DNA of 64,000 nt from Armatimonadota bacterium. Lineage in GTDB: Bacteria > Armatimonadota > UBA5829 > DSUL01. Positions 1 through 64,000 of the stretch are shown in pieces; within the stretch, counting starts at the first letter, position 1, and the number at the start of each line of letters is the position of its first letter. The notes below the pieces were generated by a model, which did no database searches, was not told where the DNA came from, and saw nothing but the letters and a program-made list of their open reading frames with translations. The position numbers were made by a program, and so were the translations under genes. The stretch spans positions 1-64,000 of the forward strand of contig JADLDK010000005.1 in the NCBI GenBank assembly GCA_020846715.1. The letters run 5' to 3'.

Positions 1-5
1 CTTTT

Positions 6-731
6 TCAGCCAGCAAACGTCCTGTAAGCATTGCCCTGCAGGAGCAGGTCCTTCTCACGGCCGGCTAACTCCACCTCTTCGATCATCCCCAGCACGATAG
101 CGGGGTCCACCAGCGGCGCTCCGCTCCCGAAAAGGATCCTGTGTCCGTTCACCGCCGGCCAGGCCTGCCGAACCTTATCCGGGGATATCTCTCCTGTCGT
201 TGACAGATAGATGTTGAGATAGGCAGTGGCCGCTGAGATTGCCGATCGCCAGTCTTCGCCGCCCATTCCCATCAGAACGAACTTCATCTGGTCGAACTTT
301 GCAGCCAGCGCCGAGGCCGCATAGACGCATTCGCGGTTGGGGGCGCTAATCAGGAGCGGCTTTCCGTAGCGCCGGTAAGCGTTGAGTATCTCTTCTGAAT
401 CCGCGTTTGAAACCGGAGTGTTGCCGTTGCCCTGAACGAGCATCATGCCGACGAAGTTCTTGCGGGACATATAGCGGCGCATGTCTTCAATCGCCTGCGG
501 TGGGTGATTGGTGTTGACCACCGCATATCCCAGCAGCCGCCGTTCATTCTCGATCTCTTTTGCCAGCCACGCGTTGCCAACCTCAAAATCGCAATCCATG
601 GCGAGCGCGCTGATGACGATAGCATGTGTGATCTCCAGCTCGTCCATCCGGCGCAGCAACTCTTCGCGTCCGAAGTCTCCAGGCACTGGGGCGGCGGGCC
701 CGAGGATTGCGAAGGAATCAATCAGTGGCAA
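6..731 (-). CDS. amidohydrolase-fold protein lacking metal ligands (paralogue 1)
   Basis: The 241-residue product resembles the amidohydrolase-2 (TIM-barrel metal-dependent hydrolase) family: an N-terminal strand MPLIDSFAILG, a central KFVLMGMGG and a late ILFGSGAP. In active members these places read IDxHxH, laHmGg and fGSDyP. Here the two N-terminal His, the middle His and the final Asp are all absent, so metal-dependent hydrolysis is unlikely. I chose the TTG at 731 because GGAG lies six bases upstream and because the upstream paralogue starts the same way (MPVIDTYTIFG). A TTG at 743 is the alternative. The first bases overlap the end of the preceding gene, which points to translational coupling. 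Function unknown; fold assignment fairly secure, activity doubtful. Confidence 0.75.
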   Translation of the reverse strand: MPLIDSFAILGPAAPVPGDFGREELLRRMDELEITHAIVISALAMDCDFEVGNAWLAKEIENERRLLGYAVVNTNHPPQAIEDMRRYMSRKNFVGMMLVQGNGNTPVSNADSEEILNAYRRYGKPLLISAPNRECVYAASALAAKFDQMKFVLMGMGGEDWRSAISAATAYLNIYLSTTGEISPDKVRQAWPAVNGHRILFGSGAPLVDPAIVLGMIEEVELAGREKDLLLQGNAYRTFAG

Positions 732-1455
732 GACGATCTCCAAATACTCGCTGGGCGTTAGTCAACAAAATGGCTTCCTTGGCGGCTTCGGGTACATGCG
801 ACTGGCGCACATAGCGCAGCGCGCCTTCGATACTGCCGCGCGGAGTGGCCGATCCAAACAGAATTCTATCCACACCGACGACATTCACCATCTCTTCCAG
901 CAGTCCCAGGTGTGTTAGCCCGTCAGTAGATACCAGCCAGTTTTCCATCAGCGGCAGCACAGCTTCCATCTCTGAGACGCACTCTGTCGGAATGTGAACC
1001 AGGATGATTGTCATCTCCCGGGTTAGCGCGACTCGCGACAGCGCTGTAATCTGTCCTGGCTCGTTGATGGCGACACTCACAGGAATCCCAGACGGTTTGA
1101 TAGCCTCCAGGCATTTGTCAAACGGCGTGTATCTCGAGATCGGCCACCGGTGCAGACTGGGAAAGAAGCGCACACACGCCCAGGGCTGCTTCGCGATCGC
1201 GTCGGCGTATTCCCACGGCCGAGCCATGCTCACGGGGTTGATGACCGCCGCAGGTGAGAGTCCTCCAGCAGATTTCACCTGATGATAAGAGCTGCGCAGT
1301 GTTTCAGCGGTGGTCTCAAAAACGCTGTCCGTTGTGTGCGCAATGGCCCCGGTAACCTCGCGCCCGTCGAGAGCCGCCTTCAGCCGCTCCAGCGAAAGGT
1401 CTGCGCCGCCGGCCGGCCAGGCGCCAAAAATGGTGTAGGTGTCAATTACTGGCAT
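718..1455 (-). CDS. amidohydrolase-fold protein lacking metal ligands (paralogue 2)
   Basis: This 245-residue product is a paralogue of the next gene downstream, with the same opening (MPVIDTYTIFG) and the same late motif (RILFGSATP). The N-terminal HxH of amidohydrolases is missing and the terminal Asp is Ala. A His in IILVHIP matches the family's middle His. Its ATG lies one base after the gltX stop and its end overlaps the next gene, so gltX and the two paralogues look like one transcription unit. No catalytic role can be assigned. A structural or ligand-binding role, perhaps as a heterodimer of the two paralogues, is speculation. Confidence 0.75.
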   Translation of the reverse strand: MPVIDTYTIFGAWPAGGADLSLERLKAALDGREVTGAIAHTTDSVFETTAETLRSSYHQVKSAGGLSPAAVINPVSMARPWEYADAIAKQPWACVRFFPSLHRWPISRYTPFDKCLEAIKPSGIPVSVAINEPGQITALSRVALTREMTIILVHIPTECVSEMEAVLPLMENWLVSTDGLTHLGLLEEMVNVVGVDRILFGSATPRGSIEGALRYVRQSHVPEAAKEAILLTNAQRVFGDRLATD

Positions 1456-1456
1456 A

Positions 1457-2962
1457 TCAGGATGCGCTCAGCTCCCGGGATTTCTGTCGGGCTTTTCGCA
1501 GACGTTCGATGACGCGGTCTTTGCCCAGGACGGCAAGCGCTTCAAAAAGAGACGGTCCAACGGTGCGCCCGGTGCTGGCTATGCGAACGGGGTGAATCAC
1601 AGCGCCTCCCTCGCGTCCGACACTGGCTCCCACACTGCGGATCTGCTCCTCAAGCAGCGCATGCAGCTCCTCGCGCGCCGGTGAAGCCCAGTCGGTTGCC
1701 TCCAGCGCTGCCTCCAGCTTCTCGTAGTAGCCTGGCGCAGTTTCGTCCCGCAACCACTTCAAACCCTTCTCTTCGTAGTCGAAATCAGTTGCGAAATAGT
1801 TCCACGAGTAATCTATGAAGTCGGCTACGGGCGTGGAGCGAGACTGCATAAGCGCGATAACCTCAGAGCGGTAGTCGGGGTCCACCCCGTCGAACATCTC
1901 CTCAAACCGCTTCAGAACAGACAACTTCTCTTCGCGCTCGTTCTCTGGCAGTTTGTCTGCGTGAGTCTCGCAAAGGCGAATGTGGCGGCGGACTTCCGCT
2001 TCGTAGTCCTCGTTGGACAAACGGTTAGTATGCTGTTGGTTGATCCAGTCCAGCTTCTGGATGTCGAAGATGGCGGGATGTTTCACGATCCCTTCGATAC
2101 TGAACGCTTCGGTCAGCTCCTCACGGGTCATCACTTCGCGGTTGTCGCCAGGCGACCAGCCGAGCAGCGCCATAAAGTTCAGAACGGCGTCCGGAAGGTA
2201 GCCGTGCTCGATATAGTCCTTGAAAGCAACTGAGCCATGACGCTTTGAGAGCTTGGATCGATCCGGTCCGAGAATCAGCGGCGGGTGAACCAGCGTTGGA
2301 GCCTGCCACCCGAGCGCGTGGTAGAGCTGCAGGTGTTTGGGCGTGCTGGAAATCCACTCTTCCGAGCGCACAACGTGGGTGATATTCATCAGGTAGTCGT
2401 CCACGACGCTGGCCAGATGATAGGTCGGGTAGCCGTCCGCCTTTAGCATCACAAAATCGTCCTGCAGTACGTTGTCAAAGGAGAACTCTCCGCGAACAGC
2501 GTCCGTAAACACGGTCGTACCCTGTGTGGGCATTGCAAAGCGAATGACGTGCGGCTCATCGAGACTTCTGCCGTGGCTGTCTTCCCGGCAATATCGGTCG
2601 TATCCGGTCGGCCGTCCGGCTTTCTGCTGCTCTTCGCGCATTTCAGCCAGCCGTTCTGGTGAACACCAGCAGCAGTACGCATGGCCCCCGTCCAGGAGCT
2701 TTTGCGCGTACTCCTGGTAGTGTTTCAAGCGCGAGGATTGATAGATCGGGCCTTCATCCCAGTCTGTACCGAGCCAGCGCAGCCCCTCTATTATCTCTTC
2801 AACTGCTCCGGGGACGTAGCGAGTGCGGTCGGTATCCTCAATGCGCAGCACGAACTCGCCCTCAAAATGACGCGCCAGAAGCCAGGAGAAGGCGGCATTC
2901 CGGACGTTTCCAATGTGCATGCTGCCGGTTGGGCTGGGCGCAAAACGAGTTCGCACGTTCAC
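1457..2962 (-). CDS. gltX: glutamyl-tRNA synthetase
   Basis: Class I aminoacyl-tRNA synthetase of 501 residues, charging tRNA-Glu (and possibly tRNA-Gln) in the cytoplasm. The ATP-binding HIGH-type motif is seen as PSPTGSMHIGN near residue 9 and the KMSKS-type loop as DRSKLSKRHG in the middle of the protein. A cysteine/histidine cluster (CCWCSPE) near residue 98 resembles the zinc-binding site of GluRS. Length is normal for the family. It begins with GTG. The two amidohydrolase-fold genes follow almost without a gap. Whether this is the discriminating or non-discriminating form cannot be told from sequence by eye. Confidence 0.97.
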   Translation of the reverse strand: MNVRTRFAPSPTGSMHIGNVRNAAFSWLLARHFEGEFVLRIEDTDRTRYVPGAVEEIIEGLRWLGTDWDEGPIYQSSRLKHYQEYAQKLLDGGHAYCCWCSPERLAEMREEQQKAGRPTGYDRYCREDSHGRSLDEPHVIRFAMPTQGTTVFTDAVRGEFSFDNVLQDDFVMLKADGYPTYHLASVVDDYLMNITHVVRSEEWISSTPKHLQLYHALGWQAPTLVHPPLILGPDRSKLSKRHGSVAFKDYIEHGYLPDAVLNFMALLGWSPGDNREVMTREELTEAFSIEGIVKHPAIFDIQKLDWINQQHTNRLSNEDYEAEVRRHIRLCETHADKLPENEREEKLSVLKRFEEMFDGVDPDYRSEVIALMQSRSTPVADFIDYSWNYFATDFDYEEKGLKWLRDETAPGYYEKLEAALEATDWASPAREELHALLEEQIRSVGASVGREGGAVIHPVRIASTGRTVGPSLFEALAVLGKDRVIERLRKARQKSRELSAS

Positions 2963-3044
2963 AGCGCGCCTGCCTTCAGGCCAGGCACTGGCAGGTTACA
3001 GAGAGAGCTTTTCAGGCCGTGTGTAGTCTCAGGACAGTTCAGCT

Positions 3045-4883
3045 TTAGTACTCCCTGACCACGTACTTGCGCTTCGACTTCTGCAGTCCCTGAGACTTCT
3101 TCTTGGCGTCAAACACCCACAGCCCGGTAGTCGCCTGGCGCGAGAAACAGGGATAGGCGCTCAGAAGGCTGGCGACCAGCAACCGGTTCACGCGGCGGAT
3201 TAGGTTGAGCTCCACAAACAATCTCGGATAGCTCAGGCCCCCGCTTTGCCTCTCCAGCATTCTGCACACAACTTCGAACGTCGGCAGGTTTTCTGTGTCC
3301 GCCTCCTCTTTGAGTTGCAGAAGCTCAAGCAGGCGTCCCGGTTGCACTGAAGCCGTCTCATCCGTCTCCTGAGAGTACTCAAGATCAAAGACATCCGAGC
3401 GGTCGGTGGCTTTCAGGTGGAACAGTCCGCCGGAAATGGGCATGTCCAGCAGTGCGTAAATCTCGCCAAAGCCGTAAAGCAGCCTTGACTCGCGGTTCAG
3501 CCAGACTGTATAGGACGATCCATCGTAGCGGAGGACGATCTCCTGTATCTGCGGCTCCAGTGCGAAGAAGCCGTCCGCAAGCTGCGCCAGGGGATAGGTT
3601 CCCTCCTGTTTGTGGTGGTACTTCAAGACCAGATCCACTTGCGTGGGTGGCTTCGCGGGATGCTCTTCCGGGTCTTCATCGCCCACGTCCTGAACCAAAA
3701 GCTCGTGAATCTCTTTGCTTAGCCCGCTCTCCAGCCCGGCGGTCTCCATTTCGATATCAAAATGCTCACCATCTGGTGTCGCAAAGTCGTACTTGGGGAT
3801 GAGCAGAGTCTCCGGGGTCTGGTGGAACTCTTCCGGGACTGTTCCGGCCGGGCGGAAACGCCCTGCCCCCAGCCATGTGAAGCGCGGATCGTGCCGCAGT
3901 CTCTCTGTCAGAGTCTCGGCAGTCGGCTCGTAGGCGCGCTCATCTTCCTCAAGCTCAAATATCTTCAGTACAGCGTCTGAAAGCTGAGTTGTCTCGGCGC
4001 CGTTGGCCTGAATAATGCGCCCAAACTCTTCAATGTCCTGATCGGTGATGGTAGGCGGAGTCTCCTCAGCGTCTTCCTCCTCTTCCACCTCGTTCTGCAC
4101 AGAAGCGGCCAGAGTCTTCAGCCCATCAAGAAGCTTCTTCTCGCCTGATTTCGGATAGACCATCTGGTCTGAAGAGACACCCAGCTCCTCATCCGCCAGA
4201 ATCGCTGCGTACAACTGACTCTGATCGATATCTGGCCCGAAGTGCTCCCAGGCGAAAAACTGCAGAGCCTTGATGCTGACAGGTTCTTTGGCTTTCTGAA
4301 CGACTTCTCGCGCAGCCGCGGCGGGATCTGTTTTCCAGTCCGCTTTGTCTGCGGCGCTCTGGAACGGCTCCACGTCTTCAGGCTCCATAAAATTGTAGAA
4401 AAGGACGTCTGATGTCGTTTCATAGTCCCCGTCAACCAGCCAGCTCTTCAGCCCGTACGACTCATTGCCAATAGCCGTGAACGCATCAAAATCCTGCAGA
4501 AACTTGGTAGCCACCGCAGTCATGGTCTCTTCGTCGCGCTCTGTGATGGTCGCCATGCCGGCGCCAATCTGCTGAGCGGTCAACGGCCTGCCATATCCGG
4601 TAAAAAAACCTTCCAGCAGCTTTTCGAAGGGAAGCTCCGGAGACTCCCATCGAGCGGAGATGTCCCATTTTCTCTGCGTCTGAACAAACCGGCTGGAGGA
4701 GCGAAGCGCGTATTTGGCGAGGCTCAGGTTCACTGCCGGGTGCCCGATTCCGGAGACCAGCTCGCCGGTCTTTCTGGGTCCAGAAGACTGAATCTGTTCG
4801 TAGAGCTTGTCCTGGAGAATGGTCAGGGCGAAGTGCTCTGTGTCGCTGCGCATTGTGGCTGCGTCCGCTGATTTCTTGGCCAA
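3045..4883 (-). CDS. multi-winged-helix protein of unknown function
   Basis: A 612-residue soluble protein starting at TTG, with a clear GGAGG seven bases upstream. I do not recognise a named family over its length. It seems built from repeated units of about 60 residues that each end in a wing-like pattern of an aromatic, a short loop and a Trp/Phe strand: near residues 65-80, 133-150, 232-247, 332-347 and 584-602. The second unit (FTAIGNESYGLKSW) closely resembles the HARE-HTH winged helix of RNA polymerase delta subunit RpoE. An acidic linker lies near residues 265-275 and the C-terminus is rich in Lys/Arg. Nucleic-acid or polymerase binding is an inference. No signal peptide or membrane segment. 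Confidence 0.85.
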   Translation of the reverse strand: MAKKSADAATMRSDTEHFALTILQDKLYEQIQSSGPRKTGELVSGIGHPAVNLSLAKYALRSSSRFVQTQRKWDISARWESPELPFEKLLEGFFTGYGRPLTAQQIGAGMATITERDEETMTAVATKFLQDFDAFTAIGNESYGLKSWLVDGDYETTSDVLFYNFMEPEDVEPFQSAADKADWKTDPAAAAREVVQKAKEPVSIKALQFFAWEHFGPDIDQSQLYAAILADEELGVSSDQMVYPKSGEKKLLDGLKTLAASVQNEVEEEEDAEETPPTITDQDIEEFGRIIQANGAETTQLSDAVLKIFELEEDERAYEPTAETLTERLRHDPRFTWLGAGRFRPAGTVPEEFHQTPETLLIPKYDFATPDGEHFDIEMETAGLESGLSKEIHELLVQDVGDEDPEEHPAKPPTQVDLVLKYHHKQEGTYPLAQLADGFFALEPQIQEIVLRYDGSSYTVWLNRESRLLYGFGEIYALLDMPISGGLFHLKATDRSDVFDLEYSQETDETASVQPGRLLELLQLKEEADTENLPTFEVVCRMLERQSGGLSYPRLFVELNLIRRVNRLLVASLLSAYPCFSRQATTGLWVFDAKKKSQGLQKSKRKYVVREY

Positions 4884-4981
4884 AATAGGTCCTCCGAAGT
4901 CGGTGAAGTCGTGTCAACTGCTCAGCTTACAAGTATGCCGCGAACAGCGAGATTTGGCAACGCGCGCCACACTGGGCAGGT

Positions 4982-7288
4982 TTAGAATGCGTCGTCTTCT
5001 TCGGGTTCGTAATCGTCGTCGGACGGGGAGCCCGAGGGCGGCAGGCCGAGAATCTCGTCTATTCGCTCCGGTGAGACCAGAACTTCCCGTGGATTTGCCC
5101 CGTCCGCTGCGCCGACCAGCCCCTGCTGCTCCATAGCATCCACGAGTCTCGCCGCCCGGGTATACCCAATTCTGAATCGGCGCTGGATCATTGACGTTGA
5201 GGCTCTTCCCTGCCGGATCACCATCTCCACAGCGGGTAGATAGAACTCATCCGCCAGAGCAGGATCGTCTCCAGCGCCTCTTGCGCCGCCCTCTCCCGCA
5301 GCTCCCGTTTCAACGGGTGTGAGCGTATATTCGGGCTTGCGCTGCCCTTTGAGGTGCTCCACCAGCTTCTTGACCTCGCCCTCCGAGATAAAGGCCCCCT
5401 GGATGCGCATAGGCTTGGGCGCGTCCATCGGCCGGAAAAGCATGTCTCCTTTGCCAATCAGCCTCTCAGCGCCGTTGACGTCCAGAATTGTTCGGCTGTC
5501 AATGTGGGATGACACCGCAAAGGCGACGCGGCTGGCGATATTGGCTTTGATGAGACCCGTCACCACGTCCACACTTGGGCGCTGGGTCGCGAGCACAAGA
5601 TGGATGCCCACGGCGCGCGCAAGCTGCGCCAGACGAACGATGCTCCCTTCCACTTCCTGTGCCGCCTGCATCATCAAATCCGCCAGCTCATCCACCACAA
5701 TCACAATGTAGGGCATGCGTTCGGAAGGCTCCACCTGAGTGTTGAAGTTGTGGATGTTGCGGGTGCCTTTCTGCTCCAGTCGGTCGTAGCGGCGGTCCAT
5801 CTCCTGCACGGCCGCCTTGAAGATGCCAGCCGCGCCGCGCACGTTGCGAATGACGGGTGAGCAGAGGTGCGCTACGCCGTCAAAAAGACTCAACTCGACC
5901 CGCTTTGGATCGATCATAACCATGCGCACTTCGCCGGGTGTCGAGCGGAACAGCAGGCTGCTGATGAGTGCGTTGAGCATCACGCTCTTGCCCATGCCTG
6001 TCGCACCCGCCACCAGCAGATGCGGCATCTCCGCCAGGTCCGCAATAATCGGCTGCCCCGAGACGTCAAAGCCCAGCGGGAAGGCGAGTTTGGACGGGTG
6101 ATTGACCATGTCAGGGCTGCGCAGCAGGTCTTTGAGCCCGACCATACCCCGGTGGCGATTTGGCACCTCCACGCCGATGGCCGCCTTTCCGGGAATCGGC
6201 GCTTCCACGCGGACATTAATCGCCGACAGAGACATGGCGATGTTGTCGGCCAGGCTGACAATTTTGTTGACTCGGATGCCTGGCGCAAGCTCGATTTCGT
6301 AGCGCGTGACGGTCGGCCCGTGAGCAATCTCCACCACGTTGGCTTCAATCTTGAAGTCGCTGAGCGTGCGCTCTATGATCTCAACGTTTTCGTTCAGCTC
6401 ATCCGCGCTGCGCTCCGGAGTGGGCGGTGGCTCTTCCAGAATCTCGAGGGGTGGAAGGACGAACTCTTTGTCCTGTGGCGGAATGTCTTCCAGTGAGAGG
6501 GCAGGCTGCTGAGCGCCATTCTTTGCGTGTCCGTTGACGGAGATCTGACGCTCAGGGCCTGCCGGTGAGTCAGTCTGTTGCTCCTCGCTCTGGCGCTTGC
6601 GCGCCTCAATGGCGCGCGCAATCATACTGCGCCGGTCCACTTTTGGCTCCGCAGAGGAGCTTTCGTCCTCGTCGTCACCGGATGTTTTGGATGCGGCTCG
6701 GGGATCAGTCCGCGGCTTTCGCGCCGCCGGATCTTCTGGCTGCTGCGTACGCAGATTGCGAACAAACCCCGCAATCTGGGAAAACAGCGCTACATCGACT
6801 GTCACCATAGCCAGCGCCAGCGCCAGAGCGCCCAGAACCACCAGCGTTGACACTTTGCCAAGAGCAACCAGCAGGAAGTACGAGACGCCCGCGCCGATAT
6901 ACCCTCCGCCGAGGCGCATCAGAGCCGGCTGGAAGTAAACATCTGGCCTCGGATTGCCCCCGGAGATAGACACATGCAGCCAACTGATGACGACGACCCA
7001 CAGTCCTGCGGCGGCAAACAGGCGGCGTGTCAGCGGAACGCGCAGTTGGCCAAACAACAGCGTCACGCCAGCGCCAATCGCCAGCAGCGGAAACAGATAG
7101 GCGCCGATTCCCGCGAGAAGCCGCAATACCGAGTTGATGTCGCGGCCAAACTCACCGGCCTCCTGAGGAGAGGCGACGCTGACCAGACTCACCACGCCAA
7201 TGGCGATGACCGCTATGCCCGCCAGGTCACCGGCAAGGGGCGTGGGAGGGTGCGAGGAAGAGCGTCTCTTTGTAGCAGTCCTTTGCAT
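4982..7288 (-). CDS. ftsK: DNA translocase FtsK/SpoIIIE
   Basis: Septal DNA pump that clears chromosome termini from the division site. The 768-residue product has several N-terminal membrane helices (about residues 15-180), a charged linker rich in Glu/Ser/Pro, and a motor domain with Walker A GATGMGKSV and Walker B-type VIVVDELADLM, followed by ATQRPSVDV. The C-terminal gamma domain is a winged helix (MIQRRFRIGYTRAARLVD) that reads KOPS-type sequences in known homologues. I chose the ATG at 7288; a GTG at 7312 would add eight residues but has no better ribosome binding site. The C-terminus is acidic. Confidence 0.96.
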   Translation of the reverse strand: MQRTATKRRSSSHPPTPLAGDLAGIAVIAIGVVSLVSVASPQEAGEFGRDINSVLRLLAGIGAYLFPLLAIGAGVTLLFGQLRVPLTRRLFAAAGLWVVVISWLHVSISGGNPRPDVYFQPALMRLGGGYIGAGVSYFLLVALGKVSTLVVLGALALALAMVTVDVALFSQIAGFVRNLRTQQPEDPAARKPRTDPRAASKTSGDDEDESSSAEPKVDRRSMIARAIEARKRQSEEQQTDSPAGPERQISVNGHAKNGAQQPALSLEDIPPQDKEFVLPPLEILEEPPPTPERSADELNENVEIIERTLSDFKIEANVVEIAHGPTVTRYEIELAPGIRVNKIVSLADNIAMSLSAINVRVEAPIPGKAAIGVEVPNRHRGMVGLKDLLRSPDMVNHPSKLAFPLGFDVSGQPIIADLAEMPHLLVAGATGMGKSVMLNALISSLLFRSTPGEVRMVMIDPKRVELSLFDGVAHLCSPVIRNVRGAAGIFKAAVQEMDRRYDRLEQKGTRNIHNFNTQVEPSERMPYIVIVVDELADLMMQAAQEVEGSIVRLAQLARAVGIHLVLATQRPSVDVVTGLIKANIASRVAFAVSSHIDSRTILDVNGAERLIGKGDMLFRPMDAPKPMRIQGAFISEGEVKKLVEHLKGQRKPEYTLTPVETGAAGEGGARGAGDDPALADEFYLPAVEMVIRQGRASTSMIQRRFRIGYTRAARLVDAMEQQGLVGAADGANPREVLVSPERIDEILGLPPSGSPSDDDYEPEEDDAF

Positions 7289-7301
7289 AGCAGACGCCGC
7301 A

Positions 7302-7331
7302 CAGTATACCACGTCTGCGTCTCAGCCGTGA
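7302..7331 (-). promoter_or_regulatory. possible ftsK promoter
   Basis: On the minus strand TTCACG, an 18-base spacer and TATACT precede the ftsK ATG by only a few bases beyond the expected start of transcription. If real, the mRNA would be nearly leaderless. The -35 match is poor. Confidence 0.3.
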
Positions 7332-7366
7332 ACACCTGTTCGAAAATACCGGCCACACAGAACAAA

Positions 7367-7395
7367 GGGAGCAGCGCGCAAATTTCACTGCTCCC
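7367..7395 (-). terminator. intrinsic terminator after the small secreted protein gene
   Basis: A perfect 8-bp stem (GGGAGCAG paired with CTGCTCCC, 13-base loop). On the minus strand it is followed by TTTGTTCTG. It lies between the stop at 7459 and ftsK, so it would end the upstream gene's transcript. Confidence 0.6.
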
Positions 7396-7458
7396 CTCTC
7401 AAAGGCTATTCAGCGCCAGGCTACTGGCCAAGGCGCTAAAGTCCAACCGGGCTTGCTC

Positions 7459-7950
7459 CTAGAGTCCAGGTTTTTGAGGTGTAGATTCCGGGAGGGTCTT
7501 ACGCAGGTTGTTGGCCCACATCTCCGCCAGCTTTGGCGCTGTTGTGTGGTTGACTTTGGCGGAGGTGGCGTCAGCGGTGATGATAAGGATGTCTTTCACA
7601 AATATCGCCCACTCACCGCGCTGCTTCTGCACGTGAATATCTTTCGGATAGAGCACACCAATGCTCAGAGCGTCCACGATCCTTTGCTGGACGATATCCG
7701 CTCTCTGCTGGCAGGTCTTGCCGGCGGCCGGTGCGTGAATACGCAGGACTACCTGCCCGGCCAGCGATACCTGCGCGGGCTGTGCGCAAAGACCTGCCGC
7801 CTCACGCGCCTGCGGATCGCTCCAGTCCGCGTTCCCGGCCGCTCCCTGGGCGACGAGAGTGCCCGCTGTGGTCATGATAAGCGCAGCCCCAGCCGCTAGT
7901 ACGCCCATCAAGGCGCGCCTGGTATCCAAGCTAAGAATTTTACTGATCAT
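7459..7950 (-). CDS. small secreted protein resembling the periplasmic domain of cyanobacterial MscS-like channels
   Basis: A 163-residue product with a signal peptide (basic start, hydrophobic stretch to about residue 34, ending near VAQGAAG). The start at 7950 is fixed by GGAGG six to eight bases upstream. The mature part has the pattern VVLRIHAPA, an RADIVQQRI helix, a short beta hairpin ending in VKDILIITADATSA, and an AEMWANNLRKTL helix. That order matches the N-terminal extracytoplasmic domain I know from cyanobacterial mechanosensitive-channel proteins, here without any channel. Function unknown. It has its own terminator downstream. Confidence 0.8.
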   Translation of the reverse strand: MISKILSLDTRRALMGVLAAGAALIMTTAGTLVAQGAAGNADWSDPQAREAAGLCAQPAQVSLAGQVVLRIHAPAAGKTCQQRADIVQQRIVDALSIGVLYPKDIHVQKQRGEWAIFVKDILIITADATSAKVNHTTAPKLAEMWANNLRKTLPESTPQKPGL

Positions 7951-8239
7951 GTATCTCCTCCAGTGCTTACGAGTTTGCGTCAACATCCATCGTCCTCCAA
8001 AGACTGCCGCAGCCAGCCGGCAATGAAGCGTCAACGCAGCTCATTACCGCGATTCTACCCAAAACATCGCACAGCTTCAGAGAGCCGGAGATGCGGGAAG
8101 GTTGCGCCTTGCGCTCAAATATCTCTCTGGCGTAAGTGGACAAACAGATTCATGCACCGTTGCGCTTTTGTCTGGGAAGCCGCCTGAATCAGGATCGTCC
8201 GGCTTGTCTGGGCTGACCACCGGAGTCTGCTATCCTGCC

Positions 8240-11200
8240 TCACACTCTCGCGGTCAGCGGGCGTCTTTTTGGGGTTTCTGAAGATGGGTTGAGAGCTTTT
8301 CTCGCCAGGCGCAGAAACTCGCTGACCATGTCAAGGGGACTGCTCTTTCCTGCGAGCAAGCGCACCTGTCTCGGTTCCCAGATGTGCTCCGGGAAAGCCT
8401 TTTTGAGTTGCCGTATCGCTTCTGGCGGCAGGCTCACTCCTGCGCCGAGAGACACGACAATGCGCCCGTTGTCTTCGCGGACGGACTGTACACCGACGCG
8501 GTCGCACTCTATGCGCAGCTTCAGAAGCGCCAGCGCGTTGCGAACCGGATCTGGCAGCGCCCCGAACCGGTCGGCCAGCTCCTCTTCCAGCTTCACAGCC
8601 GCTTCTTCAGTGACCAAAGAGCTCATCCTGCGGTACAGTGAAATACGCATGCCTTCGTTGGAGACGTAGTCAGTCGGAATAAACGCCTCTACTGAGATGT
8701 CGGCTGGCGGCAGAGCTTTTTCTTCTGGTAGCTCTTCCCCTTTCAGCTCCTTCACAGCCTGCGCCAGCAGGTGACAGTACATGTCAAAGCCGACGGAGAG
8801 CATCTGACCGTGCTGCTCGGCTCCCAGAATGTTACCCGCTCCGCGGATCTCCAGATCCCGCATCGCGATCTTGAATCCAGAGCCCAGGTCCGCGAACTCA
8901 CGAATGGCCGCCAGGCGTTTTTCGGCGACTTCAGAAAGAACCAGATCGGATTTGTACAGCAGGTAGGCGTAAGCCTGGCGTGGACTGCGGCCAACACGCC
9001 CGCGCAGCTGGTAAAGCTGAGCCAGCCCGAACTTATCCGCGTTGTTGACGATGATAGTGTTTGCGTTTGGAATATCCAGTCCACTCTCAATAATCGTTGT
9101 GGACACAAGCACGTCAAACTTGTTGTGGTAGAAGTCGAGCATCACTCTCTCGAGCTCATGTTCGCTCATCTGTCCATGCCCGATAGCAATTCGCGCGTGA
9201 GGCACGAGCCTGGCGATGCGATCGGCAAGCTGGCCGATTGACTCTACGCGGTTGTGCACTACAAATATCTGGCCGTCTCTGTCCAGTTCTCGCACAATCG
9301 CTTCGCGCACCAGATTGTCGTCAAACTCGCGCACATACGTCCGGACCGGGATGCGCCCTTCGGGCGCTTCGTTTACAACGCTCATGTCCCGGATACCTGC
9401 CAGCGACATGTGAAGAGTTCTGGGAATAGGCGTCGCTGTGAGCGTCAGCACATCCACCGACAGGCGCATCTGCTTCAAGCGCTCCTTGTGGCTGACCCCG
9501 AAGCGCTGCTCTTCATCAACGACTACCAGACCCAGATTCTTGAACTCGACATCTTTGGACAGCAGCCGGTGTGTGCCGATTACAATGTCCACGTTGCCAG
9601 CTCGCAGATCTTCCAGAATCGCCTGCTGCTCCTTAGCGGAGCGGAAGCGTGAGAGCATCTCCACCTTCAAGGGAAAAGCGGCCAGCCGCTCTGAAAAGAC
9701 ATTGAAATGCTGCTGCGCCAGGACAGTCGTGGGACACAGCACGGCCACCTGCTTGCCGTCCAGCACCACCTTGAAGGCCGCGCGCATGGCCACTTCCGTC
9801 TTGCCGAACCCGACATCCCCACAGATCAGGCGGTCCATGGGTCTGGTTTCCTGAAGGTCGCGCTTTACATCCTCAATTGCCCGTTCCTGGTCTCCAGTCT
9901 CCGTAAACGGAAACGCCTGCTCCATCTCCCGCTGCCACGGTGTATCCGGCGGAAAGCCGTAGCCTCCCAGCGCTTCACGCGCCGCGTACACCTGCAGCAA
10001 CTCTTTGGCCATCTCCCTTACAGAAGCTTTGACCTTCTTTTTGGTTCTCGCCCAGTCGCTGCCGCCCAGGCGGTGAACAGTTGGGGGAATGGCTTCAGCA
10101 GAGGAGTATTTCTGCACCCGATCCATCTGGTCTGCGGGGACGTAGAGCTTGTCGCCGCCCGCGTACTCCAGAAAAAGAAAGTCCCGTCCGTTGAGGTTGG
10201 CCATGCCGCGGTAAACGCCAATGCCGTGATGGACGTGGACGATATAGTCGCCCGCTTTGATATCAGAGATACTTGCAATCGGCCGGGCGTCGCGCCGGCT
10301 CATCCGCGGACGTCGCACAACGGCAGCCTCGAAAATATCCGCATCGGCAACCACAACAACGCCGGCGCCCGGCAGCCTGTAGCCTGCGGGAAGAGAGCCT
10401 TCTATGACCGTGACACCTGTTTCTACTTCACCGCGCAACTCTCCGTGAACAGGCCGCACATCCAGCTCCAAGAGCATCTGCCCAACCCGCAAGACCTGTG
10501 GGGTAACTACAACAACGCCAAGATCGTGGCTGATCCATTTTTTGGCGTTCTCCGCAAAGACTCCCACCTGAGCGCCAAAGGTCTCCATTCCAGAAGAAGG
10601 CAGGGAGATGCGCTGTGCCGCGCTCAGCCATCGGGCTTCGTTTGGCAGGCTGGACATGACAACGCAGCGCCGCTTCAGCATGCTCTGCCGCGCGTGCTCG
10701 AGACTTACGTGACGCTCGTGTTCGGCGGCCAGCGCCTGCCCGCGTTCGGCGCGGCTGAAGTAGATTTCCGTGAGCTCTTCTCTCAGCCGGTCCCAGCCAC
10801 TCTCGGACAGTCCCGGCTCATCCCACAGAATCACCGCATTCGCCGGCAGCCAGTCAAGCAGGCAGCTTTCCTCTGAGACCAGGAACGGAAGGTAGTACTC
10901 CAGACCATCAAAAGAGGCGCCCTGTCGGAGCGACGAAATGTGCTCGCTGACGCGCAACTCCAGGGCTTCCGCATCCGGTGCGCGTCCCTCATTGCGCAGC
11001 TTCTCAATCTGCTCATCAAGGCGCTCCTGACACAAATCAGCCGCCCGCTCACCTCTTTCTCCGATGAGGACTTCCCGCCCGGGTGGCACAACCACCTCCG
11101 GCAATGAGCCACCAGAGCGCTGCGTCTCGGGATCAAACGGGCGAATAGATTCGACCTCATCGTCAAAGAGCTCGATACGTACGGGTGAGTTTTCAGTAGG

Positions 11201-11764
11201 CGGCCAGATGTCCAGCAGACCGCCACGAATGGCGAATTGCCCCGTCTCAGTGACCAGATCAGCGCGCCGGTAGCCGGTGATGGCCAGCGTTGTCGCCAGC
11301 TTGTGAATGTCTAGCTGCGCGCCGACTTCAACCTGCTGAATCGCCGCCGCAAAGTCACTTTTCAGACAGGTGCGCATAAGCGCTGCGCTCAGAGGCAGGA
11401 TCAGCACGCCACCGCGCCCGAGCGCAAGCTGCGTCAGCGCTCTGACTCTGGCGCCAACGATATTCCAGTCCGGAGCGCCGTCGCAGAACAGCAGACTCTC
11501 AGCGGCTGGAATCAGAAACAGCCGCTCCTCTTCAAGGCCATACGCCAGCAATCCCTCCCAGAGACGCTCCGCCTCTTCTTCGGAATACGCGACAATAGCA
11601 GTGACGCTTTTCTGATCTGTGGCAACGCAGGAAGCAAGCAGCGGTTTGACTTCCGACGCGATCTCTTCAACGGCAATCGGGCCCGCGTCGCCGTCGAGTA
11701 GCTTTCGTATCTGGCGAAGAGGCTCTTTCTGGCAGAGGATATTCTTGAGAAGTTTCAGTGACAT
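8240..11764 (-). CDS. mfd: transcription-repair coupling factor Mfd
   Basis: An ATP-dependent translocase that removes RNA polymerase stalled at DNA lesions and recruits UvrA. At 1174 residues it is of typical length. The N-terminal UvrB-like region is followed by the RNA-polymerase-binding domain (YIVHVHHGIGVYRGM, residues about 500-515), then the helicase motor with Walker A CGDVGFGKTEVA and the DEEQ box VVVDEEQRFGV, the RecG-like translocation motif region (LRGRVGRS), and the C-terminal TRCF domain. ATG at 11764 is preceded by AGGA five bases upstream. Single-gene unit as far as can be seen. Confidence 0.98.
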   Translation of the reverse strand: MSLKLLKNILCQKEPLRQIRKLLDGDAGPIAVEEIASEVKPLLASCVATDQKSVTAIVAYSEEEAERLWEGLLAYGLEEERLFLIPAAESLLFCDGAPDWNIVGARVRALTQLALGRGGVLILPLSAALMRTCLKSDFAAAIQQVEVGAQLDIHKLATTLAITGYRRADLVTETGQFAIRGGLLDIWPPTENSPVRIELFDDEVESIRPFDPETQRSGGSLPEVVVPPGREVLIGERGERAADLCQERLDEQIEKLRNEGRAPDAEALELRVSEHISSLRQGASFDGLEYYLPFLVSEESCLLDWLPANAVILWDEPGLSESGWDRLREELTEIYFSRAERGQALAAEHERHVSLEHARQSMLKRRCVVMSSLPNEARWLSAAQRISLPSSGMETFGAQVGVFAENAKKWISHDLGVVVVTPQVLRVGQMLLELDVRPVHGELRGEVETGVTVIEGSLPAGYRLPGAGVVVVADADIFEAAVVRRPRMSRRDARPIASISDIKAGDYIVHVHHGIGVYRGMANLNGRDFLFLEYAGGDKLYVPADQMDRVQKYSSAEAIPPTVHRLGGSDWARTKKKVKASVREMAKELLQVYAAREALGGYGFPPDTPWQREMEQAFPFTETGDQERAIEDVKRDLQETRPMDRLICGDVGFGKTEVAMRAAFKVVLDGKQVAVLCPTTVLAQQHFNVFSERLAAFPLKVEMLSRFRSAKEQQAILEDLRAGNVDIVIGTHRLLSKDVEFKNLGLVVVDEEQRFGVSHKERLKQMRLSVDVLTLTATPIPRTLHMSLAGIRDMSVVNEAPEGRIPVRTYVREFDDNLVREAIVRELDRDGQIFVVHNRVESIGQLADRIARLVPHARIAIGHGQMSEHELERVMLDFYHNKFDVLVSTTIIESGLDIPNANTIIVNNADKFGLAQLYQLRGRVGRSPRQAYAYLLYKSDLVLSEVAEKRLAAIREFADLGSGFKIAMRDLEIRGAGNILGAEQHGQMLSVGFDMYCHLLAQAVKELKGEELPEEKALPPADISVEAFIPTDYVSNEGMRISLYRRMSSLVTEEAAVKLEEELADRFGALPDPVRNALALLKLRIECDRVGVQSVREDNGRIVVSLGAGVSLPPEAIRQLKKAFPEHIWEPRQVRLLAGKSSPLDMVSEFLRLARKALNPSSETPKRRPLTARV

Positions 11765-11824
11765 ATGTCCTGTAATCTAACGTGCAAATGGCCGCCCCAG
11801 TTCGCGAAACAAGCACAAGATCAC

Positions 11825-11868
11825 ATTGCCGTACGCACGGCAATACCCGGCGCGAAGAACGCGCCGGG
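11825..11868 (-). terminator. tandem hairpins, likely terminator of the DUF1501/DUF1800 unit
   Basis: Two perfect hairpins lie side by side: ATTGCCGT/ACGGCAAT (loop four) and CCCGGCGCG/CGCGCCGGG (loop five). On the minus strand they follow the stop at 11988 and lead into a T-rich stretch. They probably end the upstream two-gene transcript; there is no uninterrupted T-run. Confidence 0.5.
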
Positions 11869-11987
11869 CCAAAGCTGGCGGGTTATGCTCTCAGGCGGTG
11901 CGGCAGGCGATTGTACCATGCGCGCAGCCGCAGGCGCACTGAACCGCCGTTCAGTGTTTCTCTGTTCACTACCCGGAGAAGGACGCG

Positions 11988-13199
11988 TTAGATAAACGCG
12001 AGTGGCTCATACCTCGCGCCGAGCACTTTTTCGGGGTCAGCGCCGAGCCAGCGTGAGAGAACAGAGGAGTAAACCCGGCGGAAATCAATCTGATACTTCA
12101 GGTCGCCATTGCCGTCCAGATTTCGCAGATCCGGCGGGTCGCCGTAAACCTGTCCCCCCTTCACCGCGCCACCAAGCACAAACATGGGACCGGCGGTCCC
12201 GTGATCCGTCCCCGCGCCTCCGTTCTCCCGGGCACGCCGGCCAAACTCACTGAAGGTGAAAAGCAGCACGCGATCCGCCAGCCCGCGCGAGGTGACGTCT
12301 TTCCAGAAAGCATCCAGCCCCTCAGAAAGGCTCGTCAGGAGCTGTTGCTGGCGCGTCGCCTGGTTGGCATGGGTGTCGAAGCCGCCGAGTCTGGCGTAGG
12401 CGACAGCCGTGCCTACGTTGCCGCCGATGATCTGTGCGATCTCCTTCAGTTGGTTAGCAAACGCTGTGTCCGGGTAGCCTGCCGCAGATTCTTTGACCCT
12501 GGCTCGCAGTTCTTCGGACGAGCTTATCGCCTCCAGGCTGACCGTCTGAATGTGCTCCCGTGCGGAGTTTTTAGGGGCGGCCTGAGAGTGGAGGCGCTTC
12601 AGCAACGCAAGAGCCTTGTCCCTGGGTCCGTCGGCCGCTACAAAGCTGTAACTCTGGATGTCCTCAATCAGAGGCACATCAGCGTCTTGGGCCAGAAGCG
12701 ACTGCGCAAGCTGATCCCCCAGCATTACGGCCTGTAAAGGGTTGCGCGGGTGTCCGTCCTCGTCGAGATAGCGTCCCAGCCACCCATAGTATTCAACAGA
12801 TGTGGGATTTGCCGTCTGCCATATCTCCATGGAACGAAAGTGCGAGCGGTTTGGATTGGGATAGCCCGCGCCCTCAATAACTGCCAGCTTCCTCGCTTGG
12901 AACAAAGCCTGCATCCTGCTCATAGCCGGATGCAGCGCAAGCTCCGCAGTAATCGGCAGGGCTTTACTCTGGTCAATGCCGATGACTTTGCGCAAGTCCC
13001 GGTACTTGCCATCCTTGTAAGGAATGACCGTATTCAGGCCGTCATTTCCGCCCGCCAACTCCACGACGACGAGGATTTTGCTGCTGGAAGGACTCTGATC
13101 GGCCGCTTCTGCCACGGCCTGCAGCCACGGGGGAAGGAACACCGCCCCTGAAACTGCGATTGTGCCACTCTTCAGAAATTGTCTTCGTGTCAAAGCCAT
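11988..13199 (-). CDS. DUF1501 family secreted protein (Tat signal)
   Basis: A 403-residue protein that starts with a twin-arginine signal (LTRRQFLKSG followed by a hydrophobic stretch), so it is probably exported folded. The body matches DUF1501, a sulfatase/alkaline-phosphatase-like fold: LVVVELAGGNDGLNTVIP near residue 45, GFDTHANQ near residue 270 and FSEFGRRARENG near residue 305. The start at 13199 gives the Tat signal directly at the N-terminus; upstream in-frame sequence has no family character. It follows a DUF1800 gene by 16 bases, the usual pairing of these two families. Substrate unknown. Confidence 0.92.
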   Translation of the reverse strand: MALTRRQFLKSGTIAVSGAVFLPPWLQAVAEAADQSPSSSKILVVVELAGGNDGLNTVIPYKDGKYRDLRKVIGIDQSKALPITAELALHPAMSRMQALFQARKLAVIEGAGYPNPNRSHFRSMEIWQTANPTSVEYYGWLGRYLDEDGHPRNPLQAVMLGDQLAQSLLAQDADVPLIEDIQSYSFVAADGPRDKALALLKRLHSQAAPKNSAREHIQTVSLEAISSSEELRARVKESAAGYPDTAFANQLKEIAQIIGGNVGTAVAYARLGGFDTHANQATRQQQLLTSLSEGLDAFWKDVTSRGLADRVLLFTFSEFGRRARENGGAGTDHGTAGPMFVLGGAVKGGQVYGDPPDLRNLDGNGDLKYQIDFRRVYSSVLSRWLGADPEKVLGARYEPLAFI

Positions 13200-13215
13200 G
13201 TGCGTCGCTCTTTCT

Positions 13216-14568
13216 TCAAGACAGTTGAAACTCTGCGGAGGCCATGAGCATCTGAAGCGCCACTCTCGCCGAGCCTCCGCTGGATGCGAGATACTCGTTG
13301 AGAACGGTCCTGGCGCCCGCAGAGATGTCCATTGCGCCCATCGCTGACCCAAGGCGGCCAACGATCTCCGCTGGCGCTGCGGCAGCCCCGCCATTGGAAG
13401 ACCCGAGCAAAGCCTCCACGTCAACCAGCGGCGCCTGTGCGCCCTGAAGTGAGCGCCTGCGGCCTGCTGACAGACCCCGGCGGCCACCCAGAAAAGCTGC
13501 CGCAAGATTGGCCCGGCTGAGCATAGCGCTGGTGGTAATCCACGTGCGCCCGCCGTCCCAGCCTTTGACATTCGGCGGGTTCAACAGGTCCTGACCCATC
13601 TGGCGCATAAAAGTCCCCAGCGTCCGGGTTACAGCGGGCATAGCTGCTGAAGGGATCGGGCCGCAGAGCATGCGCGCGCTCCCGATGACATACTCAGCGG
13701 GGCTTTTCACTTTGGCATAGCGATGCTCCGGTGCGTAGAACGCCTCTGAGCGCAGAATCCGCTCCACCACAGGCTTGATTTCATAGTCGTTCTCGCGGAT
13801 GAGCGCGGCGAACATGGTAATCAATGCCTCAGAAGGATCGTCAGTGATGAAAAACTTCACCAGCTTGCGCGCCAGAAACTTCGGCGCCTGCTCCTGTTCC
13901 AGAATGATATCGACAATGTCGTCGCCGTCAAAGGCGCCCTGTCTGCCGAGAAACGTCTTCTGGCCGAAGTCATGCGCACGGGGCAGAAAATGGAAGCCGT
14001 CCCCTCTAGGAGCAGCAAACCAGCCGGTAAAGGCGCGCGCCGCCTGTTTGACATCCTGCTCGGTGTAGTGTCCTATCCCGAGAGTGAAAAGCTCCATCAA
14101 CTCCCGGGCATAGTTTTCATTGGGGCTGGCTTTGCGATTGCGGTTGTTGTCCAGCCACACGACCATGGCCGGATCGCGGCTGACCTGCTTGAGCAGCGTG
14201 CGGAAGTTGCCGAGCGCATGTTTCCGAAAAAGCTGATTCTGCTGGAGGATGTACCCGGCGTTGCGCACCTTTGAGACAGCGGTGGCGAAGTGGTTGTGCC
14301 AGAACAGAGTCATCTTCTCTTCCAGCGGGCGCGTTGTGTAGAGCATGCGCTCGATCCACCAGCTTCGCACGTCCTGTGGGCGCAGTTCCTTGCCCAGCGG
14401 CGTTGGTTGAGGCTTGTCAAACGGATTGGGCGTCTGCTGATAGTCCACCAACTCCGTGACTGTGGCCGCCAGCCCCTTTGAGACGTAGTAGTCAAGCTGA
14501 TCGCGGCTGGCGCCAAAACCCGCTCTACGCAGTAAATGCGCGATTTTCTTCTCTGAAGTATCCATCAT
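13216..14568 (-). CDS. DUF1800 family protein
   Basis: A 450-residue product typical of DUF1800: HLLRRAGFGASRDQLD at the start, then MTLFWHNHFATAVSKV near residue 90, NENYARELMELFTLGIG near residue 150 and NPPNVKGWDGGRTWI near residue 330. Family members nearly always sit directly before a DUF1501 gene, as here. Together they are thought to act in the envelope, but the biochemistry is not established. ATG at 14568 has GAGG nine bases upstream; the adjoining ATG at 14565 is equally possible. Divergent from rarA. Confidence 0.92.
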   Translation of the reverse strand: MMDTSEKKIAHLLRRAGFGASRDQLDYYVSKGLAATVTELVDYQQTPNPFDKPQPTPLGKELRPQDVRSWWIERMLYTTRPLEEKMTLFWHNHFATAVSKVRNAGYILQQNQLFRKHALGNFRTLLKQVSRDPAMVVWLDNNRNRKASPNENYARELMELFTLGIGHYTEQDVKQAARAFTGWFAAPRGDGFHFLPRAHDFGQKTFLGRQGAFDGDDIVDIILEQEQAPKFLARKLVKFFITDDPSEALITMFAALIRENDYEIKPVVERILRSEAFYAPEHRYAKVKSPAEYVIGSARMLCGPIPSAAMPAVTRTLGTFMRQMGQDLLNPPNVKGWDGGRTWITTSAMLSRANLAAAFLGGRRGLSAGRRRSLQGAQAPLVDVEALLGSSNGGAAAAPAEIVGRLGSAMGAMDISAGARTVLNEYLASSGGSARVALQMLMASAEFQLS

Positions 14569-14768
14569 CGATCTCATCCTCGCCGGACGCAAAAGCCGCG
14601 ACTGATGCTCATACGCCGCGCTGCATTCTACAGACGATGTATACCGGGTTTGTCATAACACCAGGTGGCAACTGCATGCCCGCCGCTTCACGAGAGGTGC
14701 TGAGTGTGGTAAGCCGGAGACCGAACATCCTTGCGATTGCTGCGCAAATCAGCAAACATGCCCATAAG

Positions 14769-16166
14769 ATGTCCGATCTGTTTGAGCATACCGGCCGGCG
14801 GGAGATGCTGGAGCAAAAAGCCCCGCTTGCGACACGTATGCGCCCGCGCAGCCTGAGTGAGTTTATTGGCCAGCAGCATATTGCGGGGCCGGGCACTCTG
14901 CTGCGCAGCGCGATCGAGCAGGGCCGGATTCCCTCAATGATCTTCTATGGACCGCCGGGTTGTGGAAAGACCACACTCGCTTCAGTCATCGAACAGAGCA
15001 CTGGCGCCGCTTTTGAAACGTTCAATGCCGTAACCTCCGGCCTGCCTGATCTGCGGAAAGTAGTTGCGCGAGCCGCTGAAGAGATGGCTTTATCCGGCCG
15101 GCAGACCATCCTGTTTGTGGATGAGATTCACCGCTTCAACCGTACGCAGCAGGACGGATTTCTGCCGCATGTGGAGCAGGGGCTGATTGTCCTGATAGGG
15201 GCGACCACGGAGAACCCGTACTTTGAAGTCAACTCTCCACTTCTGTCACGCTGCCGGATTTATCAGTTTGAGCCGCTGACACAGGACGACGTCAGGGAGC
15301 TTGTAATGCGCGCGCTGACAGACGTGGAGCGCGGGCTGGGAGCTTTGAGCGTTACGATCGAAGAGGACGCGCTGGCGCATCTGCTGGACGTCGCTGGAGG
15401 GGATGCGCGCGCGGCGCTGAACGCTCTGGAGATGGCTGCGCCCCGAGCGGTGGACGACAAAGAGAACGAGCGGGTCATCACGGCCAGGCTGGTGGAAGAT
15501 GCGTTGCGCCAGAGGATACTGGACTACGATAAGGCCGGTGACGCCCGCTACGACACAGTCTCCGCCTTCATCAAGAGTATGCGCGGGTCAGACCCGGACG
15601 CGGCGCTTTACTGGCTGGCGAAAATGATAACCGCCGGAGAAGACCCGAAGTACATCGCGCGGCGTATGGTCATTCTGGCTGCTGAGGATGTCGGCAATGC
15701 AGACCCTATGGCGCTGGTAGTGGCAACTTCCGCAGCTCAGGCTGTGGATTATGTCGGTCTGCCTGAAGCTCAGATTCCTCTGGCGCAGGCGGTCATTTAT
15801 CTTGCGTGCGCGCACAAATCCAACGCCAGCTACAAAGCGATCGGGGCGGCGATGGACGACGTCCGGAACCGGCCACCCGCTGAGGTGCCCCCTCATTTGA
15901 AAAGTAGCGGATACCGCGGCGCTCAGAGTTTGGGGCGCGGCATAGGCTATGTCTATCCGCACGACCACCCGGGGCACATCGCCGAGCAAGACTACCTTCC
16001 GCCTGGAGCAAAATCTAGTCAGTACTACACGCCGACTCAGAACGGGTATGAAAAGAAGATAGCAGAGAGGCTGGCGGCGTGGCGGCAGGAGCTAAATGCC
16101 CGAAGCAGGCGCTCCGGGAGCAAGGGCTCAAAGAGTGTGCCCGCAAAGCCAGAGGACGCCGGATAA
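14769..16166 (+). CDS. rarA: replication-associated recombination protein RarA (MgsA)
   Basis: AAA+ clamp-loader-like ATPase acting at stalled forks. Walker A is [13 protein letters not shown], Walker B is [16 protein letters not shown], and the sensor region is [12 protein letters not shown]. The C-terminal half carries the tetramerisation region ([20 protein letters not shown], then [16 protein letters not shown]). From the ATG at 14769 the protein is 465 residues, close to the usual length. In-frame sequence upstream lacks homology and would overlap the divergent DUF1800 gene. The ribosome binding site is weak. Confidence 0.95.
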
Positions 16167-16338
16167 GAGCATCACAGACGCGATGCGATGCCTTCCGCCT
16201 GCGCTGTATCGTCCGCGCAATCTGAAATAACGCAGGGACTCTCACTCGTCAGGTATTGATTGGCGTGGCGGTTTATCTCGTCCGCCTGAAACCCTTTAAT
16301 CTCCAGGTAAAGTTTCTGAAAGGCTGATTGAGTTACTC

Positions 16339-17448
16339 TTGTCATCTACATCAAAAACAGTCGTCGCTGCAATGTCAGGGGGTGTTGATTCCTCTGTCGC
16401 GGCTGCTCTGCTGAAGCAGCAGGGTTACAACGTTATCGGTATTACCCTTCAAGTGTGGCCTGAAGGGGCTGAGTCCGACGGTCAGGGCTGCTGCTCGCTG
16501 GACGCCGTTGAAGACGCCCGCCGCGTCGCCAACGAGCTGGATATCCCACACTATGTGATGAACATGCGTGAAGAGTTTGAGCATGCGGTTATTGAGGATT
16601 TCATCAATGAATATGCTCAGGGACGCACGCCAAACCCATGCGTAAAGTGCAATGAGCGCGTCAAGTTTCACACGCTGATGGAGCGGGCAATGGCTATCGG
16701 CGCGGACTATCTCGCCACAGGGCACTACGCCTTGATTGATCGCTCAGAAGACGGAGTGTTTCGGCTGAAGAGATCGCCGAATGTCATCAAAGACCAGTCA
16801 TATGTGTTGTACATGCTTGGCCAGCATGAACTGGCGCACACGATCTTTCCACTTGGAGGTTTCACGAAAGACGCGACCCGGGAGACAGCGCGTGAGTTAG
16901 GCCTGAAGGTGTGGAAGAAGCCGGATAGCCAGGAAATCTGTTTTATCGGCAAGCTCGGTCACCGGGCCTTTCTGGCTGAGCGGCGTCCGGAGCTTGCTCG
17001 TGAAGGCGAAATTGTGGATATGGATGGCAAGGTGCTGGGTGCGCACACTGGAGCGGCCGGCTACACCATCGGGCAGCGAAAAGGGCTGGGGGTAGCCGCA
17101 GCTGAGCCGCTTTATGTGGTGGATGTGGATCCGGCAGCTAATCGCGTTGTGCTTGGCCCGTCGGCAGCGCTTATGATCCGGTCGGTCATGGTAAACAAGC
17201 TGCACTGGGTAGCGGGGTCACCGCCGCCCGCTGAAATGGCTGTCACCTGCAAAGTCAGGTACAATATGCCAGCCATTCCGGCCGTCATTCGCCCGCACGT
17301 CTCAGAGAGCGCTGGCGAGGGTGATTCCCTTTGGGAGTTGGAGTTTCAGACGCCGGAGCGAGCGCCCACTCCGGGGCAGGCGGCAGTCTTTTACGATGTG
17401 GACCAGGTCATCGGCGGTGGCACTATCGACAGCGTCTTACGTGATTAG
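16339..17448 (+). CDS. mnmA: tRNA-specific 2-thiouridylase MnmA
   Basis: Adds sulfur at U34 of tRNA-Lys, -Glu and -Gln. The 369-residue product has the PP-loop ATP site MSGGVDSSVAA near residue 12, the catalytic cysteine in TPNPCVKCNE (about residue 97), and the second cysteine in SQEICFIG (about residue 200). The start is TTG; the only nearby ATG falls inside the PP-loop motif and would cut it too close. The C-terminal beta-barrel domain is complete. A possible TTTAAT -10 element lies about 40 bases upstream. Confidence 0.97.
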   Translation: MSSTSKTVVAAMSGGVDSSVAAALLKQQGYNVIGITLQVWPEGAESDGQGCCSLDAVEDARRVANELDIPHYVMNMREEFEHAVIEDFINEYAQGRTPNPCVKCNERVKFHTLMERAMAIGADYLATGHYALIDRSEDGVFRLKRSPNVIKDQSYVLYMLGQHELAHTIFPLGGFTKDATRETARELGLKVWKKPDSQEICFIGKLGHRAFLAERRPELAREGEIVDMDGKVLGAHTGAAGYTIGQRKGLGVAAAEPLYVVDVDPAANRVVLGPSAALMIRSVMVNKLHWVAGSPPPAEMAVTCKVRYNMPAIPAVIRPHVSESAGEGDSLWELEFQTPERAPTPGQAAVFYDVDQVIGGGTIDSVLRD

Positions 17449-17474
17449 ATCTTCGGCGCAGAGGGGTAAGTGGC

Positions 17475-17882
17475 GTGACAGCAGGCCAGGGTTTGTGGAT
17501 AGCGATTGATCTGACAATTATCGCCGTTTTGTTCGGCGTGATGGCCATTGCCATAGCTGTGGCGGCGATCGTAGTGGCCAAGAAGGTCGGCGCCGTCGGC
17601 ACGCAGATTCAGACGCAGGTCAAGGAAGTCTGTGACAAGGCGCACGCCGTCATCGACCAGACTCAGAAGACGGTAGGCAGCGTCACCGGAAAGATTGAAC
17701 AGGTTGAGAAGATTGTTTCGGGCGTGGGCAGCGCGCTTGTTGGCGCGCGGGTCGCTCACTCAGCCCGAAGCTTAGCCAAAAACTCTGCGGATATTGCCGG
17801 CTCTGTTCTGCTGGGCATCCGGGCAGGGATGGACACACTGCTCCGTCCCCGGACTAACGGAAGAGGTAACAAAGATGGATGA
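17475..17882 (+). CDS. DUF948-like membrane-anchored protein
   Basis: A 135-residue protein with one N-terminal membrane helix (residues about 7-36) followed by a long helical region with amphipathic repeats (IQTQVKEVCDKAHAVIDQTQ and onwards). This is the build of DUF948 proteins found beside YtxH in Firmicutes and others. GTG at 17475 has GAGGGG eight bases upstream. The 3' end overlaps the YtxH-like gene by eight bases, so the two are co-translated. Function unknown; a stress-related envelope role is inferred from the company such genes keep. Confidence 0.82.
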   Translation: MTAGQGLWIAIDLTIIAVLFGVMAIAIAVAAIVVAKKVGAVGTQIQTQVKEVCDKAHAVIDQTQKTVGSVTGKIEQVEKIVSGVGSALVGARVAHSARSLAKNSADIAGSVLLGIRAGMDTLLRPRTNGRGNKDG

Positions 17883-18204
17883 TCGCAACGATCAAAATAC
17901 GCTGTTAAATCTGCTTGCAGGGATCGGTCTTGGCGCCATTGTTGGGGCGGCGGTAGCGCTGGTGCTTGCCCCCAAAACCGGTTCGGAGATGCGCGACGAC
18001 CTCAAGAGTACTCTGGACGACCTCAAGGCCAAGGCTGAGAAAGTCGCCGGCGACCTGGCGGTCAAGGGCGAGGAGATGGTTTCAAAAGGCCGGGAGATTG
18101 TGGATACTACAAAGGGACGACTCAGCGAAGCTATCAGTGCAGGCCGAGAAGCGATGGATCAGGCGCGCAACGAAGCTGATCAGAATCTGGAAGAGGTCGG
18201 CTGA
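17875..18204 (+). CDS. YtxH-like protein
   Basis: A 109-residue protein with the YtxH signature: an N-terminal glycine/alanine-rich helix (GIGLGAIVGAAVALVLAPKTG, residues about 13-33) followed by MRDDLK and repeated amphipathic Lys/Glu-rich helices. The ATG at 17875 has AGAGG seven bases upstream and overlaps the end of the previous gene. YtxH proteins are general-stress proteins in Bacillus; the sigma module immediately downstream fits that theme, though a hairpin separates the two. Confidence 0.85.
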   Translation: MDDRNDQNTLLNLLAGIGLGAIVGAAVALVLAPKTGSEMRDDLKSTLDDLKAKAEKVAGDLAVKGEEMVSKGREIVDTTKGRLSEAISAGREAMDQARNEADQNLEEVG

Positions 18205-18319
18205 GGGTAGACGACTCGACTCTGCCAGCCAGCTTGCGCTGTGAATTAGCCGGCGGTTCCTTCCGTCAGCGTTGCGCTGTCATCAAGCTGTAGAGGCTCG
18301 TCTGCAAGAATTCACAACT

Positions 18320-18343
18320 GCCCGTCGTAATCCATCGGCGGGC
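18320..18343 (+). terminator. hairpin between ytxH-like gene and the sigma module
   Basis: An 8-bp stem with one G-T pair (GCCCGTCG with CGGCGGGC, loop of eight), followed by ATTTCTAT. It probably ends or attenuates the upstream two-gene transcript. Confidence 0.45.
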
Positions 18344-18374
18344 ATTTCTATCACTGGTGAAAGAGTCAGAAATT

Positions 18375-18761
18375 ATGGACGAAACACAGGCATCCAGGGG
18401 CGGGACGACGATGGACTTTGGGGTTTCCTCGGAGCGCCCCTCTCCGGCGATTGGGCTTGTCTCCGTGACGGGAGAGATTGACGTCTACACGTCCCCGCGC
18501 GTGCGCTCGGCAATGCTGGAGCACTTTGAGGCCGGTTGTACATCGCTGGTCGTAGATCTGTCCAGTGTGGACTATCTCGATTCCAGCGGCCTGGGGATTC
18601 TTGTTGCGGGTCTCAAGCGGGCGCGCGAACTCGGTGGCGAGGTGCTTCTGGTGACGACCAAACCTCGTATTATGCGTGTTCTTGAGGTCACGGGGCTGGA
18701 CAAAGTGTTCAACATTTCCGCGACAATGGATGAAGCGCTACAAAAAACCGAAAGGAAGTAG
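18375..18761 (+). CDS. STAS anti-sigma factor antagonist (RsbV/SpoIIAA-like)
   Basis: A 128-residue single-domain STAS protein. The phosphorylatable serine motif is present in VDYLDSSGLGILVAGLK near residue 60-75. In the Bacillus SigB/SigF switch the unphosphorylated form binds the anti-sigma kinase and frees sigma. It is the first gene of an operon with an RsbW-like protein, a SigB-type sigma factor and an AI-2E family protein. ATG at 18375 is preferred over a GTG at 18357, which has no binding site. Confidence 0.92.
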   Translation: MDETQASRGGTTMDFGVSSERPSPAIGLVSVTGEIDVYTSPRVRSAMLEHFEAGCTSLVVDLSSVDYLDSSGLGILVAGLKRARELGGEVLLVTTKPRIMRVLEVTGLDKVFNISATMDEALQKTERK

Positions 18762-18767
18762 GCCGGC

Positions 18768-19208
18768 TTGCAGGTGATGACCACTCCAATTATTGAGCTT
18801 AGGGTCCCGTGCAGCCCCGAATACGTTTCAGTGGTTCGCCTGGCCGTGCTGGGGCTTTGCGGACGTATTCCGCTGTCGTACGACGAGGTTGAGGATCTGC
18901 GGCTGGCGGTTGGCGAGGCGTGCGCGTCATCCGTGTACAGAGCGTCGCAGGTGGACAGCAACAATGCTCACATTCAGGTTGTGGGCGCAGTAGATTCCGC
19001 ACGTATTGTGCTGGAGATACGGGACGATGTGCCGCTGGCGCCGGAGACCGAATCAACGGAGGAAGACAGCGGGCTGGAAGCGGATTTCGACAACCAGCAG
19101 TTTCGCGTCTCTTTGATGCAGCTTCTGGTAGATTCTGTTGAGATTGGTGAGGCTGAAGGCGGCGGTCAGATTGTGCGCCTCGTCAAAAACTGTGAGTTGA
19201 ATGGATGA
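18768..19208 (+). CDS. RsbW-like anti-sigma factor, N-box degenerate
   Basis: A 146-residue GHKL-fold protein of the RsbW/SpoIIAB type by position and by the helix EVEDLRLAVGEACASSVYRA. In active serine kinases of this group the N-box has Asn four residues after the Ala-Cys (EACxNAxxHA); here it is Ser, and no clear DxGxG ATP-lid motif follows. It may bind sigma without phosphorylating the STAS partner, or the ligands may be shifted. TTG at 18768 has AAGGA upstream; an ATG at 18777 is the alternative. Its stop overlaps the sigma-factor ATG by four bases. Confidence 0.85.
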   Translation: MQVMTTPIIELRVPCSPEYVSVVRLAVLGLCGRIPLSYDEVEDLRLAVGEACASSVYRASQVDSNNAHIQVVGAVDSARIVLEIRDDVPLAPETESTEEDSGLEADFDNQQFRVSLMQLLVDSVEIGEAEGGGQIVRLVKNCELNG

Positions 19209-19972
19209 GCGAAAGCGGTAAACCCGCGGCGTCGAGAGTGCGTGAGCATTCTGAGTATCTCTTCAAGCAGTTCGCACAGACTAAAGACCCGGAGCTGCGC
19301 GCGGAGCTGGTCAACGCTCACCAGAATCTTGTGCACTATCTGGCCGCAAAATTTGCCAACCGGGGAGAGCCGCTGGAAGACCTCATCTCCGTGGGCAACA
19401 TAGGGCTGGTTAACGCCGTTGATCGATTTGATCCGAATCGTGGGATCAAATTTTCCACTTTTGCCACGCCCACTATTGTCGGTGAGATCCGCCGCTACTT
19501 CCGCGACAAAGCCTGGAGCCTGAAGGTTCCTCGGCGGCTGCAGGAGCTGAACCAGACGGCCTCGCGCGCCTCCGCGCGGCTTCTGCAAAAGCTGGGACGC
19601 GCTCCAACCATTGCTGAGCTGGCGCAGGAAATTCAAGCATCTGAAGAGGATACTCTAGCGGCTCTTGAACTGGCCAACGCCTATGAAACAGTGTCCATAG
19701 ACGCGCCGCAGTCTGGCGCTGACGGTTCCTCAACCACTCCCGGGGACACGATCGGATCGGAGGATGAGTCGCTTGGGAAGCTCGAAGCCTACGACGATCT
19801 GACGCGAGCGCTGGAGAGTCTCGGTGATCGCGAGAGAAGTATTCTGTATTACAGATTCTTTAACGATATGTCACAGACTGAGGTGGCGAAACGGCTGAAC
19901 ATCTCTCAGATGCACGTGTCGCGTCTGCAAAGCAAGGCGCTCAAACGGCTCAAGCAACTTCTGACAAAGTGA
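19205..19972 (+). CDS. SigB/SigF/SigG-type RNA polymerase sigma factor
   Basis: A 255-residue sigma-70 group 3 factor. Region 2 reads LISVGNIGLVNAVDRFDPNR then KFSTFATPTIVGEIRRYFRD, region 3 follows (VPRRLQELNQ), and region 4 contains the helix-turn-helix MSQTEVAKRLNISQMHVSRL. The ATG overlaps the anti-sigma stop (ATGA) and the stop overlaps the next gene (GTGA), so expression is tightly coupled. It probably directs a general stress or envelope regulon, held in check by the two upstream proteins. Confidence 0.95.
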   Translation: MSESGKPAASRVREHSEYLFKQFAQTKDPELRAELVNAHQNLVHYLAAKFANRGEPLEDLISVGNIGLVNAVDRFDPNRGIKFSTFATPTIVGEIRRYFRDKAWSLKVPRRLQELNQTASRASARLLQKLGRAPTIAELAQEIQASEEDTLAALELANAYETVSIDAPQSGADGSSTTPGDTIGSEDESLGKLEAYDDLTRALESLGDRERSILYYRFFNDMSQTEVAKRLNISQMHVSRLQSKALKRLKQLLTK

Positions 19973-21207
19973 GTCTGACGCCAACGCAGGATGAGCTTCC
20001 TGTCAGAGGCCGGGGGCTGGCTGCCGCGGCCCTTCTTCTTCTGCTGTTTTTGCTCCTGTTGTATCTGGTGCGCCGCGTACTGGCGCCGTTTCTGATTGCG
20101 GTAGCCATTGCGGCGCTTCTGGACCCGCTTATGGAGAGGCTCCAGGTTCGGGGGCTGCGCCGTGTCTGGAGTGTGATAATCGTCTATCTCCTCTTTTTTG
20201 TCGCATTTGGCGCATTCCTGACGTGGATTGTGCCGTTGACGTGGGGAGAGGTGCAGTCGCTGGTGTCCAACTGGCCCGGCTATCTGGCTCAGTTCAAAGA
20301 CTCATGGACGCATTTGTCCCACAGCCCGCTGATTCGCCGGCTGCCGCTGGAGGTTCCTCAGACTTACACCGAGCTCACATCGCAGCTTTCACACTACATC
20401 AACACGGTTGGCCCGCGCGCGCTCCAGAACACACTTGGCGGGGTAATAGGCACAGCCGGATACCTGGTCAACATTGTCATTATCCTCCTGGCCACCTTCT
20501 ATCTGCTCAACGACTGGCCGAAGCTGCGCAGGCGTGTTCACTACGTAATCCCGCCGCAGTTTCGCGATCAGGTCGTTGACGTGATGGATCGTGTAGGCGC
20601 GGTGTTTCTGGGGTACTTGCGAGGGCTGGTGACACTTTGCGGGCTCTATGGCATTTCCATTACCGTCGCATTGTCACTGCTTGGTGTGCAGTATGTGCTG
20701 GTGCTTGGGCTTGCGGCTTCTCTGCTGTACGCAGTCCCGTACGTTGGTTCTATCAGTCTTATCGTCCTCTCAGGTACGGTGGCTCTGGTTGGGTCTGGCG
20801 GGGATCTGCAGTTTGCTGGCGTCGTGATGCTGGTTGTGCTGGCTCTCAATCAGGTGTTTGACAGCTTTCTCACTCCAAAGATTCTGGGGAAATCCACTGG
20901 CCTGCATCCGCTGATCAGTCTGTTCGCTCTGATGGCGGGAAGCCAGCTTTTCGGGCTGGTTGGTTTCATCATCGGTGTGCCTGTAGCGGCCAGCATCGCC
21001 ATTGTCGCCTCCACGCTATATCCTCGCCTTTCCGAGCCTATTCCAGACTACGCCCACGTGCCCCCGGAGAAGCGAGCGGCGCAATCTGAAACCAAACTCG
21101 GCCATGAGGAGAAGCTGGCCGATGCTACGCCGGCGACCGGCGAGCCGCTAACTGGAGAGGTAAACGCGGGGAAGGGCAGCGTTGGAAGCGATACGCCGAA
21201 CGGGTAA
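19969..21207 (+). CDS. AI-2E family (PerM-like) membrane protein
   Basis: A 412-residue multi-pass membrane protein. Two N-terminal helices (from residue about 17 and 32), the pair near residues 62-90, a long periplasmic segment rich in Trp/Leu, then FLGYLRGLVTLCGLYGISIT and several C-terminal helices, ending with a charged tail. These are hallmarks of the AI-2E/UPF0118 exporter family; actual substrates vary (autoinducer-2, Na+/H+). It begins with GTG overlapping the sigma-factor stop. Its last 60 bases overlap the converging alr gene. Confidence 0.9.
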   Translation: MSLTPTQDELPVRGRGLAAAALLLLLFLLLLYLVRRVLAPFLIAVAIAALLDPLMERLQVRGLRRVWSVIIVYLLFFVAFGAFLTWIVPLTWGEVQSLVSNWPGYLAQFKDSWTHLSHSPLIRRLPLEVPQTYTELTSQLSHYINTVGPRALQNTLGGVIGTAGYLVNIVIILLATFYLLNDWPKLRRRVHYVIPPQFRDQVVDVMDRVGAVFLGYLRGLVTLCGLYGISITVALSLLGVQYVLVLGLAASLLYAVPYVGSISLIVLSGTVALVGSGGDLQFAGVVMLVVLALNQVFDSFLTPKILGKSTGLHPLISLFALMAGSQLFGLVGFIIGVPVAASIAIVASTLYPRLSEPIPDYAHVPPEKRAAQSETKLGHEEKLADATPATGEPLTGEVNAGKGSVGSDTPNG

Positions 21208-22251
21208 GAGGACTTCATCGCCGATCTGCGCTTCCTGAATGTCTGTTACATCTATCGAGCAAAGCTGCATTCCTACGCGACCTACAATGGGCGCCTTCTG
21301 ATTGCGCACTGTCGCATAGAGATGCTTCGGCGCTAACGAGCGCACGATACCTTTCAAGCCCGCGCGTGAAAGGCTGGCTGGCTGCATGCCAAGCCCTTCT
21401 GCCAACCCTGCACTGACGACCGCGATGCGCGACACACGCGACGTCTGATACTCGGAGCTGTAACCAATTGAGGCGCCGGGCGGCATAGAGCGAATCTGCA
21501 GAATGCGCGCTTTGAATGCCCAGGTCTGCTTTAGATTGAGCTCTCTGCCGGCCGGAGTCTGCCGCAGGTGAGCCGCCGGAAACTGACCGTACAGTAGCGT
21601 GCCGATGCGTACGGCGTCCAGTCTCGATTCCGGCAGAGCAAGGGAGGCGGCGCTGGCCGCGATGTGGCGCATAGGAATAGCGATGCCTTCGGCTTCAATC
21701 TCGGCGCAGCAGCGTTGAAACAGCTGCAGTTGCCTTGCGACGGCCGCTGCGCTGGCCCCATTGGCGCAGTGAGAATACACTCCCACCAATCTCAGAGACT
21801 GTTGCGCCATCAAAGCCTTTGCCAACTCCACTGCTTCATCCGGACGCACTCCCAGCCTGCCCATACCCGAGTCAATCTTGATCTGAGCTTCGATGAGTTT
21901 TTGCTGCTGGCTTGCCGCGTCGCTCAACTCCTGAGCCGCCTGGATGTCTGTGATACAGGCTGTCAGATCAAGCTCTACGGCGTGCTGGATGTCAGCGCCG
22001 CGCACAGGCGCCAGCAGCCAGATTCTTCCGGAGTACCCGGCTTCGCGCAGCGCCGCGGCTTCTTCCACAAAGGTGACCGCCAGCGTATCTGCTCCCACCT
22101 GCTGCAGGGCCAGTGCGGTTGCGTTCGCGCCGTGGCCGTACGCATCGCTCTTGACTACAGGGATCACTCGGCAATTTCCGAAGGCCGTGGACAACTGCCG
22201 GAAGTTGTCTTTCAGCGCGCTGAGATCGACTTCAATCCAGGCATGAGACAC
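21148..22251 (-). CDS. alr: alanine racemase
   Basis: PLP enzyme making D-alanine for peptidoglycan. The Schiff-base lysine is in VIPVVKSDAYGHGA (Lys34), and the opposing catalytic Tyr region is SIGYSSEYQT near residue 260. At 367 residues it is full length. The 3' end runs 60 bases into the antisense AI-2E gene. The FemAB-type gene ends three bases before its start, so the two cell-wall genes are likely one unit. Confidence 0.95.
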   Translation of the reverse strand: MSHAWIEVDLSALKDNFRQLSTAFGNCRVIPVVKSDAYGHGANATALALQQVGADTLAVTFVEEAAALREAGYSGRIWLLAPVRGADIQHAVELDLTACITDIQAAQELSDAASQQQKLIEAQIKIDSGMGRLGVRPDEAVELAKALMAQQSLRLVGVYSHCANGASAAAVARQLQLFQRCCAEIEAEGIAIPMRHIAASAASLALPESRLDAVRIGTLLYGQFPAAHLRQTPAGRELNLKQTWAFKARILQIRSMPPGASIGYSSEYQTSRVSRIAVVSAGLAEGLGMQPASLSRAGLKGIVRSLAPKHLYATVRNQKAPIVGRVGMQLCSIDVTDIQEAQIGDEVLLPVRRIASNAALPRVYLSS

Positions 22252-22254
22252 GGC

Positions 22255-23325
22255 TTATTCTATCTCCGACGCGGCTGCCCGTTTCTTCAGCATTCCAAGC
22301 GCTACGGGCGCCACTTTAGTCCAGGCCGTGTACATTGCGCGTGAGACAGGCAAATCATACTCGCCGACGTACTCGACAAACTGGGCGTTAAAGCCTGCCT
22401 TGAATCGGTTGAGGCCCTGAAGATGATCGTCTTCGGCGGCTTCCTGATTGCACGATACGCCCCGGAAATCATAAACCGCGCATCCCGCCTCGGCCGCCGC
22501 CTGCATCATACGCCACTGCATGAGGTGGTTTGGCATGACGTTGCGGTGTTCGTTGGAGCTGGCGCCGTAGGTGTACCACGCCTGTTTTCCAAGCACGTAC
22601 AGCAACGCGCCGGAAATTGTCTGGCCCTCGTACTCTGCGAGGAAGACACGGATGAGGCGGTCGGCGCTGAGCTCTCTCCACATAGAGTGAAAATACTCGC
22701 GCCCACGCACCAGAAAGCGGTCTCGCTTTGCGGTCTCCAGCAGGATGTCATAGAACGTGTCCACGTCCTGTGCGCCGCCCTCGCGAACAACAACCCCCTT
22801 GCGCTCCGCCAGGCGCACGTTGTAGCGCCACTTCGGTTTGAAGGATTCGAAGACTTGATCCAGCCCCGCAGAAAGATCCAGCTTCATCACGCATCGTGGC
22901 TGTGTCCCGCCGAATCCCGCGGACTCAATATGCCTGAAACCAGCCCTCCTCAGCGCCTCACGCACTCCGGGAGTGTCCGCAGGAACAGGCGGGTCAATCT
23001 TCACCAGGATAGCGCGCCGCTTGCGGGCCAGGCCTTTCAGTGCGTCTGTCAGCGCAACAAGCGCATCCGGCGTATTCCAGTTCAGCACGGGTCCTCGCGG
23101 ACAGTACAGGAGAGTAAAAGGCACTCTGGGGAGCCGTCGCTCCAGAGCAACACACGCCGCCACCGTGTCTGCTTCGTCTCCGACGCGCAGATAGTGAGCT
23201 TTCCAGCCGGACGCGGATTTCAGGCGCGCCCAGGCCGCCGTCTGAAGAACATCGCCGTAAGGGCTCTGGCGGATAAATTCGTGGAATGCGCCCCGGTCAC
23301 TTTCGGCGACGCTATGAACCTGCAA
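22255..23325 (-). CDS. FemAB/FemX-type aminoacyltransferase (GNAT fold)
   Basis: A 356-residue protein with the double-GNAT build of FemAB/MurM-type enzymes, which attach amino acids from aminoacyl-tRNA to the lipid II stem. Seen: SPYGDVLQTAAWARLKSASGW near the start, FKPKWRYNVRLAERKGV near residue 165-180, and KQAWYTYGASSNEHRNVMPN near residue 265. TTG at 23325 is strongly supported by AGGAGG eight bases upstream. Its position next to alr supports a peptidoglycan role. Which residue it adds cannot be read from the sequence. Confidence 0.88.
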   Translation of the reverse strand: MQVHSVAESDRGAFHEFIRQSPYGDVLQTAAWARLKSASGWKAHYLRVGDEADTVAACVALERRLPRVPFTLLYCPRGPVLNWNTPDALVALTDALKGLARKRRAILVKIDPPVPADTPGVREALRRAGFRHIESAGFGGTQPRCVMKLDLSAGLDQVFESFKPKWRYNVRLAERKGVVVREGGAQDVDTFYDILLETAKRDRFLVRGREYFHSMWRELSADRLIRVFLAEYEGQTISGALLYVLGKQAWYTYGASSNEHRNVMPNHLMQWRMMQAAAEAGCAVYDFRGVSCNQEAAEDDHLQGLNRFKAGFNAQFVEYVGEYDLPVSRAMYTAWTKVAPVALGMLKKRAAASEIE

Positions 23326-23455
23326 TACTCAAGCCTCCTGCTGCAACGGCGGTATTCTAGCATGTTTGTCAGCTCGAAGTGATTCGCCGCTCTGAAGAGG
23401 CCGCTCACATGCAAACTGGGCGGCAGCCAATGGGTTCTTTCCGGATACGCGTTCT

Positions 23456-24493
23456 CTAGTCCGGCGAAACAGGGGCCGATGTCATCGCGTTCAACATCTG
23501 AGTTCTTCTGGTCGCCTCGTCCACTTGATTGAGAACAAGCTTGCAGACTGCGCTCGCAATCTTCTCAAGCTGCAGGTTCGGGTTGGACTGCTTCAGAGCC
23601 TGAGTCCACTGCGCCGGCAACGCTGATGCCCCCCGAAGCGCGCCTGTGAGTGCGCCAGAGGCGGCTGCGGTCGCGTGACTCAATCCTCCATACGCCGCTG
23701 CAGCCGTTATGGCCGCCTGTGGGCGTCCATCGCTGGCATAGACGCACACCAGACCGACCGCCAGGGCTTCCAGTGGTGAGTTTCGCACGCCGGGCGACGC
23801 TGTCAGATGGCTGTCAATGGCCGGAGTAATGAGCGAGAGCGGGTGCGCGAGATGCTCGCGCGCAAACAGAGCCGCCCGCTGCAGGACGCGGGAAACTGCC
23901 GGGGGAGCGTATTCCAGCGCCGTGTCAAGCACTGTGGAAGGCTCGCTCTCAGGAAAAAACGCCGACGCTACGGCAGCGGCCAGAGTCTGTCCTGCTTCCA
24001 GGGAGGGACCCTCCGCCAGAAACCCGCATGCCGCACCTGTCCGCAGGAATGCCGCTTCCGGATCCCCCGGGCTTAAGGCTCCGAGTACCGCTCCCAGGTA
24101 CAGCGGTTCTGCCCCGGGCACCTCCGGAAGTCCCCGAACAGGCGTCACCGGGCGCGCGTGCGACCTTTCGACGGCAAGTCTCAGCGCCAGACTTGAGATA
24201 TTTCCCATCTTCTCAGCAGCCGTCAGAATGTCCCCGGATGCGGGCACATTCTCGTGTGAAAGCCCCAGCAGCGCGGCGTCAGCGGCCAGCCTGAGGGTTT
24301 CTGAAACCTCGCCGGCCGGATGTCTGTGTCCGTCGCTGTCGCTCCATTTCTGAAAGCTCTCGACTCGCTCGAACAGCTCAGCGACTTGCTGCCATGTGAG
24401 CCCGCGGTAGGTCTGCCCCAGCGCATCACCCGCAGCCAGACCCGCAAAGCAGCCGAGAATTCTGTCGAAGAGTTGACTCGATGTAATGTCCAT
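23456..24493 (-). CDS. ADP-ribosylglycohydrolase-like protein without the metal-binding aspartates
   Basis: A 345-residue all-helical protein of the ADP-ribosylglycohydrolase/DraG fold: RILGCFAGLAAGDALGQTYRG at the start and GALTGALRGASALP near residue 285. Active members bind two Mg2+ through a TDDT motif after the first helix and a DTD motif before the final Gly/Ala-rich helix. Here those sites read VSETLRLA and LSHATAAAS, so the ligands are gone. Probably a non-catalytic member. It stands alone on the minus strand between a 130-base gap and the phosphatase-like gene. Confidence 0.8.
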   Translation of the reverse strand: MDITSSQLFDRILGCFAGLAAGDALGQTYRGLTWQQVAELFERVESFQKWSDSDGHRHPAGEVSETLRLAADAALLGLSHENVPASGDILTAAEKMGNISSLALRLAVERSHARPVTPVRGLPEVPGAEPLYLGAVLGALSPGDPEAAFLRTGAACGFLAEGPSLEAGQTLAAAVASAFFPESEPSTVLDTALEYAPPAVSRVLQRAALFAREHLAHPLSLITPAIDSHLTASPGVRNSPLEALAVGLVCVYASDGRPQAAITAAAAYGGLSHATAAASGALTGALRGASALPAQWTQALKQSNPNLQLEKIASAVCKLVLNQVDEATRRTQMLNAMTSAPVSPD

Positions 24494-24531
24494 ATTCAGC
24501 TTATCGGGTTATTTGCGACATCGCAGCTCGT

Positions 24532-24999
24532 TTATGGCTGGGCGGAGCCCGCACACCGCGCCTGCAGGTGTCCGATGTCGTTCACACTGTCAATCATCCA
24601 CAATCCGCTCTCATTGAGCAGGAGGTTTACGGCTCCGGGCTGCTGTCCCATCCGGTGGCGCTGGGAAGCCGGCAGGCTGAGCAGGTGACACAGAATCATC
24701 TGGATGAGCGCAGTCTCCACCACAACAGCAACCGTGCGGGGCCCAGGCTGCCGGGCGATGGAGTCTATTTCAGCCATAGCCGTTTCTGGCTGTTCGCCTT
24801 CCACCGTCGGCAGGTTCAAGCGTCTGCGCGCGCGAAGACGGACATCCTGTGTCTTCGCTATCTCACTCGCAAGGTGATAGCTGTGCGGGTGTTCGCTGCA
24901 GAACACTACACGTGGCATCTCGCGGGACATGCGCGTCGCCACAGCCTCGAAGGCCGCAGCGCCCTCATCCGGACAGCTCGTCAGCCAAAATCTTCTCAT
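24532..24999 (-). CDS. histidine-phosphatase-fold protein without catalytic histidines
   Basis: A 155-residue product. The order of a first strand (MRRFWLTSCPDEG), a second with VVFCSEHPHSYHLASEIAK, and a late RTVAVVVETALIQMILCHLL follows the histidine phosphatase (phosphoglycerate-mutase-like) superfamily. The RHG motif after strand one and the late catalytic His (VsHgg) are both missing. ATG at 24999 lies two bases after the DoxX stop. A much longer in-frame reading upstream only reads through the DoxX gene in the wrong frame and is not used. Confidence 0.7.
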   Translation of the reverse strand: MRRFWLTSCPDEGAAAFEAVATRMSREMPRVVFCSEHPHSYHLASEIAKTQDVRLRARRRLNLPTVEGEQPETAMAEIDSIARQPGPRTVAVVVETALIQMILCHLLSLPASQRHRMGQQPGAVNLLLNESGLWMIDSVNDIGHLQARCAGSAQP

Positions 25000-25001
25000 C
25001 T

Positions 25002-25478
25002 TTACCACAGGATACTCCTGGACCCTCCCAGTTTTGCTCCGAACCCCCACGTTCGCCCTGCGCGGCCCGCAAACAGTAAAATCAGCACGAGCACTGCGAA
25101 TACATTGTTTGCGTCTAAGACATGCGAGATGCCGGGCGCAGGCGCGTGCGTCAGGTGGGAAGTCGCCAGCATCATAGCCACGCCGTGAACTGTACCGATG
25201 AGTGCGGCCAGCCCGCTGAGAAAGCCGGCTAAAAGACAGACTCCCACCAGAAACTCTGCCACTCCGATGGACAGCGCCGCTGTCTGGCTGTGGGGCAGGA
25301 TAACCTGCTGTAAGAACGCTTTGAACCAGGGGAACGGGTTGTCTTTCGCCCACGCTGCGACTTCCTGATGAAAGTGCAGCAGATACGGCGCCGCCAGCTT
25401 TGGCAGCGCGTTGTTGATGAAAAGCGCGCCGGTGACAATCCGGACGACTGCAAGCCAGCGTTTCATGCTTTCTGACAT
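25002..25478 (-). CDS. DoxX family membrane protein
   Basis: A 158-residue protein with four membrane helices typical of DoxX: VVRIVTGALFINNALPKLA at the N-terminus, a cytoplasmic loop with NPFPWFKAFL, LSIGVAEFLVGVCLLAGFLS, LIGTVHGVAMMLATSHL and a last helix VFAVLVLILLFAG. DoxX proteins are linked with thiol and respiratory-stress functions, but the role here is open. The start at 25478 (or 25466) avoids an unlikely N-terminal extension. Two bases separate it from the phosphatase-like gene. Confidence 0.85.
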   Translation of the reverse strand: MSESMKRWLAVVRIVTGALFINNALPKLAAPYLLHFHQEVAAWAKDNPFPWFKAFLQQVILPHSQTAALSIGVAEFLVGVCLLAGFLSGLAALIGTVHGVAMMLATSHLTHAPAPGISHVLDANNVFAVLVLILLFAGRAGRTWGFGAKLGGSRSILW

Positions 25479-25631
25479 GTGCTCGGGCGATTCCCTCCGT
25501 GGAAGCCGGCTGCCTGCGCGAAGCCAGCTTCCCAATCATAGACGCTGGATGGCTGTGGCGTCAACGCGAAGGCGCATTTCCCGCCTGGCCGAGAGCAGGA
25601 CGGACGCTGGTGAGCGCCGAAAGGGTCTGAT

Positions 25632-26558
25632 ATGAGATTGCCGCAACGTATTTTGAAGAGCTTTGTCTTATGTGTGCTGATAGGTTTGCCGGGCGCTCAG
25701 GCAGTTTTCAGCCAACCATACGGCGACTCCAAAAAGCTGGCGGATATCACCGCTCCCTTCCTCGCAGAGATTTCAGGCATCGCCGCATCCCGGAACAACC
25801 CGGGCATCTACTGGGTCCATAACGATTCGGGAGACGGCGCCTATGTCTACGCCATTTCCACGAGTGGCGAGGTCAAGGGCGTGTTCCTCGTTCGCTCAGC
25901 GGGAGCTGTGGACTGGGAGGACATCGCCTGGGGGCCGGGGCCGGACGGGAAGGGAAGCTATCTTTATCTGGGAGATATTGGCAACAACGATCTGGATCGC
26001 TGCCAGCGGACGGTCTATCGGATTCCTGAACCGAAGCTGCTTTCGGACCCCGGTACCAAAGAAGCGCCTCATCTCAGCCAGGAACCCACCATCTATCGCA
26101 CCTTTTCTTACCCGGATCATCCGCACAACTCCGAAGCCATGGCCGTGCATCCCCAGACAGGAGACATCTACATCATCACAAAAGAGCCAAAGGACCCCTC
26201 GACAGTCTATAAGCTTCCACGAGAGACGGAGCACTGGTGGGAGGCGAAGGTGCTCACACGGGTGGGTCAGATTGACGTCGCTCCAGACCTGATAACTGGC
26301 GCTGACATTTCTCCGGACGGCAAACACGTAGCTGTCAAGACATATCTCGGAATTCTTGAGTTCACCCTGCCGGACGGGGCAAAGAGCTTTGACGATATCT
26401 GGAAGAGCAAGCCGCAGCCAATCGCCGGGCCGGTGATGCGGCAGGCTGAAGCGATCTGTTACTCAAGTGATGGCGATGCGCTGCTGCTGACTTCAGAGCA
26501 GCTTCCCGCGCCTCTGTATGAAATGAAACGTCAGAGTCCGAGCTCAGACAAGCCGTGA
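25632..26558 (+). CDS. secreted beta-propeller-like protein
   Basis: A 308-residue protein with a signal peptide (hydrophobic residues about 10-27). The mature part has repeated beta-strand patterns: ISGIAASRNNPGIYWVHNDSG, VDWEDIAWGPG, YLYLGDIGNN, SEAMAVHPQTGDIYIITKE and ITGADISPDGKHVAVKTY. These resemble propeller blades of the esterase-like/phytase-like type. AAGGG seven bases before the ATG supports the start. Its end overlaps the next gene's GTG by four bases. Ligand unknown. Confidence 0.8.
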   Translation: MRLPQRILKSFVLCVLIGLPGAQAVFSQPYGDSKKLADITAPFLAEISGIAASRNNPGIYWVHNDSGDGAYVYAISTSGEVKGVFLVRSAGAVDWEDIAWGPGPDGKGSYLYLGDIGNNDLDRCQRTVYRIPEPKLLSDPGTKEAPHLSQEPTIYRTFSYPDHPHNSEAMAVHPQTGDIYIITKEPKDPSTVYKLPRETEHWWEAKVLTRVGQIDVAPDLITGADISPDGKHVAVKTYLGILEFTLPDGAKSFDDIWKSKPQPIAGPVMRQAEAICYSSDGDALLLTSEQLPAPLYEMKRQSPSSDKP

Positions 26559-27646
26559 CGGACTTCGAGCAGAAGCTGGCTCGCGTCAGGGCGCTGCTGC
26601 AGGAGCAGGGGTTGGATGGCGCGGTGTTCGGCACAGTGGCCAACTTCGCCTGGCTTACCGGCGGTGCGGACAACCACGTTGGGATAACCTCGGACAACGG
26701 CAACGCGGCGGCAGTCGTGACTCCCTCAGAAGTCTTTGTCGTGACCGACAACATCGAAGCGCCGAGATTGCGTGATGAAGAGACAGTGAGTCTGGGGCTT
26801 GAAGTGGTGGAGTTTCCCTGGTGGGAGCCGGATCTGACCGGTGCTGTCACACAGAGGCTTCAAAGTCAAAGGTGGGCTTCAGACATGCACACACCGGGAC
26901 AGCCGGACGTGGAGCCTCTCATGTATCGGTTGCGCGCGGAGCTGACCGTGCAGGAGGTGCAGTCGTACCGGGAGCTCGGGCGGATAACGGGTCTTGCTCT
27001 GCAGCGTGTTGGGGAAAGTGTTGAGGTTGGCCAGTCCGAGCATGAAATCGCGGGAAAGCTCGCAGGCGCTCTTTACTCCAAAGGCGTCATCGCAAGTGTC
27101 ATTCTCGTGGCTGCCGATGAGCGCATAAGTCTCTACCGCCATCCTGTTCCCACCGCCAAACGCATCGAAAAGGCCTGCATGCTGGTTGTCGGCGCGCGCT
27201 GGAAAGGCCTGATCTGCTCATGCACCCGCATTGTCCACTTTGGAAAGCTGCCGGAGGAGTTGGCAAGAAAGCATCAGGCCGTCTGCGAAGTTGATGCGGC
27301 TTTTCTATCACACACCCTTCCTGGTGAGACAATCGGAGACGCCGTGAAGGCAGGCTTTGAGGCTTATGCGGCCAGAGGCTATCCTGAAGAGTGGAAGCTG
27401 CACCACCAGGGTGGGCCAACCGGCTACAAGGGGCGCGAGTTCCGGGCCACTCAGAGCAGTCCGCAGCGCATCGCTCCACTTCAGCCGTTTGCCTGGAATC
27501 CCTCCATCACGGGCGCAAAGTCAGAGGATACGGTGCTGGCAAGTGAACCGTGGCCAGATGTGCTGACTGTGACGCCGGAGTGGCCGATCGTGGATGTGCA
27601 GACTCCTTCCGGGTGGCGTCAGCGGGCAGATATTCTCGTGAAATAG
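26555..27646 (+). CDS. M24 (aminopeptidase P-like) family protein without metal ligands
   Basis: A 363-residue product with the creatinase-type N-domain (MTDFEQKLARVRALLQEQGL, then NFAWLTGG) and a pita-bread C-domain (LHHQGGPTGYKG). In metallo-M24 enzymes five ligands are expected: Asp in iDaGa, Asp in sDiTR, His, and two Glu. Here the first reads VVGARWKG and the second SCTRI; the Glu of the EPG motif is Asn in FAWNPSITG. The His remains. It is therefore either a creatinase-like non-metal hydrolase or a non-catalytic member. GTG start overlaps the upstream stop. Confidence 0.85.
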   Translation: MTDFEQKLARVRALLQEQGLDGAVFGTVANFAWLTGGADNHVGITSDNGNAAAVVTPSEVFVVTDNIEAPRLRDEETVSLGLEVVEFPWWEPDLTGAVTQRLQSQRWASDMHTPGQPDVEPLMYRLRAELTVQEVQSYRELGRITGLALQRVGESVEVGQSEHEIAGKLAGALYSKGVIASVILVAADERISLYRHPVPTAKRIEKACMLVVGARWKGLICSCTRIVHFGKLPEELARKHQAVCEVDAAFLSHTLPGETIGDAVKAGFEAYAARGYPEEWKLHHQGGPTGYKGREFRATQSSPQRIAPLQPFAWNPSITGAKSEDTVLASEPWPDVLTVTPEWPIVDVQTPSGWRQRADILVK

Positions 27647-27710
27647 GGTTCCACGCCTCTGGGCGTCCTGTCAGAAAGGGCGCGGTATGTCACGCGCGCA
27701 AAGGACGGGG

Positions 27711-28445
27711 CTAGCTGGCTTTGTCCACTGCAGCGTGACTCTCCCGGGCTATCTGTTCGGGATTGTAGTTCTGATACAGATAGACCGCTGCGCTGGTGCC
27801 GATGCGGTTTGCTCCAGCGTCCAGAAGCTCAAGCGTCTGTTGAACGGTGCGGATACCTCCGGCCGCTTTCACGCCCATTCCCGGACCAACAATGCGCCGG
27901 ATGAAGCGAATGTCATCCACTGTCGCCCCACGCTGCGCGGTGCCGGTGGAAGTCTTTATGAAGTCCGCTCCCGCGTCGCGGATAATCTCGCAGGCGAGCT
28001 TTTTCTCCGGGTCTGTGAGGAAGCAAGTCTCGATGATAAACTTAATCTGGGCGCGCTTGTCATCAGAGATCATCTCGTTCATGCGCAGGACGTCAACCAG
28101 ATCGTTCACTTCGCGCTCGACAATCTCGTATTCCCCGCTCTTGAAAGCGGAGATATTCATCACCACATCCAGCTCTTCAGCCCCTTTCGCAAGGGCAGCT
28201 TTGGCCTCGGCCACCTTAACAGCGCGGCTGGTAGCTCCGTAGGGGAAGCTGACAACCGTTCCAACTTTGACATCCGAGCCTTCGAGCTGGCGCGCCGCCG
28301 TATTGACCCAGCACGGGAGCACGCATACGCTTGCAAAATGGTAGTCTCTTGCTTCGGAGCAGATCCGGATCACGTCATCGCGGGTTGAGGTCGCCCGCAA
28401 GAGCGTGTAGTCCATCATTTTCGCGAACTGTTCTCTGGTGTACAT
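27711..28445 (-). CDS. deoC: deoxyribose-phosphate aldolase
   Basis: Class I aldolase splitting 2-deoxyribose-5-phosphate to glyceraldehyde-3-phosphate and acetaldehyde, in deoxynucleoside salvage. The Schiff-base lysine is in GADFIKTSTG, and ELDVVMNISAFKSG and MGVKAAGGIRT are typical. ATG at 28445 has AAGG seven bases upstream and gives 244 residues. It lies downstream of trpA on the same strand with a 153-base gap, so it may be separate from the trp operon. Confidence 0.96.
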   Translation of the reverse strand: MYTREQFAKMMDYTLLRATSTRDDVIRICSEARDYHFASVCVLPCWVNTAARQLEGSDVKVGTVVSFPYGATSRAVKVAEAKAALAKGAEELDVVMNISAFKSGEYEIVEREVNDLVDVLRMNEMISDDKRAQIKFIIETCFLTDPEKKLACEIIRDAGADFIKTSTGTAQRGATVDDIRFIRRIVGPGMGVKAAGGIRTVQQTLELLDAGANRIGTSAAVYLYQNYNPEQIARESHAAVDKAS

Positions 28446-28598
28446 CGCACGCCTTCGTTCGAAGCTGCGCACTGAAGTGCCGCCCTGCGAGGTCTGTGCA
28501 TCAATTTTCGATGACAGAGCCCATCAGCGCAGGCGCTACTGGCATTTTAGCTGCGGCTGCTGCTTCGCTGCGGGGGAATGTGTCAGACCCGGAAAAGG

Positions 28599-29411
28599 TC
28601 AGTGGGATGGAGCGAGAACGCCCGTCCCCTCTTTCAAATCTCGCACAAACTCCCGAACCCTGGGCAGGAAATCGTCCTGCCGGTGTTTCGCGTGAATAAA
28701 ATCCACAAGCGCGCTGCCGACAACGGCTCCGTCGGCAATCCGGCAAACCTCCTGCACGTGCTCCCGGGTTGAAATTCCAAACCCGACAACAACAGGCTTA
28801 TCGGTATGATTCCGTATTTTCCGCAGTAAATCACCTAACTCCGGCGGCAGCGCCTGGCGCGCTCCGGTGATTCCAGTGCGGGAGACGCAGTAAATAAAGC
28901 CAGTGCTGATGCTGGCAACGAGTTCAATTCGCTCATCTGTGCTTGTTGGGGCAAGCAGAAAAATAGTGTCCAGATTGTGCTCACGCGCCGAGCTAATCCA
29001 CTTTCCGGATTCTTCAGGCGTCAGATCGGTCATAATCACGCCGTCCACTCCGGCGCGCTCTGCTTCCGTTGCAAATTTCTCCAACCCGAAGCTGAATACG
29101 GGGTTGCTGTAGGTCATCAGCACAATTGGCGTCTGGGAGACCTGACGAATCCGTTCGACAGCGTCCAGCACATCCTGCAGGCTCACGCCACGCTGGAGCG
29201 CCCGGAAAAAAGCCGCCTGATTGCTGGGGCCGTCCGCCATCGGGTCGGAGAAAGGCACACCGATCTCGACAACGTCCGCGCCCGCAGCTTCCAGCTCCAG
29301 CACCAGCGGATCGGTTGCGAAAATCCCGGGGTCTCCGCCAGCGATAAAAGGCACCAGCGCGTGCCCGCCCGTTTGTCGTAACTCAGAAAAGCGACGGCTG
29401 ATCCGGCTCAC
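28599..29411 (-). CDS. trpA: tryptophan synthase alpha subunit
   Basis: Cleaves indole-3-glycerol phosphate to indole, which is channelled to TrpB. The signature [17 protein letters not shown] is present with its catalytic Glu and Asp, then [11 protein letters not shown] and the phosphate-binding [11 protein letters not shown]. 270 residues, full length. GTG start with GGAG upstream, inside the 3' end of trpB (29-base overlap), so the two subunits are made together. Last gene of the trp operon. Confidence 0.97.
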
Positions 29412-30621
29412 TTTGCTTCTCCATCAGGCGGGCAACAGTCTCCACATCCTTGTCTCCCCTGCCCGAGAGGTTGACAATAACAATTCTATCCTTCGAAAGC
29501 GTCGGCGCCAGCTTGATACACTGCGCGATTGCGTGTGACGGCTCAAGCGCTGGAATAATGCCCTCCAGTCGCGTCAACTCCTCAAATCCCTGCAGAGCTT
29601 CTGAATCAGTAATACCCACATACTGCGCCCGGCCACTGTCCCGCAGCCAGCTATGTTCCGGCCCGACGCCCGGATAGTCCAGCCCCGCGGACACCGAGTG
29701 CGTCTGCGCAACCTGCCCGCTCTCATCCTGCAAGAGATAGCTGTAGGAGCCATGCAGGACTCCCGGCCTTCCCGCTACAAGCGTGGCTGCCGTGTCCTTG
29801 CTTTCAATGCCGTGGCCCGCTGCCTCCACGCCTATCAGCTTTACCTCTTTGTCTTCAATGAACGGATAGAAGATGCCAATGGCGTTTGAACCACCGCCGA
29901 CGCAGGCCATCACGTAGTCCGGCAGGCGTCCCTCAAGCTCCAGAATCTGCTGGCGCGCCTCTTTTCCGATGACTGACTGGAAGTCCCGCACCATCAGCGG
30001 ATAGGGGTAGGGGCCGACGACCGAGCCAATCACGTAATGGGTATCGGCGACATTTGTGACCCAGTCGCGCAGCGCCTCGTTGGTGGCGTCCTTGAGAGTG
30101 CGCGTACCCGATGTGACCGGAATGACGCGCGCCCCCAGCAGCTCCATCCGGAAGACATTGAGAGCCTGCCGATGGATGTCCTCTTCGCCCATATAAACGT
30201 CACACTTAAAGCCAAACAGTGCGCACACGGTTGCGGTCGCAACGCCATGCTGCCCCGCGCCAGTCTCGGCAATGATTCGGGGCTTGCCCATCTTGCGGGC
30301 CAGCAAAATCTGCCCCATGACGTTGTTGAGTTTGTGGGCGCCCGTGTGACAGAGGTCTTCCCGCTTCAGGTAAATCCGGGCGCCTCCGAGCTTTTCCGTT
30401 AGACGCCGGGCGAAGTACAGACCCGTCGGGCGTCCGACGTAGGTCCGCAGGTAGTGGTTCAGCTCTTCCTGGAACTCTTTGGACTCCCGGCTGTCTTCGT
30501 AAATCGCCGCCAACTCATCCAGCGCGGGGATCAGTGTCTCTGGCACAAAGCGGCCGCCGTACGGGCCAAAATGCCACCGTGAGGGGGGTTCAGAAATCTG
30601 GTGTAGCTTTTGCGCGCTCAA
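29383..30621 (-). CDS. trpB: tryptophan synthase beta subunit
   Basis: PLP enzyme joining indole and serine to tryptophan. The PLP lysine is in [13 protein letters not shown] (about residue 95), the glycine-rich phosphate loop is [11 protein letters not shown], and the catalytic ETGAGQHG motif is present. 412 residues. It starts with TTG and overlaps both neighbours (trpF 32 bases, trpA 29 bases). The regular, substrate-channelling TrpB1 type by its motifs. Confidence 0.97.
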
Positions 30622-31213
30622 TAAATAGCCTGACCTTTTCCGGATCTTTCACGCCCGGCCTGGATTCGACACCGCTGGAGACGTCCACCGCGTAGGGGCG
30701 CATTTGTCTCACGGCAGACTCGACGTTGTCCACCGTAAGTCCACCGGAGACGATAACCGGCTTTCCCAGTCTATCCGCCTGCCTGGCAAGCTCCCAGTCG
30801 AAGGTTTTTCCACTTCCTCCGGCAGCCTCCGGCACAAAAGCGTCCAGCAGAATCGCACACGCATGCTCCACACCTGGCACGTCCTGCAGAGACGCTTCGT
30901 TTTTCACGCGAATCCCAAGGACAATGCGCCTGTCCGCGATTCTCCGGACATACGGCAGTGAGTAGCCCGAGTGAAGCTGAACAGCATCCAGAGAGCATGC
31001 AGCCGCAATCGTGGAAGCGTCCGGGTCCTCGCCCACAAACACACCCACGGCCTGCACAAATGGAGGCAGCCGGCGGATGATATCGCGGGCGCTTTCGGGG
31101 GAGATACGGCGAGGGCTCTCCGCGAAAACAAACCCCAGGGCGTCCGCTCCAGCCTCAACAGCCGCCTGAGCGTCCTGTAGATTCGTGATACCACAAATCT
31201 TTACACGGGTCAA
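30590..31213 (-). CDS. trpF: phosphoribosylanthranilate isomerase
   Basis: Amadori isomerase of the third tryptophan-specific step. The N-terminal [12 protein letters not shown] carries the catalytic Cys, [15 protein letters not shown] follows, and the C-terminal [15 protein letters not shown] holds the catalytic Asp and the phosphate-binding region. 207 residues. TTG start overlaps the trpC stop (TTGA), and its end overlaps trpB. Confidence 0.96.
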
Positions 31214-32049
31214 CCAGACACTCCGGCAAGCTCGCGCACCTTGGCTTCGATATCCTCAGAAGCCATCAGCGCCTCACCCACCAGCACAGCGTCAACTCCC
31301 GCTTGCGCCAGCCTGTCAACGTCGCATTTTTCGAATATCCCGCTCTCTCCGACCAGGATGCGCTCAGAGGGAACCGACGCCGCCAGCTTCTCAGTTGTCT
31401 CCAGCGTCACATCGAAGGTGGCAAGGTTGCGATTGTTAATGCCGATCAGCTCAAAGCCGCTGGCTACGGCAAAGTCCAGCTCAGCCATCGTGTGCGCCTC
31501 CACCAGCGCATCCATTCCCAGCTCTCGCGCCTGGCCGTAGAGGCTCTTCAAAACATCCGCCTCCAGCGCCGCAACAATCAGCAGAACGCAGTCCGCGCCG
31601 TGTGCCCGCGCTTCAAACACCTGATAGGGCTCCACGATGAAGTCCTTCTGGAGAATTGGCAGCCGGACATGCTCCCGCACTGTTGGAATGCGTTCAAGCG
31701 CGCCGCCAAAAAAACGCGAGTCTGTGAGGATGGAAAGACACGCCGCTCCACCAGCTTCATAGACTTTCGCAATCTCCAGCGCATTGACGTTCTCCCGGAT
31801 GGAGCCTTTGCTTGGAGACTTGCCCTTGATCTCCGCGATAAGCGCAGGAGGTGCAGGGCGGGGGAGGGCCTGCTCGCCTGCCGCGCGCGCTGCCCGGCGC
31901 TTTCCCTGACTGCTACGGCGCAGGGTCTCGGCGAAAGGACGCGCTGGGGGCGCTTGCTGTATCCTCTCCTGCATCTCAGCAAGCGGCACAGTCTGCTTGC
32001 GCCCGTCAATCTCCGTTCGCTTGTACTCGATTATTTCATCCAGTATCAT
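31210..32049 (-). CDS. trpC: indole-3-glycerol phosphate synthase
   Basis: Closes the indole ring. LIAEIKGKSPSKGSIREN carries the catalytic lysines, then FIVEPYQVFEARAHGADCVLL, GINNRNLATF and VGESGIF. A start at ATG 32049 (279 residues) fits the family; a GTG at 32085 would add 12 residues and lies just after the trpD stop. Neither has a good ribosome binding site. The end overlaps trpF by four bases. Confidence 0.95.
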   Translation of the reverse strand: MILDEIIEYKRTEIDGRKQTVPLAEMQERIQQAPPARPFAETLRRSSQGKRRAARAAGEQALPRPAPPALIAEIKGKSPSKGSIRENVNALEIAKVYEAGGAACLSILTDSRFFGGALERIPTVREHVRLPILQKDFIVEPYQVFEARAHGADCVLLIVAALEADVLKSLYGQARELGMDALVEAHTMAELDFAVASGFELIGINNRNLATFDVTLETTEKLAASVPSERILVGESGIFEKCDVDRLAQAGVDAVLVGEALMASEDIEAKVRELAGVSG

Positions 32050-32090
32050 GATTTTATCAGGGAGTGTGCCCGGTTTGCGGGGCACATTCG

Positions 32091-33119
32091 CTACGTCTGC
32101 TGCGCTCCAAGAGCCTGTGACCTGTCTTTGTAGCGCCGGAAAACGTCCAGCGCCGCGCCTTCCGCAATGGTGGCATCCGCTAATTCCAGTCCGTGCTGCA
32201 AAGACTCCGCCAGGCCGGACACAAAGAGTGCCGCGCCAGCGTTGAGAGCTGCTATTTCACGCGCGCGAGGCGCCCCGCCGGACAATACCTGCATAAAGAC
32301 CTCCGCGTTGTGGGCTGCTTCTCCGCCAGCGATATCTTCTGGACTGCACGCCCTCAGTCCGACGTCCTGCGGCCGGAACACCCACTGGCTCACCTCTGCG
32401 TCCCTCACCTCACACACGTGCGTTTCGCCAAATGTCGCCAGCTCATCAATCCCCCGCAGACCGTGAACGACCATTGCCCGTTCACTGCCGAGCCTTGCCA
32501 GCGCTCCCGCCAGCAGCTCACATCCCCAGTCCTCAAAGACTCCCAGCACCTGCCTCCTCGCTCCGGCGGGATTTGTGAGGGGGCCAAGTATGTTGAACAC
32601 TGTGCGAACGCCAATCTCACGGCGTGGAATCGCGGCATGCTTCATAGCGGGATGCAGTGAGGCGGCGAAGAGAAATCCGATACCCACCTCGTCAATGAGG
32701 CTGCCTACCTGTTCCGCTGAGAGCGAAATGTTAACACCGAGAGCTTCAAGAACGTCAGCGCTGCCGCACTTGCTGCTGGCGGCGCGGTTGCCGTGCTTGG
32801 CCACCGCCGCGCCTGCTCCGGCGACAATGAAGGCCGCAGTTGTGGAGATGTTAAAAGTGTTCAGCCGGTCGCCACCTGTGCCGCACGTATCTACGACGAT
32901 CGGGCGATTCGTGCGGACTTTGATGGATTTCTCACGCATGGCTCGGGCGAAACCGGTGATCTCCTCACTCGTCTCCCCCTTCATCCTCAAACCTACGACC
33001 AGAGCGCCGAACTGCGCCGGTGAGACTTCGCCCTCCATAATCGAAGCCATCACAGCCGCCGATTCCCGCTCTGTGAGGTTCTCCCGGGAGAGCACTTTCT
33101 TTATGGCTTCGGTCACCAT
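32091..33119 (-). CDS. trpD: anthranilate phosphoribosyltransferase
   Basis: Transfers phosphoribose from PRPP to anthranilate. DTCGTGGD binds PRPP, followed by HGNRAASSKCGSADVLEALG and the metal-binding HGLRGIDELATFG near residue 225. From ATG 33119 the product is 342 residues, the usual length, and leaves 28 bases to trpG. A longer in-frame start at 33185 would overlap trpG and lacks support. Confidence 0.96.
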   Translation of the reverse strand: MVTEAIKKVLSRENLTERESAAVMASIMEGEVSPAQFGALVVGLRMKGETSEEITGFARAMREKSIKVRTNRPIVVDTCGTGGDRLNTFNISTTAAFIVAGAGAAVAKHGNRAASSKCGSADVLEALGVNISLSAEQVGSLIDEVGIGFLFAASLHPAMKHAAIPRREIGVRTVFNILGPLTNPAGARRQVLGVFEDWGCELLAGALARLGSERAMVVHGLRGIDELATFGETHVCEVRDAEVSQWVFRPQDVGLRACSPEDIAGGEAAHNAEVFMQVLSGGAPRAREIAALNAGAALFVSGLAESLQHGLELADATIAEGAALDVFRRYKDRSQALGAQQT

Positions 33120-33147
33120 TGGCGGAGATTCCGTTTCAGAGTGCGCA

Positions 33148-33735
33148 CTAAGCGGCTTCCTCAGGCGCCCACTCACCCGTAACAAAGTTGCGCAGCAAGG
33201 TCTTTCCGTCGCGCGTGAGGATAGACTCCGGATGAAACTGCACGCCTTCCAGTTGCAGCGTCTTGTGCCGCAGCCCCATGATCTCGCCTTCTTCCGTCCA
33301 GGCGCTTACGGTCAGGCAGTCCGGCAGGCTGTCACGCTGAATGATCAGAGAATGGTAGCGCGTCGCTACGAAAGGGTTGTCCAGAGACTTGAACAGCCCC
33401 TTTCCGTCGTGATAGATCAGAGATGTTTTCCCGTGCATTGGCCTGGCCGCCCGGACGATCTGCGCACCGAAAGCAGCCCCGATGGACTGATGACCCAGAC
33501 ACACTCCCAGCAGCGGAATCTTCCCGGCAAACTCTTGAACCGTGTCCACGGATATGCCAGCCTCCTTCGGAGTACAGGGCCCGGGCGAGATGACGATTCG
33601 GTCCGGCTTCAGATCGTGAATGTCCGCCACGCCAATCTCGTCGTTGCGCTTGACAACAAGCTGTTCGCCCATTTCGCCGAGATACTGCACGAGGTTGTAT
33701 GTGAAGCTGTCGTAGTTGTCGATGACAAGTATCAT
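33148..33735 (-). CDS. trpG: anthranilate synthase component II (glutamine amidotransferase)
   Basis: Supplies ammonia from glutamine to TrpE. The nucleophile is in [14 protein letters not shown]; the start [20 protein letters not shown] and [14 protein letters not shown] are typical; the late HPESI carries the catalytic His and Glu. 195 residues. It may also serve p-aminobenzoate synthesis, as no separate pabA is in view. A 130-base gap separates it from trpE. Confidence 0.96.
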
Positions 33736-33865
33736 TGTTGTCAGTCCGCGGAGTTTGTCGAGCCTGCTCCGGATGAGTCAGGTTTGCTGAATGTGAAAGT
33801 CTGGCAGCCCGTCACGCCCTGCGCGCCGCTGAGATGCTCGGGGCAGCGCCTGCTCAGAGAGGCGT

Positions 33866-35392
33866 CTATTCCAGTCCCGCTTCCGCCACCTCCAGCGCTC
33901 TTAGAAGCGCACGAGCTTTGTTCATGCATTCCTGATGTTCGCGCTCCGGCACGGAGTCCGCCACGATACCCGCGCCAGCCTGGACAGTAGCCACACCGTC
34001 TTTGATTAATATTGTTCGGATTGTAATGGCCATGTCCATATCACCCGAAAAGCTGATGTACCCCAGCGCGCCCGCGTAGGGGCCGCGCCGCGTAGTTTCG
34101 AGTTCGTCTATGATCTCCATCGCACGGATTTTTGGCGCTCCGGACACCGTACCCGCAGGGAACGTGGCGCGCAGAACATCAAAGCTGTCATTGCTGGATC
34201 GGAGCTGCCCAATGACATTGCTGACAATATGCATAACGTGAGAGTAGCGCTCAATCGTCATCAGATTGTCAACCTGTACGCTGCCGAAGTGACACACTCG
34301 CCCAATGTCGTTGCGCCCGAGATCAACGAGCATGATATGCTCAGCGAGCTCTTTCTCATCCGCCAGCAACTCTGTCTCCAGGGCGTGGTCTTCTTCCGTG
34401 CTGCGGCCGCGCGGGCGCGTTCCGGCAATCGGGCGCACAGTGACCGTGCCCTGCTGCTCACGCACCAGAATTTCCGGGGAGCTCCCAACGATGTCCATAT
34501 CACCCAGCGACAGATAATACATGTAAGGCGAGGGGTTGAGAGAACGCAGGGCGCGATAAATGTCGAAGGGGTGCGCCTTAACTGGCGCCGACAACCGCTG
34601 AGACAACACCACCTGAATGACGTCCCCCGCCCTGATGTACTCCTTGCAACGCTCGACTGCCGCCTCAAACTCGTGTCTGGGCACATTCGGGGTCATCTGA
34701 ATGTCTCGCTGTGAACCTGAAGTTGAATCCGAAAGCGGCGCGGGACGCTTCAGCAGGGCGATAATCTCCTCAATCTTCGCAGTCGCTCTCGCGTAGGCTT
34801 CTTCAGGGTCTCCATCTACTCGCGCATTGACCAGTACCTTCAGCCGGTGCTGGACGTGGTCGAAAATCAACAGAGAATCCGTGAGTAGAAATACACAGTC
34901 GTAGAACCGCTGATCGTCTGTTACTGTATCCGGAATGTCTTCAAAGAAACGGATAGTGTCGTAGCCGATATAGCCGACTGCTCCCCCACTGAAAGGGGGC
35001 AGCTCTTCTCCGCCAACCCACGTATATCTGCTGAGAAGGTCCTTGAGCAGGTGCAGTGGATCACTACCTGCTCCCATTCCCACCTGCCGCTCGATGCCAT
35101 CTTCTGTGATGAAAGCTTCTTTCCCCTTAGTCTTGAGGATGCAGAAGGGATCGCTTCCGATGAAGGAGTAACGCGCGATTCGCTCGCCGCCTTCCACAGA
35201 CTCCAGCAGAAAAGAGGCGTGTCCGGGCCCAACTTTGCGGAAAGCCGAGACCGGGGTCTCCATGTCTGCTAGAATCTCGCGATAAACCGGGATCAGATTC
35301 CCACGGCGCGCGCGCTCAATAAATTCAGGTTTGTCGGGTACATACTTTGTCACAGGCGTAGCAGGTATTCTAGCATAGGCGGTGCGGGCCAT
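33866..35392 (-). CDS. trpE: anthranilate synthase component I
   Basis: Chorismate-using enzyme that opens tryptophan synthesis. The 508-residue product shows IPVYREILADMETPVSAF and SFLLESVEGGERIARYSFIG (the Trp-feedback site in homologues contains this LLES), then RPIAGTRPRGRSTEEDHAL, LVDLGRNDIGRV and FPAGTVSGAPKIRAMEII. First gene of trpEGDCFBA. ATG at 35392. The upstream region shared with the divergent LacI-family gene is full of inverted repeats. Confidence 0.96.
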   Translation of the reverse strand: MARTAYARIPATPVTKYVPDKPEFIERARRGNLIPVYREILADMETPVSAFRKVGPGHASFLLESVEGGERIARYSFIGSDPFCILKTKGKEAFITEDGIERQVGMGAGSDPLHLLKDLLSRYTWVGGEELPPFSGGAVGYIGYDTIRFFEDIPDTVTDDQRFYDCVFLLTDSLLIFDHVQHRLKVLVNARVDGDPEEAYARATAKIEEIIALLKRPAPLSDSTSGSQRDIQMTPNVPRHEFEAAVERCKEYIRAGDVIQVVLSQRLSAPVKAHPFDIYRALRSLNPSPYMYYLSLGDMDIVGSSPEILVREQQGTVTVRPIAGTRPRGRSTEEDHALETELLADEKELAEHIMLVDLGRNDIGRVCHFGSVQVDNLMTIERYSHVMHIVSNVIGQLRSSNDSFDVLRATFPAGTVSGAPKIRAMEIIDELETTRRGPYAGALGYISFSGDMDMAITIRTILIKDGVATVQAGAGIVADSVPEREHQECMNKARALLRALEVAEAGLE

Positions 35393-35467
35393 ACCAGTTG
35401 CCCTGGCGGCCCGCCGGGACGCACGTGATGTGCTGGTGCACTCATGCAGTCATTCCATGTCCGAGCC

Positions 35468-35516
35468 TCTGGCCTGCTTTCTTCTGGTAGCAGGAATAAT
35501 TGGCAGGCCAGAAGAA
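35468..35516. promoter_or_regulatory. three-arm inverted-repeat cluster between trpE and the LacI-family gene
   Basis: Three arms can pair in exclusive ways: TCTGGCCTGC (35468-35477) with GCAGGCCAGA (35503-35512), perfect over 10 bp; TTCTTCTGG (35479-35487) with CCAGAAGAA (35508-35516), perfect over 9 bp; and CCTGCT with AGCAGG (35473-35494). Such alternatives are typical of attenuators or of overlapping protein sites. No T-run follows on either strand, so it is not a simple terminator. Confidence 0.5.
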
Positions 35517-35524
35517 GAGACTAC

Positions 35525-35540
35525 CTGCAGCCGGCTGCAG
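35525..35540. promoter_or_regulatory. perfect 16-bp palindrome, candidate operator
   Basis: CTGCAGCCGGCTGCAG reads identically on both strands and has the central CG common in LacI-family operators. It lies 166 bases before the LacI-family start and 133 bases before trpE. It differs from the GTTAC-type sites found further along. Confidence 0.4.
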
Positions 35541-35705
35541 AGCGCTGTCTCACTCTCTGGCGTACTTTCCCGAAAAATGGACTCATTCTGCGCGTAATCG
35601 GGAAAACAGACAGCGGCTGTGGACAGGTCATCTGCTGCTCCAGCATTCGAAAGTGGCGGTATTCCATCGCACTTCGTCCCGGCAACGCAGGTCTCGGAGG
35701 ATTCT

Positions 35706-36743
35706 ATGGCGCCCAGGCCAACCATCAAGGATGTTGCGCGAGAAGCCAAAGTCTCTCACGCGACTGTCTCGTATATTCTGAATAACAACTGGCACGCTGA
35801 GCGCATCTCCGACGAGACCAAAGCCCGTGTCTGGAGCGCCGTCCACAAGCTTGGCTACAAGTTCAACTCTGTCGGTCGGGATCTGAAGCGCGGCTACACG
35901 AATCAGGTCACGGTCCTGGTAGTCACGTGGAATCTGGCGATCTCCCACGCCGCTACGGCTATGGCCATCAGCCGCGCGGCCGCGGACCGCGAACTTGAGG
36001 CCACCGTGCATGTTGCGGATACAGATCACGATGCGGACGCATTCCTCCGGCGGAGAATGCTGCACAACACTGGCGGCATTCTTGTATTGTGGGATTCTCC
36101 GGCTATGAGTGACAGCTCCCTGGCGCAGCTCGCCTCCGAAGGTCTGCCCGTAGTGGACCTGTTGCCAGGCAGCCCTGAAGGCATATCCCTTGTGGCGACC
36201 GACAGGGAAGACGCAGGTTTTCAGATTGCGTCGTACTTACTGAGCCTGGGGCATCGCCACATCGGGTTCATTGGAGATTTTGCCTCCCGCGCAAAGACTT
36301 CTATGAGCAAGCTGGCCGGTTGCAGGAGGGCTCTTGAGTCGGCAGGCCTGTCTGTCACGGATGAAGACATTGAGAGCGTTTCCGAGTTTGGGTTTGACGC
36401 CGGGTACCATGCGCTGCCGCTTCTGCTGGAGAAGCAGCCTGAGACCACGGCGATCTTCTGCATAAACGACCCCATGGCCATCGGCGCTATTACCGCGGCG
36501 CGCGAGTGTGGCCGGCGTTGCCCGGAAGACATCTCCATTGTTGGCTACGGCGCTTTTCCGGAGTCCGCGTACTGGCAGCCTCCTATCACAACCTTCGCCC
36601 TCTCACCGGACCGCGTCGCAACGCAGGCGCTTGATCTGATCGTTCGGCGGCGGCGCGACCCGGCCGCCCCGCCCGAAGTTATTCTTATCCCCGGGGAGCT
36701 GATCATTCGCGGGTCCACAGCGCCTGCGCTCAGGTCTCTGTAA
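35706..36743 (+). CDS. LacI-family transcriptional regulator
   Basis: A 345-residue repressor. The N-terminal helix-turn-helix TIKDVAREAKVSHATVSYIL (residues 6-25) is textbook LacI; a hinge and a periplasmic-binding-protein-like effector domain follow (VLVVTWNLAISHAATAMAIS, HRHIGFIGDFASR, TAIFCINDPMAIGAI). ATG at 35706 is fixed by CGGAGG seven bases upstream. The effector is probably a sugar. Proximity to the GTTACnCGnGTAAC operators makes it the first candidate for their regulator, but this is inference. A 35-base shorter spacing to the palindrome would be usual for autoregulation. Confidence 0.94.
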   Translation: MAPRPTIKDVAREAKVSHATVSYILNNNWHAERISDETKARVWSAVHKLGYKFNSVGRDLKRGYTNQVTVLVVTWNLAISHAATAMAISRAAADRELEATVHVADTDHDADAFLRRRMLHNTGGILVLWDSPAMSDSSLAQLASEGLPVVDLLPGSPEGISLVATDREDAGFQIASYLLSLGHRHIGFIGDFASRAKTSMSKLAGCRRALESAGLSVTDEDIESVSEFGFDAGYHALPLLLEKQPETTAIFCINDPMAIGAITAARECGRRCPEDISIVGYGAFPESAYWQPPITTFALSPDRVATQALDLIVRRRRDPAAPPEVILIPGELIIRGSTAPALRSL

Positions 36744-36830
36744 AGCGCCACTTCTGCCAGCTTTCACACCCGCGTACATGCTGCGCGATGTGGAGCCGGG
36801 CGTGTCGTCCGCGAGGCGTTGTTTCCTGCG

Positions 36831-37589
36831 CTAAGCTCTCGGATCTCTTACAATCGCGGCGTGGCAGTCGAAATAGAGGATAACGTTGGACTCGCTGTGA
36901 GGTTGCCAGACTCCATCTTTGCTGGGTCCGTAGTGCTTTGTGTATCCATCCTGAATAAAGCGGTTGTTCCACTTCGGGTTCGGGTATTCATCGTACATCC
37001 GGCCGCCTGGTGAGAAGAAGCCACCCATCATATCCATACACTGCGCTGCGGTGCGTCCAAGAGCGCTGTTGTCTGATTGCTCCTGAGGATAATCAACACC
37101 CGGTGCTGTGCCCGTTGGGTTCAGCGGAAAGGATATGTAGTTGGTGCTGGCATAGCTGCCATCTTCCATTCGCACCCATCCAACGATAGCTTTGGGATAG
37201 GTGCCAGGCGCCGGGTTTTTGTTCCTGTCGCGTTTGGCCCCGGCGGGACACATCCAGATGCGCGCGTCCTTGGTGTAGGGCTGGAGAACAGGAATGAGTC
37301 CCGCAACGCTATAGGGCGCAGAGTCGAGCTCACCGAGCTTGAGCTGGTTTGCGGGTTTGCCGCGATAGGCCATGTACGGCGGGTATTTGTCCTTGCTGTC
37401 CTGAGTATACATCTCCATCGCTGTGCCAATCTGCTTCAGATTGGACAGGCAGGACGACTCCAGGGCTTTTGCCTTGGCCCGCGCAAACACTGGAAAGAGA
37501 ATGGCTGCCAGAATAGCAATAATCGCGATGACAACCAGCAACTCTATAAGAGTAAACCCAGCTCGTGATCTATCCACTCGCAGACTCAT
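36831..37589 (-). CDS. DUF1559-type pilin-like secreted protein (copy 1)
   Basis: A 252-residue protein with a type IV prepilin leader: [19 protein letters not shown] near residue 10, cleavage expected after the Gly before FTLIE, then [17 protein letters not shown]. The globular part has conserved Cys residues and the ending [16 protein letters not shown] that corresponds to the family's C-terminal motif. It is the most divergent of three tandem copies. ATG at 37589 is chosen; a TTG at 37607 is possible. Converges with the LacI-family gene. Confidence 0.9.
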
Positions 37590-37626
37590 TCCGGCACAAC
37601 TATTCAAGCCTGATTCGATTCTTAGT

Positions 37627-38508
37627 CTAGCTCCCTTCAGGCCTGTAGTCTTTCACGTACTTGACGTGCAAATCGTAGAACAGGATGACTGTTGCGTTGC
37701 GGTGCGGCCGCCACGACTGACTCACCAGATATCCATCCTGAATGAAGCGGTTGTTCCACTCTGGCTGGTGGTAGCCCTTTAGCCACATAGCGCCATCGGG
37801 TGGCGAGAATACATTGCCCCAGGCGTCTATCGCCTGCTCCTGCGTCCAGCCGCGCACATATTCCAGTCCGGGGGAGCCGTCGGCGTTCTTGCCCATCTGC
37901 AGCGGGTAGGACACATAGTTGCTGGAGACCCACTGGCCACTGGTGTTCTTGACCCAGCCTACAATCCCTGGATTCCCATTGCCTGGAAAAGAGCATTTCG
38001 CCTGGTTCAATGTTCTTTTCGCGCCGAGAGGGCAGGTAAAAATGCGGTCGTTCTTGGTGTAGGGATTCAGCAGGACGATCAACCCCGCGACCGTAACGTT
38101 GCCGGATGCGTACGTCGAGTAGGTCTCCTGCTGTGTGCCAAGTGGCGGCGTGCCAACGAACGGCTGGCAGCCTGGCGCGTCCGGATACTTGCCCTTGTAG
38201 TCGTCTGTGTACAGCGCCATTGCGGTGCCAATCTGCTTCAGATTGTTGATGCACTGGCTCTCTTTGGCTTTGTTTCTTGCTGTTACGAAGACGGGGAAGA
38301 GAATGGCCGCCAGAATCGCAATAATCGCGATGACGACCAGAAGCTCTATAAGGGTGAACCCGGCAGTGGTCTCTGGCAGACTTGCTGAAGGCTTTCTGGT
38401 GACACCGTCGCCCGGGCGAAGCTCAGAGGGCACGTCAAACTCACGCGCCGCAGATAGAGTCCGTCTTCGTGACGAAGTCCAACCTTGAGTCAAACGAACC
38501 ATCCTCAC
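37627..38508 (-). CDS. DUF1559-type pilin-like secreted protein (copy 2)
   Basis: A 293-residue prepilin-like protein whose N-methylation motif ([17 protein letters not shown]) starts only at residue 50. The start is nonetheless well supported: GTG at 38508 has AAAGG seven bases upstream. The body ([30 protein letters not shown]) is closely similar to copy 3 along its whole length, pointing to a recent duplication. The C-terminal pattern is [18 protein letters not shown]. Secretion by a type II/IV pilus-type system is expected; no such system genes are in the window. Confidence 0.9.
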
Positions 38509-38617
38509 AACATTACCTTTCCATTCCGACAGTTTCCGTGCCTTTGCGGTACGTGAAAAAGAAAACGCCGACGCACTGTACTGTTCGTCATCGCGCAGCT
38601 GGCACTCTTAGCGGCCT

Positions 38618-39421
38618 TTAACCCGGCTCTGGTCTGTAGTCCTTAACGTATTTCACGTGCAGGTCAAAATACAGGATCGTCATTCCGCCGCGATGTGCGT
38701 GCCAGGAGCTGCCCGGCAAGTACCCATCGTAAATGAAGCGGTTGTTCCACAGGGGCTGGTGATGGCCCTGCAGCCACATCTGTCCATTTGGCGGGGTATA
38801 AAGCTGTCCCCACGCATCCATTGCCTGCTCTGGAGTCCAACCGCGCACATACCCCAGGCCGACTGTCCCGTCAGCGTTCTTGCCAACCTGCAGCGCGTAA
38901 GACACGTAGTTGCTGGACACCCACTGCCCACTGGAGTTCTTGACCCAGCCCACGATAGTGCCGTTGCCCTTCCCGGGATAAGAGCACTTAGCCTGGTTTA
39001 GCGCTCTTTTCGCACCGAGCGGACAGGTGAATATCTGGTCGTTCTTTGTATAGGGTCCAAGAAGCACAATCAGACCTGCGATGGATGCGTTTCCAGAGGC
39101 CTCAGTGGAGTAGGATTCAAGTTGTACTCCAAGCGGCGGAGTACCGACGTAGGGCTGGCATCCGGGCGCATCCGGATACTTACCTTTGTAGTCGTCCGTG
39201 TACATCCCCATTGCCAGACCAATCTGTTTGAGATTGTTGATGCAGCGGGTTTCTTTGGCCTTGTTTCTGGCCATCGCAAAGACTGGAAAGAGAATAGCCG
39301 CAAGAATGGCAATGATCGCAATGACGACCAGAAGCTCGATCAGGGTAAAGCCTGACTGCTTTCTCACTGTGTGTTCGTCTCCTTCTGTGGAGGCGATCCG
39401 ACTTTGGATTGACCGTATCAT
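38618..39421 (-). CDS. DUF1559-type pilin-like secreted protein (copy 3)
   Basis: A 267-residue protein nearly parallel to copy 2: prepilin motif at residues 24-40, [20 protein letters not shown], the [10 protein letters not shown] segment and the ending [21 protein letters not shown] at 39421 has GAGG 11 bases upstream; GTG at 39367 is an alternative that shortens the leader to the usual size. Function unknown; such proteins are numerous in Planctomycetes, Lentisphaerae and Armatimonadota. Confidence 0.9.
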
Positions 39422-39627
39422 TTTCGCAATAACCTCACCAGTTTTGTTGCCGAAGAACTTCCGACGGGTGAGCTTTCACGCACTGCGTCCACCACGTCGC
39501 CAATAGAACTCCAATCTGCATTGGTCGAGTTCTCAAAATTCAAAAAACTCAGGTCAATGTGCCCGTTTCAGTCTATTCGTAGCAATTCAACTAAGGCCTG
39601 GTGTTTTACTTCCGTAATGCAAAAGGT

Positions 39628-39660
39628 GGAGGGAGACACCGCCACGCAGTGTCTCCCTCC
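39628..39660 (-). terminator. intrinsic terminator of the large secreted protein gene
   Basis: A perfect 12-bp stem (GGAGGGAGACAC with GTGTCTCCCTCC, loop of nine) lies just past the stop at 39674. On the minus strand it is followed by ACCTTTTGC. Confidence 0.8.
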
Positions 39661-39673
39661 TTTGCTCTGGCGT

Positions 39674-42349
39674 TTACGGGTTGTCCACGATTGTAACGAT
39701 GTTGCTGGCGCTCCACGGTTTGACTATGCGAACCGCGTTGGCCGGCGAAGAGCCTTCAAGTGTGGCGATGCCTTCTACCGATACCACGTCTCCCACTCCG
39801 GGGTAGATAACGGTCAGGGACGGGTCAATCACCACTTTGACGATGTCAGATCCGTCATCGACAGTGAAGGATCCACTGTCAACCTGTCTCACCGTGCCTG
39901 CAATGGCCACTTTGTGGGCTGTCATACTCAGTCCCACATCCACACGGCTTGCGTCTCGTCCGTTAGCCCACAGCGCCATCAGCGGATCTGGAAGTGTGAA
40001 CGGGTCGTCACTCCAGGAGTTCGCCTGGATGTACTTTTCTCCCGTTGCAGGGTCCGTCATCATCGATCCGTAGATCTTGGCAAAGCGGTTCACGCGGAGA
40101 TCCAGTGACGTCCAGGGCTGGAAGAGCCTCACCTGCACACCGGAGCTGCGATCCTGCTCTTCAAGGTACAGCCGGTTGCCATTCTGGATTTTGTTTGGTG
40201 TATCGGCGCCCCACTGAGCTGTAATGACCTTTCCGCTCAGAATCACGTCCCCGGACGCCGCTTTGGCGGCTGCAATGCTGCTGTAGCTTCCGGCTTCCGG
40301 CGCAGGCTCTGTCTTGGAGACTTTTACGCTCTTGATCCAGTCAGGACCGACTTCCGGCGGGTAGAGATTGTTCGTATAGTCATACTGCTTGTAGGCAGTG
40401 ACTCGGAAATCAGCATCAATGTCGGACTTACCAAGCAGACTGTCACCCATCGCATTTGCGAAGCTGACCTTTGTCGCTTTGAAAGTGCGCGTCTTGTAGC
40501 TGTTGGACTGCGGAGCGCTCTTGTAGATGTCACCGATAGGGCTTGCCCACAGTGACGCATCCTGCAAGGTGAAATCTCCATGCACACCGAGCGCGTCCCA
40601 TCCCGCCGCGGCGGTGGAGGTGTCCAGATACTCAACAGTGATCCAGACCGTGTCGGTAGGTGACCCGCGGTAGAGCCAGTTGTCATCCACATTGAAGTTC
40701 AGATAGTTGTCCAGCGACCGGTCTGCGCTGCGCATATTGTTGCCGCTGGGGCCCGAGACACTCGTGTTGTTGCTGGCGCCAATCTGCGTAACATTGAAAG
40801 CTCCGCCATTAGGGTCGGGCATAGGTGTCACGCGCCCGCCGTAGCGGTTGAACTGGTTGAACAGGCCACTCTCTTCACCGACTCTGTACCGGCCGGTCGT
40901 GTCCCCAGGCATCGGCGCCAGGCTGTTCCATGTGAGGGTGTTCGATCCAATCGCGCTCAACGTCGCATTGACAACTGTATCGCCAGCGAGAGGTTGCAGG
41001 TGTACGCGCTTCGAAAGATAACCGTTTGCGTTGACGCTGACGATGCACGCCTCAGGAATGTCCGCGCCGCTGGTGTCAAGCGGGGGCACTGCGAGTGAAT
41101 ACTCACCATTGGCATTGGTCACACCGGAGAACTCCTTGGCGCCCCGGAATATCCGCGTCAGATAAGTGCTGGGCAGGTTGTACTCAATGTAGCCAACGCC
41201 CGCGCCCGCAATCGGGTTGCCTGTCGAAGCGTCAGTGATTCTGCCAGTGATATGTGTGAGCTGTGGAGTCTCCAGGGTAAAGGAGAAGCTTGCGGCCACC
41301 GCATAGAGACTTGTGGAGTCTTTGCCAGTGACAATCACCCGGTCATGCAGCCTGTCGTAGGCAAGGCTGTAGCCGGTATCAATATTGCTGCCGAGATCGA
41401 CAGTAGAAAACTTCAGCTCGGGCACGCTGTCCCGGTTCACTGCCCACACGCGGCGCACGCCGTCTCCATCCGTATTAGCTACGACAAACATGCGGTTCTG
41501 GGAGTCTGTGTCCACAGCGTAGCGGCTGGTGACGCGCTTGTCTGAGATGTTGTACTGTGCGGCGAGTTTGTACGGCGCGCTTCCGGAGTAGCGCAGTATC
41601 CAGTAGTCCGCTCCGCAGACGAGTACATCTCCGTTTCGGTCGAATGCGACATCGCGCGGAGATGACGTAAACTCGTAGTTGTCTCCAATCCCTGCGTAAT
41701 CGCCAAATCCCACCAGGTCAGCCGCGAAGTCCCATGTGTCGTCGCTGAAATCAGAGGGGGTTCCATTGAGGTTCCGAGTGTAGAGCTTGGCGCCGCTATC
41801 ATAAGGGTGCGCAGCTTTGTTCCACGATACCGCAAATTTCATTCCGTCGTCACTGAAAGCGCAGCCACGCGCTGTAATGCCGTCTGTGACAAACTTGCTC
41901 AGCCAGACTCCTGACGGACTCACAACATGAACTTCCCCCACAGCGGGAGAGCCGATGCTGCAGGACACGTACATGTTCTTGGTCTTCGGGTCAATAGCGA
42001 CGCCCCAGAGTCCGCCGCTGAGGCTGAGCTGCGTATTGCCTCCGCTGTCCTTGAAGTTAGGACCAAAGCGCGTAAGTTGCTCCGGCGCCAGTGACCCGCC
42101 GGGATTTCCGGTCCACGGGATCTTCACGATCTGGCGCGTCGTCCCCATCTCGATGGTCGCATAGACGTCACCGTTGGTCTGATCCACGTCCATGCCTCTT
42201 GTCACGTAAGAGCCGGTGTCACCCTGCAAATTGAGCTGTGCGAACCACTCCAAATTTGCAGTTCCCAGCGCAAAGCTGACGCCTGCGCTTCCGACAACAG
42301 CGCCTGTAACGAGCGCTGCGGTCATTGCTCCAACAAATCTCCTTTTCAA
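39674..42349 (-). CDS. large secreted protein: propeller, CarboxypepD_reg-like domain and beta-sandwich tail
   Basis: An 891-residue exported protein. TTG at 42349 is favoured by AGAGGAGG seven bases upstream and makes a clean signal peptide (MKRRFVGAMTAALV, then small residues). Residues about 30-365 have repeated blade-like strands (GVAIDPKTKNMYVSC, DVAFDRNGDVLVCGADYWIL). Residues about 370-470 match a carboxypeptidase-regulatory-like beta domain (GRITDASTGNPIAGAGV). The C-terminal part ends with an OB-like strand set (VAIAGTVRQVDSGSFTVDDG). No enzyme motif seen. An operator of the GTTAC type lies 144 bases upstream, so it belongs to the glycan regulon. Confidence 0.85.
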   Translation of the reverse strand: MKRRFVGAMTAALVTGAVVGSAGVSFALGTANLEWFAQLNLQGDTGSYVTRGMDVDQTNGDVYATIEMGTTRQIVKIPWTGNPGGSLAPEQLTRFGPNFKDSGGNTQLSLSGGLWGVAIDPKTKNMYVSCSIGSPAVGEVHVVSPSGVWLSKFVTDGITARGCAFSDDGMKFAVSWNKAAHPYDSGAKLYTRNLNGTPSDFSDDTWDFAADLVGFGDYAGIGDNYEFTSSPRDVAFDRNGDVLVCGADYWILRYSGSAPYKLAAQYNISDKRVTSRYAVDTDSQNRMFVVANTDGDGVRRVWAVNRDSVPELKFSTVDLGSNIDTGYSLAYDRLHDRVIVTGKDSTSLYAVAASFSFTLETPQLTHITGRITDASTGNPIAGAGVGYIEYNLPSTYLTRIFRGAKEFSGVTNANGEYSLAVPPLDTSGADIPEACIVSVNANGYLSKRVHLQPLAGDTVVNATLSAIGSNTLTWNSLAPMPGDTTGRYRVGEESGLFNQFNRYGGRVTPMPDPNGGAFNVTQIGASNNTSVSGPSGNNMRSADRSLDNYLNFNVDDNWLYRGSPTDTVWITVEYLDTSTAAAGWDALGVHGDFTLQDASLWASPIGDIYKSAPQSNSYKTRTFKATKVSFANAMGDSLLGKSDIDADFRVTAYKQYDYTNNLYPPEVGPDWIKSVKVSKTEPAPEAGSYSSIAAAKAASGDVILSGKVITAQWGADTPNKIQNGNRLYLEEQDRSSGVQVRLFQPWTSLDLRVNRFAKIYGSMMTDPATGEKYIQANSWSDDPFTLPDPLMALWANGRDASRVDVGLSMTAHKVAIAGTVRQVDSGSFTVDDGSDIVKVVIDPSLTVIYPGVGDVVSVEGIATLEGSSPANAVRIVKPWSASNIVTIVDNP

Positions 42350-42682
42350 AGCGAATCCTCCTCTCGAGGCCAACATTTGTCACCAGGCTGCGGACGCACA
42401 CTCTGCGGTGGCGCTCCGATCTCAGTTATATTCACGACGCCAGGAACCTTCGAGCCACAATTTAGCTAGCTTCCAGCTTAGTCAACTCTATGGTTACTCG
42501 TGTAACTTACGAGACAAACCAGAAAATCGTCCAAGTTTTCGTCGATGGTCTCAACAGTCTTGTGGGTTTCGCGGGAGCAGAGGACTAACGTCTCTGTCAT
42601 CGCCCGCGCTGGCACCTAGCCTTATCCATTTTATACCATTCGCCCCGCTGATTGTCAATCAAAATCGCAATTTTTCTGACTG
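42350..42682 (-). other. intergenic region with operator and weak promoter
   Basis: No gene seen. It holds the operator at 42493-42506 and a possible minus-strand promoter: TTGGAC at 42534-42529, 17 bases, CGTAAG at 42511-42506 (a weak -10). The 5' leader would be about 150 bases. No clear terminator for the xylanase gene was found here. Confidence 0.4.
42493..42506. promoter_or_regulatory. LacI-type operator 1
   Basis: GTTACTCGTGTAAC: the outer five bases form a perfect inverted repeat around a central CG. It overlaps the expected start of transcription of the large secreted protein gene (minus strand). Confidence 0.75.
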
Positions 42683-44236
42683 TTATTGCGCCGGAGTCGA
42701 GGTGCTTTTCTTCGGGTCGAGGTAATGATAGCCCCAACTGCGGATTAAGCTCTGAAGCCGCGTATAGGACGGCTTTGGCGAGAGATCGCCTCTGAGCATG
42801 CCGCCGTAAGGCCAGAAGCAGCCGATGTCCGGCAGATCCCAGTAAGAGACCGCGCCGATATAGGGCTTGCTGTAGAAAAGAGTGTAGGCCGCGACAATCC
42901 AGTCTGCCTGCATGTCCTCCGTCCACGGCCCGTGCCAGCCGGCAGTCGCCGCCTGGCGCTGGGCGTTCGGGTCCAGTCCTGGCGCTGAGGAGCACGCCAT
43001 CTCTGTGATGTGAATGGGTTTGCCCAGTGAGGCGTAGCGCTCCAGCATCCTGTCGATCTCCAGTAGATCAAACTGTGGATAGTACATCTGCAACCCGACG
43101 ATCTCAAATTTCACGCCTGCGTCTATGCACTCCTTGAGATAGCGGTACGGGGACCGGCGTTTCAGCCCTGCGCTCGTAAGCCTCGATGCGTAGTCCGCCC
43201 AGAGATGGGTGCAGTTGATGACGCGCAATACGTTCGGATCGGCTTCACGAACCGCTCTGGCGGACACGTCTGCAAGACGCACAAGCTGGTCCTGCGTCAG
43301 GTTCAAACCATTTGAAAGGTCGTGGGCCTCATTCACGATCTCACACGTCACAACCCTGCCTTTGTAGCGCTCTGTAACCTCCAGCATCAGATCGTGACAC
43401 GTTTTCTCAGTCTGGGCCCACTGCTTGTTTTTCATCCACTCCGGGCTGACTGAGCGGGCGAAGTAAAGCGGCGGACAGGTCTTGGCTGCCATTGCGTTCG
43501 ATCTGAGCCACTCAACCTGCGCGTCGGCCAGCGAGAAGTTGCGCTTATCCGGGCTGGGAGCGTAGTCGGTGAGGTAGAGATTGGCAGTGCCGTAGTTGAA
43601 CAGCTCTTTGAACCGCCGCTCATATTCAGGGCCGCGCCCCGGATAGCCGAAAGCGTTTGCCCCGAAGAGAAAGCCCTGTCTCGGCCCATCGTACCTCGAA
43701 ATCCGATATCTGGCCCGGGCAAGCGTCATCTCTTCCCCCGCAGTGAGCAGTCTGGCCAGCGCCGGGTACGGCTCCAGTTTTTCAGATTCGCTGATCGCCT
43801 TCTCTACCGCCGAAGGGATGGGACACAGCTCCCGCTTCGCCTCCTTTACCGCTTTGATGACTCGTTCTCGCCGTGTCTTTGCCGCCTCTGCGACAAAATC
43901 CACTGTGTTGGCTGTGGAGAATCCTTTGCCGCTGTTGTCTGCATAGACGTCCACTTCGCCAAAGCCAGGGACCACGAACAGCGTGCACACCTGTATCGGC
44001 TCAGCAGGTAACTCGATGACAGCCTGTCCATTTTTGAGTGTCACACGCGTGACGATCGGTTCATCGGACATGTCGCGACAGTGAAATCGGCGGATGTTTT
44101 CCTTCGAGATGGGATTGCCGTCGCTATCCGTCAGGTTGATTCGGAGCGGTTGAGGCGCGGCCAGAGCCACGCCGGAGGCCGTGGCTATAACCAGTGTTGC
44201 CAGACCTAGCAGCGCTGTTCGAAAAACCGTCTTCAT
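42683..44236 (-). CDS. secreted GH10-type endo-1,4-beta-xylanase
   Basis: A 517-residue protein with a signal peptide (residues 1-26), an N-terminal beta domain (about 27-110), a helical linker, and a GH10-like barrel from about residue 185. The acid/base is Glu303 in TCEIVNEAHD and the nucleophile Glu412 in HITEMACS, both in the GH10 positions; QMYYPQ lies between them. Such enzymes cut xylan, outside the cytoplasm here. It ends the minus-strand unit that begins with the GH42-like gene, seven bases upstream. Exact substrate not determinable by eye. Confidence 0.88.
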   Translation of the reverse strand: MKTVFRTALLGLATLVIATASGVALAAPQPLRINLTDSDGNPISKENIRRFHCRDMSDEPIVTRVTLKNGQAVIELPAEPIQVCTLFVVPGFGEVDVYADNSGKGFSTANTVDFVAEAAKTRRERVIKAVKEAKRELCPIPSAVEKAISESEKLEPYPALARLLTAGEEMTLARARYRISRYDGPRQGFLFGANAFGYPGRGPEYERRFKELFNYGTANLYLTDYAPSPDKRNFSLADAQVEWLRSNAMAAKTCPPLYFARSVSPEWMKNKQWAQTEKTCHDLMLEVTERYKGRVVTCEIVNEAHDLSNGLNLTQDQLVRLADVSARAVREADPNVLRVINCTHLWADYASRLTSAGLKRRSPYRYLKECIDAGVKFEIVGLQMYYPQFDLLEIDRMLERYASLGKPIHITEMACSSAPGLDPNAQRQAATAGWHGPWTEDMQADWIVAAYTLFYSKPYIGAVSYWDLPDIGCFWPYGGMLRGDLSPKPSYTRLQSLIRSWGYHYLDPKKSTSTPAQ

Positions 44237-44243
44237 TCCCGTC

Positions 44244-46058
44244 TCACTTTCGTCGAATCAAATAGGCGCTTCGATGCGCCGGAACCGACAGCTGCCTGCC
44301 CTTCAGCCAGTGCGCAGGAAAGACTGTCGCATTGTCCACATCGTAGCTAACCGGTTTCGCACCGTGGTTGACAACTACCGTAACCGTGTAGTCTATCCCT
44401 TCCAGTGTACCGCTTTCCACGTCTGCTGTGGGGGCAAACTCACTCGTGCGCAGCTGGCCACACAGGCTCTGCACGGCCTTTCGCACCTGTGCCAGACCGT
44501 CCTCGGGCTGTGCGGGAAACGGAACTGTGACTATTTTCATTCCGCCCGCCTTTGCCTGTTCTAACAGCCCTTGGAACCGGGGCGAATAGCGGGCCTGCGG
44601 GACAATCAGAAGCTTGTAATCCTCCAGCTTTTTTGCGCTGGAAAAAACCCAGTCCACCGGCACATCTGCCTTCTGAAAGATCTGGTGCAGCGCTACCAGC
44701 TTTTTGTCGAGGGGCAACTCGTCGTTAGCGCACACAGAGTAGGCTTCATAAGGCATAACGATAGCGGCTTTTCTCGGGGCAGGCGAAGCGGCGTACACGT
44801 ATGAGGCGACCTTCTGAAACTCGAAGTTGGCCTCTTTGGCTTCTTCGCAGGCTGCCTTCTGCCACAACTCCGCGCCTCTTTCACGCCTTCCAGTTGCGGC
44901 AATTCCCGCCCGGTCGTCGCGCTCGTTATATCCGTAATGCATCGCGAGAAGCCCCCGCAGCGCCACAACGCCCAACATCTCAGACTGCCCCCACGGACGG
45001 TGGAACTCAACGGGCCTGGCCGTGTAAGCCTTGTAGCCGGAGTCCAGGTAGTAATCCAGTGCGCCCATCCGGCCCCCCGCAGCGGACTTGATGAGGTCGG
45101 CTTCGGCCAGCACGTATTCTATGCCGTCGTCGCCGTCGTGCTCGCTCCCAATGATGTCAAAAGAGTCCCACAGCTCCGGGCGAATGGCTCTGTGTCCGAT
45201 GCCGCCCGCATCCACGCCGCTTTTTGATCCTTCCAGCAGGCCATGCTGGCGGAAGATGACCATAGTATAGAGGTCCGGGTAGCGCTGTTTCAGGCCGCGC
45301 GACACGCGGCTCCAACCGGTGCTCAGGTCTTCAGCCCGGAAATCGTTCCAGCTTATCAGCGCGTCGAGCTGGCCCGTGTCCGTACTCTTTGGCGGTTCCT
45401 GCCACTTGACTTCCCCGAGAGTGTCCTTCTGGTAGCGCCGCCAGGCCTCTTTTGAGCCTTCGGAGTAGTCTATCCAGTGCCCATCGTAGTCGGTCATCCC
45501 CGTTTCATAAATAACGATCATCACCGGATGCAGCTTGCCATCGCGTCCCATAATGCGCGTGTAGGCCGGATCTTTGATATAGCGATCCAGCACCTGCGAC
45601 TGGTACTCGACCATGACACGCGAGAACGTGGAGTCGTTGTAGCGCAGATTGCAGCCGATACAAAAACCGGTGGGCCCTTCTCCGGTCTCCGTCACTGGCA
45701 GGGTGACACGTGAGAAGAAGTCTCCTCCGGCGTGGAAGGCGGCGTTCCATTGATTGGGCAGGACGTAGAGGTGATTCTTGCCAGCCTGCTGATAGTAGCG
45801 GTCCCAGACCGGTCCCAGCGACAGGTGAATGTAGTCAGTGAAGGCTACTGTCCATCCCCTGTCTGCGACGTCCGCAATGTCTCTATCCAGCAGGTCGTCC
45901 TCGGCAGGGTAGTCGTAGAAGCGCTCGTAATACATCGTCGCGATGAACGGACGCCCGTCCGGCAACATGCCCGGGTAGCCGTCAATCTCGGGTAGCCCCA
46001 GCGCGGCAGAACTCATGAGCAAAACCCCCAGCACAACCAGTGCGCTCCACGTCATCAT
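44244..46058 (-). CDS. secreted GH42-like glycoside hydrolase (putative)
   Basis: A 604-residue exported protein. ATG at 46058 has GAGGGAG eight bases upstream and opens a signal peptide (MMTWSALVVLGVLLMSSAAL). The catalytic region looks like a (beta/alpha)8 barrel, with a possible acid/base Glu in VIYETGMTDYDG and a second Glu in ARPVEFHRPWGQSE. Residues about 430-560 resemble the GATase-like trimerisation domain of GH42 (KAAIVMPYEAYSV, KLEDYKLLIVPQARYS), and a beta domain ends the protein. Family assignment is tentative. First gene of the minus-strand unit, with an operator 210 bases upstream. Confidence 0.75.
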   Translation of the reverse strand: MMTWSALVVLGVLLMSSAALGLPEIDGYPGMLPDGRPFIATMYYERFYDYPAEDDLLDRDIADVADRGWTVAFTDYIHLSLGPVWDRYYQQAGKNHLYVLPNQWNAAFHAGGDFFSRVTLPVTETGEGPTGFCIGCNLRYNDSTFSRVMVEYQSQVLDRYIKDPAYTRIMGRDGKLHPVMIVIYETGMTDYDGHWIDYSEGSKEAWRRYQKDTLGEVKWQEPPKSTDTGQLDALISWNDFRAEDLSTGWSRVSRGLKQRYPDLYTMVIFRQHGLLEGSKSGVDAGGIGHRAIRPELWDSFDIIGSEHDGDDGIEYVLAEADLIKSAAGGRMGALDYYLDSGYKAYTARPVEFHRPWGQSEMLGVVALRGLLAMHYGYNERDDRAGIAATGRRERGAELWQKAACEEAKEANFEFQKVASYVYAASPAPRKAAIVMPYEAYSVCANDELPLDKKLVALHQIFQKADVPVDWVFSSAKKLEDYKLLIVPQARYSPRFQGLLEQAKAGGMKIVTVPFPAQPEDGLAQVRKAVQSLCGQLRTSEFAPTADVESGTLEGIDYTVTVVVNHGAKPVSYDVDNATVFPAHWLKGRQLSVPAHRSAYLIRRK

Positions 46059-46267
46059 TTGCACGTCTCCCTCTCTGTCAAGACCATCTCCCTCAGAGCG
46101 CTTATGCGCCTGGGCAAACACAATTCCTCCACCATTTGCCCCTGCCTTCCCATCACCAACCTGCGGCCAGATTTCCAACAGTGTCGCCGTGGTCAGGATT
46201 GCGTGGCGCTACCGACGCCATAAGCCGACCTCTACAATCGGCGCAGCGGTGTTCGCCTGCCTTGCAG

Positions 46268-46281
46268 GTTACTCGTGTAAG
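46268..46281. promoter_or_regulatory. LacI-type operator 2
   Basis: GTTACTCGTGTAAG, identical to operator 1 except for the last base. It coincides with the predicted transcription start of the minus-strand GH42-like/xylanase unit. Confidence 0.72.
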
Positions 46282-46284
46282 CCA

Positions 46285-46314
46285 ATAGTGCCATTCAGAT
46301 GAGGGCCATGTCAA
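46285..46314 (-). promoter_or_regulatory. promoter of the GH42-like/xylanase unit
   Basis: Consensus -35 TTGACA (46314-46309), 18-base spacer and a weaker -10 CACTAT (46290-46285) on the minus strand. Start of transcription would fall in operator 2. Confidence 0.5.
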
Positions 46315-46374
46315 GCATCTTCTTTCACAGGCAAAGTGTCTGGCTTCAGATTTTCGTTTTAGCAAAATTACCAG

Positions 46375-46403
46375 TTGTAGAATTTTACTCGACGTGTTAT
46401 TCT
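46375..46403 (+). promoter_or_regulatory. promoter of the PEP-CTERM protein gene
   Basis: TTGTAG, 17 bases and TATTCT on the plus strand; the start of transcription would be near 46410, at the edge of operator 3. Confidence 0.55.
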
Positions 46404-46409
46404 AATTCA

Positions 46410-46423
46410 GTGACACGTGTAAC
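46410..46423. promoter_or_regulatory. LacI-type operator 3
   Basis: GTGACACGTGTAAC differs from the consensus GTTACnCGnGTAAC at one base and keeps the central CG. It sits at the predicted start of the plus-strand transcript. Confidence 0.7.
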
Positions 46424-46528
46424 TTGGCGCTCTGCTCCCGGTTGCACGCGATGCTGGAAGGCCGCTGTGAGGTAGGCTCGATCCACACTGTCGCGGTGTT
46501 GTCAGGCTCCCGGCTAAAGAGGAGTGCA

Positions 46529-46552
46529 ATGCCAATCTATTCTGGAAGGTGA
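46529..46552 (+). CDS. possible seven-codon leader peptide
   Basis: ATG with GAGGAG four bases upstream opens MPIYSGR and stops with TGA at 46550-46552, within the binding site and five bases before the ATG of the PEP-CTERM gene. The context is suggestive but so short an open frame can arise by chance. Confidence 0.3.
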   Translation: MPIYSGR

Positions 46553-46557
46553 AAAAG

Positions 46558-47427
46558 ATGAACAAAGGAGTTTTCCGCGGCCTGATGAGTCTCGGGCTGC
46601 TCTACACTGCTTTTAGCGGTGTACTGCTTTCTTCGCGTGTCCAAGCTGCGCCGTACGTCATTCAGGGTGAAGACATCAAAGCCTCGTCTGACTGGGTGGA
46701 CAAAACGGGCTCCGGCACGGTGGTGGACGCAGCATCCGGCCCCGTGGCGGATGCCAGCGCCAGCATGGGGCAGGCGCTTCAGATTCTTGATGAGGATCCT
46801 ACTGACGATTCTGTCGGCAATAGCGCCTGGCTGCGCACAACGACGGCTGCGGGTGACTTTCGCTCTGATCCCAACGAGACCGCTGGAACTGCGACTGCTG
46901 TGTTTCGTATGCGCACAGGAGATGCCAGCGCACCCGGCTTTGCGGACACCAAATATACGCGCAGTGTCATCCTCAGCTTCGCGCAGGACGGCTCTCGCGC
47001 ACGCCGCGGTATTGGTTTTGCCATTAGGCCAGACAAACTCGCGGTTGTCACGACGACCGTCGGCCTGGTCACCGGACCAGGAGCGGAAGTCACCGGACTG
47101 GATAATACCGGTTACCATATCTACACTATCGTTGCGCGCGACTACGGATACAAATTCGACGTCTATCGCGACGGTACGTTGATCATCAACAACGCGTCCA
47201 ACAACTCTGCGACGGAAAGCGCTCTGGGTGGCACTCCCGGACTGGATGGGCTCACCATCGGTTCGTCTCCGCGGTTGTCGATGGGCGAGTTTTATCTTGA
47301 CTGGATCGGCTACGGCCCTGGTGAGCATCCTGAGTGGAGCAACACCATCGTACCGGAGCCGACTTCTCTCACAGTCCTGGCGCTCGGCCTTGGCGGTCTC
47401 TTGAGGCTGCGCGTCAGGCGAAAGTAG
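46558..47427 (+). CDS. PEP-CTERM sorting-domain protein
   Basis: A 289-residue exported protein with a signal peptide (residues about 1-30) and a C-terminal PEP-CTERM signal: VPEPTSLTVLALGLGGLL followed by a basic tail. Such signals are processed by an exosortase, leaving the protein in the envelope or extracellular matrix. The middle (residues about 40-250) is beta-rich, perhaps a carbohydrate-binding sandwich, but I recognise no family. ATG 46558 with GGAAGG nine bases upstream is preferred to a GTG nine bases earlier. A perfect hairpin terminator follows. No exosortase is in the window. Confidence 0.88.
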   Translation: MNKGVFRGLMSLGLLYTAFSGVLLSSRVQAAPYVIQGEDIKASSDWVDKTGSGTVVDAASGPVADASASMGQALQILDEDPTDDSVGNSAWLRTTTAAGDFRSDPNETAGTATAVFRMRTGDASAPGFADTKYTRSVILSFAQDGSRARRGIGFAIRPDKLAVVTTTVGLVTGPGAEVTGLDNTGYHIYTIVARDYGYKFDVYRDGTLIINNASNNSATESALGGTPGLDGLTIGSSPRLSMGEFYLDWIGYGPGEHPEWSNTIVPEPTSLTVLALGLGGLLRLRVRRK

Positions 47428-47490
47428 TGTTGCTTCTCATACTCCTTCGAGAACAGTGAGACTGCGTGCCGCAGTTGAGCTACACTAATG

Positions 47491-47523
47491 CGAGGCCCTC
47501 CGAGTTCATCTCGGAGGGCCTCG
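47491..47523 (+). terminator. terminator of the PEP-CTERM gene
   Basis: A perfect 14-bp stem (CGAGGCCCTCCGAG with CTCGGAGGGCCTCG, loop of five) 64 bases after the stop. The T-rich tail is short (TGTCTGT). Confidence 0.7.
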
Positions 47524-47588
47524 TGTCTGTCAGAGGCGACACAGATTCATCTTTGAACAAGGAAGCTCCGAGCGCAGCGCAGAAACCC

Positions 47589-47617
47589 TTGACAGTTTGG
47601 CTCCCAACCATTACGAT
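47589..47617 (+). promoter_or_regulatory. promoter of the glycoside hydrolase/transporter operon
   Basis: Consensus -35 TTGACA, exactly 17 bases, then -10 TACGAT. Transcription should start near 47624, giving a leader of only about 20 bases that contains operator 4. Confidence 0.75.
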
Positions 47618-47628
47618 GAGCGCACGAG

Positions 47629-47642
47629 GTTACACGAGCAAC
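47629..47642. promoter_or_regulatory. LacI-type operator 4
   Basis: GTTACACGAGCAAC, one base off the consensus, with central CG. It ends one base before the ATG at 47644, between promoter and coding region. Confidence 0.72.
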
Positions 47643-47643
47643 C

Positions 47644-50478
47644 ATGCTTTTCTCACACCGTTCTATACAGCTCTTCGCCGCCGCTGTTGTGTTCAGCGCA
47701 ACTGGCGCTGCCGTGCTTCCACCGGCGAACTCGGCAACTGCTGAGCCCGTGCTCACCATCCGCAACAACCATGACACTCCCATTGAGGGGTCTCTGGAGT
47801 TTGCTGTCAGCGTGCCGGATGGCTTGTATTCCGCGCCCGCGGCCCACGCGCTCGTTACAGACAGAGTGGCTCGCTTTGAGGGTACACTGGCGGCTCAGCG
47901 CTCGCTAAGGTTGATCAAGTCTGCACGGTCCGCACGGTCCACCGGTCTGACTCACGCGAAGGTGACGCCCGCGCAAGCTCTCAGCGATCCCTTCGGCTCC
48001 GGGCGGCTTCGCGTTGATTATGGGTTTGTTGTTCTTCCGGGAACCTCCGCGGACACCGCGGACGTCGTTGCTGCCTACCACCCAATCGAAGTCCAACCCG
48101 CGGCATCAGGCGCATCGGCTGAGATGAAAGCCTCCGTCTCCGGCTACAGCATTAATTTGACGGCCAATGCATTCGCGACAGCAGTTGAGTATACGGCGCG
48201 CATTAGAAATACGAGAGAGTCCGCGGAGCCCGCGTACGTAGCCTTCGTGCGCAGAGTGCGCCTGAGGGCTCCTGAAGCTTTCAAGACACGCTACAACGGC
48301 AGCTACTTTGACAGCCTGAAGGCGCCTGAGTGGGATCGTGAGTTCTGGTACGTTAGAGGAGTAGACTGGTGCTCCTGGCGGCAGGGCACAGAGAGCTTCG
48401 CCATGATCAACGGCGTGACTCCGGGGTTCATGGCTCAGGCAGAAAAGGGCAACTGGATTGTCGCCAACCACTTCTACGTCTGGGACAAAGTCATCCGGCA
48501 CGGTGAGGATCTGTACTTTGTCTCCGAGATCGCTGGGCCCAACCCGGAGCAGGCGACCTCCAGCTTCATCCGCGTCAGTGAATACACTCAGCCGCGCCCG
48601 GATCAACCATTGACTCTGCGGTGGCGACTGGCGCGTCCTGTGAAAGCGTCTGGCAACTGGCAGGATGCGCAGCTTCTCGGATACGCCGGTGTCAGGACGC
48701 TGACTCAGGACAGTATGGGTTGCACGGTCGATCTCGGCGTGCGCGGTGTGGAGTTCGGCACGAGCTACTTTCCGTATTCGACGTTCACCGAAAACTTTGA
48801 CTACTACCGCGTAAAGGGGCTGGATCGGGAGACCTGGTGGCCCTTCTCCCCGGCGCAATGGGAGCGCTGGCGGGATTACAAACCACAGATGCGCACGGAC
48901 CTGCGAATCATCAAGGCGATGGGAATGCAGTGGGTGCGGCTGCACCATCTGGAGCTTCTCGGGCAGATGGATCGCGCCAACGCGCTGGCATTCCTCGACT
49001 TCTACACATCCGAGTGCAAGAGTCTGGGTCTCAGAGCTCTAATTGATACGGCAGGCTCCCAAAGCTGGCTTCAGACGCTTGTTGGACGCTACAAAGACGT
49101 AGTCAAGCGAGTAGAGCTGGAGAATGAGGTTCTGATTCCAGGCATCCAGCCTGGCGCGCCGGAGCGCTGGACCTCTCTGTATAAGGCCGTCAAACAGGTG
49201 GCGCCGGAGACTCAAGTGTTTCTGACGGGTACGGCAAATCAGGCGGTCTGGGAATCTCTTCAGCGCTTTGGAGTGCCTTTCGATCGGGTCGGGCTGCACA
49301 TGTACAAGCACGGTCCGGGGGATGAGCAGGCTTTCCGCTCTCTGGCGTTGGGCGTCGGCGCTCACGCGTCACAGATGGACAGAGCGGTTACGCTTGGTGA
49401 GTTCAACTGGAAAGAGTTGACGCGCCTGAGTCCGGAGGAGCGCGCGCGCAGGTTTGCGCTCATCTACGGCGAGATGCTTCAGCCACGCGCCATCCCGGAG
49501 TTTCTCGAGTTTCACTTTCAGGAGACGCTGTCTGTAAATCCGCGCGTGTCCCGTCAGGGCGTGCGCCACTACGAAATCGTCAATCTCGACCGCTGCCCGA
49601 AGCCAGAAACCTATGAGTTCTTGAAACTCATCAGAAAGTACGCCCCTGCGGATTCCCCGATCAAAGAGCTTGATATCAGCATGCCGCAGGTGACGTTGCA
49701 GAAAGGTTCCGCAGCGGCGGAGTTCACCGTGAAGAACCTCACCGCCCGCACGCTGCAAATCGGCCTGACAGCCGAGGCTTTTGACGGTCTTCAGATGGTG
49801 TTTACGCGAAAGCCTGTGCTGTCTGTGAAGCCGGGACAAAGCATCCGTCTGCCAGTCAGGCTTACGCTCTCTGAAAATCTGCCTGGCGCCTATCATGCTT
49901 TCGTCCGGATAGACTACGCGGGCAAGTCTGCGTATGGTTGGCTGATTGCTTCCAACCCTGGCGCTCCGCGCTTTGAAAAGGAATCGGTGCTTCCAGACCT
50001 TGTCAGGTACGAGGGCGGCGCCGAGATTGTCAGCCAGATCAACTGGGTCAAGCCCACGTGTGTGACGTTTGCGCCGGATGCGCCGGTACTGGAGCTGGAG
50101 ATGGCTTATCTGATTCGCAACACGCTGCAGACAGCGACAGGGCAAAGTGTGTATCTGTGCCAGTCGGACCAGACGCCAGACCGTTTCAGGACGGCCGGCC
50201 TGATAATCCAGGTCGCCTCCCGGACCAACAAGTCCACCCGAAAGAATCTGAAAGACGATCTGAAAGGCGAGGCCGAGGGTGTTATGCGCCTTCGGCCGGG
50301 ACAGCCGGTTGTGCTTGAGGTTACGGGTGAGAATGCGGAAGATGTGGAGGCGGCGGCCGTTGACTTTGTTCTGCGCTACTGGAAAAACACCAGAAGTGCC
50401 GCCATCGCGCTAACAGGTCTGGAAAAGGGCGCTGCGCTTGGCAACCGCGCTATGGTCACCGAAGTGAATCCGCCGTAG
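47644..50478 (+). CDS. large secreted clan-A-like glycoside hydrolase (putative)
   Basis: A 944-residue exported protein (signal peptide to about residue 32). Residues about 35-385 are beta-sandwich-like. Residues about 400-660 look like a TIM barrel with Asn494-Glu495 in VELENEVLIPG as acid/base and Glu586 in TLGEFNWKE as nucleophile, the clan GH-A layout. A beta domain with NEW3-like character follows (about 680-770), and the last 150 residues resemble the helper domain found before hexosaminidase-type barrels (RTAGLIIQVAS, then LRYWKN). I cannot place it in a numbered family. First gene of a four-gene operon. Confidence 0.75.
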   Translation: MLFSHRSIQLFAAAVVFSATGAAVLPPANSATAEPVLTIRNNHDTPIEGSLEFAVSVPDGLYSAPAAHALVTDRVARFEGTLAAQRSLRLIKSARSARSTGLTHAKVTPAQALSDPFGSGRLRVDYGFVVLPGTSADTADVVAAYHPIEVQPAASGASAEMKASVSGYSINLTANAFATAVEYTARIRNTRESAEPAYVAFVRRVRLRAPEAFKTRYNGSYFDSLKAPEWDREFWYVRGVDWCSWRQGTESFAMINGVTPGFMAQAEKGNWIVANHFYVWDKVIRHGEDLYFVSEIAGPNPEQATSSFIRVSEYTQPRPDQPLTLRWRLARPVKASGNWQDAQLLGYAGVRTLTQDSMGCTVDLGVRGVEFGTSYFPYSTFTENFDYYRVKGLDRETWWPFSPAQWERWRDYKPQMRTDLRIIKAMGMQWVRLHHLELLGQMDRANALAFLDFYTSECKSLGLRALIDTAGSQSWLQTLVGRYKDVVKRVELENEVLIPGIQPGAPERWTSLYKAVKQVAPETQVFLTGTANQAVWESLQRFGVPFDRVGLHMYKHGPGDEQAFRSLALGVGAHASQMDRAVTLGEFNWKELTRLSPEERARRFALIYGEMLQPRAIPEFLEFHFQETLSVNPRVSRQGVRHYEIVNLDRCPKPETYEFLKLIRKYAPADSPIKELDISMPQVTLQKGSAAAEFTVKNLTARTLQIGLTAEAFDGLQMVFTRKPVLSVKPGQSIRLPVRLTLSENLPGAYHAFVRIDYAGKSAYGWLIASNPGAPRFEKESVLPDLVRYEGGAEIVSQINWVKPTCVTFAPDAPVLELEMAYLIRNTLQTATGQSVYLCQSDQTPDRFRTAGLIIQVASRTNKSTRKNLKDDLKGEAEGVMRLRPGQPVVLEVTGENAEDVEAAAVDFVLRYWKNTRSAAIALTGLEKGAALGNRAMVTEVNPP

Positions 50479-50529
50479 CTTAGGCGCTGGGGCAATCGCG
50501 GCCTGGTGCAGGCAGCAAGGAGTGGTCGT

Positions 50530-51807
50530 TTGAAGAAAATCCCGCATTTGAGATGGATCATCGTGGCGCTGTTGACCTTGATGACCATCATCAACTATCT
50601 GGATCGCAACGCGCTGGCAGTGGCGCAGACTGTCATTGAGGACGAGTTCCATCTCACGAACGCGGACTACGGTCACATTGTCACGTTCTTCCTCATTGCC
50701 TACGGCATTATGCACCCGATTATGGGCCGCATTATTGACCGCTTAGGCTCTCGCAAGGGCCTTACCTTTGCGTTTATCTGGTGGTCGGTTGCCAGCATGC
50801 TTCATGCTCTGTCTCGAGGAGCCCTCAGTCTGAAAGTATTCCGATTTACACTGGGGCTGGGAGAGGCGGCCAACTTCCCCGGCGCTGTCAAGACCGTTGG
50901 CGAGTGGTTTCCGGCGAAAGAACGCGCGCTTGCCACCGGTATTTTCAACATGGGGGCCGGTATTGGTGGCGCTCTGGCGATGCCGGTGGTCGGCCTCATT
51001 ATCTACCACGCCGGCTGGCGTGAGGCGTTCATTTTCACGGGACTGATCGGGTTCCTGTGGCTTATTCCGTGGTTGGCTCTGTCCTATACTCCTGAGCGTC
51101 ATCCCAGAATAACCCCTGAAGAGCTCGCCTATATCCGCGAGGGGCAACCTGCCGCGGTGAAGGAAGTTGTTGGCGCACCGATTGCGGAAGGTTCCTGGAA
51201 AGAGGCGATCGTCCGGCGAGACCTCTGGGTGTTGATGTTCGCGCGGTTTCTGGCCGATCCGGCCTGGCTGTTTTTCTCCTTCTGGATTCCCAAGTACTTC
51301 AAAGACGTTTACGATTTCGACGTCAAGAAAATTGCGATTTTCACCTGGATTCCGTTCGTCATGTCAGACTTCGGGAGTCTTTTTGGCGGCGCGGTGTCGT
51401 CGTTCTTTGTGAGGACTACGGGCAATGTCGTGCGCGCCCGCAAGCTCGGCATGGCTCTGTCGGCTGCTTTGATGCCGGTGGCGATCGTCGTCGTCCATAC
51501 GAAGGACTGGCGGATTGCGCTTCTGTGCCTGAGTGTCGCTGCCTTCGCGCACCAGAGCTGGTCGGCAAGCCTGCTGACATTCCCGACAGACATCTTTCCG
51601 AAGAGGATCGTCGCATCAGCGTATGGGCTCACCGGCATGGCGGGGGTGTTTGGCGGGGTCCTCAGTGAGGCCTACGTAGGCGGCGTGATTGACAAGTTCG
51701 GCTATTTTCCGGTGTTCACAATAGTGGGTCTTCTGCATCCGACCGGCGCGCTGATTACGTGGCTGGCCGTCCGGGGCAAGAGCTCATCTGAAGAGGTGGC
51801 GCAATGA
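50530..51807 (+). CDS. MFS transporter of the hexuronate (ExuT/ACS) type
   Basis: A 425-residue, 12-helix major facilitator protein. TTG at 50530 has AAGGAG seven bases upstream and gives the usual ExuT-like N-terminus (HLRWIIVALLTLMTIINYLDR). GLGEAANFPGAVKTVGEWFP is diagnostic of the anion:cation symporter group that carries hexuronates and related sugar acids. It lies between two secreted hydrolases, so it probably imports what they release, perhaps glucuronate or a short oligomer. Its stop overlaps the next ATG (ATGA). Confidence 0.9.
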   Translation: MKKIPHLRWIIVALLTLMTIINYLDRNALAVAQTVIEDEFHLTNADYGHIVTFFLIAYGIMHPIMGRIIDRLGSRKGLTFAFIWWSVASMLHALSRGALSLKVFRFTLGLGEAANFPGAVKTVGEWFPAKERALATGIFNMGAGIGGALAMPVVGLIIYHAGWREAFIFTGLIGFLWLIPWLALSYTPERHPRITPEELAYIREGQPAAVKEVVGAPIAEGSWKEAIVRRDLWVLMFARFLADPAWLFFSFWIPKYFKDVYDFDVKKIAIFTWIPFVMSDFGSLFGGAVSSFFVRTTGNVVRARKLGMALSAALMPVAIVVVHTKDWRIALLCLSVAAFAHQSWSASLLTFPTDIFPKRIVASAYGLTGMAGVFGGVLSEAYVGGVIDKFGYFPVFTIVGLLHPTGALITWLAVRGKSSSEEVAQ

Positions 51808-54560
51808 TAGTGCGTTTTCTGAGTGCTTTGATACTGGCGTTGAGCGCCGCTTACACTTCTGCGTCCCCAGCGTTTCTGGCGCTTCCTTCCACAGATACTC
51901 TGACACTGAAGTTATTGAATGCCCCTGCGATGCCTGCCTCTGGCGAGCCTCTGCGCTACACTATCGCGCATTGGCCAGATGGCGCTCGGCTGACCAGTGG
52001 CACATTTTCAGTCGCCGACATGCGCTCTGATGCCCAGGGTCACCGCATGCTGACACTTACCAATCTCAAACCGAAGCTCTGGTGGCCGAGCGCTCCGGAG
52101 CTTTACACGGTCTCGATCTTCAGAGGTTCTGATACGCTCGGATCTGCGCGCATCGGATTTCGCAAATTCGAAGCTCGGGGTGGCAGTTTTTTTCTGAACG
52201 GGCGCGCGCTGTACCTTAGAGGGATGCCGATTAATCCGCCAGGGCGCGGTGAGCCCGCAAGTGTCAATCACGACCGCAACTACATTGACGGCTATATCCG
52301 CCTGCTGAAAAGTCACAATGTAAATCTTATCCGCACTGATGGAGAAGACTGGCTGAATGCATGTGACGAGCTGGGGATGCTGGTGTTTCAGGGCAACTAC
52401 GGCGGCGCGCCGGGTGGGCGCAAGAGCAGCTCAGAAATTCACACGGGTGGAGACATCCCTCCGCCGCTTACGTCCGCTATTCCGGCGTACCGGCGGATTT
52501 TTGCCGATCTGGCCAACCATCCAAGCGTCGTCATCTACGTCCTCACCAACGAAGTCGCTTCTCCCAGAACGTATCAGAAGAGCCTCTATCTGCCATTTCT
52601 TGAGAAAATTCAGAAGGACGTCCAGGGACTCGATCCGACTCGTCCGATAATCGCGAACGCAGGCTTTGGGGAAGGGCTTCCCTCGGGTGGTGTGTTCGAC
52701 ATTCACCGTTACGCCGGATGGTATTCGCGCACAATGGTGGATTGGTACGATCTGGGCACGTGGATCCAATCCGCTCGCAGACTCAAGGAGCCTTTCACGA
52801 TCTCTGAGTGCGTCGGCGCGTACACCTCTGACGCCGGGGACTTCCTTACCATGTCCAAGCAGCTCAGCACCATGATCGGCTGGGTGGGCGCGCAGCCCGA
52901 TCCGCGCAGAGCGGCGATGGAGTATCAGGCAGAGTTGGTGAAGCAGGTTGTGGAGATTACGCGGCGCTTTCGTACGGACAGCGATCCAGGCGTAGCCAGT
53001 ACGATGCCGTTCACATACTTTCTCGGCCTCTCCCACGCGACGGACCCGCGGGACATCATCCAGAAACCGGCGTTCGACGCCCTGCGTGTGGCATTCCAGC
53101 CCGTCTTGATCAGTCCGGAGTGCTGGACGCGTAACCTCTCCCCGGGCGCGACACTGCGCCTGCGCCTGCACATTGTCAATGACGATGACGACGGCCGCAC
53201 GCTGGAAGCGGCCAGCGTCTCCACTTTTGTCACGGATTCAGGCGGAAATGAAATCACAGAGCCTGTCACAATGTCTGCGCCGTCCGTCCCGTACTATTCC
53301 AACCGGATTCTTGATGCCTCTGTTGCGCTTCCCGAAAATCTGCGCCCTGGTGAGTACAGGGTAAGCTGCGTTCTGTCGCGCGACGGGAAAAGCATCTCCG
53401 GCAACGAATTTACCGTGCGGGTCTATTCACGCCCACAGCCCACGCAAGCTCTCTCCCGAACCCGCGCCCTGTCCCTGTACGATCCGTCCGGCAAGACAAA
53501 GAAAGCCCTGGCTTCGCTGGGCATCGCGGCGCGGGAGGTGTCTTCCCTGACAAAGCTGCCGGAGACCGGCGTGCTTGTTCTTGGAGAGGATGCGCTCGGG
53601 ACATCAGTGCCGGACTCCGGACAGGTCGTTGAGTTTCTCAGGCGTGGGGGCCGCATTGTCTGTCTGCGCCAGTCCCCCGAGATATGGACCAGTAAGTGGC
53701 TGCCGTGCAGCGTGGATATGAGCGCCAACAAAGGCTTCACATATATTCAGCAGACGGGTGACAACGCAGCGCTGTGGAAAACACTCACGAACGACGATTT
53801 GCGCCTCTGGAACCAGACCGGTGTTTCCGAAAACAAAGTGCCGGATGTCTTTCCTGTCCGCTCAATCCTTCGGCTGACGAAGCTGGAAGATTTGCGATCA
53901 ACGCGCGTCTGGGCGGCGACTGATCAGATGCTCACGAGCGCGGCGCTGATGGAGATATATGAGGGGCGTGGCAGTGTGCTGTTGAGCCAGTTCGCCTGCG
54001 CAGATCGCGCCGGATTCGACCCTGCAGCTTCACAACTGCTTGCCAATCTTATTGAGTATGCGCTAGGCGATGCAGACCCTGGGTCGCTGGATTTGTCGCA
54101 GCCCATTCAGTGGGGCTTGAGCGCTTTTCGCGAAGGTGCGCTAGTAACCAACCTTCAAGGATTCCTGCCCTACTCGCCGACGTACGCTCACGACGGCTCC
54201 AGCAAGGGGCGTCTGGCAAGCGATCACCGCATTGACGGTGTCACGCTCGTCGGGACCTACCACTTCACAAGTAACGGCTGGCTGCGCCCAATTCCGGACC
54301 CGAAGGCCGAAGCGTGGGGAGTCTTCTTTGGCAGACTTCCCAGCCCGGTCAGTTCGTTTTCTGCAACGGTGCGCAACGTCTCCAGGCGCTCTGAAAGCCT
54401 CCGTTTGCTGCTGGATCATACAGAGGCTGGAAGCGCGGCCACCATTCCGGCCGGAGGCTCAAAAACCGTGCGCTGGCCGGTGTCGCACGCAGCCGGAGAT
54501 GTGCGGGTGGAGTTGCGTGGAGGGCAGAGCCTCGTCATTACACGGACGCAGTTTGATTGA
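51804..54560 (+). CDS. secreted GH2-type glycoside hydrolase
   Basis: A 918-residue protein with a signal peptide (to about residue 21). It starts within the GH2 immunoglobulin-like domain (LKPKLWWPSAPELYTVSI), continues into FFLNGRALYLRGMPINP and the barrel with Glu250 (YVLTNEVAS, acid/base) and Glu335 (FTISECVGAY, nucleophile). Beta domains follow, then a GATase-like domain (about 550-720; VLVLGEDALG, EFLRRGGRIVCL) and a C-terminal beta domain. The usual N-terminal sugar-binding domain of GH2 is missing. Activity could be beta-glucuronidase, -galactosidase or -mannosidase type. Confidence 0.85.
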   Translation: MIVRFLSALILALSAAYTSASPAFLALPSTDTLTLKLLNAPAMPASGEPLRYTIAHWPDGARLTSGTFSVADMRSDAQGHRMLTLTNLKPKLWWPSAPELYTVSIFRGSDTLGSARIGFRKFEARGGSFFLNGRALYLRGMPINPPGRGEPASVNHDRNYIDGYIRLLKSHNVNLIRTDGEDWLNACDELGMLVFQGNYGGAPGGRKSSSEIHTGGDIPPPLTSAIPAYRRIFADLANHPSVVIYVLTNEVASPRTYQKSLYLPFLEKIQKDVQGLDPTRPIIANAGFGEGLPSGGVFDIHRYAGWYSRTMVDWYDLGTWIQSARRLKEPFTISECVGAYTSDAGDFLTMSKQLSTMIGWVGAQPDPRRAAMEYQAELVKQVVEITRRFRTDSDPGVASTMPFTYFLGLSHATDPRDIIQKPAFDALRVAFQPVLISPECWTRNLSPGATLRLRLHIVNDDDDGRTLEAASVSTFVTDSGGNEITEPVTMSAPSVPYYSNRILDASVALPENLRPGEYRVSCVLSRDGKSISGNEFTVRVYSRPQPTQALSRTRALSLYDPSGKTKKALASLGIAAREVSSLTKLPETGVLVLGEDALGTSVPDSGQVVEFLRRGGRIVCLRQSPEIWTSKWLPCSVDMSANKGFTYIQQTGDNAALWKTLTNDDLRLWNQTGVSENKVPDVFPVRSILRLTKLEDLRSTRVWAATDQMLTSAALMEIYEGRGSVLLSQFACADRAGFDPAASQLLANLIEYALGDADPGSLDLSQPIQWGLSAFREGALVTNLQGFLPYSPTYAHDGSSKGRLASDHRIDGVTLVGTYHFTSNGWLRPIPDPKAEAWGVFFGRLPSPVSSFSATVRNVSRRSESLRLLLDHTEAGSAATIPAGGSKTVRWPVSHAAGDVRVELRGGQSLVITRTQFD

Positions 54561-54616
54561 GCGGTTGCCTGCAGCTTCTGAGGTGTGGTGTGTCTGGAAG
54601 TGAAAGAGGTTCCATT

Positions 54617-56419
54617 GTGAAAGAAGCTCTGATCCTCGCAGCCGTTCTTACGCTGTTGAGTTGTGCGGCGCATGCGTTTGACGGATCGAAGTGGAACGTC
54701 TCCACCGGGAACTTGAGCGTTTTCTACATTCTGCATTCACCTATCGGCGCCCGCCCACAGCCGAATTTCATCGAGCCGCCTCCGACTGTTGAGGCTCTCA
54801 AGAAGATGAAAGAGGCCGGTCTGGTAGCTTACGAAGACTACATCGCCTGGGGAGCTGTGGAGCGCGACGAGGGAACGTGGGATTTCTCTCAACACGATAC
54901 GGTGGAGAAGGCTTTGCACGGAGCAGGCCTGAAGTACGTCGTTTACAACTGGGCTCATTTTCCTCCCGTCTGGCTGCGGGAGTCAGGTCCCGGTGACGCG
55001 TCTCAGCCGCGCACGCTGATGAAGTGCCTGGAGCACCGCCAGGAGACCAACTACCTCTCGATTTTCGACCCTCAGACCATCCGCTGGTACGACCGCTTCT
55101 ACAAAGCGCTGGCGGAGCATTTTGGCTCGCGCATTGACGGTATTTACGCGTGCATTCTGGGCCCATACGGGGAAGGAAACTACCCTCTCAATGTCCCGGA
55201 CTGGGTCAATATCGGCCACTGCCACGAGGGGTACTGGTGTGCGGATGTCTATGCGGTTCGGGCTTTTCGTGAGGCCATGCGCCGCAAGTACCACACGGTC
55301 GAGAGTCTGAACGAAGCCTGGGGCGTCTCCTATCGCAGCTTTGCCGCGCTGGAGTTTCCCGAGCAGATAGCCAAACCAGTTGCAGCCGAGCAAGATAAAC
55401 CAAGTATCAACGGCGCCTCGCGCAAGGTGGGTTTTGTTGCAGACCCTGGCGCTTTCGCCGCGGCGCAACAGCGGCGTCGCTGGCTGGATTTCATCACCTG
55501 GTATCACCAGGCGATCATTGACTTCACAGAACAGTCCATCAAGACAGTTCTGAAGTACTTTCCTGCGGAAAAGGTTCGCACCAAGCCCGGCGGTACGGCC
55601 GGTGGGGTGAACCCGATCGCCTGGGGCACTTACTCTCCCGGCTACGCGAAAATGGCCGCGCCCTACGGCATCGTCCTGCAGCCCGCCGACTGTCACGGCG
55701 CATACTTTGGGGATAAGTGGCTGGCGACGGCGTACAACTTCTACGGCGTCCGGCTCTCCACTGAGCCAGCCGGAGGTCTGGACCGGAACAGCTTCGTGCG
55801 GCGGATGTTTTCGGACGCTTCCTGCGGCGCGTCTCAGCTGTTTACGTACGAATTTGATCAGCACGCTGAAGACATTCGCAAGTACGTTCATCTCTACACC
55901 GGCCAGCCGTCCGGCACCTCGGTCGCAATCTTGATGCCCACCACTTTCTACCGGCTGGGTGGTGATCTGTCTTTCACGGTGAGAGTGGCGGATGCTCTGC
56001 GTGACCGGGTGGACTACGATGTGCTGGATGAGTTGCTGATTCAGGATGGAGCGCTGAAGCGCTACAAGACGCTTATTGTCGTTCAAGCGGACATTGTAGA
56101 GAAGGACACGCTGGAGAGGATCAGCGCATGGCAGAAAGCTGGTGGAGCAGTGATTATGCGGGATATCCGCGTGCAAAGCGTTGAGGGAAAGCCGTGGGAC
56201 CCGGGCGCAGCGCACACCGTCGCCGTGAGTCAGGATTCCACCACAACTGCCGATCTTCTGGCTGGATTGCTGCCGGATGCTGACCCCAGAGATGGCGTCT
56301 GGGTGACACATCGCGGTAGAAGTGCGCTGCTGTTCAACACGACAGAAGGCGCAGTAGAAGTTGCGCTAAGCGGCAAGAGGGTTTCGGTCCCACCCTATGA
56401 GATTGTGGAGACCCGGTAG
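54617..56419 (+). CDS. secreted GH42-like glycoside hydrolase (putative)
   Basis: A 600-residue exported protein. GTG at 54617, with AGAGG six bases upstream, opens the signal peptide MKEALILAAVLTLLSC, which may be a lipoprotein-type signal. The barrel shows the GH42-like AGLVAYEDYIAWGAVERDEG near residue 65-85, a possible acid/base Glu186 in LGPYGEGNYP and a possible nucleophile Glu383 in RLSTEPAGG. Residues about 445-545 form a GATase-like domain (YKTLIVVQADIVEKDTLERI), and a small beta domain ends it. Last gene of the operon. Confidence 0.78.
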   Translation: MKEALILAAVLTLLSCAAHAFDGSKWNVSTGNLSVFYILHSPIGARPQPNFIEPPPTVEALKKMKEAGLVAYEDYIAWGAVERDEGTWDFSQHDTVEKALHGAGLKYVVYNWAHFPPVWLRESGPGDASQPRTLMKCLEHRQETNYLSIFDPQTIRWYDRFYKALAEHFGSRIDGIYACILGPYGEGNYPLNVPDWVNIGHCHEGYWCADVYAVRAFREAMRRKYHTVESLNEAWGVSYRSFAALEFPEQIAKPVAAEQDKPSINGASRKVGFVADPGAFAAAQQRRRWLDFITWYHQAIIDFTEQSIKTVLKYFPAEKVRTKPGGTAGGVNPIAWGTYSPGYAKMAAPYGIVLQPADCHGAYFGDKWLATAYNFYGVRLSTEPAGGLDRNSFVRRMFSDASCGASQLFTYEFDQHAEDIRKYVHLYTGQPSGTSVAILMPTTFYRLGGDLSFTVRVADALRDRVDYDVLDELLIQDGALKRYKTLIVVQADIVEKDTLERISAWQKAGGAVIMRDIRVQSVEGKPWDPGAAHTVAVSQDSTTTADLLAGLLPDADPRDGVWVTHRGRSALLFNTTEGAVEVALSGKRVSVPPYEIVETR

Positions 56420-56448
56420 AGCGCTAAATCTGGAGTCCGCTCCGGCGC

Positions 56449-57213
56449 TCAATCCGCTGAGGGGTGGGCTTCAGAGGTCGCAACAACGCTGCCGGCCTTG
56501 AGATCGCGCCCAACGTGAAAGCTGATGTGTTTGCGAGTCAGCTTCGCCACGTCACGCAAGTTTTCAACCGTGAGATCAAGTGCGCCTACCTGATGCGCTG
56601 GAAGCCGGGCAAGAGACTTCATCCCGTCCAGCACAGCGCCGGAGGCCAGGACAACGTCCTCAACGCCCGCCCGGCAACGTGTGCAAACAATTCCCCCGTG
56701 AGAGGCGGAAAACGCCGCTGCGCGCGCCGGTGGACGCCGGGCCTGGCACACCACGCACCTGTCCATTTCCGGAGTGTATCCAACAGCGTCCAGCGCTTGA
56801 AGCTCGAAGCGGCGGACAACTGCGCTGAGCGACGAGCGAGACTCCAGCAGATAAAGCGACGACAGGAGCAGGTCAAACAGCTCGTGTGAAGGCTGGCGCT
56901 CCTCCACCAGAGCCTCCGTCAACTCCAGAAGGTAGAGACCGTACTCGATTTTGCGCTGGGAGGAGCGAATCCCGGAGAAAGAGTGGCGCGGAGTGGCCTC
57001 GCTGACAATATCCAGGTTGCGTCCCTCGGCGAGCTGCATCCGGGCATATACGAGTGGCTCCGTCGCGCCTACCAGGCGGCTTTGGGAGCGGCGCGCTCCT
57101 TTGGCTACGGCGGAGAGCTTGCCGTATTCGCGGGTGTAGAGCACCAGCAGCTTGTCAGTTTCTTCAAAGCTGCGGCGTCTCAGGACGATTGCGTTTGCGC
57201 GGTAAAGAGCCAC
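56449..57213 (-). CDS. recO: DNA repair protein RecO
   Basis: Recombination mediator that loads RecA with RecR. The 254-residue product has the N-terminal OB domain (RANAIVLRRRSFEETDKLLVL, then AKGARRSQSR) and a zinc finger with Cys153, Cys156, Cys177 and Cys180. GTG start. It converges with the end of the glycan operon; 29 bases separate the stops. Confidence 0.94.
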   Translation of the reverse strand: MALYRANAIVLRRRSFEETDKLLVLYTREYGKLSAVAKGARRSQSRLVGATEPLVYARMQLAEGRNLDIVSEATPRHSFSGIRSSQRKIEYGLYLLELTEALVEERQPSHELFDLLLSSLYLLESRSSLSAVVRRFELQALDAVGYTPEMDRCVVCQARRPPARAAAFSASHGGIVCTRCRAGVEDVVLASGAVLDGMKSLARLPAHQVGALDLTVENLRDVAKLTRKHISFHVGRDLKAGSVVATSEAHPSAD

Positions 57214-57310
57214 GCGCTGAAGGCTCCATTCTCAGATTCTGAAATCAGATCTGCGAGAGTGTGTCTGTGCCTACTATTCTACCTGAACCGGATGCGCGCA
57301 GTCTGCCGCG

Positions 57311-58354
57311 CTAGAACCGCAGTGTCTGAGACAGCACCATCGGAGCGTCAGCAGCCCACGCGAAGTTGAACCCCGCCAACTGCACACCGACCGTCCATCC
57401 GCGGTGGGTGGACAACCCTGTCCTGAGGGCAAAAAACTTGAGGGGCTTGTATTCAATGCCAGCCCGCAGATCCACGCCGTCGCCGTACGCATTGGTGATG
57501 TTCACAGCGTCCGCAGCCGCGACCAGTCCGGGTCGGAAATGCTTCGCGATACCTCCGCTGATCATCGTCCTTTGCTCGTACGACTGAAAGTGCGGGTGAA
57601 TCAGGTCATTGACGACAAGGCCGTACGCAATGCCTTTGTTTTCCTGTGGTCGCAGGACAAAGCCGACATCGGCCGCGACACCGTTTCTGTGTTCGCTGGC
57701 AAGGTCGGCCACGCTCGCATTTCCGTTGTCAAAGGTCACTTCCCGGGTTTGCCCCGAAAGCTGCTGAAAACGCACTCGCGCGCCTACCGCCAGCCGTCCG
57801 CCTTTGTACCAGGGAACGTTGCTGCCGACAGCGATTGACGGCGCGGAGACAACAGAGGCCGCCCGGATACGCGATGTGCCTGTTGGAGGAGTCGTCTGGG
57901 GACCATTGGCCCAGCTCATCAACGCTGAATCTGGAGTAGCCTGCACGCGCCCCTGTCCCTCATAGCCGAGATTGGCCTTGTAAAAGGTGAGCCCGGAGAC
58001 GAAGCTGGCGTCAACTGTGGCTTCCCGTCTGGCCATTCTGCGGGCGCTTTCGATAATGTCATCCTGGTCCTGATCCAGAACTGCCCGGCGCAGATCCGAG
58101 GCTGTCGAGAAGCTCACTCCGTCAAAGCGGATCGTGCCGCTTGGAAAATTGAAGCCAAGCTTTTTCTTCGTGAAGGCAAGCGCTGCGGGGTTGAGATACT
58201 GCGTAGAGGAGGCCTGGTCTATCAGCGCCAGCCCTGCGCCGCCCATCCCGAGCTGGCGGGCATAGGCGCCGCTGGCAAAGTCCGCCGCCGCCCCCCGGGG
58301 CAGAGCGAGGGTGGCGCAAACGGCTAACAGGACAGCAGAGAGCTTCGTGAGCAT
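57311..58354 (-). CDS. outer-membrane beta-barrel protein (TraF/PorV-like)
   Basis: A 347-residue exported protein. ATG 58354 has GGAG eight bases upstream and opens a signal peptide. The mature N-terminus ARQLGMGGAGLALIDQASSTQYLNPAALAFTKK is typical of FadL/TraF/PorV-type barrels, with the NPA motif; alternating strands follow and the last residue is Phe (SQTLRF), the usual C-terminal sorting signal of outer-membrane barrels. Function unknown. Its presence argues for a diderm cell envelope. Confidence 0.82.
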   Translation of the reverse strand: MLTKLSAVLLAVCATLALPRGAAADFASGAYARQLGMGGAGLALIDQASSTQYLNPAALAFTKKKLGFNFPSGTIRFDGVSFSTASDLRRAVLDQDQDDIIESARRMARREATVDASFVSGLTFYKANLGYEGQGRVQATPDSALMSWANGPQTTPPTGTSRIRAASVVSAPSIAVGSNVPWYKGGRLAVGARVRFQQLSGQTREVTFDNGNASVADLASEHRNGVAADVGFVLRPQENKGIAYGLVVNDLIHPHFQSYEQRTMISGGIAKHFRPGLVAAADAVNITNAYGDGVDLRAGIEYKPLKFFALRTGLSTHRGWTVGVQLAGFNFAWAADAPMVLSQTLRF

Positions 58355-58467
58355 GGCGGTTTCTCCGGTTGCGGCGCTAGGAAACAGCCTGTGCCGCAGG
58401 CGCGATTTTAGCCTGTGTCCGGAGTCCATGTCCACTTCTGGAGCTTTGTCTCAGAGGCTGCGAAGCA

Positions 58468-58929
58468 CTACTGACTGCTTTGCGCAGCCTCCGACATGAC
58501 TTTTTCCAGACTCTTTTCCAGCATCTCCAGCCCCACGTCACCCGCAGTGCGAGCCCGCAGTTTGCCGTCTGCGTCAAACAGGAAGTAGGCTGGCCAGAAC
58601 TTGTTCTCGAAGACGTCCCCGACTTCGTGCGTATTGTCAATGCCAATCGGGTCCGGAATGCTGAAGTTTGCGATGGCTTTGCGGACCGCCTCAACATCCA
58701 TGTCTTCTTCCTGGCGTGGCATGTGGATCCCCACCATTTGCAGATCGTCCCCGTACTTCTCACGCCACTGCGCCAGCTTGGGCAGATTGTCTTTGCAGAT
58801 GTGGCAGGAAACAGCCCAGAAATAGACCAGAGACGGCGCCCCAATCAGGTCACCGGAGCCCAACTCCCCGTTTATCCATTCCGTCGCGTCCTCAAGAGGC
58901 GGCAGGTCAGCTCCGATCTTCAAAGGCAT
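58468..58929 (-). CDS. TlpA-like thioredoxin-fold protein
   Basis: A 153-residue thioredoxin-fold protein with the redox pair Cys42-His-Ile-Cys45 in VYFWAVSCHICKDNLPKL and the cis-Pro region FWPAYFLFDADGKL. No signal peptide is seen, so it is probably cytoplasmic, unlike most TlpA proteins. AGAGGAG lies upstream of the ATG. It follows a peroxiredoxin gene by 84 bases, which suggests a joint role in peroxide or thiol metabolism. Confidence 0.9.
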   Translation of the reverse strand: MPLKIGADLPPLEDATEWINGELGSGDLIGAPSLVYFWAVSCHICKDNLPKLAQWREKYGDDLQMVGIHMPRQEEDMDVEAVRKAIANFSIPDPIGIDNTHEVGDVFENKFWPAYFLFDADGKLRARTAGDVGLEMLEKSLEKVMSEAAQSSQ

Positions 58930-59013
58930 GATGGCGACTCCTCTATCAATGAAAACGAAAAGTAAAAAGTGGGGGAGGCTTCAAGAGCGCTCCCCGCGGA
59001 AAAATGCAGGACA

Positions 59014-59571
59014 CTACGCCTGCAACAGGGCCTTTCCAGGCTTCCAGTCGCTCGGGCACAGACCACCCGTCTGAAGCGCCTGCAGAACGCGCAGGGTCTC
59101 ATCCACGCTTCGTCCGATGTTCAGATCCTGAATGACTGAGTAGCGCAGGACACCATTGGGGTCGATGATGAACAACCCGCGCAGGGCAATCCCCTCATTT
59201 TCAATAAGCACGCCGTAGTCCCGTGAGACACTCTTCGTGATGTCAGAAGCCAGCGGGTACTTCAGATCGGCAATCCCGTTGTGGCTGCGGGGAGTGTTGA
59301 TCCAGGCGCGGTGGCTGTAGACGCTGTCGGTTGAGCAGCCAATGACTTCGCATCCCAGCTCCTTGAACTCCTCGTAGCGGTCAGAAAGCGCTGTGATTTC
59401 AGTCGGGCAGACAAAAGTAAAATCCAGCGGGTAGAAGAACAGGATCAACCACTGCCCTTTGTAGTCGTCAAGCGACACGTTGTCGTTGAGCTTCTCCATG
59501 TTCTTGGTGCTGGGCATATTGAAACAGGGCGCAGGCTCACCCACTTTCGCGCAATGTCTCTCGTCGCTCAT
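59014..59571 (-). CDS. 2-Cys peroxiredoxin (AhpC/Prx1 type)
   Basis: A 185-residue peroxide reductase. The peroxidatic cysteine is Cys55 in [12 protein letters not shown], and the resolving one Cys172 in [10 protein letters not shown]. The ATG is preceded by AGAGGAAG. A cytoplasmic enzyme, likely reduced by a thioredoxin-type partner such as the neighbouring TlpA-like protein. A perfect 8-bp hairpin (59620-59646) lies just upstream, overlapping the probable promoter area. Confidence 0.95.
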
Positions 59572-59704
59572 AGGAATCTTCCTCTCTTACAGCTCTCTAT
59601 CAACTCGGTATAACGCAACGTCCCGTTCGACGCCGCCAAACGGGACTTTATCCGAAATATCAGGGCTTAGCAATAGGAACTATTACTACTGCTTGTCTGG
59701 TGTT

Positions 59705-60091
59705 CTAGCTGCGCCCGTATTTGTCTTCAAGCCGCACGATGTCAGACTCATCCGAGTTGCCCAGCCACAGCTCCATAATACGGGCGGGTTTGTCCCCGAC
59801 CCCTTTCAGGCGGTGATGCGCGCCCCGAGGAATAAAAATCTCTTCGTTGGGAGCGGGGCGGATGGTTTTGTCGTCCACTTCCACTTCCAGCCCCTCATCC
59901 AGCGCAACCCAGTACTCCGCGCGGTGGTGGTGGTACTGAAGCGAAAGGATTCCTCCCGGGTCTACCGTGATGATCTTCACCGCACCGACACCTTCGACGG
60001 GATACTCTCGAAACTTGCCCCAGGGGCGGTGGTCTTCCTTGATCTCGGAGCGGAAGTCCTGCTCGTTGAACACTTTTTCTTCAATTGCCAT
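59705..60091 (-). CDS. cupin, mannose-6-phosphate isomerase type II-like
   Basis: A 128-residue single-domain cupin: SLQYHHHRAEYWVALDEGLEVEVDD gives the first metal-binding motif and FIPRGAHHRLKG the second. It matches the C-terminal isomerase half of ManC/AlgA-type bifunctional proteins without the nucleotidyltransferase half. It may isomerise mannose-6-phosphate or be a related sugar-binding protein. Start ATG 60091, divergent from the next gene. Confidence 0.88.
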   Translation of the reverse strand: MAIEEKVFNEQDFRSEIKEDHRPWGKFREYPVEGVGAVKIITVDPGGILSLQYHHHRAEYWVALDEGLEVEVDDKTIRPAPNEEIFIPRGAHHRLKGVGDKPARIMELWLGNSDESDIVRLEDKYGRS

Positions 60092-60228
60092 AAGCTCGTT
60101 GTCTCCTTCGTCTGCGTTTGCAGGCTACGCTCTGGGTATGAAAGCACAAGGCCCAGGCGCCAGCCAGTCACAAGGACTTTTCCCGCAGTGCGTGGTATTC
60201 TATCGGAAAAATCGGGAAAGCAGGAGAC

Positions 60229-60627
60229 ATGCCACACCCACAGAAGCGTCTTATGCCGGTGGAAGACGTGCTGCGTCTGCTGGACGAGACTGTAACCGCG
60301 CTCAGTCAGTGTGCCGTCAATTTCGCCGCCCATCTCGATAGCGACGAGAGCGAGTTGCCATGTCTTTATCAGTGGCATAAGCTGGAAAAGGCGGCCAGAG
60401 CGCTTCAGCAGGCGCGAGAGATCGAACACGACTCGCTCGCGGCGGTATCAGTGCTTAACGCTGAAAAAGAGATGATCAGGCGAGCGGCTGCGTTGCTGGA
60501 CTGCGTGAAGATAGCAGAAGAGGGCCGCGACGCTACTGCGCCAAATCTGCGCAATCCCGGACGCAAAACGCGCAAACACCCCTGGGGGAGAAACTCAGAA
60601 GATGAGTGGACAGCTGAAGAGGCTTGA
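60229..60627 (+). CDS. hypothetical helical protein
   Basis: A 132-residue mostly helical protein with no signal peptide and no family I recognise. Residues about 10-60 and 65-95 form amphipathic helices; the C-terminal 30 residues are basic and probably disordered. AGGAG two to six bases before the ATG supports translation. Its last 26 bases overlap the acylphosphatase gene. Confidence 0.7.
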   Translation: MPHPQKRLMPVEDVLRLLDETVTALSQCAVNFAAHLDSDESELPCLYQWHKLEKAARALQQAREIEHDSLAAVSVLNAEKEMIRRAAALLDCVKIAEEGRDATAPNLRNPGRKTRKHPWGRNSEDEWTAEEA

Positions 60628-60892
60628 AGCGGTAGTCGAAGGCCGCGTGCAGGACGTGGGCTACCGGTATTTCGTCCAGATGGCGGCCATAGGACTGCAT
60701 GTCAATGGGCGTGTCTCAAATCTGCCGGACGGCAAGGTGAAGATCGTCGCGGAGGGAGATGCGGACACCCTGGAGCAGTTGATCTCTGCCTTGTGGCAGG
60801 GGCCGCGCTCGGCTGTCGTGGACCGGGTGCGCGAGCAGTGGAGTGAGGCGACGGGAGAGTTTCGGGAGTTCGCCATAGATATCGAAGCGTGA
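60602..60892 (+). CDS. acyP: acylphosphatase
   Basis: A 96-residue acylphosphatase hydrolysing carboxyl-phosphate bonds. VEGRVQDVGYRYFVQ holds the catalytic Arg, and GRVSNLPDGKVKIVAEGD holds the catalytic Asn. Full length. ATG at 60602 lies within the end of the upstream hypothetical gene. Confidence 0.95.
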   Translation: MSGQLKRLEAVVEGRVQDVGYRYFVQMAAIGLHVNGRVSNLPDGKVKIVAEGDADTLEQLISALWQGPRSAVVDRVREQWSEATGEFREFAIDIEA

Positions 60893-60985
60893 TGGCGGCG
60901 CTGACAAGTGCGGGTTTTGTGGTGAGCTGACCTGTAGGACCCCGATTTATCCGTTATGCGCGCGGCTCAGGAGTACGGCGGAACA

Positions 60986-61014
60986 TTCGAGTTGGGTGAA
61001 TCGTTAGATATATA
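60986..61014 (+). promoter_or_regulatory. promoter of the candidate small RNA
   Basis: TTCGAG, 17 bases, TATATA. Transcription would start near 61021. Confidence 0.4.
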
Positions 61015-61020
61015 GCACAC

Positions 61021-61180
61021 AGCGCAGAGCAAATCGCCTGCTCAGAAGACTCACGTCCTCTTGCGACACAGCATTGCGGTTGCGTGAGTTTGCGAAGTCT
61101 TGCTGAGACGGATGTTTTACGCGGTAGACTAGCTTCTGAGAGGCTCCGGTCGAGATGAGTTCTCGGCCGGTTCTTTTTTG
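61021..61180 (+). ncRNA. candidate small structured RNA, about 160 nt
   Basis: A free-standing transcript is implied by a promoter upstream and a strong intrinsic terminator at its end. CTCAGAAGACT (61041-61051) can pair with AGTCTTGCTGAG (61096-61107, one bulge) or, through CTCAGAAG, with CTTCTGAG (61133-61140). Inside, CTCACG...CGTGAG and GCGAC...GTTGC extend a hairpin at 61051-61089. No riboswitch family recognised; nothing coded downstream on this strand. A 6S-like RNA cannot be excluded. Confidence 0.5.
61146..61180 (+). terminator. strong intrinsic terminator of the small RNA
   Basis: A 10-bp stem with one G-T pair (CCGGTCGAGA with TCTCGGCCGG, loop TGAGT) runs directly into TTCTTTTTTG. 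Confidence 0.85.
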
Positions 61181-61236
61181 TACCGGGCTATGTCTGGACA
61201 AAAGCCGCTGTCTGTGACAGCCGGCGTCTGATAAGC

Positions 61237-62664
61237 TCAGCTCGCACGGCGCTGACGGCTCGAGAGGATGTTTTGAGCTTCGCGGTACTTGACCACAGTC
61301 CGGCGAGCAACATTCAGTCCGCGCTCCTGCAAAATCTCGGCTATCTCCTGATCGGACAACGGCCGCCGCTTGTCTTCCTGCGCAATAATCTCCTCAATGA
61401 GGTCTTTGATGGAAATGGACCCGTCAAAGAAGGGATCGAAGCTGACCACCTCCTCACTGGGGAGTTGCATCCATTTGTTGGCGGTCGCTCGGCTGACGGT
61501 GGACTCGTGCAAGCCCAGGGCTTTGGCCACCTGTGTTCGCGTCAACGGGCGCAGGAAGTTTTTCTGGGATGTCTCGATGTAACCCTGCTGGTATTCAACG
61601 ACGTATTTCGTGATAGCCCGCAGAGTCTTGCGCCGCTGGAGAATGCTGCGGATAAACGCATCAGCCCGCTCCACGTACTCCACAATGTGCCTGCGCTCAT
61701 CGGACGAATAGTTTCTGGAGCCGCCGTTGCGAATATTGGCGTAGGCTTCGCGATATTTGTTGTTGAGGGCGAGAGACTGGTTTTCTGTGATGAGCACATC
61801 GATCTCGTACCCCGCCATCGTCCGGCGCACGATTATATCCGGCTGCACGGACTGCGCGTTCTCGGGGTTTGTGTCCCAGGGCAGGCGGAAGCATTCGCCC
61901 GGATGCGGGGACAACTCTTCCCGGATGAACTTCAATGCGCTCTGGACCGTCTGCTTGTGCACTTTCAGATGATGCGCCAGCCGGGTGATTTTCCGTGAGT
62001 GGGTGTCGGCCCAGTAGTCTTCAACCATACGCAGAGCCAGGCGGCTGAGCGGAGTCTGCTCATCCAAAGCCCGGAGCTGAATCGCCAGACACTCCTGCAC
62101 CGAAGTCGCCCCGACTCCAGCGGGGTCAAAAGTCTGAATCAGGTTCAGCACCAGCCTGGCCTCGGCCGCTGTTACCTTGAGGTCCGCCGCTATTTCCTCC
62201 AGCGAACCTTCGAAGTAGCCCGTGCCGGTGATGCTGTCGATAATAGCCTCACCAATCGGGAAGCTCTCTTTGTCGCCCGTCGCGCGGAGTTGATCCAGCA
62301 GGTGGTCGTGGAGCGTATGTTGTGAGCGCAGATTCGCGATGGGGTCAAACTCATCGTCCGCATGACCGACAACGCCCACATACTCCACGTCCGGAGCCAG
62401 CCAGTCCCGCCAGTCAATGTCCTCTGATGCGTCTGCCTTCTGCTGCTCCTGCTTGTACGGACAGTTGACGCACAGCTCGCGTGGCACTCCGCACGCGCTG
62501 CAGATATCGTCATCAGGGCGTTCGATAGCGGGGTTGTCAGCTAACTCCTGCTCGATCATCTCCGTCAGCTCCAGCGTAGAGCACGCCAGAACGTTGTTGG
62601 CCAGAATGATCTTCGGATCAATCTTTTGACTTAGAGTTTGCCTAAGGCCTTGTCTCAGTAGCAA
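61237..62664 (-). CDS. rpoN: RNA polymerase sigma-54 factor with a Cys4 insertion
   Basis: A 475-residue sigma-54. Region I is RQTLSQKIDPKIILANNVL with the activator-contacting Gln/Leu pattern; the core-binding domain follows; the C-terminal RpoN box is ARRTVVKYREAQNI. Between region I and the core are Cys55, Cys58, Cys65 and Cys68 (CSACG and LCVNC), a zinc-finger-like CX2CX6CX2C that I do not know from model sigma-54 proteins. TTG at 62664 is preferred (GAAGAGG eight bases upstream); reading further upstream adds 33 unrelated residues. It is expressed from a strong promoter with a long leader. Confidence 0.95.
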   Translation of the reverse strand: MLLRQGLRQTLSQKIDPKIILANNVLACSTLELTEMIEQELADNPAIERPDDDICSACGVPRELCVNCPYKQEQQKADASEDIDWRDWLAPDVEYVGVVGHADDEFDPIANLRSQHTLHDHLLDQLRATGDKESFPIGEAIIDSITGTGYFEGSLEEIAADLKVTAAEARLVLNLIQTFDPAGVGATSVQECLAIQLRALDEQTPLSRLALRMVEDYWADTHSRKITRLAHHLKVHKQTVQSALKFIREELSPHPGECFRLPWDTNPENAQSVQPDIIVRRTMAGYEIDVLITENQSLALNNKYREAYANIRNGGSRNYSSDERRHIVEYVERADAFIRSILQRRKTLRAITKYVVEYQQGYIETSQKNFLRPLTRTQVAKALGLHESTVSRATANKWMQLPSEEVVSFDPFFDGSISIKDLIEEIIAQEDKRRPLSDQEIAEILQERGLNVARRTVVKYREAQNILSSRQRRAS

Positions 62665-63148
62665 GGTGCCAGCCTCTTCACTTGATACTCCGGACAGCAG
62701 TGTGCGGATTTCAAAAAAGTCGACCCAGTCTCTACGGCCGCAGTCCGCAAGACAGAACGCCAAGTCTGCACACAGAGGCAGGCTCAGCCGGAAACAGCCT
62801 TTTCAACGGCTGGTAAGCGGGGACGAATGACACCGGTCTCGCGAGCGGGCAACCGAAGCGGCAGTCGTGTCTGGAGAGGCACTCAGAAGCAGTCATTATC
62901 CCAGTTATGACTGCAGTCCCAGCGAATGCCCCTGTTACGCGCCGTCTTTCCGGCTCAAGATGTCCTGCTTACCACATGGTCTCAGCGTAGAGTCGGCGCA
63001 GGAGCTTATCGGAATTGTACCGCTCCCCCGAGCCTGTGTCAAGTTTGCGCGCTCTTGCTCGCGCTCAGAAACGGGTCTATACATTCCCCCGTCTACAGTT
63101 TTTGTTCCATATTTGCGTGGCGCGCCAAACGACGTGACTGATGTGCGG
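62665..63148 (-). other. rpoN upstream region with long structured leader
   Basis: No gene seen. The rpoN transcript would start near 63007 and carry a leader of about 340 bases. It contains GCAGTCAT/ATGACTGC (62889-62914, perfect, loop of ten), GCCG/CGGC around 62941-62954, and CAGCC/GGCTG with TTT after it around 62795-62815. I recognise no riboswitch. Confidence 0.5.
63014..63042 (-). promoter_or_regulatory. rpoN promoter
   Basis: On the minus strand: TTGACA, exactly 17 bases, TACAAT, the best sigma-70-type match in the window. Confidence 0.8.
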
Positions 63149-63694
63149 TTAGCGCGCGACTCCAGCGCCTGGCTGACTTTTGAGCATAGTAATCAACTCA
63201 CGACAGAACGCGGGCAGGTCTTCTGGCTTTCGGCTGGTGATGAGATTGCCATCCACCACCACCTCTTCATCGCGCCAGTGGCAGCCCGCGTTGATCATGT
63301 CATCCTGAATTCCCGAGAACGATGTGGCGCGACGGCCCTTCAGAATGCCCGCGGAAATGAGTATCCACCCACCGTGACAGATGCAGGCCACAGGCTTACC
63401 GGAGCCGGAAAACTCCCGAACGAACTGGGCAAAACGTGGCTCCCGGCGCATCAAATCCGGCGCCCAGCCACCCGGTATGACGATAGCGTCGAAGTCATCT
63501 ACTCTGGCGTCGTGGATGGCTCTGTCAACCTCTACGGGGTAGCCATACTTACCTGTGTAGCCATCAGTCGTCCCGCTTCCCACAAAACATGTCTCCCAGC
63601 CCTCTTCTCTGAGCCGCAAAGCCGGATACCATACTTCCAGGTCCTGATAGTCCTGCTCCACCAGAATTCCGATTTTCCTTCTCTGTGTTTTCAA
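63149..63694 (-). CDS. DJ-1/PfpI family protein
   Basis: A 181-residue flavodoxin-like protein of the DJ-1/PfpI superfamily. The nucleophile elbow is in VACICHGGWILISAG, with the following His; the preceding Glu is in KIGILVEQDYQDLE and the IVIPGGWAPDLMR loop is typical. Members are proteases, deglycases or chaperones. TTG at 63694 has AAGGAG six bases upstream and gives the normal N-terminus; the in-frame sequence before it is not conserved in character. Confidence 0.92.
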   Translation of the reverse strand: MKTQRRKIGILVEQDYQDLEVWYPALRLREEGWETCFVGSGTTDGYTGKYGYPVEVDRAIHDARVDDFDAIVIPGGWAPDLMRREPRFAQFVREFSGSGKPVACICHGGWILISAGILKGRRATSFSGIQDDMINAGCHWRDEEVVVDGNLITSRKPEDLPAFCRELITMLKSQPGAGVAR

Positions 63695-63848
63695 CTGAGA
63701 CTCCTTACGTGGCTTTACTGAGAGTCTATCCACTTCTCCAGCAGATCTGAAGCGTTGTGTCTGGGACTGTTCGGGAGTGCGAGGCGCTGGGCGATTCGAC
63801 CAATCCCCGCATGGGGAGATCTATCGGACACAGAGCCGCAACCTGAAT

Positions 63849-64000
63849 TCAGCGCTCTTCAGACACTCGGATCGGCGCAGGACGCTCGTTTTGTTTTCCA
63901 TACAGCAGCGCCTGCGCATAGCGCTCGTCCGGGCTGATCGGATCTTTGTGTGATTCCCAGTGTTGCTCGGCGGTGTGGACGATCCAGGGGTGCGCGATCA
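63849..64000 (-). CDS. 3' end of an unknown gene (partial)
   Basis: An open frame of 50 codons enters from the right edge and stops at 63849. The visible C-terminus includes HPWIVHTAEQHW and DERYAQALLYGKQNERPAP. Codon use resembles the neighbours, so it looks coding. No family recognised from this fragment. Confidence 0.55.
   Translation of the reverse strand, partial: IAHPWIVHTAEQHWESHKDPISPDERYAQALLYGKQNERPAPIRVSEER

Follow-up and report, generated by a model that had tools for sequence, protein, structure and literature searches.

Domains of the B3 type are seven-stranded pseudobarrels with two short helices and are best known from plants and restriction enzymes. HARE-HTH domains (PF05066) belong to the same superfamily as the winged helices treated here, and the RNA polymerase delta subunit (RpoE) of Bacillota resembles the present protein, hereafter the target, in having a homologous winged helix (strongly supported for repeats 2 and 3 of the target), a GLxxW wing and acidic regions. 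Delta of B. subtilis is described as a 173-residue protein with one domain and a disordered acidic tail, which binds RNA polymerase between the beta-prime shelf and jaw and whose folded domain and acidic region displace nucleic acids (PMC7749165); a second report describes delta as Firmicutes-specific (PMC11156646). Unlike delta with its one domain, the target has five domains of this kind, an inserted beta domain and a basic tail, and it comes from another phylum. Delta is built as one N-terminal domain with a long, disordered and acidic stretch C-terminal to it. This build was not found in the target, the acidic parts of which are internal and the C-terminus of which is basic; for this reason the target was not placed in the delta family.

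The window, by which we mean the whole stretch of 64,000 nucleotides that was analysed (contig JADLDK010000005.1 of an Armatimonadota bacterium), holds the gene and its likely ribosome-binding site at the following positions:

3045-4883, minus strand: target gene, a 612-codon ORF with a TTG start, encoding an Armatimonadota core protein
4891-4895, minus strand: GGAGG, likely ribosome-binding site, 7 nt 5' of the TTG, read from the sequence

As the preliminary description had claimed, this ORF lies between ftsK (4982-7312), upstream, and gltX (1457-2962), downstream, with all three on the same strand. The gene is single-copy in the window genome. The target protein taken singly gave no match above noise against Pfam, NCBIfam or PDB sequences, FliG_N (E 0.11) and Skp1 (E 1.2) being judged noise. 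An Rfam scan of positions 2900-8300 had no match, and a promoter scan returned three promoter-like sites, one of them at 4932-4960 on the minus strand, 5' of the target start, to which no weight was given. On the far side of gltX, two adjoining 245-aa proteins encoded at 6-743 and 718-1455 (minus strand, 3' of gltX) look amidohydrolase-like by eye and share one BLAST cluster with proteins from 11 loci; an NCBIfam scan of the two gave no match. Between mfd and ftsK, 7459-8034 (minus strand) encodes a 191-aa protein with no confident Pfam or NCBIfam family, for which Imm17 at E 0.017 is likely noise.

Homologues of the target, mostly full length, were found in 96 of 101 genomes, its own included. 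With a 50-row profile and E up to 1e-5, the target was present in 194 of 205 genomes of the phylum that are at least 90% complete, and by our own count 189 of these 194 have one match and five have two. These homologues rule out a spurious ORF. A second sample, of relatives at 95% completeness, gave matches in 153 of 392 genomes at E up to 0.001. Split by phylum, these amount to 153 of 157 Armatimonadota and 0 of 235 other bacterial genomes, the latter figure comprising 16 rows listed as 'same domain' without a match and 219 unlisted rows without a match that were assumed to lie outside the phylum. The 11 absentees among the 205 include all six genomes of one family, f32 (G081, G097, G222-G225). 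When the 11 were searched again at E up to 10, weak matches appeared in three (E 0.025-0.08), one of which was rejected as a homologue, being an OmpR/PhoB-type response regulator. A scan of genome contigs with one single sequence as query found three relatives. No relative turned up among plasmids, searched with one member of the family, or among viral sequences, scanned with the window protein. Given its presence in 194 of 205 and 153 of 157 genomes and its absence from f32, the target is a near-universal core protein of Armatimonadota that is missing from one family, and not an oddity; the preliminary description is amended on this point.

Along the protein the following features were delineated:

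4638-4832, minus strand: repeat 1 (residues 18-82), winged-helix/HARE-like, weakly basic; from hhalign to s2 and s4
4410-4646, minus strand: repeat 2 (residues 80-158), delta-like winged helix with a YGLKSW wing; from hhalign and a PDB-wide search
4098-4337, minus strand: repeat 3 (residues 183-262), delta-like winged helix; from a PDB-wide search, hhalign and a fold match
4056-4100, minus strand: acidic linker (residues 262-276), family median net charge -6
3834-4058, minus strand: repeat 4 (residues 276-350), delta/HARE-like winged helix; from hhalign to s2 and delta
3648-3833, minus strand: acidic linker (residues 351-412) with a DVGDEDP motif, median net charge -14; from conservation
3348-3662, minus strand: beta domain (residues 408-512), probable B3-type pseudobarrel; from fold Z and hhalign
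3108-3350, minus strand: repeat 5 (residues 512-592), highly conserved winged helix (ExNxxRR...ASxLSxY); from hhalign
3048-3110, minus strand: conserved basic C-terminal tail KKxxQGxxKxKRKY (residues 592-612), median net charge +5; from conservation

Repeat profiles were built from 76 aligned family rows, in which the window protein occurs twice, near-duplicates are present and proteins under 560 aa are excluded, and were cut into segments s1 to s5 (residues 18-82, 80-158, 183-262, 276-350 and 512-612). Compared with hhalign, the pairs gave P values of 6.8e-7 (s2-s4), 1.7e-6 (s2-s3), 7.3e-6 (s3-s4), 5.6e-5 (s2-s5), 1.4e-4 (s1-s4), 2.7e-4 (s1-s2) and 3.9e-4 (s4-s5). These seven of the ten pairs scored 20.8-32.8, and the best of 200 column-shuffled controls reached 16.6; the other three, s1-s5 (16.0), s1-s3 (13.7) and s3-s5 (10.8), fell under that maximum. 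The beta domain scored 7.6-15.2 against the five segments. Judged by profile comparison, the five segments are homologous repeats beyond chance, linked partly via one another, since seven of ten pairs beat every shuffled control. The five related segments noted earlier are thus borne out, although a different, beta-rich domain (about residues 408-512) splits the tandem array proposed with them, separating repeat 4 from repeat 5.

The segment that the preliminary description had likened to the wing of delta, FTAIGNESYGLKSW, corresponds to residues 135-148 and lies within repeat 2, which keeps the GLxxW wing as in delta. Against the N-terminal domain of B. subtilis delta, hhalign gave P 3.1e-9 for s2 (score 42.7, maximum of 30 shuffled deltas 12.6), 6.2e-7 for s3 (31.9, maximum of 30 shuffled deltas 12.0), 6.2e-6 for s5, residues 512-612, over its first half only (32.4, shuffled maximum 15.5) and 1.4e-4 for s4 (23.1, maximum of 30 shuffled deltas 13.7); s1 was not significant (P 0.054), and the beta domain, taken as a negative control, scored 17.7 with P 0.006 over 10 columns. 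When the repeat-2 profile alone (63 rows) was run against all PDB sequences, delta was the sole top family (E 6.5e-5; next non-delta match 0.062), and the same was true of the repeat-3 profile alone (E 3.5e-4; next 0.083). The family profile A3 (50 rows) placed five distinct delta sequences on top among PDB sequences (best E 2.4e-4; next 0.12). Each of these PDB searches counts as one piece of evidence because the five delta sequences form one family. The shuffled controls and the PDB-wide searches rule out a chance likeness of the wing to delta, and the resemblance claimed for that segment holds up. The wider claim of winged helices in tandem, one of them delta-like, is supported by the profile comparisons, with the amendment that repeat 1 does not match delta directly.

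Against an alignment of seven HARE sequences, hhalign gave P 5.9e-5 for s2, which is therefore nearer to delta than to these local HARE-HTH proteins, 7.3e-5 for s4, 0.0014 for s3, 0.0016 for s1 and 0.0041 for s5; the whole family profile reached a probability of only 16% against the same alignment. The preliminary description had proposed PF05066 as the family to which the segments should match, and this was not borne out for the window protein, which had no PF05066 match up to E 10 and so fell short of the curated cut-off. At E up to 1, PF05066 matched 5 of 50 members of the family (best 2.1e-5) and, on single segments, 6 of 63 for repeat 2 (best 0.0026) and 1 of 63 for repeat 3 (best 0.16). 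DUF4777 was commoner than HARE-HTH both in whole members (9 of 50, best 1.5e-5) and in repeat-2 segments (15 of 63, best 1e-5), and ten members scanned apart had no HARE-HTH and two DUF4777 matches. The comparison of profiles nevertheless supports homology of the target to the HARE-HTH superfamily and the presence of a winged helix of the delta N-terminal type. By the same measure, delta/HARE homology is shown for repeats 2 and 3 and probable for repeats 1, 4 and 5. Recognisable HARE-HTH proteins differ from the target in being sporadic: PF05066 was found in 7 of 61 genomes, six of them above the cut-off (G007, G008, G013, G014, G015, G049 and G056; loci L094-L102), and the window genome had no match at E up to 0.01. 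The target is near-universal, mostly below Pfam detection and has five copies of the domain. Two of the relatives' genomes carry one protein with two PF05066 domains, a point of likeness to the target, and the C-terminal part of some PF05066 proteins looks restriction-related by eye.

Two AlphaFold models were made from only four sequences, and both are of low confidence (mean pLDDT 56 for the first and 61 for the second, covering residues 396-612). In the first, three helices and then two strands make up each of repeats 3, 4 and 5; for repeats 1 and 2 the model is helical, without wing strands and largely of low pLDDT. The repeated winged helices expected from the preliminary description are thus visible, at this confidence, in repeats 3, 4 and 5 but lack wing strands in 1 and 2. 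In the fold search with the first model, repeat 3 matched chain E of 8x6g (Z 8.1, 73 residues, 3.2 A), presumably delta to judge from the chain size and PMC11156646, and repeat 5 matched delta (7f75 chain L, Z 7.2, 4.2 A). ZBP1, forkhead, an uncharacterised protein and MarR types lay within about 1-2 Z of the delta matches, so the fold search points to winged helices and not to delta in particular.

The beta domain is a sixth domain, which the preliminary description had missed. When the first model was compared with 992 chains, the ten matches listed for residues 411-510 were all B3 domains or of the B3 type, among them LEC2, At1g16640, VAL1, FUS3 and VRN1, together with an auxin response factor, LlaJI.R1 and NgoAVII. 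The best was the B3 domain of LEC2 at Z 7.8 (2.6 A, 88 residues), although model pLDDT is low here and a Z under 8 is often unspecific by the tool's own warning. Against four plant B3 domains, hhalign gave a score of 26.0 (P 2.5e-4, probability 43%, collinear over 81 columns; maximum of 30 shuffles 15.1), and the same four sequences taken singly gave P 0.006-0.1. B3 was absent from the Pfam matches of 63 members, and an hmmsearch of PDB with the profile returned no B3 chain. In the second model the first strands of the domain were poorly modelled, with the VAL1 B3 domain at rank 50 (Z 5.5), and Foldseek found nothing significant, the best match of any kind having E 0.42. Taking the probable fold together with the weak collinear profile match over residues 408-512, we consider it likely that this is a B3-type domain, akin to those of the plant proteins LEC2, VAL1 and RAV1 and of the restriction enzymes NgoAVII and LlaJI. 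The target differs from these systems in having no nuclease and no plant regulator context and in escaping Pfam.

Restriction enzymes contain both HARE-HTH and B3 domains, so the target might sense or regulate the modification or restriction of DNA. The structural matches to the B3 domain of R.NgoAVII and to LlaJI.R1 fit such a role, as does a paper on winged-helix-fusion endonucleases that mentions HARE-HTH. Against this, no nuclease or methylase domain was found in the five window proteins scanned, the family has no nuclease or methylase Pfam at a significant E-value, and PADLOC gives nothing for the window protein, on which ground a defence protein was rejected; the gene is moreover core and not patchy. 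We regard a role in modification or restriction as highly improbable.

Net charge and conservation vary along the protein. Family median net charges are +2 for repeat 1, -5 for repeat 2, -2 for repeat 3, -7 for repeat 4, -3.5 for the beta domain and +1 for repeat 5, with -34 for the whole protein; conservation peaks in the C-terminal part, above all in repeat 5 and the tail. Winged helices often bind proteins, and the acidic character of repeats 2-4 would suit a scaffold for contacts between proteins, in which the winged helices have lost their binding to nucleic acid and polymerase. The conserved basic tail and the arginines of repeat 5 speak against a scaffold of this kind, which seems very unlikely. 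Repeat 5, the best-modelled part of the second model, is there most like forkhead and other winged helices (FoxP2, Z 8.5). This nearness to DNA-binding winged helices, the B3-like domain, the strong conservation of repeat 5 and tail and the occurrence of ftsK near the gene would all suit a chromosome- or nucleoid-associated protein acting without RNA polymerase, in which the B3 domain, repeat 5 and the tail lie on DNA and the other winged helices serve self-assembly or partners. Yet the target is acidic overall, as most nucleoid proteins are not, and its nearest sequence relative found is delta, so that we hold a purely nucleoid role to be rather unlikely.

Gene neighbourhoods were compared at 62 of 63 loci (L031-L093; one with a 367-aa fragment was dropped, and some are cut by contig ends), with neighbours grouped by BLAST clusters. 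At 38 of 62 loci the target has a RimO-type gene no more than 1 kb upstream, at 25 a gltX relative lies within the stretch and at 16 an ftsK relative does; the one member of the RimO-type cluster that was scanned is RimO above the NCBIfam cut-off (TIGR01125). A RimO match at E up to 1e-60 is present in 26 of the 28 nearest genomes; comparison of coordinates shows that in each of these 26 rimO shares contig and strand with the target and lies upstream of it by at most 0.9 kb, the gap being 0.7-0.8 kb in three of them. From these neighbour counts, the target belongs to a housekeeping neighbourhood. In the window, the ftsK-target gap (4884-4981) is without the rimO that stands just upstream of the target in the 26 close genomes. 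The window genome, 94% complete, has no RimO match at E up to 1e-60, its best (34% identical) lying elsewhere and being MiaB- or MtaB-like by eye; rimO thus appears to be missing from the neighbourhood of the target in this genome. The proximity of rimO in the close genomes that have it, the presence of gltX close by at 25 of 62 loci and the basic tail could be taken to indicate that the target works in translation or at the ribosome together with RimO or GltX, but the window genome keeps the target though it has no such RimO match, and the domain relatives are transcription and DNA proteins; we judge a link of this kind improbable.

We therefore favour, tentatively and at a little less than an even chance, an RNA polymerase-associated, DNA-contacting auxiliary factor, and the target may be a new component of the transcription machinery because it combines five delta-type modules with a probable DNA-binding domain. 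By analogy with delta, at least one of the delta-like domains (most of all repeat 2) would attach to the polymerase surface between the shelf and jaw of beta-prime. Nucleic acid in the main channel or close to it would face competition from the acidic linkers. DNA may be held by the B3 domain, repeat 5 and the basic tail; with its C-terminal half so engaged, the target would link polymerase and DNA at initiation or in recycling. Docking, DNA binding and any effect on transcription are put forward here as predictions. Consistent with a polymerase-associated factor, the target is acidic overall, with acidic linkers and a basic tail, and delta itself is a folded domain plus an acidic region. The retrieval of delta by repeats 2 and 3, the B3-like domain and the phylum-wide core status of the gene near rimO and gltX also count in its favour. 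Against it we count the acidic repeats 2-4, the fact that the nearest syntenic partners are translation genes and the absence of the protein from f32 (0 of 6 genomes). HARE-HTH domains elsewhere are, moreover, tied to chromatin and DNA rather than to RNA polymerase; papers on ASXL bear on that link.

In open-licence PMC literature on Armatimonadota, on combinations of HARE-HTH, delta and B3, on delta with HelD and on bacterial B3 domains, no title or opening of an abstract described the target. The modules are known, and as far as our searches show the five-repeat architecture and its phylum-wide status are new. Eukaryotic RNA polymerase III has tandem winged-helix subunits, to which the target is comparable in build, not in descent. 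It is possible, if on the doubtful side, that the target is a lineage-specific auxiliary RNA polymerase subunit and, as far as searches show, the first multi-domain protein of delta modules outside Bacillota, with a B3-type domain of its own and the status of a phylum core gene. If the B3 assignment is true, the target would show B3 in a bacterial setting that is chromosomal and unconnected with restriction, a point of relevance to the origin of that domain; if the proposed role is true, a whole phylum would have an unrecognised transcription factor or polymerase subunit.

Follow-up and report, generated by a model that had tools for sequence, protein, structure and literature searches.

The glycan locus in the window (the 64,000-nucleotide stretch of an Armatimonadota genome that was analysed) appears to be governed as a single regulon: we estimate a probability of about 0.87 that the LacI/GalR-family protein encoded at position 35706 reads four copies of a 14-bp operator at this locus, represses the regulon that these operators define, and is relieved by a ligand from the uronate pathway. 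An earlier note on this DNA had picked out the four operator copies and proposed that they tie the locus together. That observation is confirmed, and the one-regulon interpretation is supported by a genome-wide excess of the motif, by its presence at orthologous promoters, and by its co-occurrence with this LacI protein. The features of the locus are collected in Table 1.

Table 1. The candidate regulator, the four operators, and the genes behind them, in window coordinates.
Feature	Position	Strand	Details
LacI/GalR-family regulator, candidate repressor	35706..36743	+	345 aa from ATG 35706
900-aa secreted protein, target of operator 1	39674..42376	-	ORF
Operator 1, perfect	42493..42506	-	GTTACACGAGTAAC in the gene's orientation; 116 bp upstream of the 900-aa ORF
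GH10-like enzyme of 517 aa, the second of two genes following operator 2	42683..44236	-	Pfam Glyco_hydro_10, 4e-15
GH42-like protein, first gene behind operator 2	44244..46058	-	ORF extends to TTG 46178, likely ATG 46058; GH42M match weak and sub-threshold
Operator 2	46268..46281	-	CTTACACGAGTAAC in the gene's orientation; 3 bp downstream of TTGACA-18-CACTAT; 209 bp from the likely ATG (46058) of the 644-aa ORF, 89 bp from its TTG
Operator 3	46410..46423	+	GTGACACGTGTAAC; 6 bp after TTGTAG-17-TATTCT; 134 bp upstream of the PEP-CTERM-type gene's start codon (ATG)
PEP-CTERM-type secreted protein	46558..47427	+	292-aa ORF from GTG 46549
Operator 4	47629..47642	+	GTTACACGAGCAAC; 11 bp after TTGACA-17-TACGAT; 1 bp upstream of the 944-aa gene's start codon (ATG)
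944-aa protein, first gene of the operon	47644..50478	+	Conserved ELENE and GEFNW
MFS transporter, nearest type D-galactonate (ACS)	50506..51807	+	TIGR00893 8e-82, below the model's curated cut-off
GH2 enzyme, 918 aa	51804..54560	+	Nearest solved relatives: beta-glucuronidases, a beta-galacturonidase, beta-galactosidases
GH42-like enzyme, 620 aa	54557..56419	+	Final gene of the operon

On the forward strand, the four 14-mers read GTTACTCGTGTAAC at 42493, GTTACTCGTGTAAG at 46268, GTGACACGTGTAAC at 46410, and GTTACACGAGCAAC at 47629, exactly as previously described. Their geometry, an even palindrome with a central CG, extends across genera: C7 and G8 are invariant in 12 of 12 sites from three genera, and the half-sites are inverted. 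To place these counts against expectation, we used Markov models of order 1–4 trained on 359 kb of the window's genome, which is a 3.2-Mb draft in 69 contigs and 94% complete. At up to one mismatch, GTTACWCGWGTAAC (with W at positions 6 and 9) occurs six times in the 3.2 Mb, with four of the occurrences at the glycan locus, against a Markov expectation of 0.24–0.46; for perfect sites, the count is two against an expected 0.004–0.008. All six sites are intergenic, in sequence of which ORFs cover approximately 92%. A genome-wide scan with GTTACNCGNGTAAC at up to one mismatch likewise places the motif well above random frequency, giving seven sites, four of them within one 5-kb stretch; the sole match in coding sequence among the seven, GTTAGCCGCGTAAC inside proS (contig C51), was rejected as a chance match on account of that position. 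Within the window itself, six sites with at most two mismatches were observed versus 1.02 expected from shuffles, and none of 100 shuffles reached six; the two sites additional to the four operators (at 1799 and 44040) are intragenic. Neither an Rfam family nor a tRNA was found in the window.

The position of the operators relative to promoters provides information on how they may act. The sites had been described as lying at or just after the predicted starts of four transcription units, with good −35/−10 pairs before 46410 and 47629. Those at 47629, 46410, and 46268 follow closely on a plausible promoter; for the one at 42493, the promoter is weak by consensus. Across a set of 12 operators read with their genes (one genome per genus, three genera), a sigma-70-like promoter scoring at least 9/12 precedes seven, compared with 2.1% of upstream positions, and in these seven the −10 element ends 2–15 bp before the operator. 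The binomial figure of 1e-9 for this promoter–operator geometry is overstated, because orthologous promoters are not independent. Four promoters of the window's genome are weak by consensus: that at 42493 and those of eda, the heparinase-like gene, and the GH2 gene on contig C46 (all three considered below). An operator directly behind the −10 would overlap the transcription start, and simple repression is therefore the most likely mode of action. Two other modes are conceivable: the regulator might act chiefly by looping the DNA between paired sites (46268 and 46410), or it might activate its targets instead of repressing them. Operators between divergent genes are in fact paired, 142 bp apart here and 104 bp apart in two relatives (G010 and G012); however, each member of a pair lies immediately past the −10 of its own promoter, a position that is enough for simple repression and unsuited to ordinary activation, and several targets have a single site, so that we consider both variants unlikely relative to simple repression.

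The comparison with orthologous loci bears directly on the one-regulon interpretation, as the operator recurs upstream in those relatives that have an orthologue of the 35706 protein and is missing where this LacI is missing. Close orthologues are present in three other members of the class only: G019 (Armatimonadota MAG A05DMB-I-24; 59%), G012 (55%), and G010 (54%). G019 carries on one contig lacI, pilin-like genes, an 858-aa gene, a GH42 gene and a PEP-type gene in divergent orientation, and genes for a 951-aa protein, an MFS protein, and an 832-aa protein. Its 858-aa protein is the orthologue of the window's 900-aa protein (39.7% over 900 aa), and among 60 relatives only G019 has such an orthologue at E ≤ 1e-60. 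The 285-aa PEP-type protein (40.6% to the window's PEP-CTERM protein) occurs in the same gene order, the 951-aa protein is the orthologue of the 944-aa protein (47%), and the 832-aa protein (47% to the window's GH2 enzyme) occupies the same place. Operators differing by 2–3 mismatches from the window consensus stand before the 858-aa gene (GTTACACGATCAAC, 9 bp after TATAAT), before the 951-aa gene (an identical copy), and before the PEP-type gene (GTGGCACGTTTAAC, 10 bp after TTGCCA-17-TATAGT). In G012 and G010, two operators lie between the GH42 gene and the divergent 944-aa orthologue, one after each promoter. The 944-aa gene is present in 6 of 151 genomes (5 of 150 relatives); all four genomes with this LacI have an operator at its promoter, and in G004 and G006 (99% and 97% complete), which are without this LacI, a good promoter is kept and no operator is found there.

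The 35706 protein, previously named as the nearest candidate regulator, has strong comparative support as the probable regulator, and two observations strengthen its candidacy: a private helix-turn-helix triad and, in three genomes, adjacency. It matches PF00356 (LacI helix-turn-helix, 58 bits) and PF13377 (Peripla_BP_3, 114.5 bits), both above cut-off, whereas its NCBIfam matches all fall below equivalog cut-offs. A profile match to PurR runs end to end (E 7e-52). Relative to E. coli PurR, which has a solved structure and a CG-centred operator, the protein carries approximately 3 additional residues past the recognition helix, H-A-Y in place of T-T-H, and GRDLKRG in place of ARSLKVN; the intercalating leucine of the hinge helix (column L89) is invariant in a 13-member alignment, and the target genes are sugar genes here versus purine genes for PurR. 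The four regulators have H-A-Y where the recognition helix reads the DNA, a triad that the remaining proteins of the 13-member alignment lack; no LacI protein read at 80 loci has it either, G019 itself excepted. The four form one clade in the tree with moderate support (88/85). Here and in G019, the regulator gene lies within its own target locus; in G010 and G012 it adjoins the operator-bearing divergent promoter region, where lacI follows 48 bp behind the operator-controlled GH42 gene, that is, as the second gene behind an operator-bearing promoter, an arrangement in which autoregulation is likely. No operator precedes the window's own lacI or that of G019 (the best candidate has 4 mismatches). 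Autoregulation is common in local LacI regulons (72% of studied cases) and is not obligatory.

The window's genome encodes five LacI-family proteins, and it is conceivable that the operators are real, yet read by another of them, most plausibly a paralogue on contig C29 that is 42% identical to the 35706 protein, or by both. In G023, a C29-like LacI adjoins an MFS gene whose product is 62% identical to the window's MFS protein. We nevertheless judge this reading to be quite improbable: the C29 protein and its relatives in G020 and G023 have other DNA-reading triads (QTY, QTF, QCY, VTY, and others), their surroundings lack such an operator, and it is solely members of the H-A-Y clade that have the operators beside them. 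Around the paralogous LacI genes, a palindrome search turned up no alternative motif in common. Chance resemblance to a short palindrome, isolated examples of which do exist in unrelated places in other genomes of the phylum (G018, G058), is rejected as an explanation on the strength of the genome-wide count and cross-genome conservation: six sites are seen versus 0.24–0.46 expected, all of them between genes and four in a single 5-kb stretch, and they recur at orthologous promoters and are missing where the LacI is missing.

Some individual matches were set aside as chance, namely one on the window genome's contig C61 (inside a response-regulator ORF), one on contig C53 of G004 together with most 2-mismatch sites (inside ORFs), and those in G018 and G058, where the neighbouring genes are unrelated. 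One perfect site in G018 is intergenic and lies before a GH38-like gene.

Returning to the regulon of the 35706 protein, the distribution of operators suggests that it is wider than the locus and takes in at least two, probably three, further gene sets. On contig C34, the other perfect site is 20 bp upstream of eda, which encodes a KDPG aldolase (TIGR01182) and is followed by a sugar kinase gene (kdgK) whose product scores best to KDG-kinase-type models, yet below their cut-offs; control of KDG kinase and KDPG aldolase, a mark of uronate regulators, is thus indicated by operator position only. The remaining site (contig C57) lies 78 bp before the gene for a heparinase-II/III-like protein, followed by genes for a sugar-binding protein and two permeases (an ABC transporter). 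A weight-matrix scan of selected genome stretches gave a seventh, weaker site, GTTACACGATAAAC (contig C46), 30 bp before the gene for a 987-aa GH2 enzyme, which is probably a member of the regulon. The inclusion of eda-kdgK, of the heparinase-like lyase with its ABC transporter, and probably of the GH2 enzyme points to uronate-containing glycans, and the combination of KDG/KDPG enzymes, transporters, and lyases suggests that uronic-acid-containing glycans are the target substrate. Control of eda-kdgK is seen in the window's genome only. In G001 and G003 (69% complete), which belong to the window's own family, eda-kdgK is conserved (eda at 51–52%), and both the site and the LacI are missing; in G010, G012, and G019, eda is of a different lineage (29–32%) and has no site, and eda control is therefore not conserved there.

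In the mechanism that we propose, a dimer of the 35706 protein would sit on GTTACWCGWGTAAC just downstream of the −10 and block transcription start, until a breakdown product of uronic-acid glycans (e.g., KDG or an aldouronate) binds the periplasmic-binding-protein-like domain and the repressor is released. We infer relief by a sugar ligand because this is the general behaviour of the LacI family. Release would jointly induce, at the locus, the 900-aa gene, the GH42-like/GH10-like pair, the PEP-CTERM gene, and the operon encoding the 944-aa, MFS, GH2, and GH42 proteins, and, along with them, the distant eda-kdgK genes, the heparinase-like lyase and ABC transporter, and probably the further GH2 enzyme. 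For the 944-aa protein, Pfam, NCBIfam, and PDB searches gave no match of note, and fold prediction of its core without an alignment failed (pLDDT 41); it is possibly an undescribed TIM-barrel glycoside hydrolase.

The overall design is a familiar one. Nearly all LacI-family sites are even palindromes, most with a central CG and mostly located 30–140 bp upstream, and six orthologous groups of the family serve glucuronate/galacturonate (ExuR, KdgR, UxaR, UxuR) (Ravcheev et al. 2014, PMC4052901). The system described here shares with LacI-family sugar regulons (PMC4052901) the CG-centred even palindrome, the upstream spacing, the sugar/glycan targets, and a regulator near its targets, and differs from typical ones in that its own lacI lacks an operator of its own. 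In its targets it can be likened to KdgR, UxuR, UxaR, and ExuR, in that it combines uronate/2-keto-3-deoxygluconate catabolism (here eda-kdgK) with transporters; unlike theirs, its targets include many secreted glycan-degrading enzymes. We found no regulator of these four types described from Armatimonadota, nor did a literature search find any paper on LacI regulons of this phylum. Thus, the kind of system is well known, while the regulator, operator, and gene set appear to be new, as none of the papers searched describes this orthologous group, its operator consensus, or the Armatimonadota genes it would control. More tentatively, and at somewhat less than even odds, this may be an undescribed uronate-glycan regulator of Armatimonadota, its dispersed regulon pointing to an uncharacterised glycan-degradation pathway and to the 944-aa protein as a new glycoside hydrolase family, with operators held in one fixed orientation to the promoter. 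The glycan genes of Armatimonadota are mostly unannotated, and we found no regulon of this kind described there; a well-bounded operator would assign function by association, tying to the breakdown of uronates an unclassified 944-aa protein, several distant glycoside hydrolases, and two transporters.

The 12 operators whose orientation we compared are the window copies at 42493, 46268, 46410 and 47629 together with those in stretches L025, L026, L209, L098, L124 and L049. Read in the direction of the gene under control, all 12 have an A at position 6, and the core is ACGA in all 8 asymmetric operators and TCGT in none. A symmetric dimer is expected to be indifferent to operator orientation; judging from these sequences, the operator seems to be used in a single orientation.

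Further operator-like sites are found in relatives. GTTACACGTATAAC lies upstream of the gene for a 331-aa secreted protein in G012 and G010 alike, making this protein a possible additional regulon member there. In G018, a genome without a close orthologue of the window's LacI-family protein, a perfect GTTACACGTGTAAC lies 76 bp upstream of a GH38-like gene. G020 carries five members of the regulator's LacI subfamily and G023 carries three; their recognition residues differ, and kduI, kduD-like dehydrogenase and MFS genes lie near one of these copies.

Immediately 3' of the 944-aa orthologue, five other genomes encode a 345-aa protein, which by eye looks uroporphyrinogen-decarboxylase-like and has no counterpart at the corresponding place in the window.

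Coordinates of the genes and sites discussed
Feature	Stretch	Positions	Genome
944-aa protein	window	47644-50478 (+)	G000
345-aa protein gene	L124	6421-7461	
345-aa protein gene	L049	13031-14068	
345-aa protein gene	L097	17235-18272	
345-aa protein gene	L223	416-1486	
345-aa protein gene	L224	412-1449	
GTTACACGTATAAC sites	L047, L050	10034-10047, 9907-9920	G012 and G010
Perfect GTTACACGTGTAAC site	L052	9983-9996	G018
LacI-subfamily locus	L104	3646-11354	
LacI-subfamily loci	L099-L105		G020
LacI-subfamily loci	L100, L102		G023

The 944-aa protein itself, present in 6 of the 151 genomes searched from the phylum, had no family match and no PDB match. Its conserved ELENE and GEFNW motifs look like those of a retaining clan GH-A hydrolase, and the protein may represent a new glycoside hydrolase family.

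What the first reader, a model, noticed from the sequence alone, without database searches (positions are those of the whole stretch)
60986..61180. Candidate undescribed small RNA between acyP and rpoN
A promoter-like TTCGAG-N17-TATATA is followed by about 160 bases that fold with at least two alternative pairings and end in a textbook terminator (10-bp stem, TTCTTTTTT). No gene follows on this strand before the converging rpoN gene, so the terminator needs a transcript of its own. The alternative pairings of CTCAGAAGACT are unusual for a passive spacer.
Basis: partly seen in the sequence, partly recalled or inferred. Interest (0 to 1): 0.65.

Follow-up and report, generated by a model that had tools for sequence, protein, structure and literature searches.

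The report
Stress-type small RNA in Armatimonadota
The gap between two unrelated genes holds what looks like a real, undescribed small regulatory RNA gene with its own stress-type promoter, a nearly unchanged 5' end and a stem kept by matching mutations in a related bacterium, which suggests that this little-studied phylum uses small RNAs in its stress response.

Summary
The observation largely holds: the acyP–rpoN gap carries a plus-strand terminator with no gene for it. The reading (own small RNA) is supported; the promoter and 'alternative pairing' parts are not. The decisive evidence is a non-syntenic homologue in another genus of the same family (G002, Armatimonadetes WAS_Bin_18). Both loci share GGAAC-N17-CGT at identical spacing, then AGCACACAGCGCAGAGC(N)AAT (20 of 21 bases), a closing stem with two compensatory changes, and a terminator 0–1 nt after that stem. 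It is exact in 2 of 291 Armatimonadota genomes, matches no Rfam family and is not 6S, which lies elsewhere. The same promoter architecture precedes a σE-like sigma gene and a group-2 sigma gene in all three family genomes tested, and 14 of 22 examined copies of a second, multicopy, anti-Shine–Dalgarno small-RNA family. Most likely: an ECF-sigma-dependent, about 165-nt trans-acting sRNA whose exposed 5' end is the seed (like RybB/MicA or FoxJ). Transcription, sigma factor and targets are inferred; a target test failed the stricter control. New member of a known kind.

The parts
60980..60984 (+). GGAAC, predicted -35 element of an ECF-type promoter
   Evidence: same offset and spacing in the G002 homologue; same element before 14 of 22 examined copies of a second sRNA family and before two sigma genes in each of three genomes
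61002..61005 (+). CGTT, predicted -10 element, 17 nt after GGAAC
   Evidence: G002 has CGTC
61012..61014 (+). predicted transcription start (inferred)
   Evidence: 8-10 nt after the CGT; in the sigE-like gene the CGT lies 8 nt before an ATG in three genomes (sequence)
61014..61034 (+). 5' leader AGCACACAGCGCAGAGCAAAT, candidate seed
   Evidence: 20 of 21 identical in G002; mean unpaired probability 0.64 against 0.29 for the rest of the RNA
61036..61046 (+). 5' arm of closing stem P1
   Evidence: two compensatory pairs against G002, 9 of 10 pairs kept
61047..61134 (+). variable inner domain, predicted two branches
   Evidence: not alignable with G002
61135..61144 (+). 3' arm of closing stem P1
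61146..61179 (+). intrinsic terminator (stem 61146-61170, T-rich tail)
   Evidence: G002 has its own terminator at the same place relative to P1
60602..60892 (+). upstream neighbour acyP (PF00708), not part of the RNA
61237..62763 (-). converging neighbour rpoN (sigma-54), not part of the RNA

Best explanation
A free-standing small RNA gene (about 61013-61179, roughly 165 nt) transcribed by an ECF (extracytoplasmic-stress) sigma factor. The RNA begins with a largely exposed 5' leader that is nearly invariant between two genera. A covarying closing stem packs the variable middle into one domain set directly against the terminator, leaving the leader free. Most likely mechanism: on envelope or similar stress the ECF sigma turns the gene on, and the leader base-pairs with the start regions of target mRNAs (perhaps of secreted or envelope proteins) to lower their translation, like the sigma-E sRNAs RybB/MicA and FoxI/FoxJ. 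Shown by sequence: promoter motif, leader, stem covariation, terminator, non-syntenic homologue. Inferred: transcription, which ECF sigma (candidate: the sigE-like sigma / anti-sigma / HtrA-type operon on contig C45), leader as seed, targets, sign of regulation.
For: Homologue in G002 at an unrelated locus. Promoter + leader exact in 2 of 291 phylum genomes, expected rare. P1: 9 of 10 pairs kept, two by double change; a stem of this length in 12 of 5000 and 2 of 5000 shuffles. Terminators in both. GGAAC-N15-18-CGT before 9 of 50 sigma genes examined against 4.6% in shuffles, six of the nine being two complete orthologous trios; the sigE-like one is followed in G000 by a zf-HC2 gene and a trypsin-like protease gene. 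Fourteen of 22 examined copies of another terminated short-RNA family carry GGAAC-N17-CGT. Leader mostly unpaired.
Against: No expression data. Only two homologues; absent by pattern from G001 (98% complete) and G003 (69%) of the same family. The motif alone is common: 1 found with 2.0 expected in the window, and GGAAC-N16-TCGTY is no more frequent than its reversed control in G000 (11 against 10). The promoter matrix from the second family gives the G002 site only 1.5 bits. Leader-target test not significant against dinucleotide shuffles (5 of 120 in G000, 29 of 120 in G002 as good). No Hfq match in G000. Folding without the terminator is unremarkable.
Confidence: 0.68

Rival explanations
1. 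It is a small RNA with this promoter, but it acts by binding a protein (sequestration or scaffold) rather than by base-pairing through the leader.
For: A closed structured domain is kept by compensatory change; predicted targets are not significant against dinucleotide shuffles.
Against: The most conserved part is the linear, mostly unpaired leader, not the structured domain.
Confidence: 0.18
2. The conserved block is a DNA element (operator or end of a mobile element) and no stable RNA is made.
For: The block includes the promoter; G002 and G000 are not syntenic.
Against: Conservation runs into a stem with compensatory changes and to a terminator at the same relative place in both; the block is single-copy at full match in each genome.
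Confidence: 0.07
3. A distant terminator / 3' UTR of acyP.
For: The terminator lies 254 nt after the acyP stop on the same strand.
Against: The G002 homologue is next to other genes, and the DNA after acyP in G001 shows neither leader nor terminator-promoter set on inspection.
Confidence: 0.04
4. A small protein gene, on either strand, rather than an RNA.
For: The - strand frame 61004-61201 (65 aa) is open, and the leader reads FALRCVLY in an open antisense frame in both genomes.
Against: The shared stretch is conserved at nearly every base, wobble positions included, and beyond it the frames share nothing evident; the one + strand frame of at least 20 codons lying wholly inside the RNA (24 aa) has no evident counterpart in G002.
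Confidence: 0.02

Closest known systems
FoxI / FoxJ, sigma-E-dependent sRNAs of Fusobacterium nucleatum (PMC11005410, passages read)
   Same: Free-standing sRNA outside Proteobacteria; promoter shares -35/-10 boxes with rpoE; FoxJ is about 156 nt; more than one sRNA in the response.
   Different: Their seed is a C-stretch and FoxJ keeps its synteny; here the leader is AGCACACAGCGCAGAGC and synteny is not kept. No sequence comparison was made.
RybB / MicA, sigma-E-dependent sRNAs of enterobacteria (named in passages; 5' seed of RybB recalled)
   Same: ECF-type promoter directly in front of an exposed conserved 5' end (proposed), intrinsic terminator.
   Different: No Rfam match at gathering score; Hfq not found in G000; targets unknown.
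Pos19, RpoE-dependent sRNA of Rhodobacter sphaeroides (PMC5036791, passages read)
   Same: ECF-dependent RNA gene of similar size (219 nt) with its own promoter.
   Different: Its promoter is TGATCC(N15)GCGTA and it encodes a small protein; here no convincing small frame.
CcsR1-4 of Rhodobacter sphaeroides (PMC8625941, passages read; CCUCCUCCC motif recalled), for the second family only
   Same: Repeated stress-linked small RNAs with a CCUCC-type motif.
   Different: CcsR are processed from the 3' UTR of ccaF1; the copies seen here appear to have individual promoters and terminators. Not claimed to be related.

Membership tests
ECF/sigma-E-dependent trans-acting sRNA (functional class) | own ECF-type promoter shared with sigma genes of the same organism | tested here: met
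   GGAAC-N17-CGT conserved in both homologues and before two sigma genes in each of three genomes, spacing 17-18; sequence evidence only
ECF/sigma-E-dependent trans-acting sRNA (functional class) | discrete terminated transcript without a coding frame | tested here: inconclusive
   terminator and no conserved frame; transcription not testable here
ECF/sigma-E-dependent trans-acting sRNA (functional class) | transcription depends on the sigma factor | not testable with these tools
   needs expression data
ECF/sigma-E-dependent trans-acting sRNA (functional class) | seed base-pairs with target mRNAs | tested here: inconclusive
   better than mononucleotide shuffles (0 and 2 of 120 as good), not clearly better than dinucleotide shuffles (5 and 29 of 120)
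6S RNA (RF00013) | match at gathering score | tested here: not met
   no match in the window; the genome's 6S is at C61:27456-27651, 52.3 bits
any Rfam 15 family | match at gathering score | tested here: not met
   0 matches in the whole window; none for the RNA in L003, the G002 locus

The most novel reading that the evidence does not exclude
This family of Armatimonadota has an RNA arm of its ECF stress response made of at least two unrelated sRNA families under one promoter type: a single-copy structured RNA (this window) and a multicopy, partly tandem set of tiny RNAs with an anti-Shine-Dalgarno 5' end. Copies of the second family carry either the ECF-type promoter or a sigma-70-like promoter in front of the same 5' end, so the same translational repressor would be wired to both housekeeping and stress programmes.
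Probability: 0.45. Interest if true: 0.65.

Novelty: new member of a known kind. Interest (0 to 1): 0.5.

Why it matters
Library searches found no paper on small RNAs of this phylum (none on the subject; none of the listed papers names Armatimonadetes). If true, an envelope-stress sRNA arm, known from Proteobacteria and shown in Fusobacteriota (PMC11005410), also exists in Armatimonadota, with RNAs that match no Rfam family in the scans done here. It would support the idea that such arms arise repeatedly, and the loci give concrete probes for testing it.

Tried and rejected

Riboswitch-like switch of CTCAGAAGACT: 5.3 kcal/mol worse than the best fold, and the best fold of the prefix ending before the competing arm does not form it either.

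Conservation at the acyP-rpoN junction: in G001 acyP and rpoN lie far apart (2.49 Mb and 0.29 Mb), so synteny could not be used.

Other weak blastn matches to the 5' part of the RNA: viewed (matches inside query positions 25-75 only); no promoter-plus-terminator context except G002. Of the seven 3-mismatch leader matches, one search printed the surroundings (one, L085, was printed at the wrong place and not re-read); they, and the G238 match (viewed), were read as chance.

Leader targets: complements with up to 2 mismatches (16 in G000 and 6 in G002 apart from the gene itself) were viewed. Two lie at the start of secreted-looking proteins (L242 in G000, L253 in G002). A sampled test (223 genes of G000, 124 of G002, only those with a good Shine-Dalgarno match) did not survive dinucleotide shuffles. 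Two of the sampled stretches (L284, L258) hold those two sites, so the top-target lists are not independent of them. The higher count of complements in G000 than for the reversed pattern (127 against 42) was not followed, since the control differs in CpG content.

Viral contigs by rpoN: nothing. Plasmids: nothing.

Promoter matrix: it ranks the window site first of all positions on both strands of the 64 kb, but it includes spacer columns and gives the G002 site only 1.5 bits, so I lean on the plain motif and its position instead.

Full report
What is there. Between acyP (60602-60892, +, PF00708) and rpoN (61237-62763, -, sigma-54 domains) lies a + strand terminator, stem 61146-61170 with tail TTCTTTTTT. 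No plausible + strand gene lies between. The region with terminator folds with z -2.93 (1 of 200 shuffles as good); without it z is -1.55 (16 of 200), so folding energy alone says little. Rfam gives nothing at gathering score in the window, and only chance-level matches at E up to 10 for the region (lowest E 1.4). The genome's 6S RNA is elsewhere (C61, 52.3 bits).

The homologue. blastn of 60980-61185 against 60 relatives plus the own genome gave one relative with E below 0.001: G002, same family, other genus, 25 bases at 96%, E 1.7e-4. An exact pattern in named genomes identifies that contig as JAGVUD010000188.1, Armatimonadetes bacterium WAS_Bin_18; the other five exact matches of that 18-base pattern are in unrelated bacteria and were not followed. 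Read on the right strand, the G002 locus is also a small-RNA-like gene between a methyltransferase gene and a glycosidase gene, with a terminator. No acyP was found in G002 (80% complete).

Anatomy shared by both. (i) GGAAC, 17 nt, CGT, 9 nt, then AGCACACAGCGCAGAGC(N)AAT with identical spacing. Searched with up to 3 mismatches over 24 specified bases in 291 Armatimonadota genomes, it is exact in G000 and G002, has one 3-mismatch match in G238, read as chance, and is absent from the other 288. In 28 genomes of the class the leader alone at up to 3 mismatches gives 9 places in 8 genomes, only these two exact. (ii) A closing stem P1, 61036-61046 with 61135-61144: in G002 9 of 10 pairs are kept, two by double change (C-G to U-A, A-U to G-C), one by single change, and the outermost is broken. 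A stem of this length between the two ends of the body occurs in 12 of 5000 (window) and 2 of 5000 (G002) dinucleotide shuffles. (iii) The terminator begins 0-1 nt after P1. (iv) The part inside P1 is not alignable; between leader and terminator there are 111 nt in the window and 71 nt in G002. In the window RNA the leader has mean unpaired probability 0.64 against 0.29 for the rest.

Promoter class. GGAAC...CGT is the usual form of ECF promoters (recalled; compare the shared -35/-10 boxes of foxI, foxJ and rpoE in PMC11005410, passages). Sigma70_r2 genes of three family genomes: 52 found, 50 examined (two in G001 not fetched). GGAAC-N15-18-CGT lies within 600 nt upstream of the domain in 9 of 50, against 4.6% in mononucleotide shuffles (2.3 expected). 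Six of the nine are two sets that look orthologous and are complete in G000, G001 and G002. One is a group-2 sigma gene, with GGAAC-N17-CGT. The other is a sigE-like ECF gene, where the CGT lies 8 nt before an ATG; in G000 it is followed by a zf-HC2 (anti-sigma type) gene and a trypsin-like (HtrA type) protease gene. Its spacing is 18, 17 and 18 in G000, G002 and G001, so it is only a candidate for the sigma that reads the RNA promoter.

Against over-reading the motif: GGAAC-N17-CGT is found once in the window with 2.0 expected, and GGAAC-N16-TCGTY is not more frequent than its reversed control in G000 (11 against 10), though it is in G001 (21 against 9) and G002 (25 against 11). Its weight comes from position and conservation.

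A second family under the same promoter. Of the 57 sites, 7 have a terminator-like hairpin within 260 nt: the window RNA, its G002 homologue, one in an open frame (L149), one that belongs to a further RNA downstream (L188), and three beginning AGCTTCCCACCCTCCTT. That 17-mer with up to 1 mismatch is present 23 times in the four genomes of the family (6, 8, 6, 3) and once each in 9 of the other 287 genomes; the reversed control gives 10 matches, none in the family. Of the 23 places 22 were held as DNA: 14 have GGAAC-N17-CGT with 11-15 nt between the CGT and the 17-mer; several others have TATAAT-like boxes instead. The copies printed are followed by terminator-like hairpins; some copies are tandem, about 175-265 nt apart; and no Rfam small-RNA family matches the 14 loci of this family scanned. 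CCCUCCUU is complementary to a Shine-Dalgarno sequence. The family is not in the window (0 matches at up to 3 mismatches). It shows independently that this promoter type stands before short terminated RNAs in these genomes, and its position agrees with a start about 8-13 nt after the CGT.

Mechanism. Most likely an ECF-sigma-induced RNA that uses its 5' leader as a seed. Duplex energies of the leader with start regions against mid-gene regions (223 genes in sampled stretches of G000 plus the window, 124 of G002) are better than for mononucleotide shuffles (0 and 2 of 120 as good) but not clearly better than for dinucleotide shuffles (5 and 29 of 120). The apparent preference for signal-peptide genes disappears with the dinucleotide control. 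So the targets are open; the strongest single predictions encode secreted-looking proteins in both genomes, but those stretches were chosen with the sites known. Hfq was found in G001 and G002 but not in G000 (G000 is 94% complete).

Limits. Two sequences only; absent by pattern in G001 (98% complete) and G003 (69%). No expression data. Library searches for small RNAs or ECF sigma factors in Armatimonadetes/Armatimonadota: 0 papers; 1, unrelated; no listed paper names the phylum; 1, unrelated; no listed paper names the phylum. For these I saw search listings only.

Noticed in passing
L215, L221, L225, L229, L232 (G000); L213, L219, L184, L227 (G001); L214, L224, L234 (G003); L216, L222, L226 (G002); not in the window: A second, multicopy family of tiny RNAs: AGCTTCCCACCCTCCTT (anti-Shine-Dalgarno) 5' end plus terminator, 23 places in the 4 genomes of the family, some in tandem, with either GGAAC-N17-CGT or TATAAT-like promoters; no Rfam small-RNA match.
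   Followed up: partly
L119 (G000 C45), L118 (G002), L123 (G001): A sigE-like ECF sigma gene with GGAAC-N17/18-CGT so close that the CGT lies 8 nt before an ATG in all three, suggesting an autoregulated, nearly leaderless mRNA; in G000 zf-HC2 and trypsin-like protease genes follow.
   Followed up: partly
L100 (G000), L098 (G002), L099 (G001): A group-2 sigma factor gene with GGAAC-N17-CGT several hundred nt before the sigma domain in all three genomes, implying a long 5' UTR and a sigma cascade.
   Followed up: partly
L178, L179, L187 (G001): GGAACATTTCCA...GTTCGTCTCTCGGATAATCCTTGAC occurs three times in G001, two of them about 96 nt before frames for secreted-looking proteins beginning ...SWD(D/Q)W: perhaps a repeated ECF promoter of a paralogous family.
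   Followed up: no
G000, whole genome: No Hfq match in the window's genome (94% complete), while both relatives searched have one; it may be an assembly gap.
   Followed up: no
window 19307-19516 (+): A further sigma-70-type gene (Sigma70_r2, group-3-like by eye) lies in the window itself.
   Followed up: no
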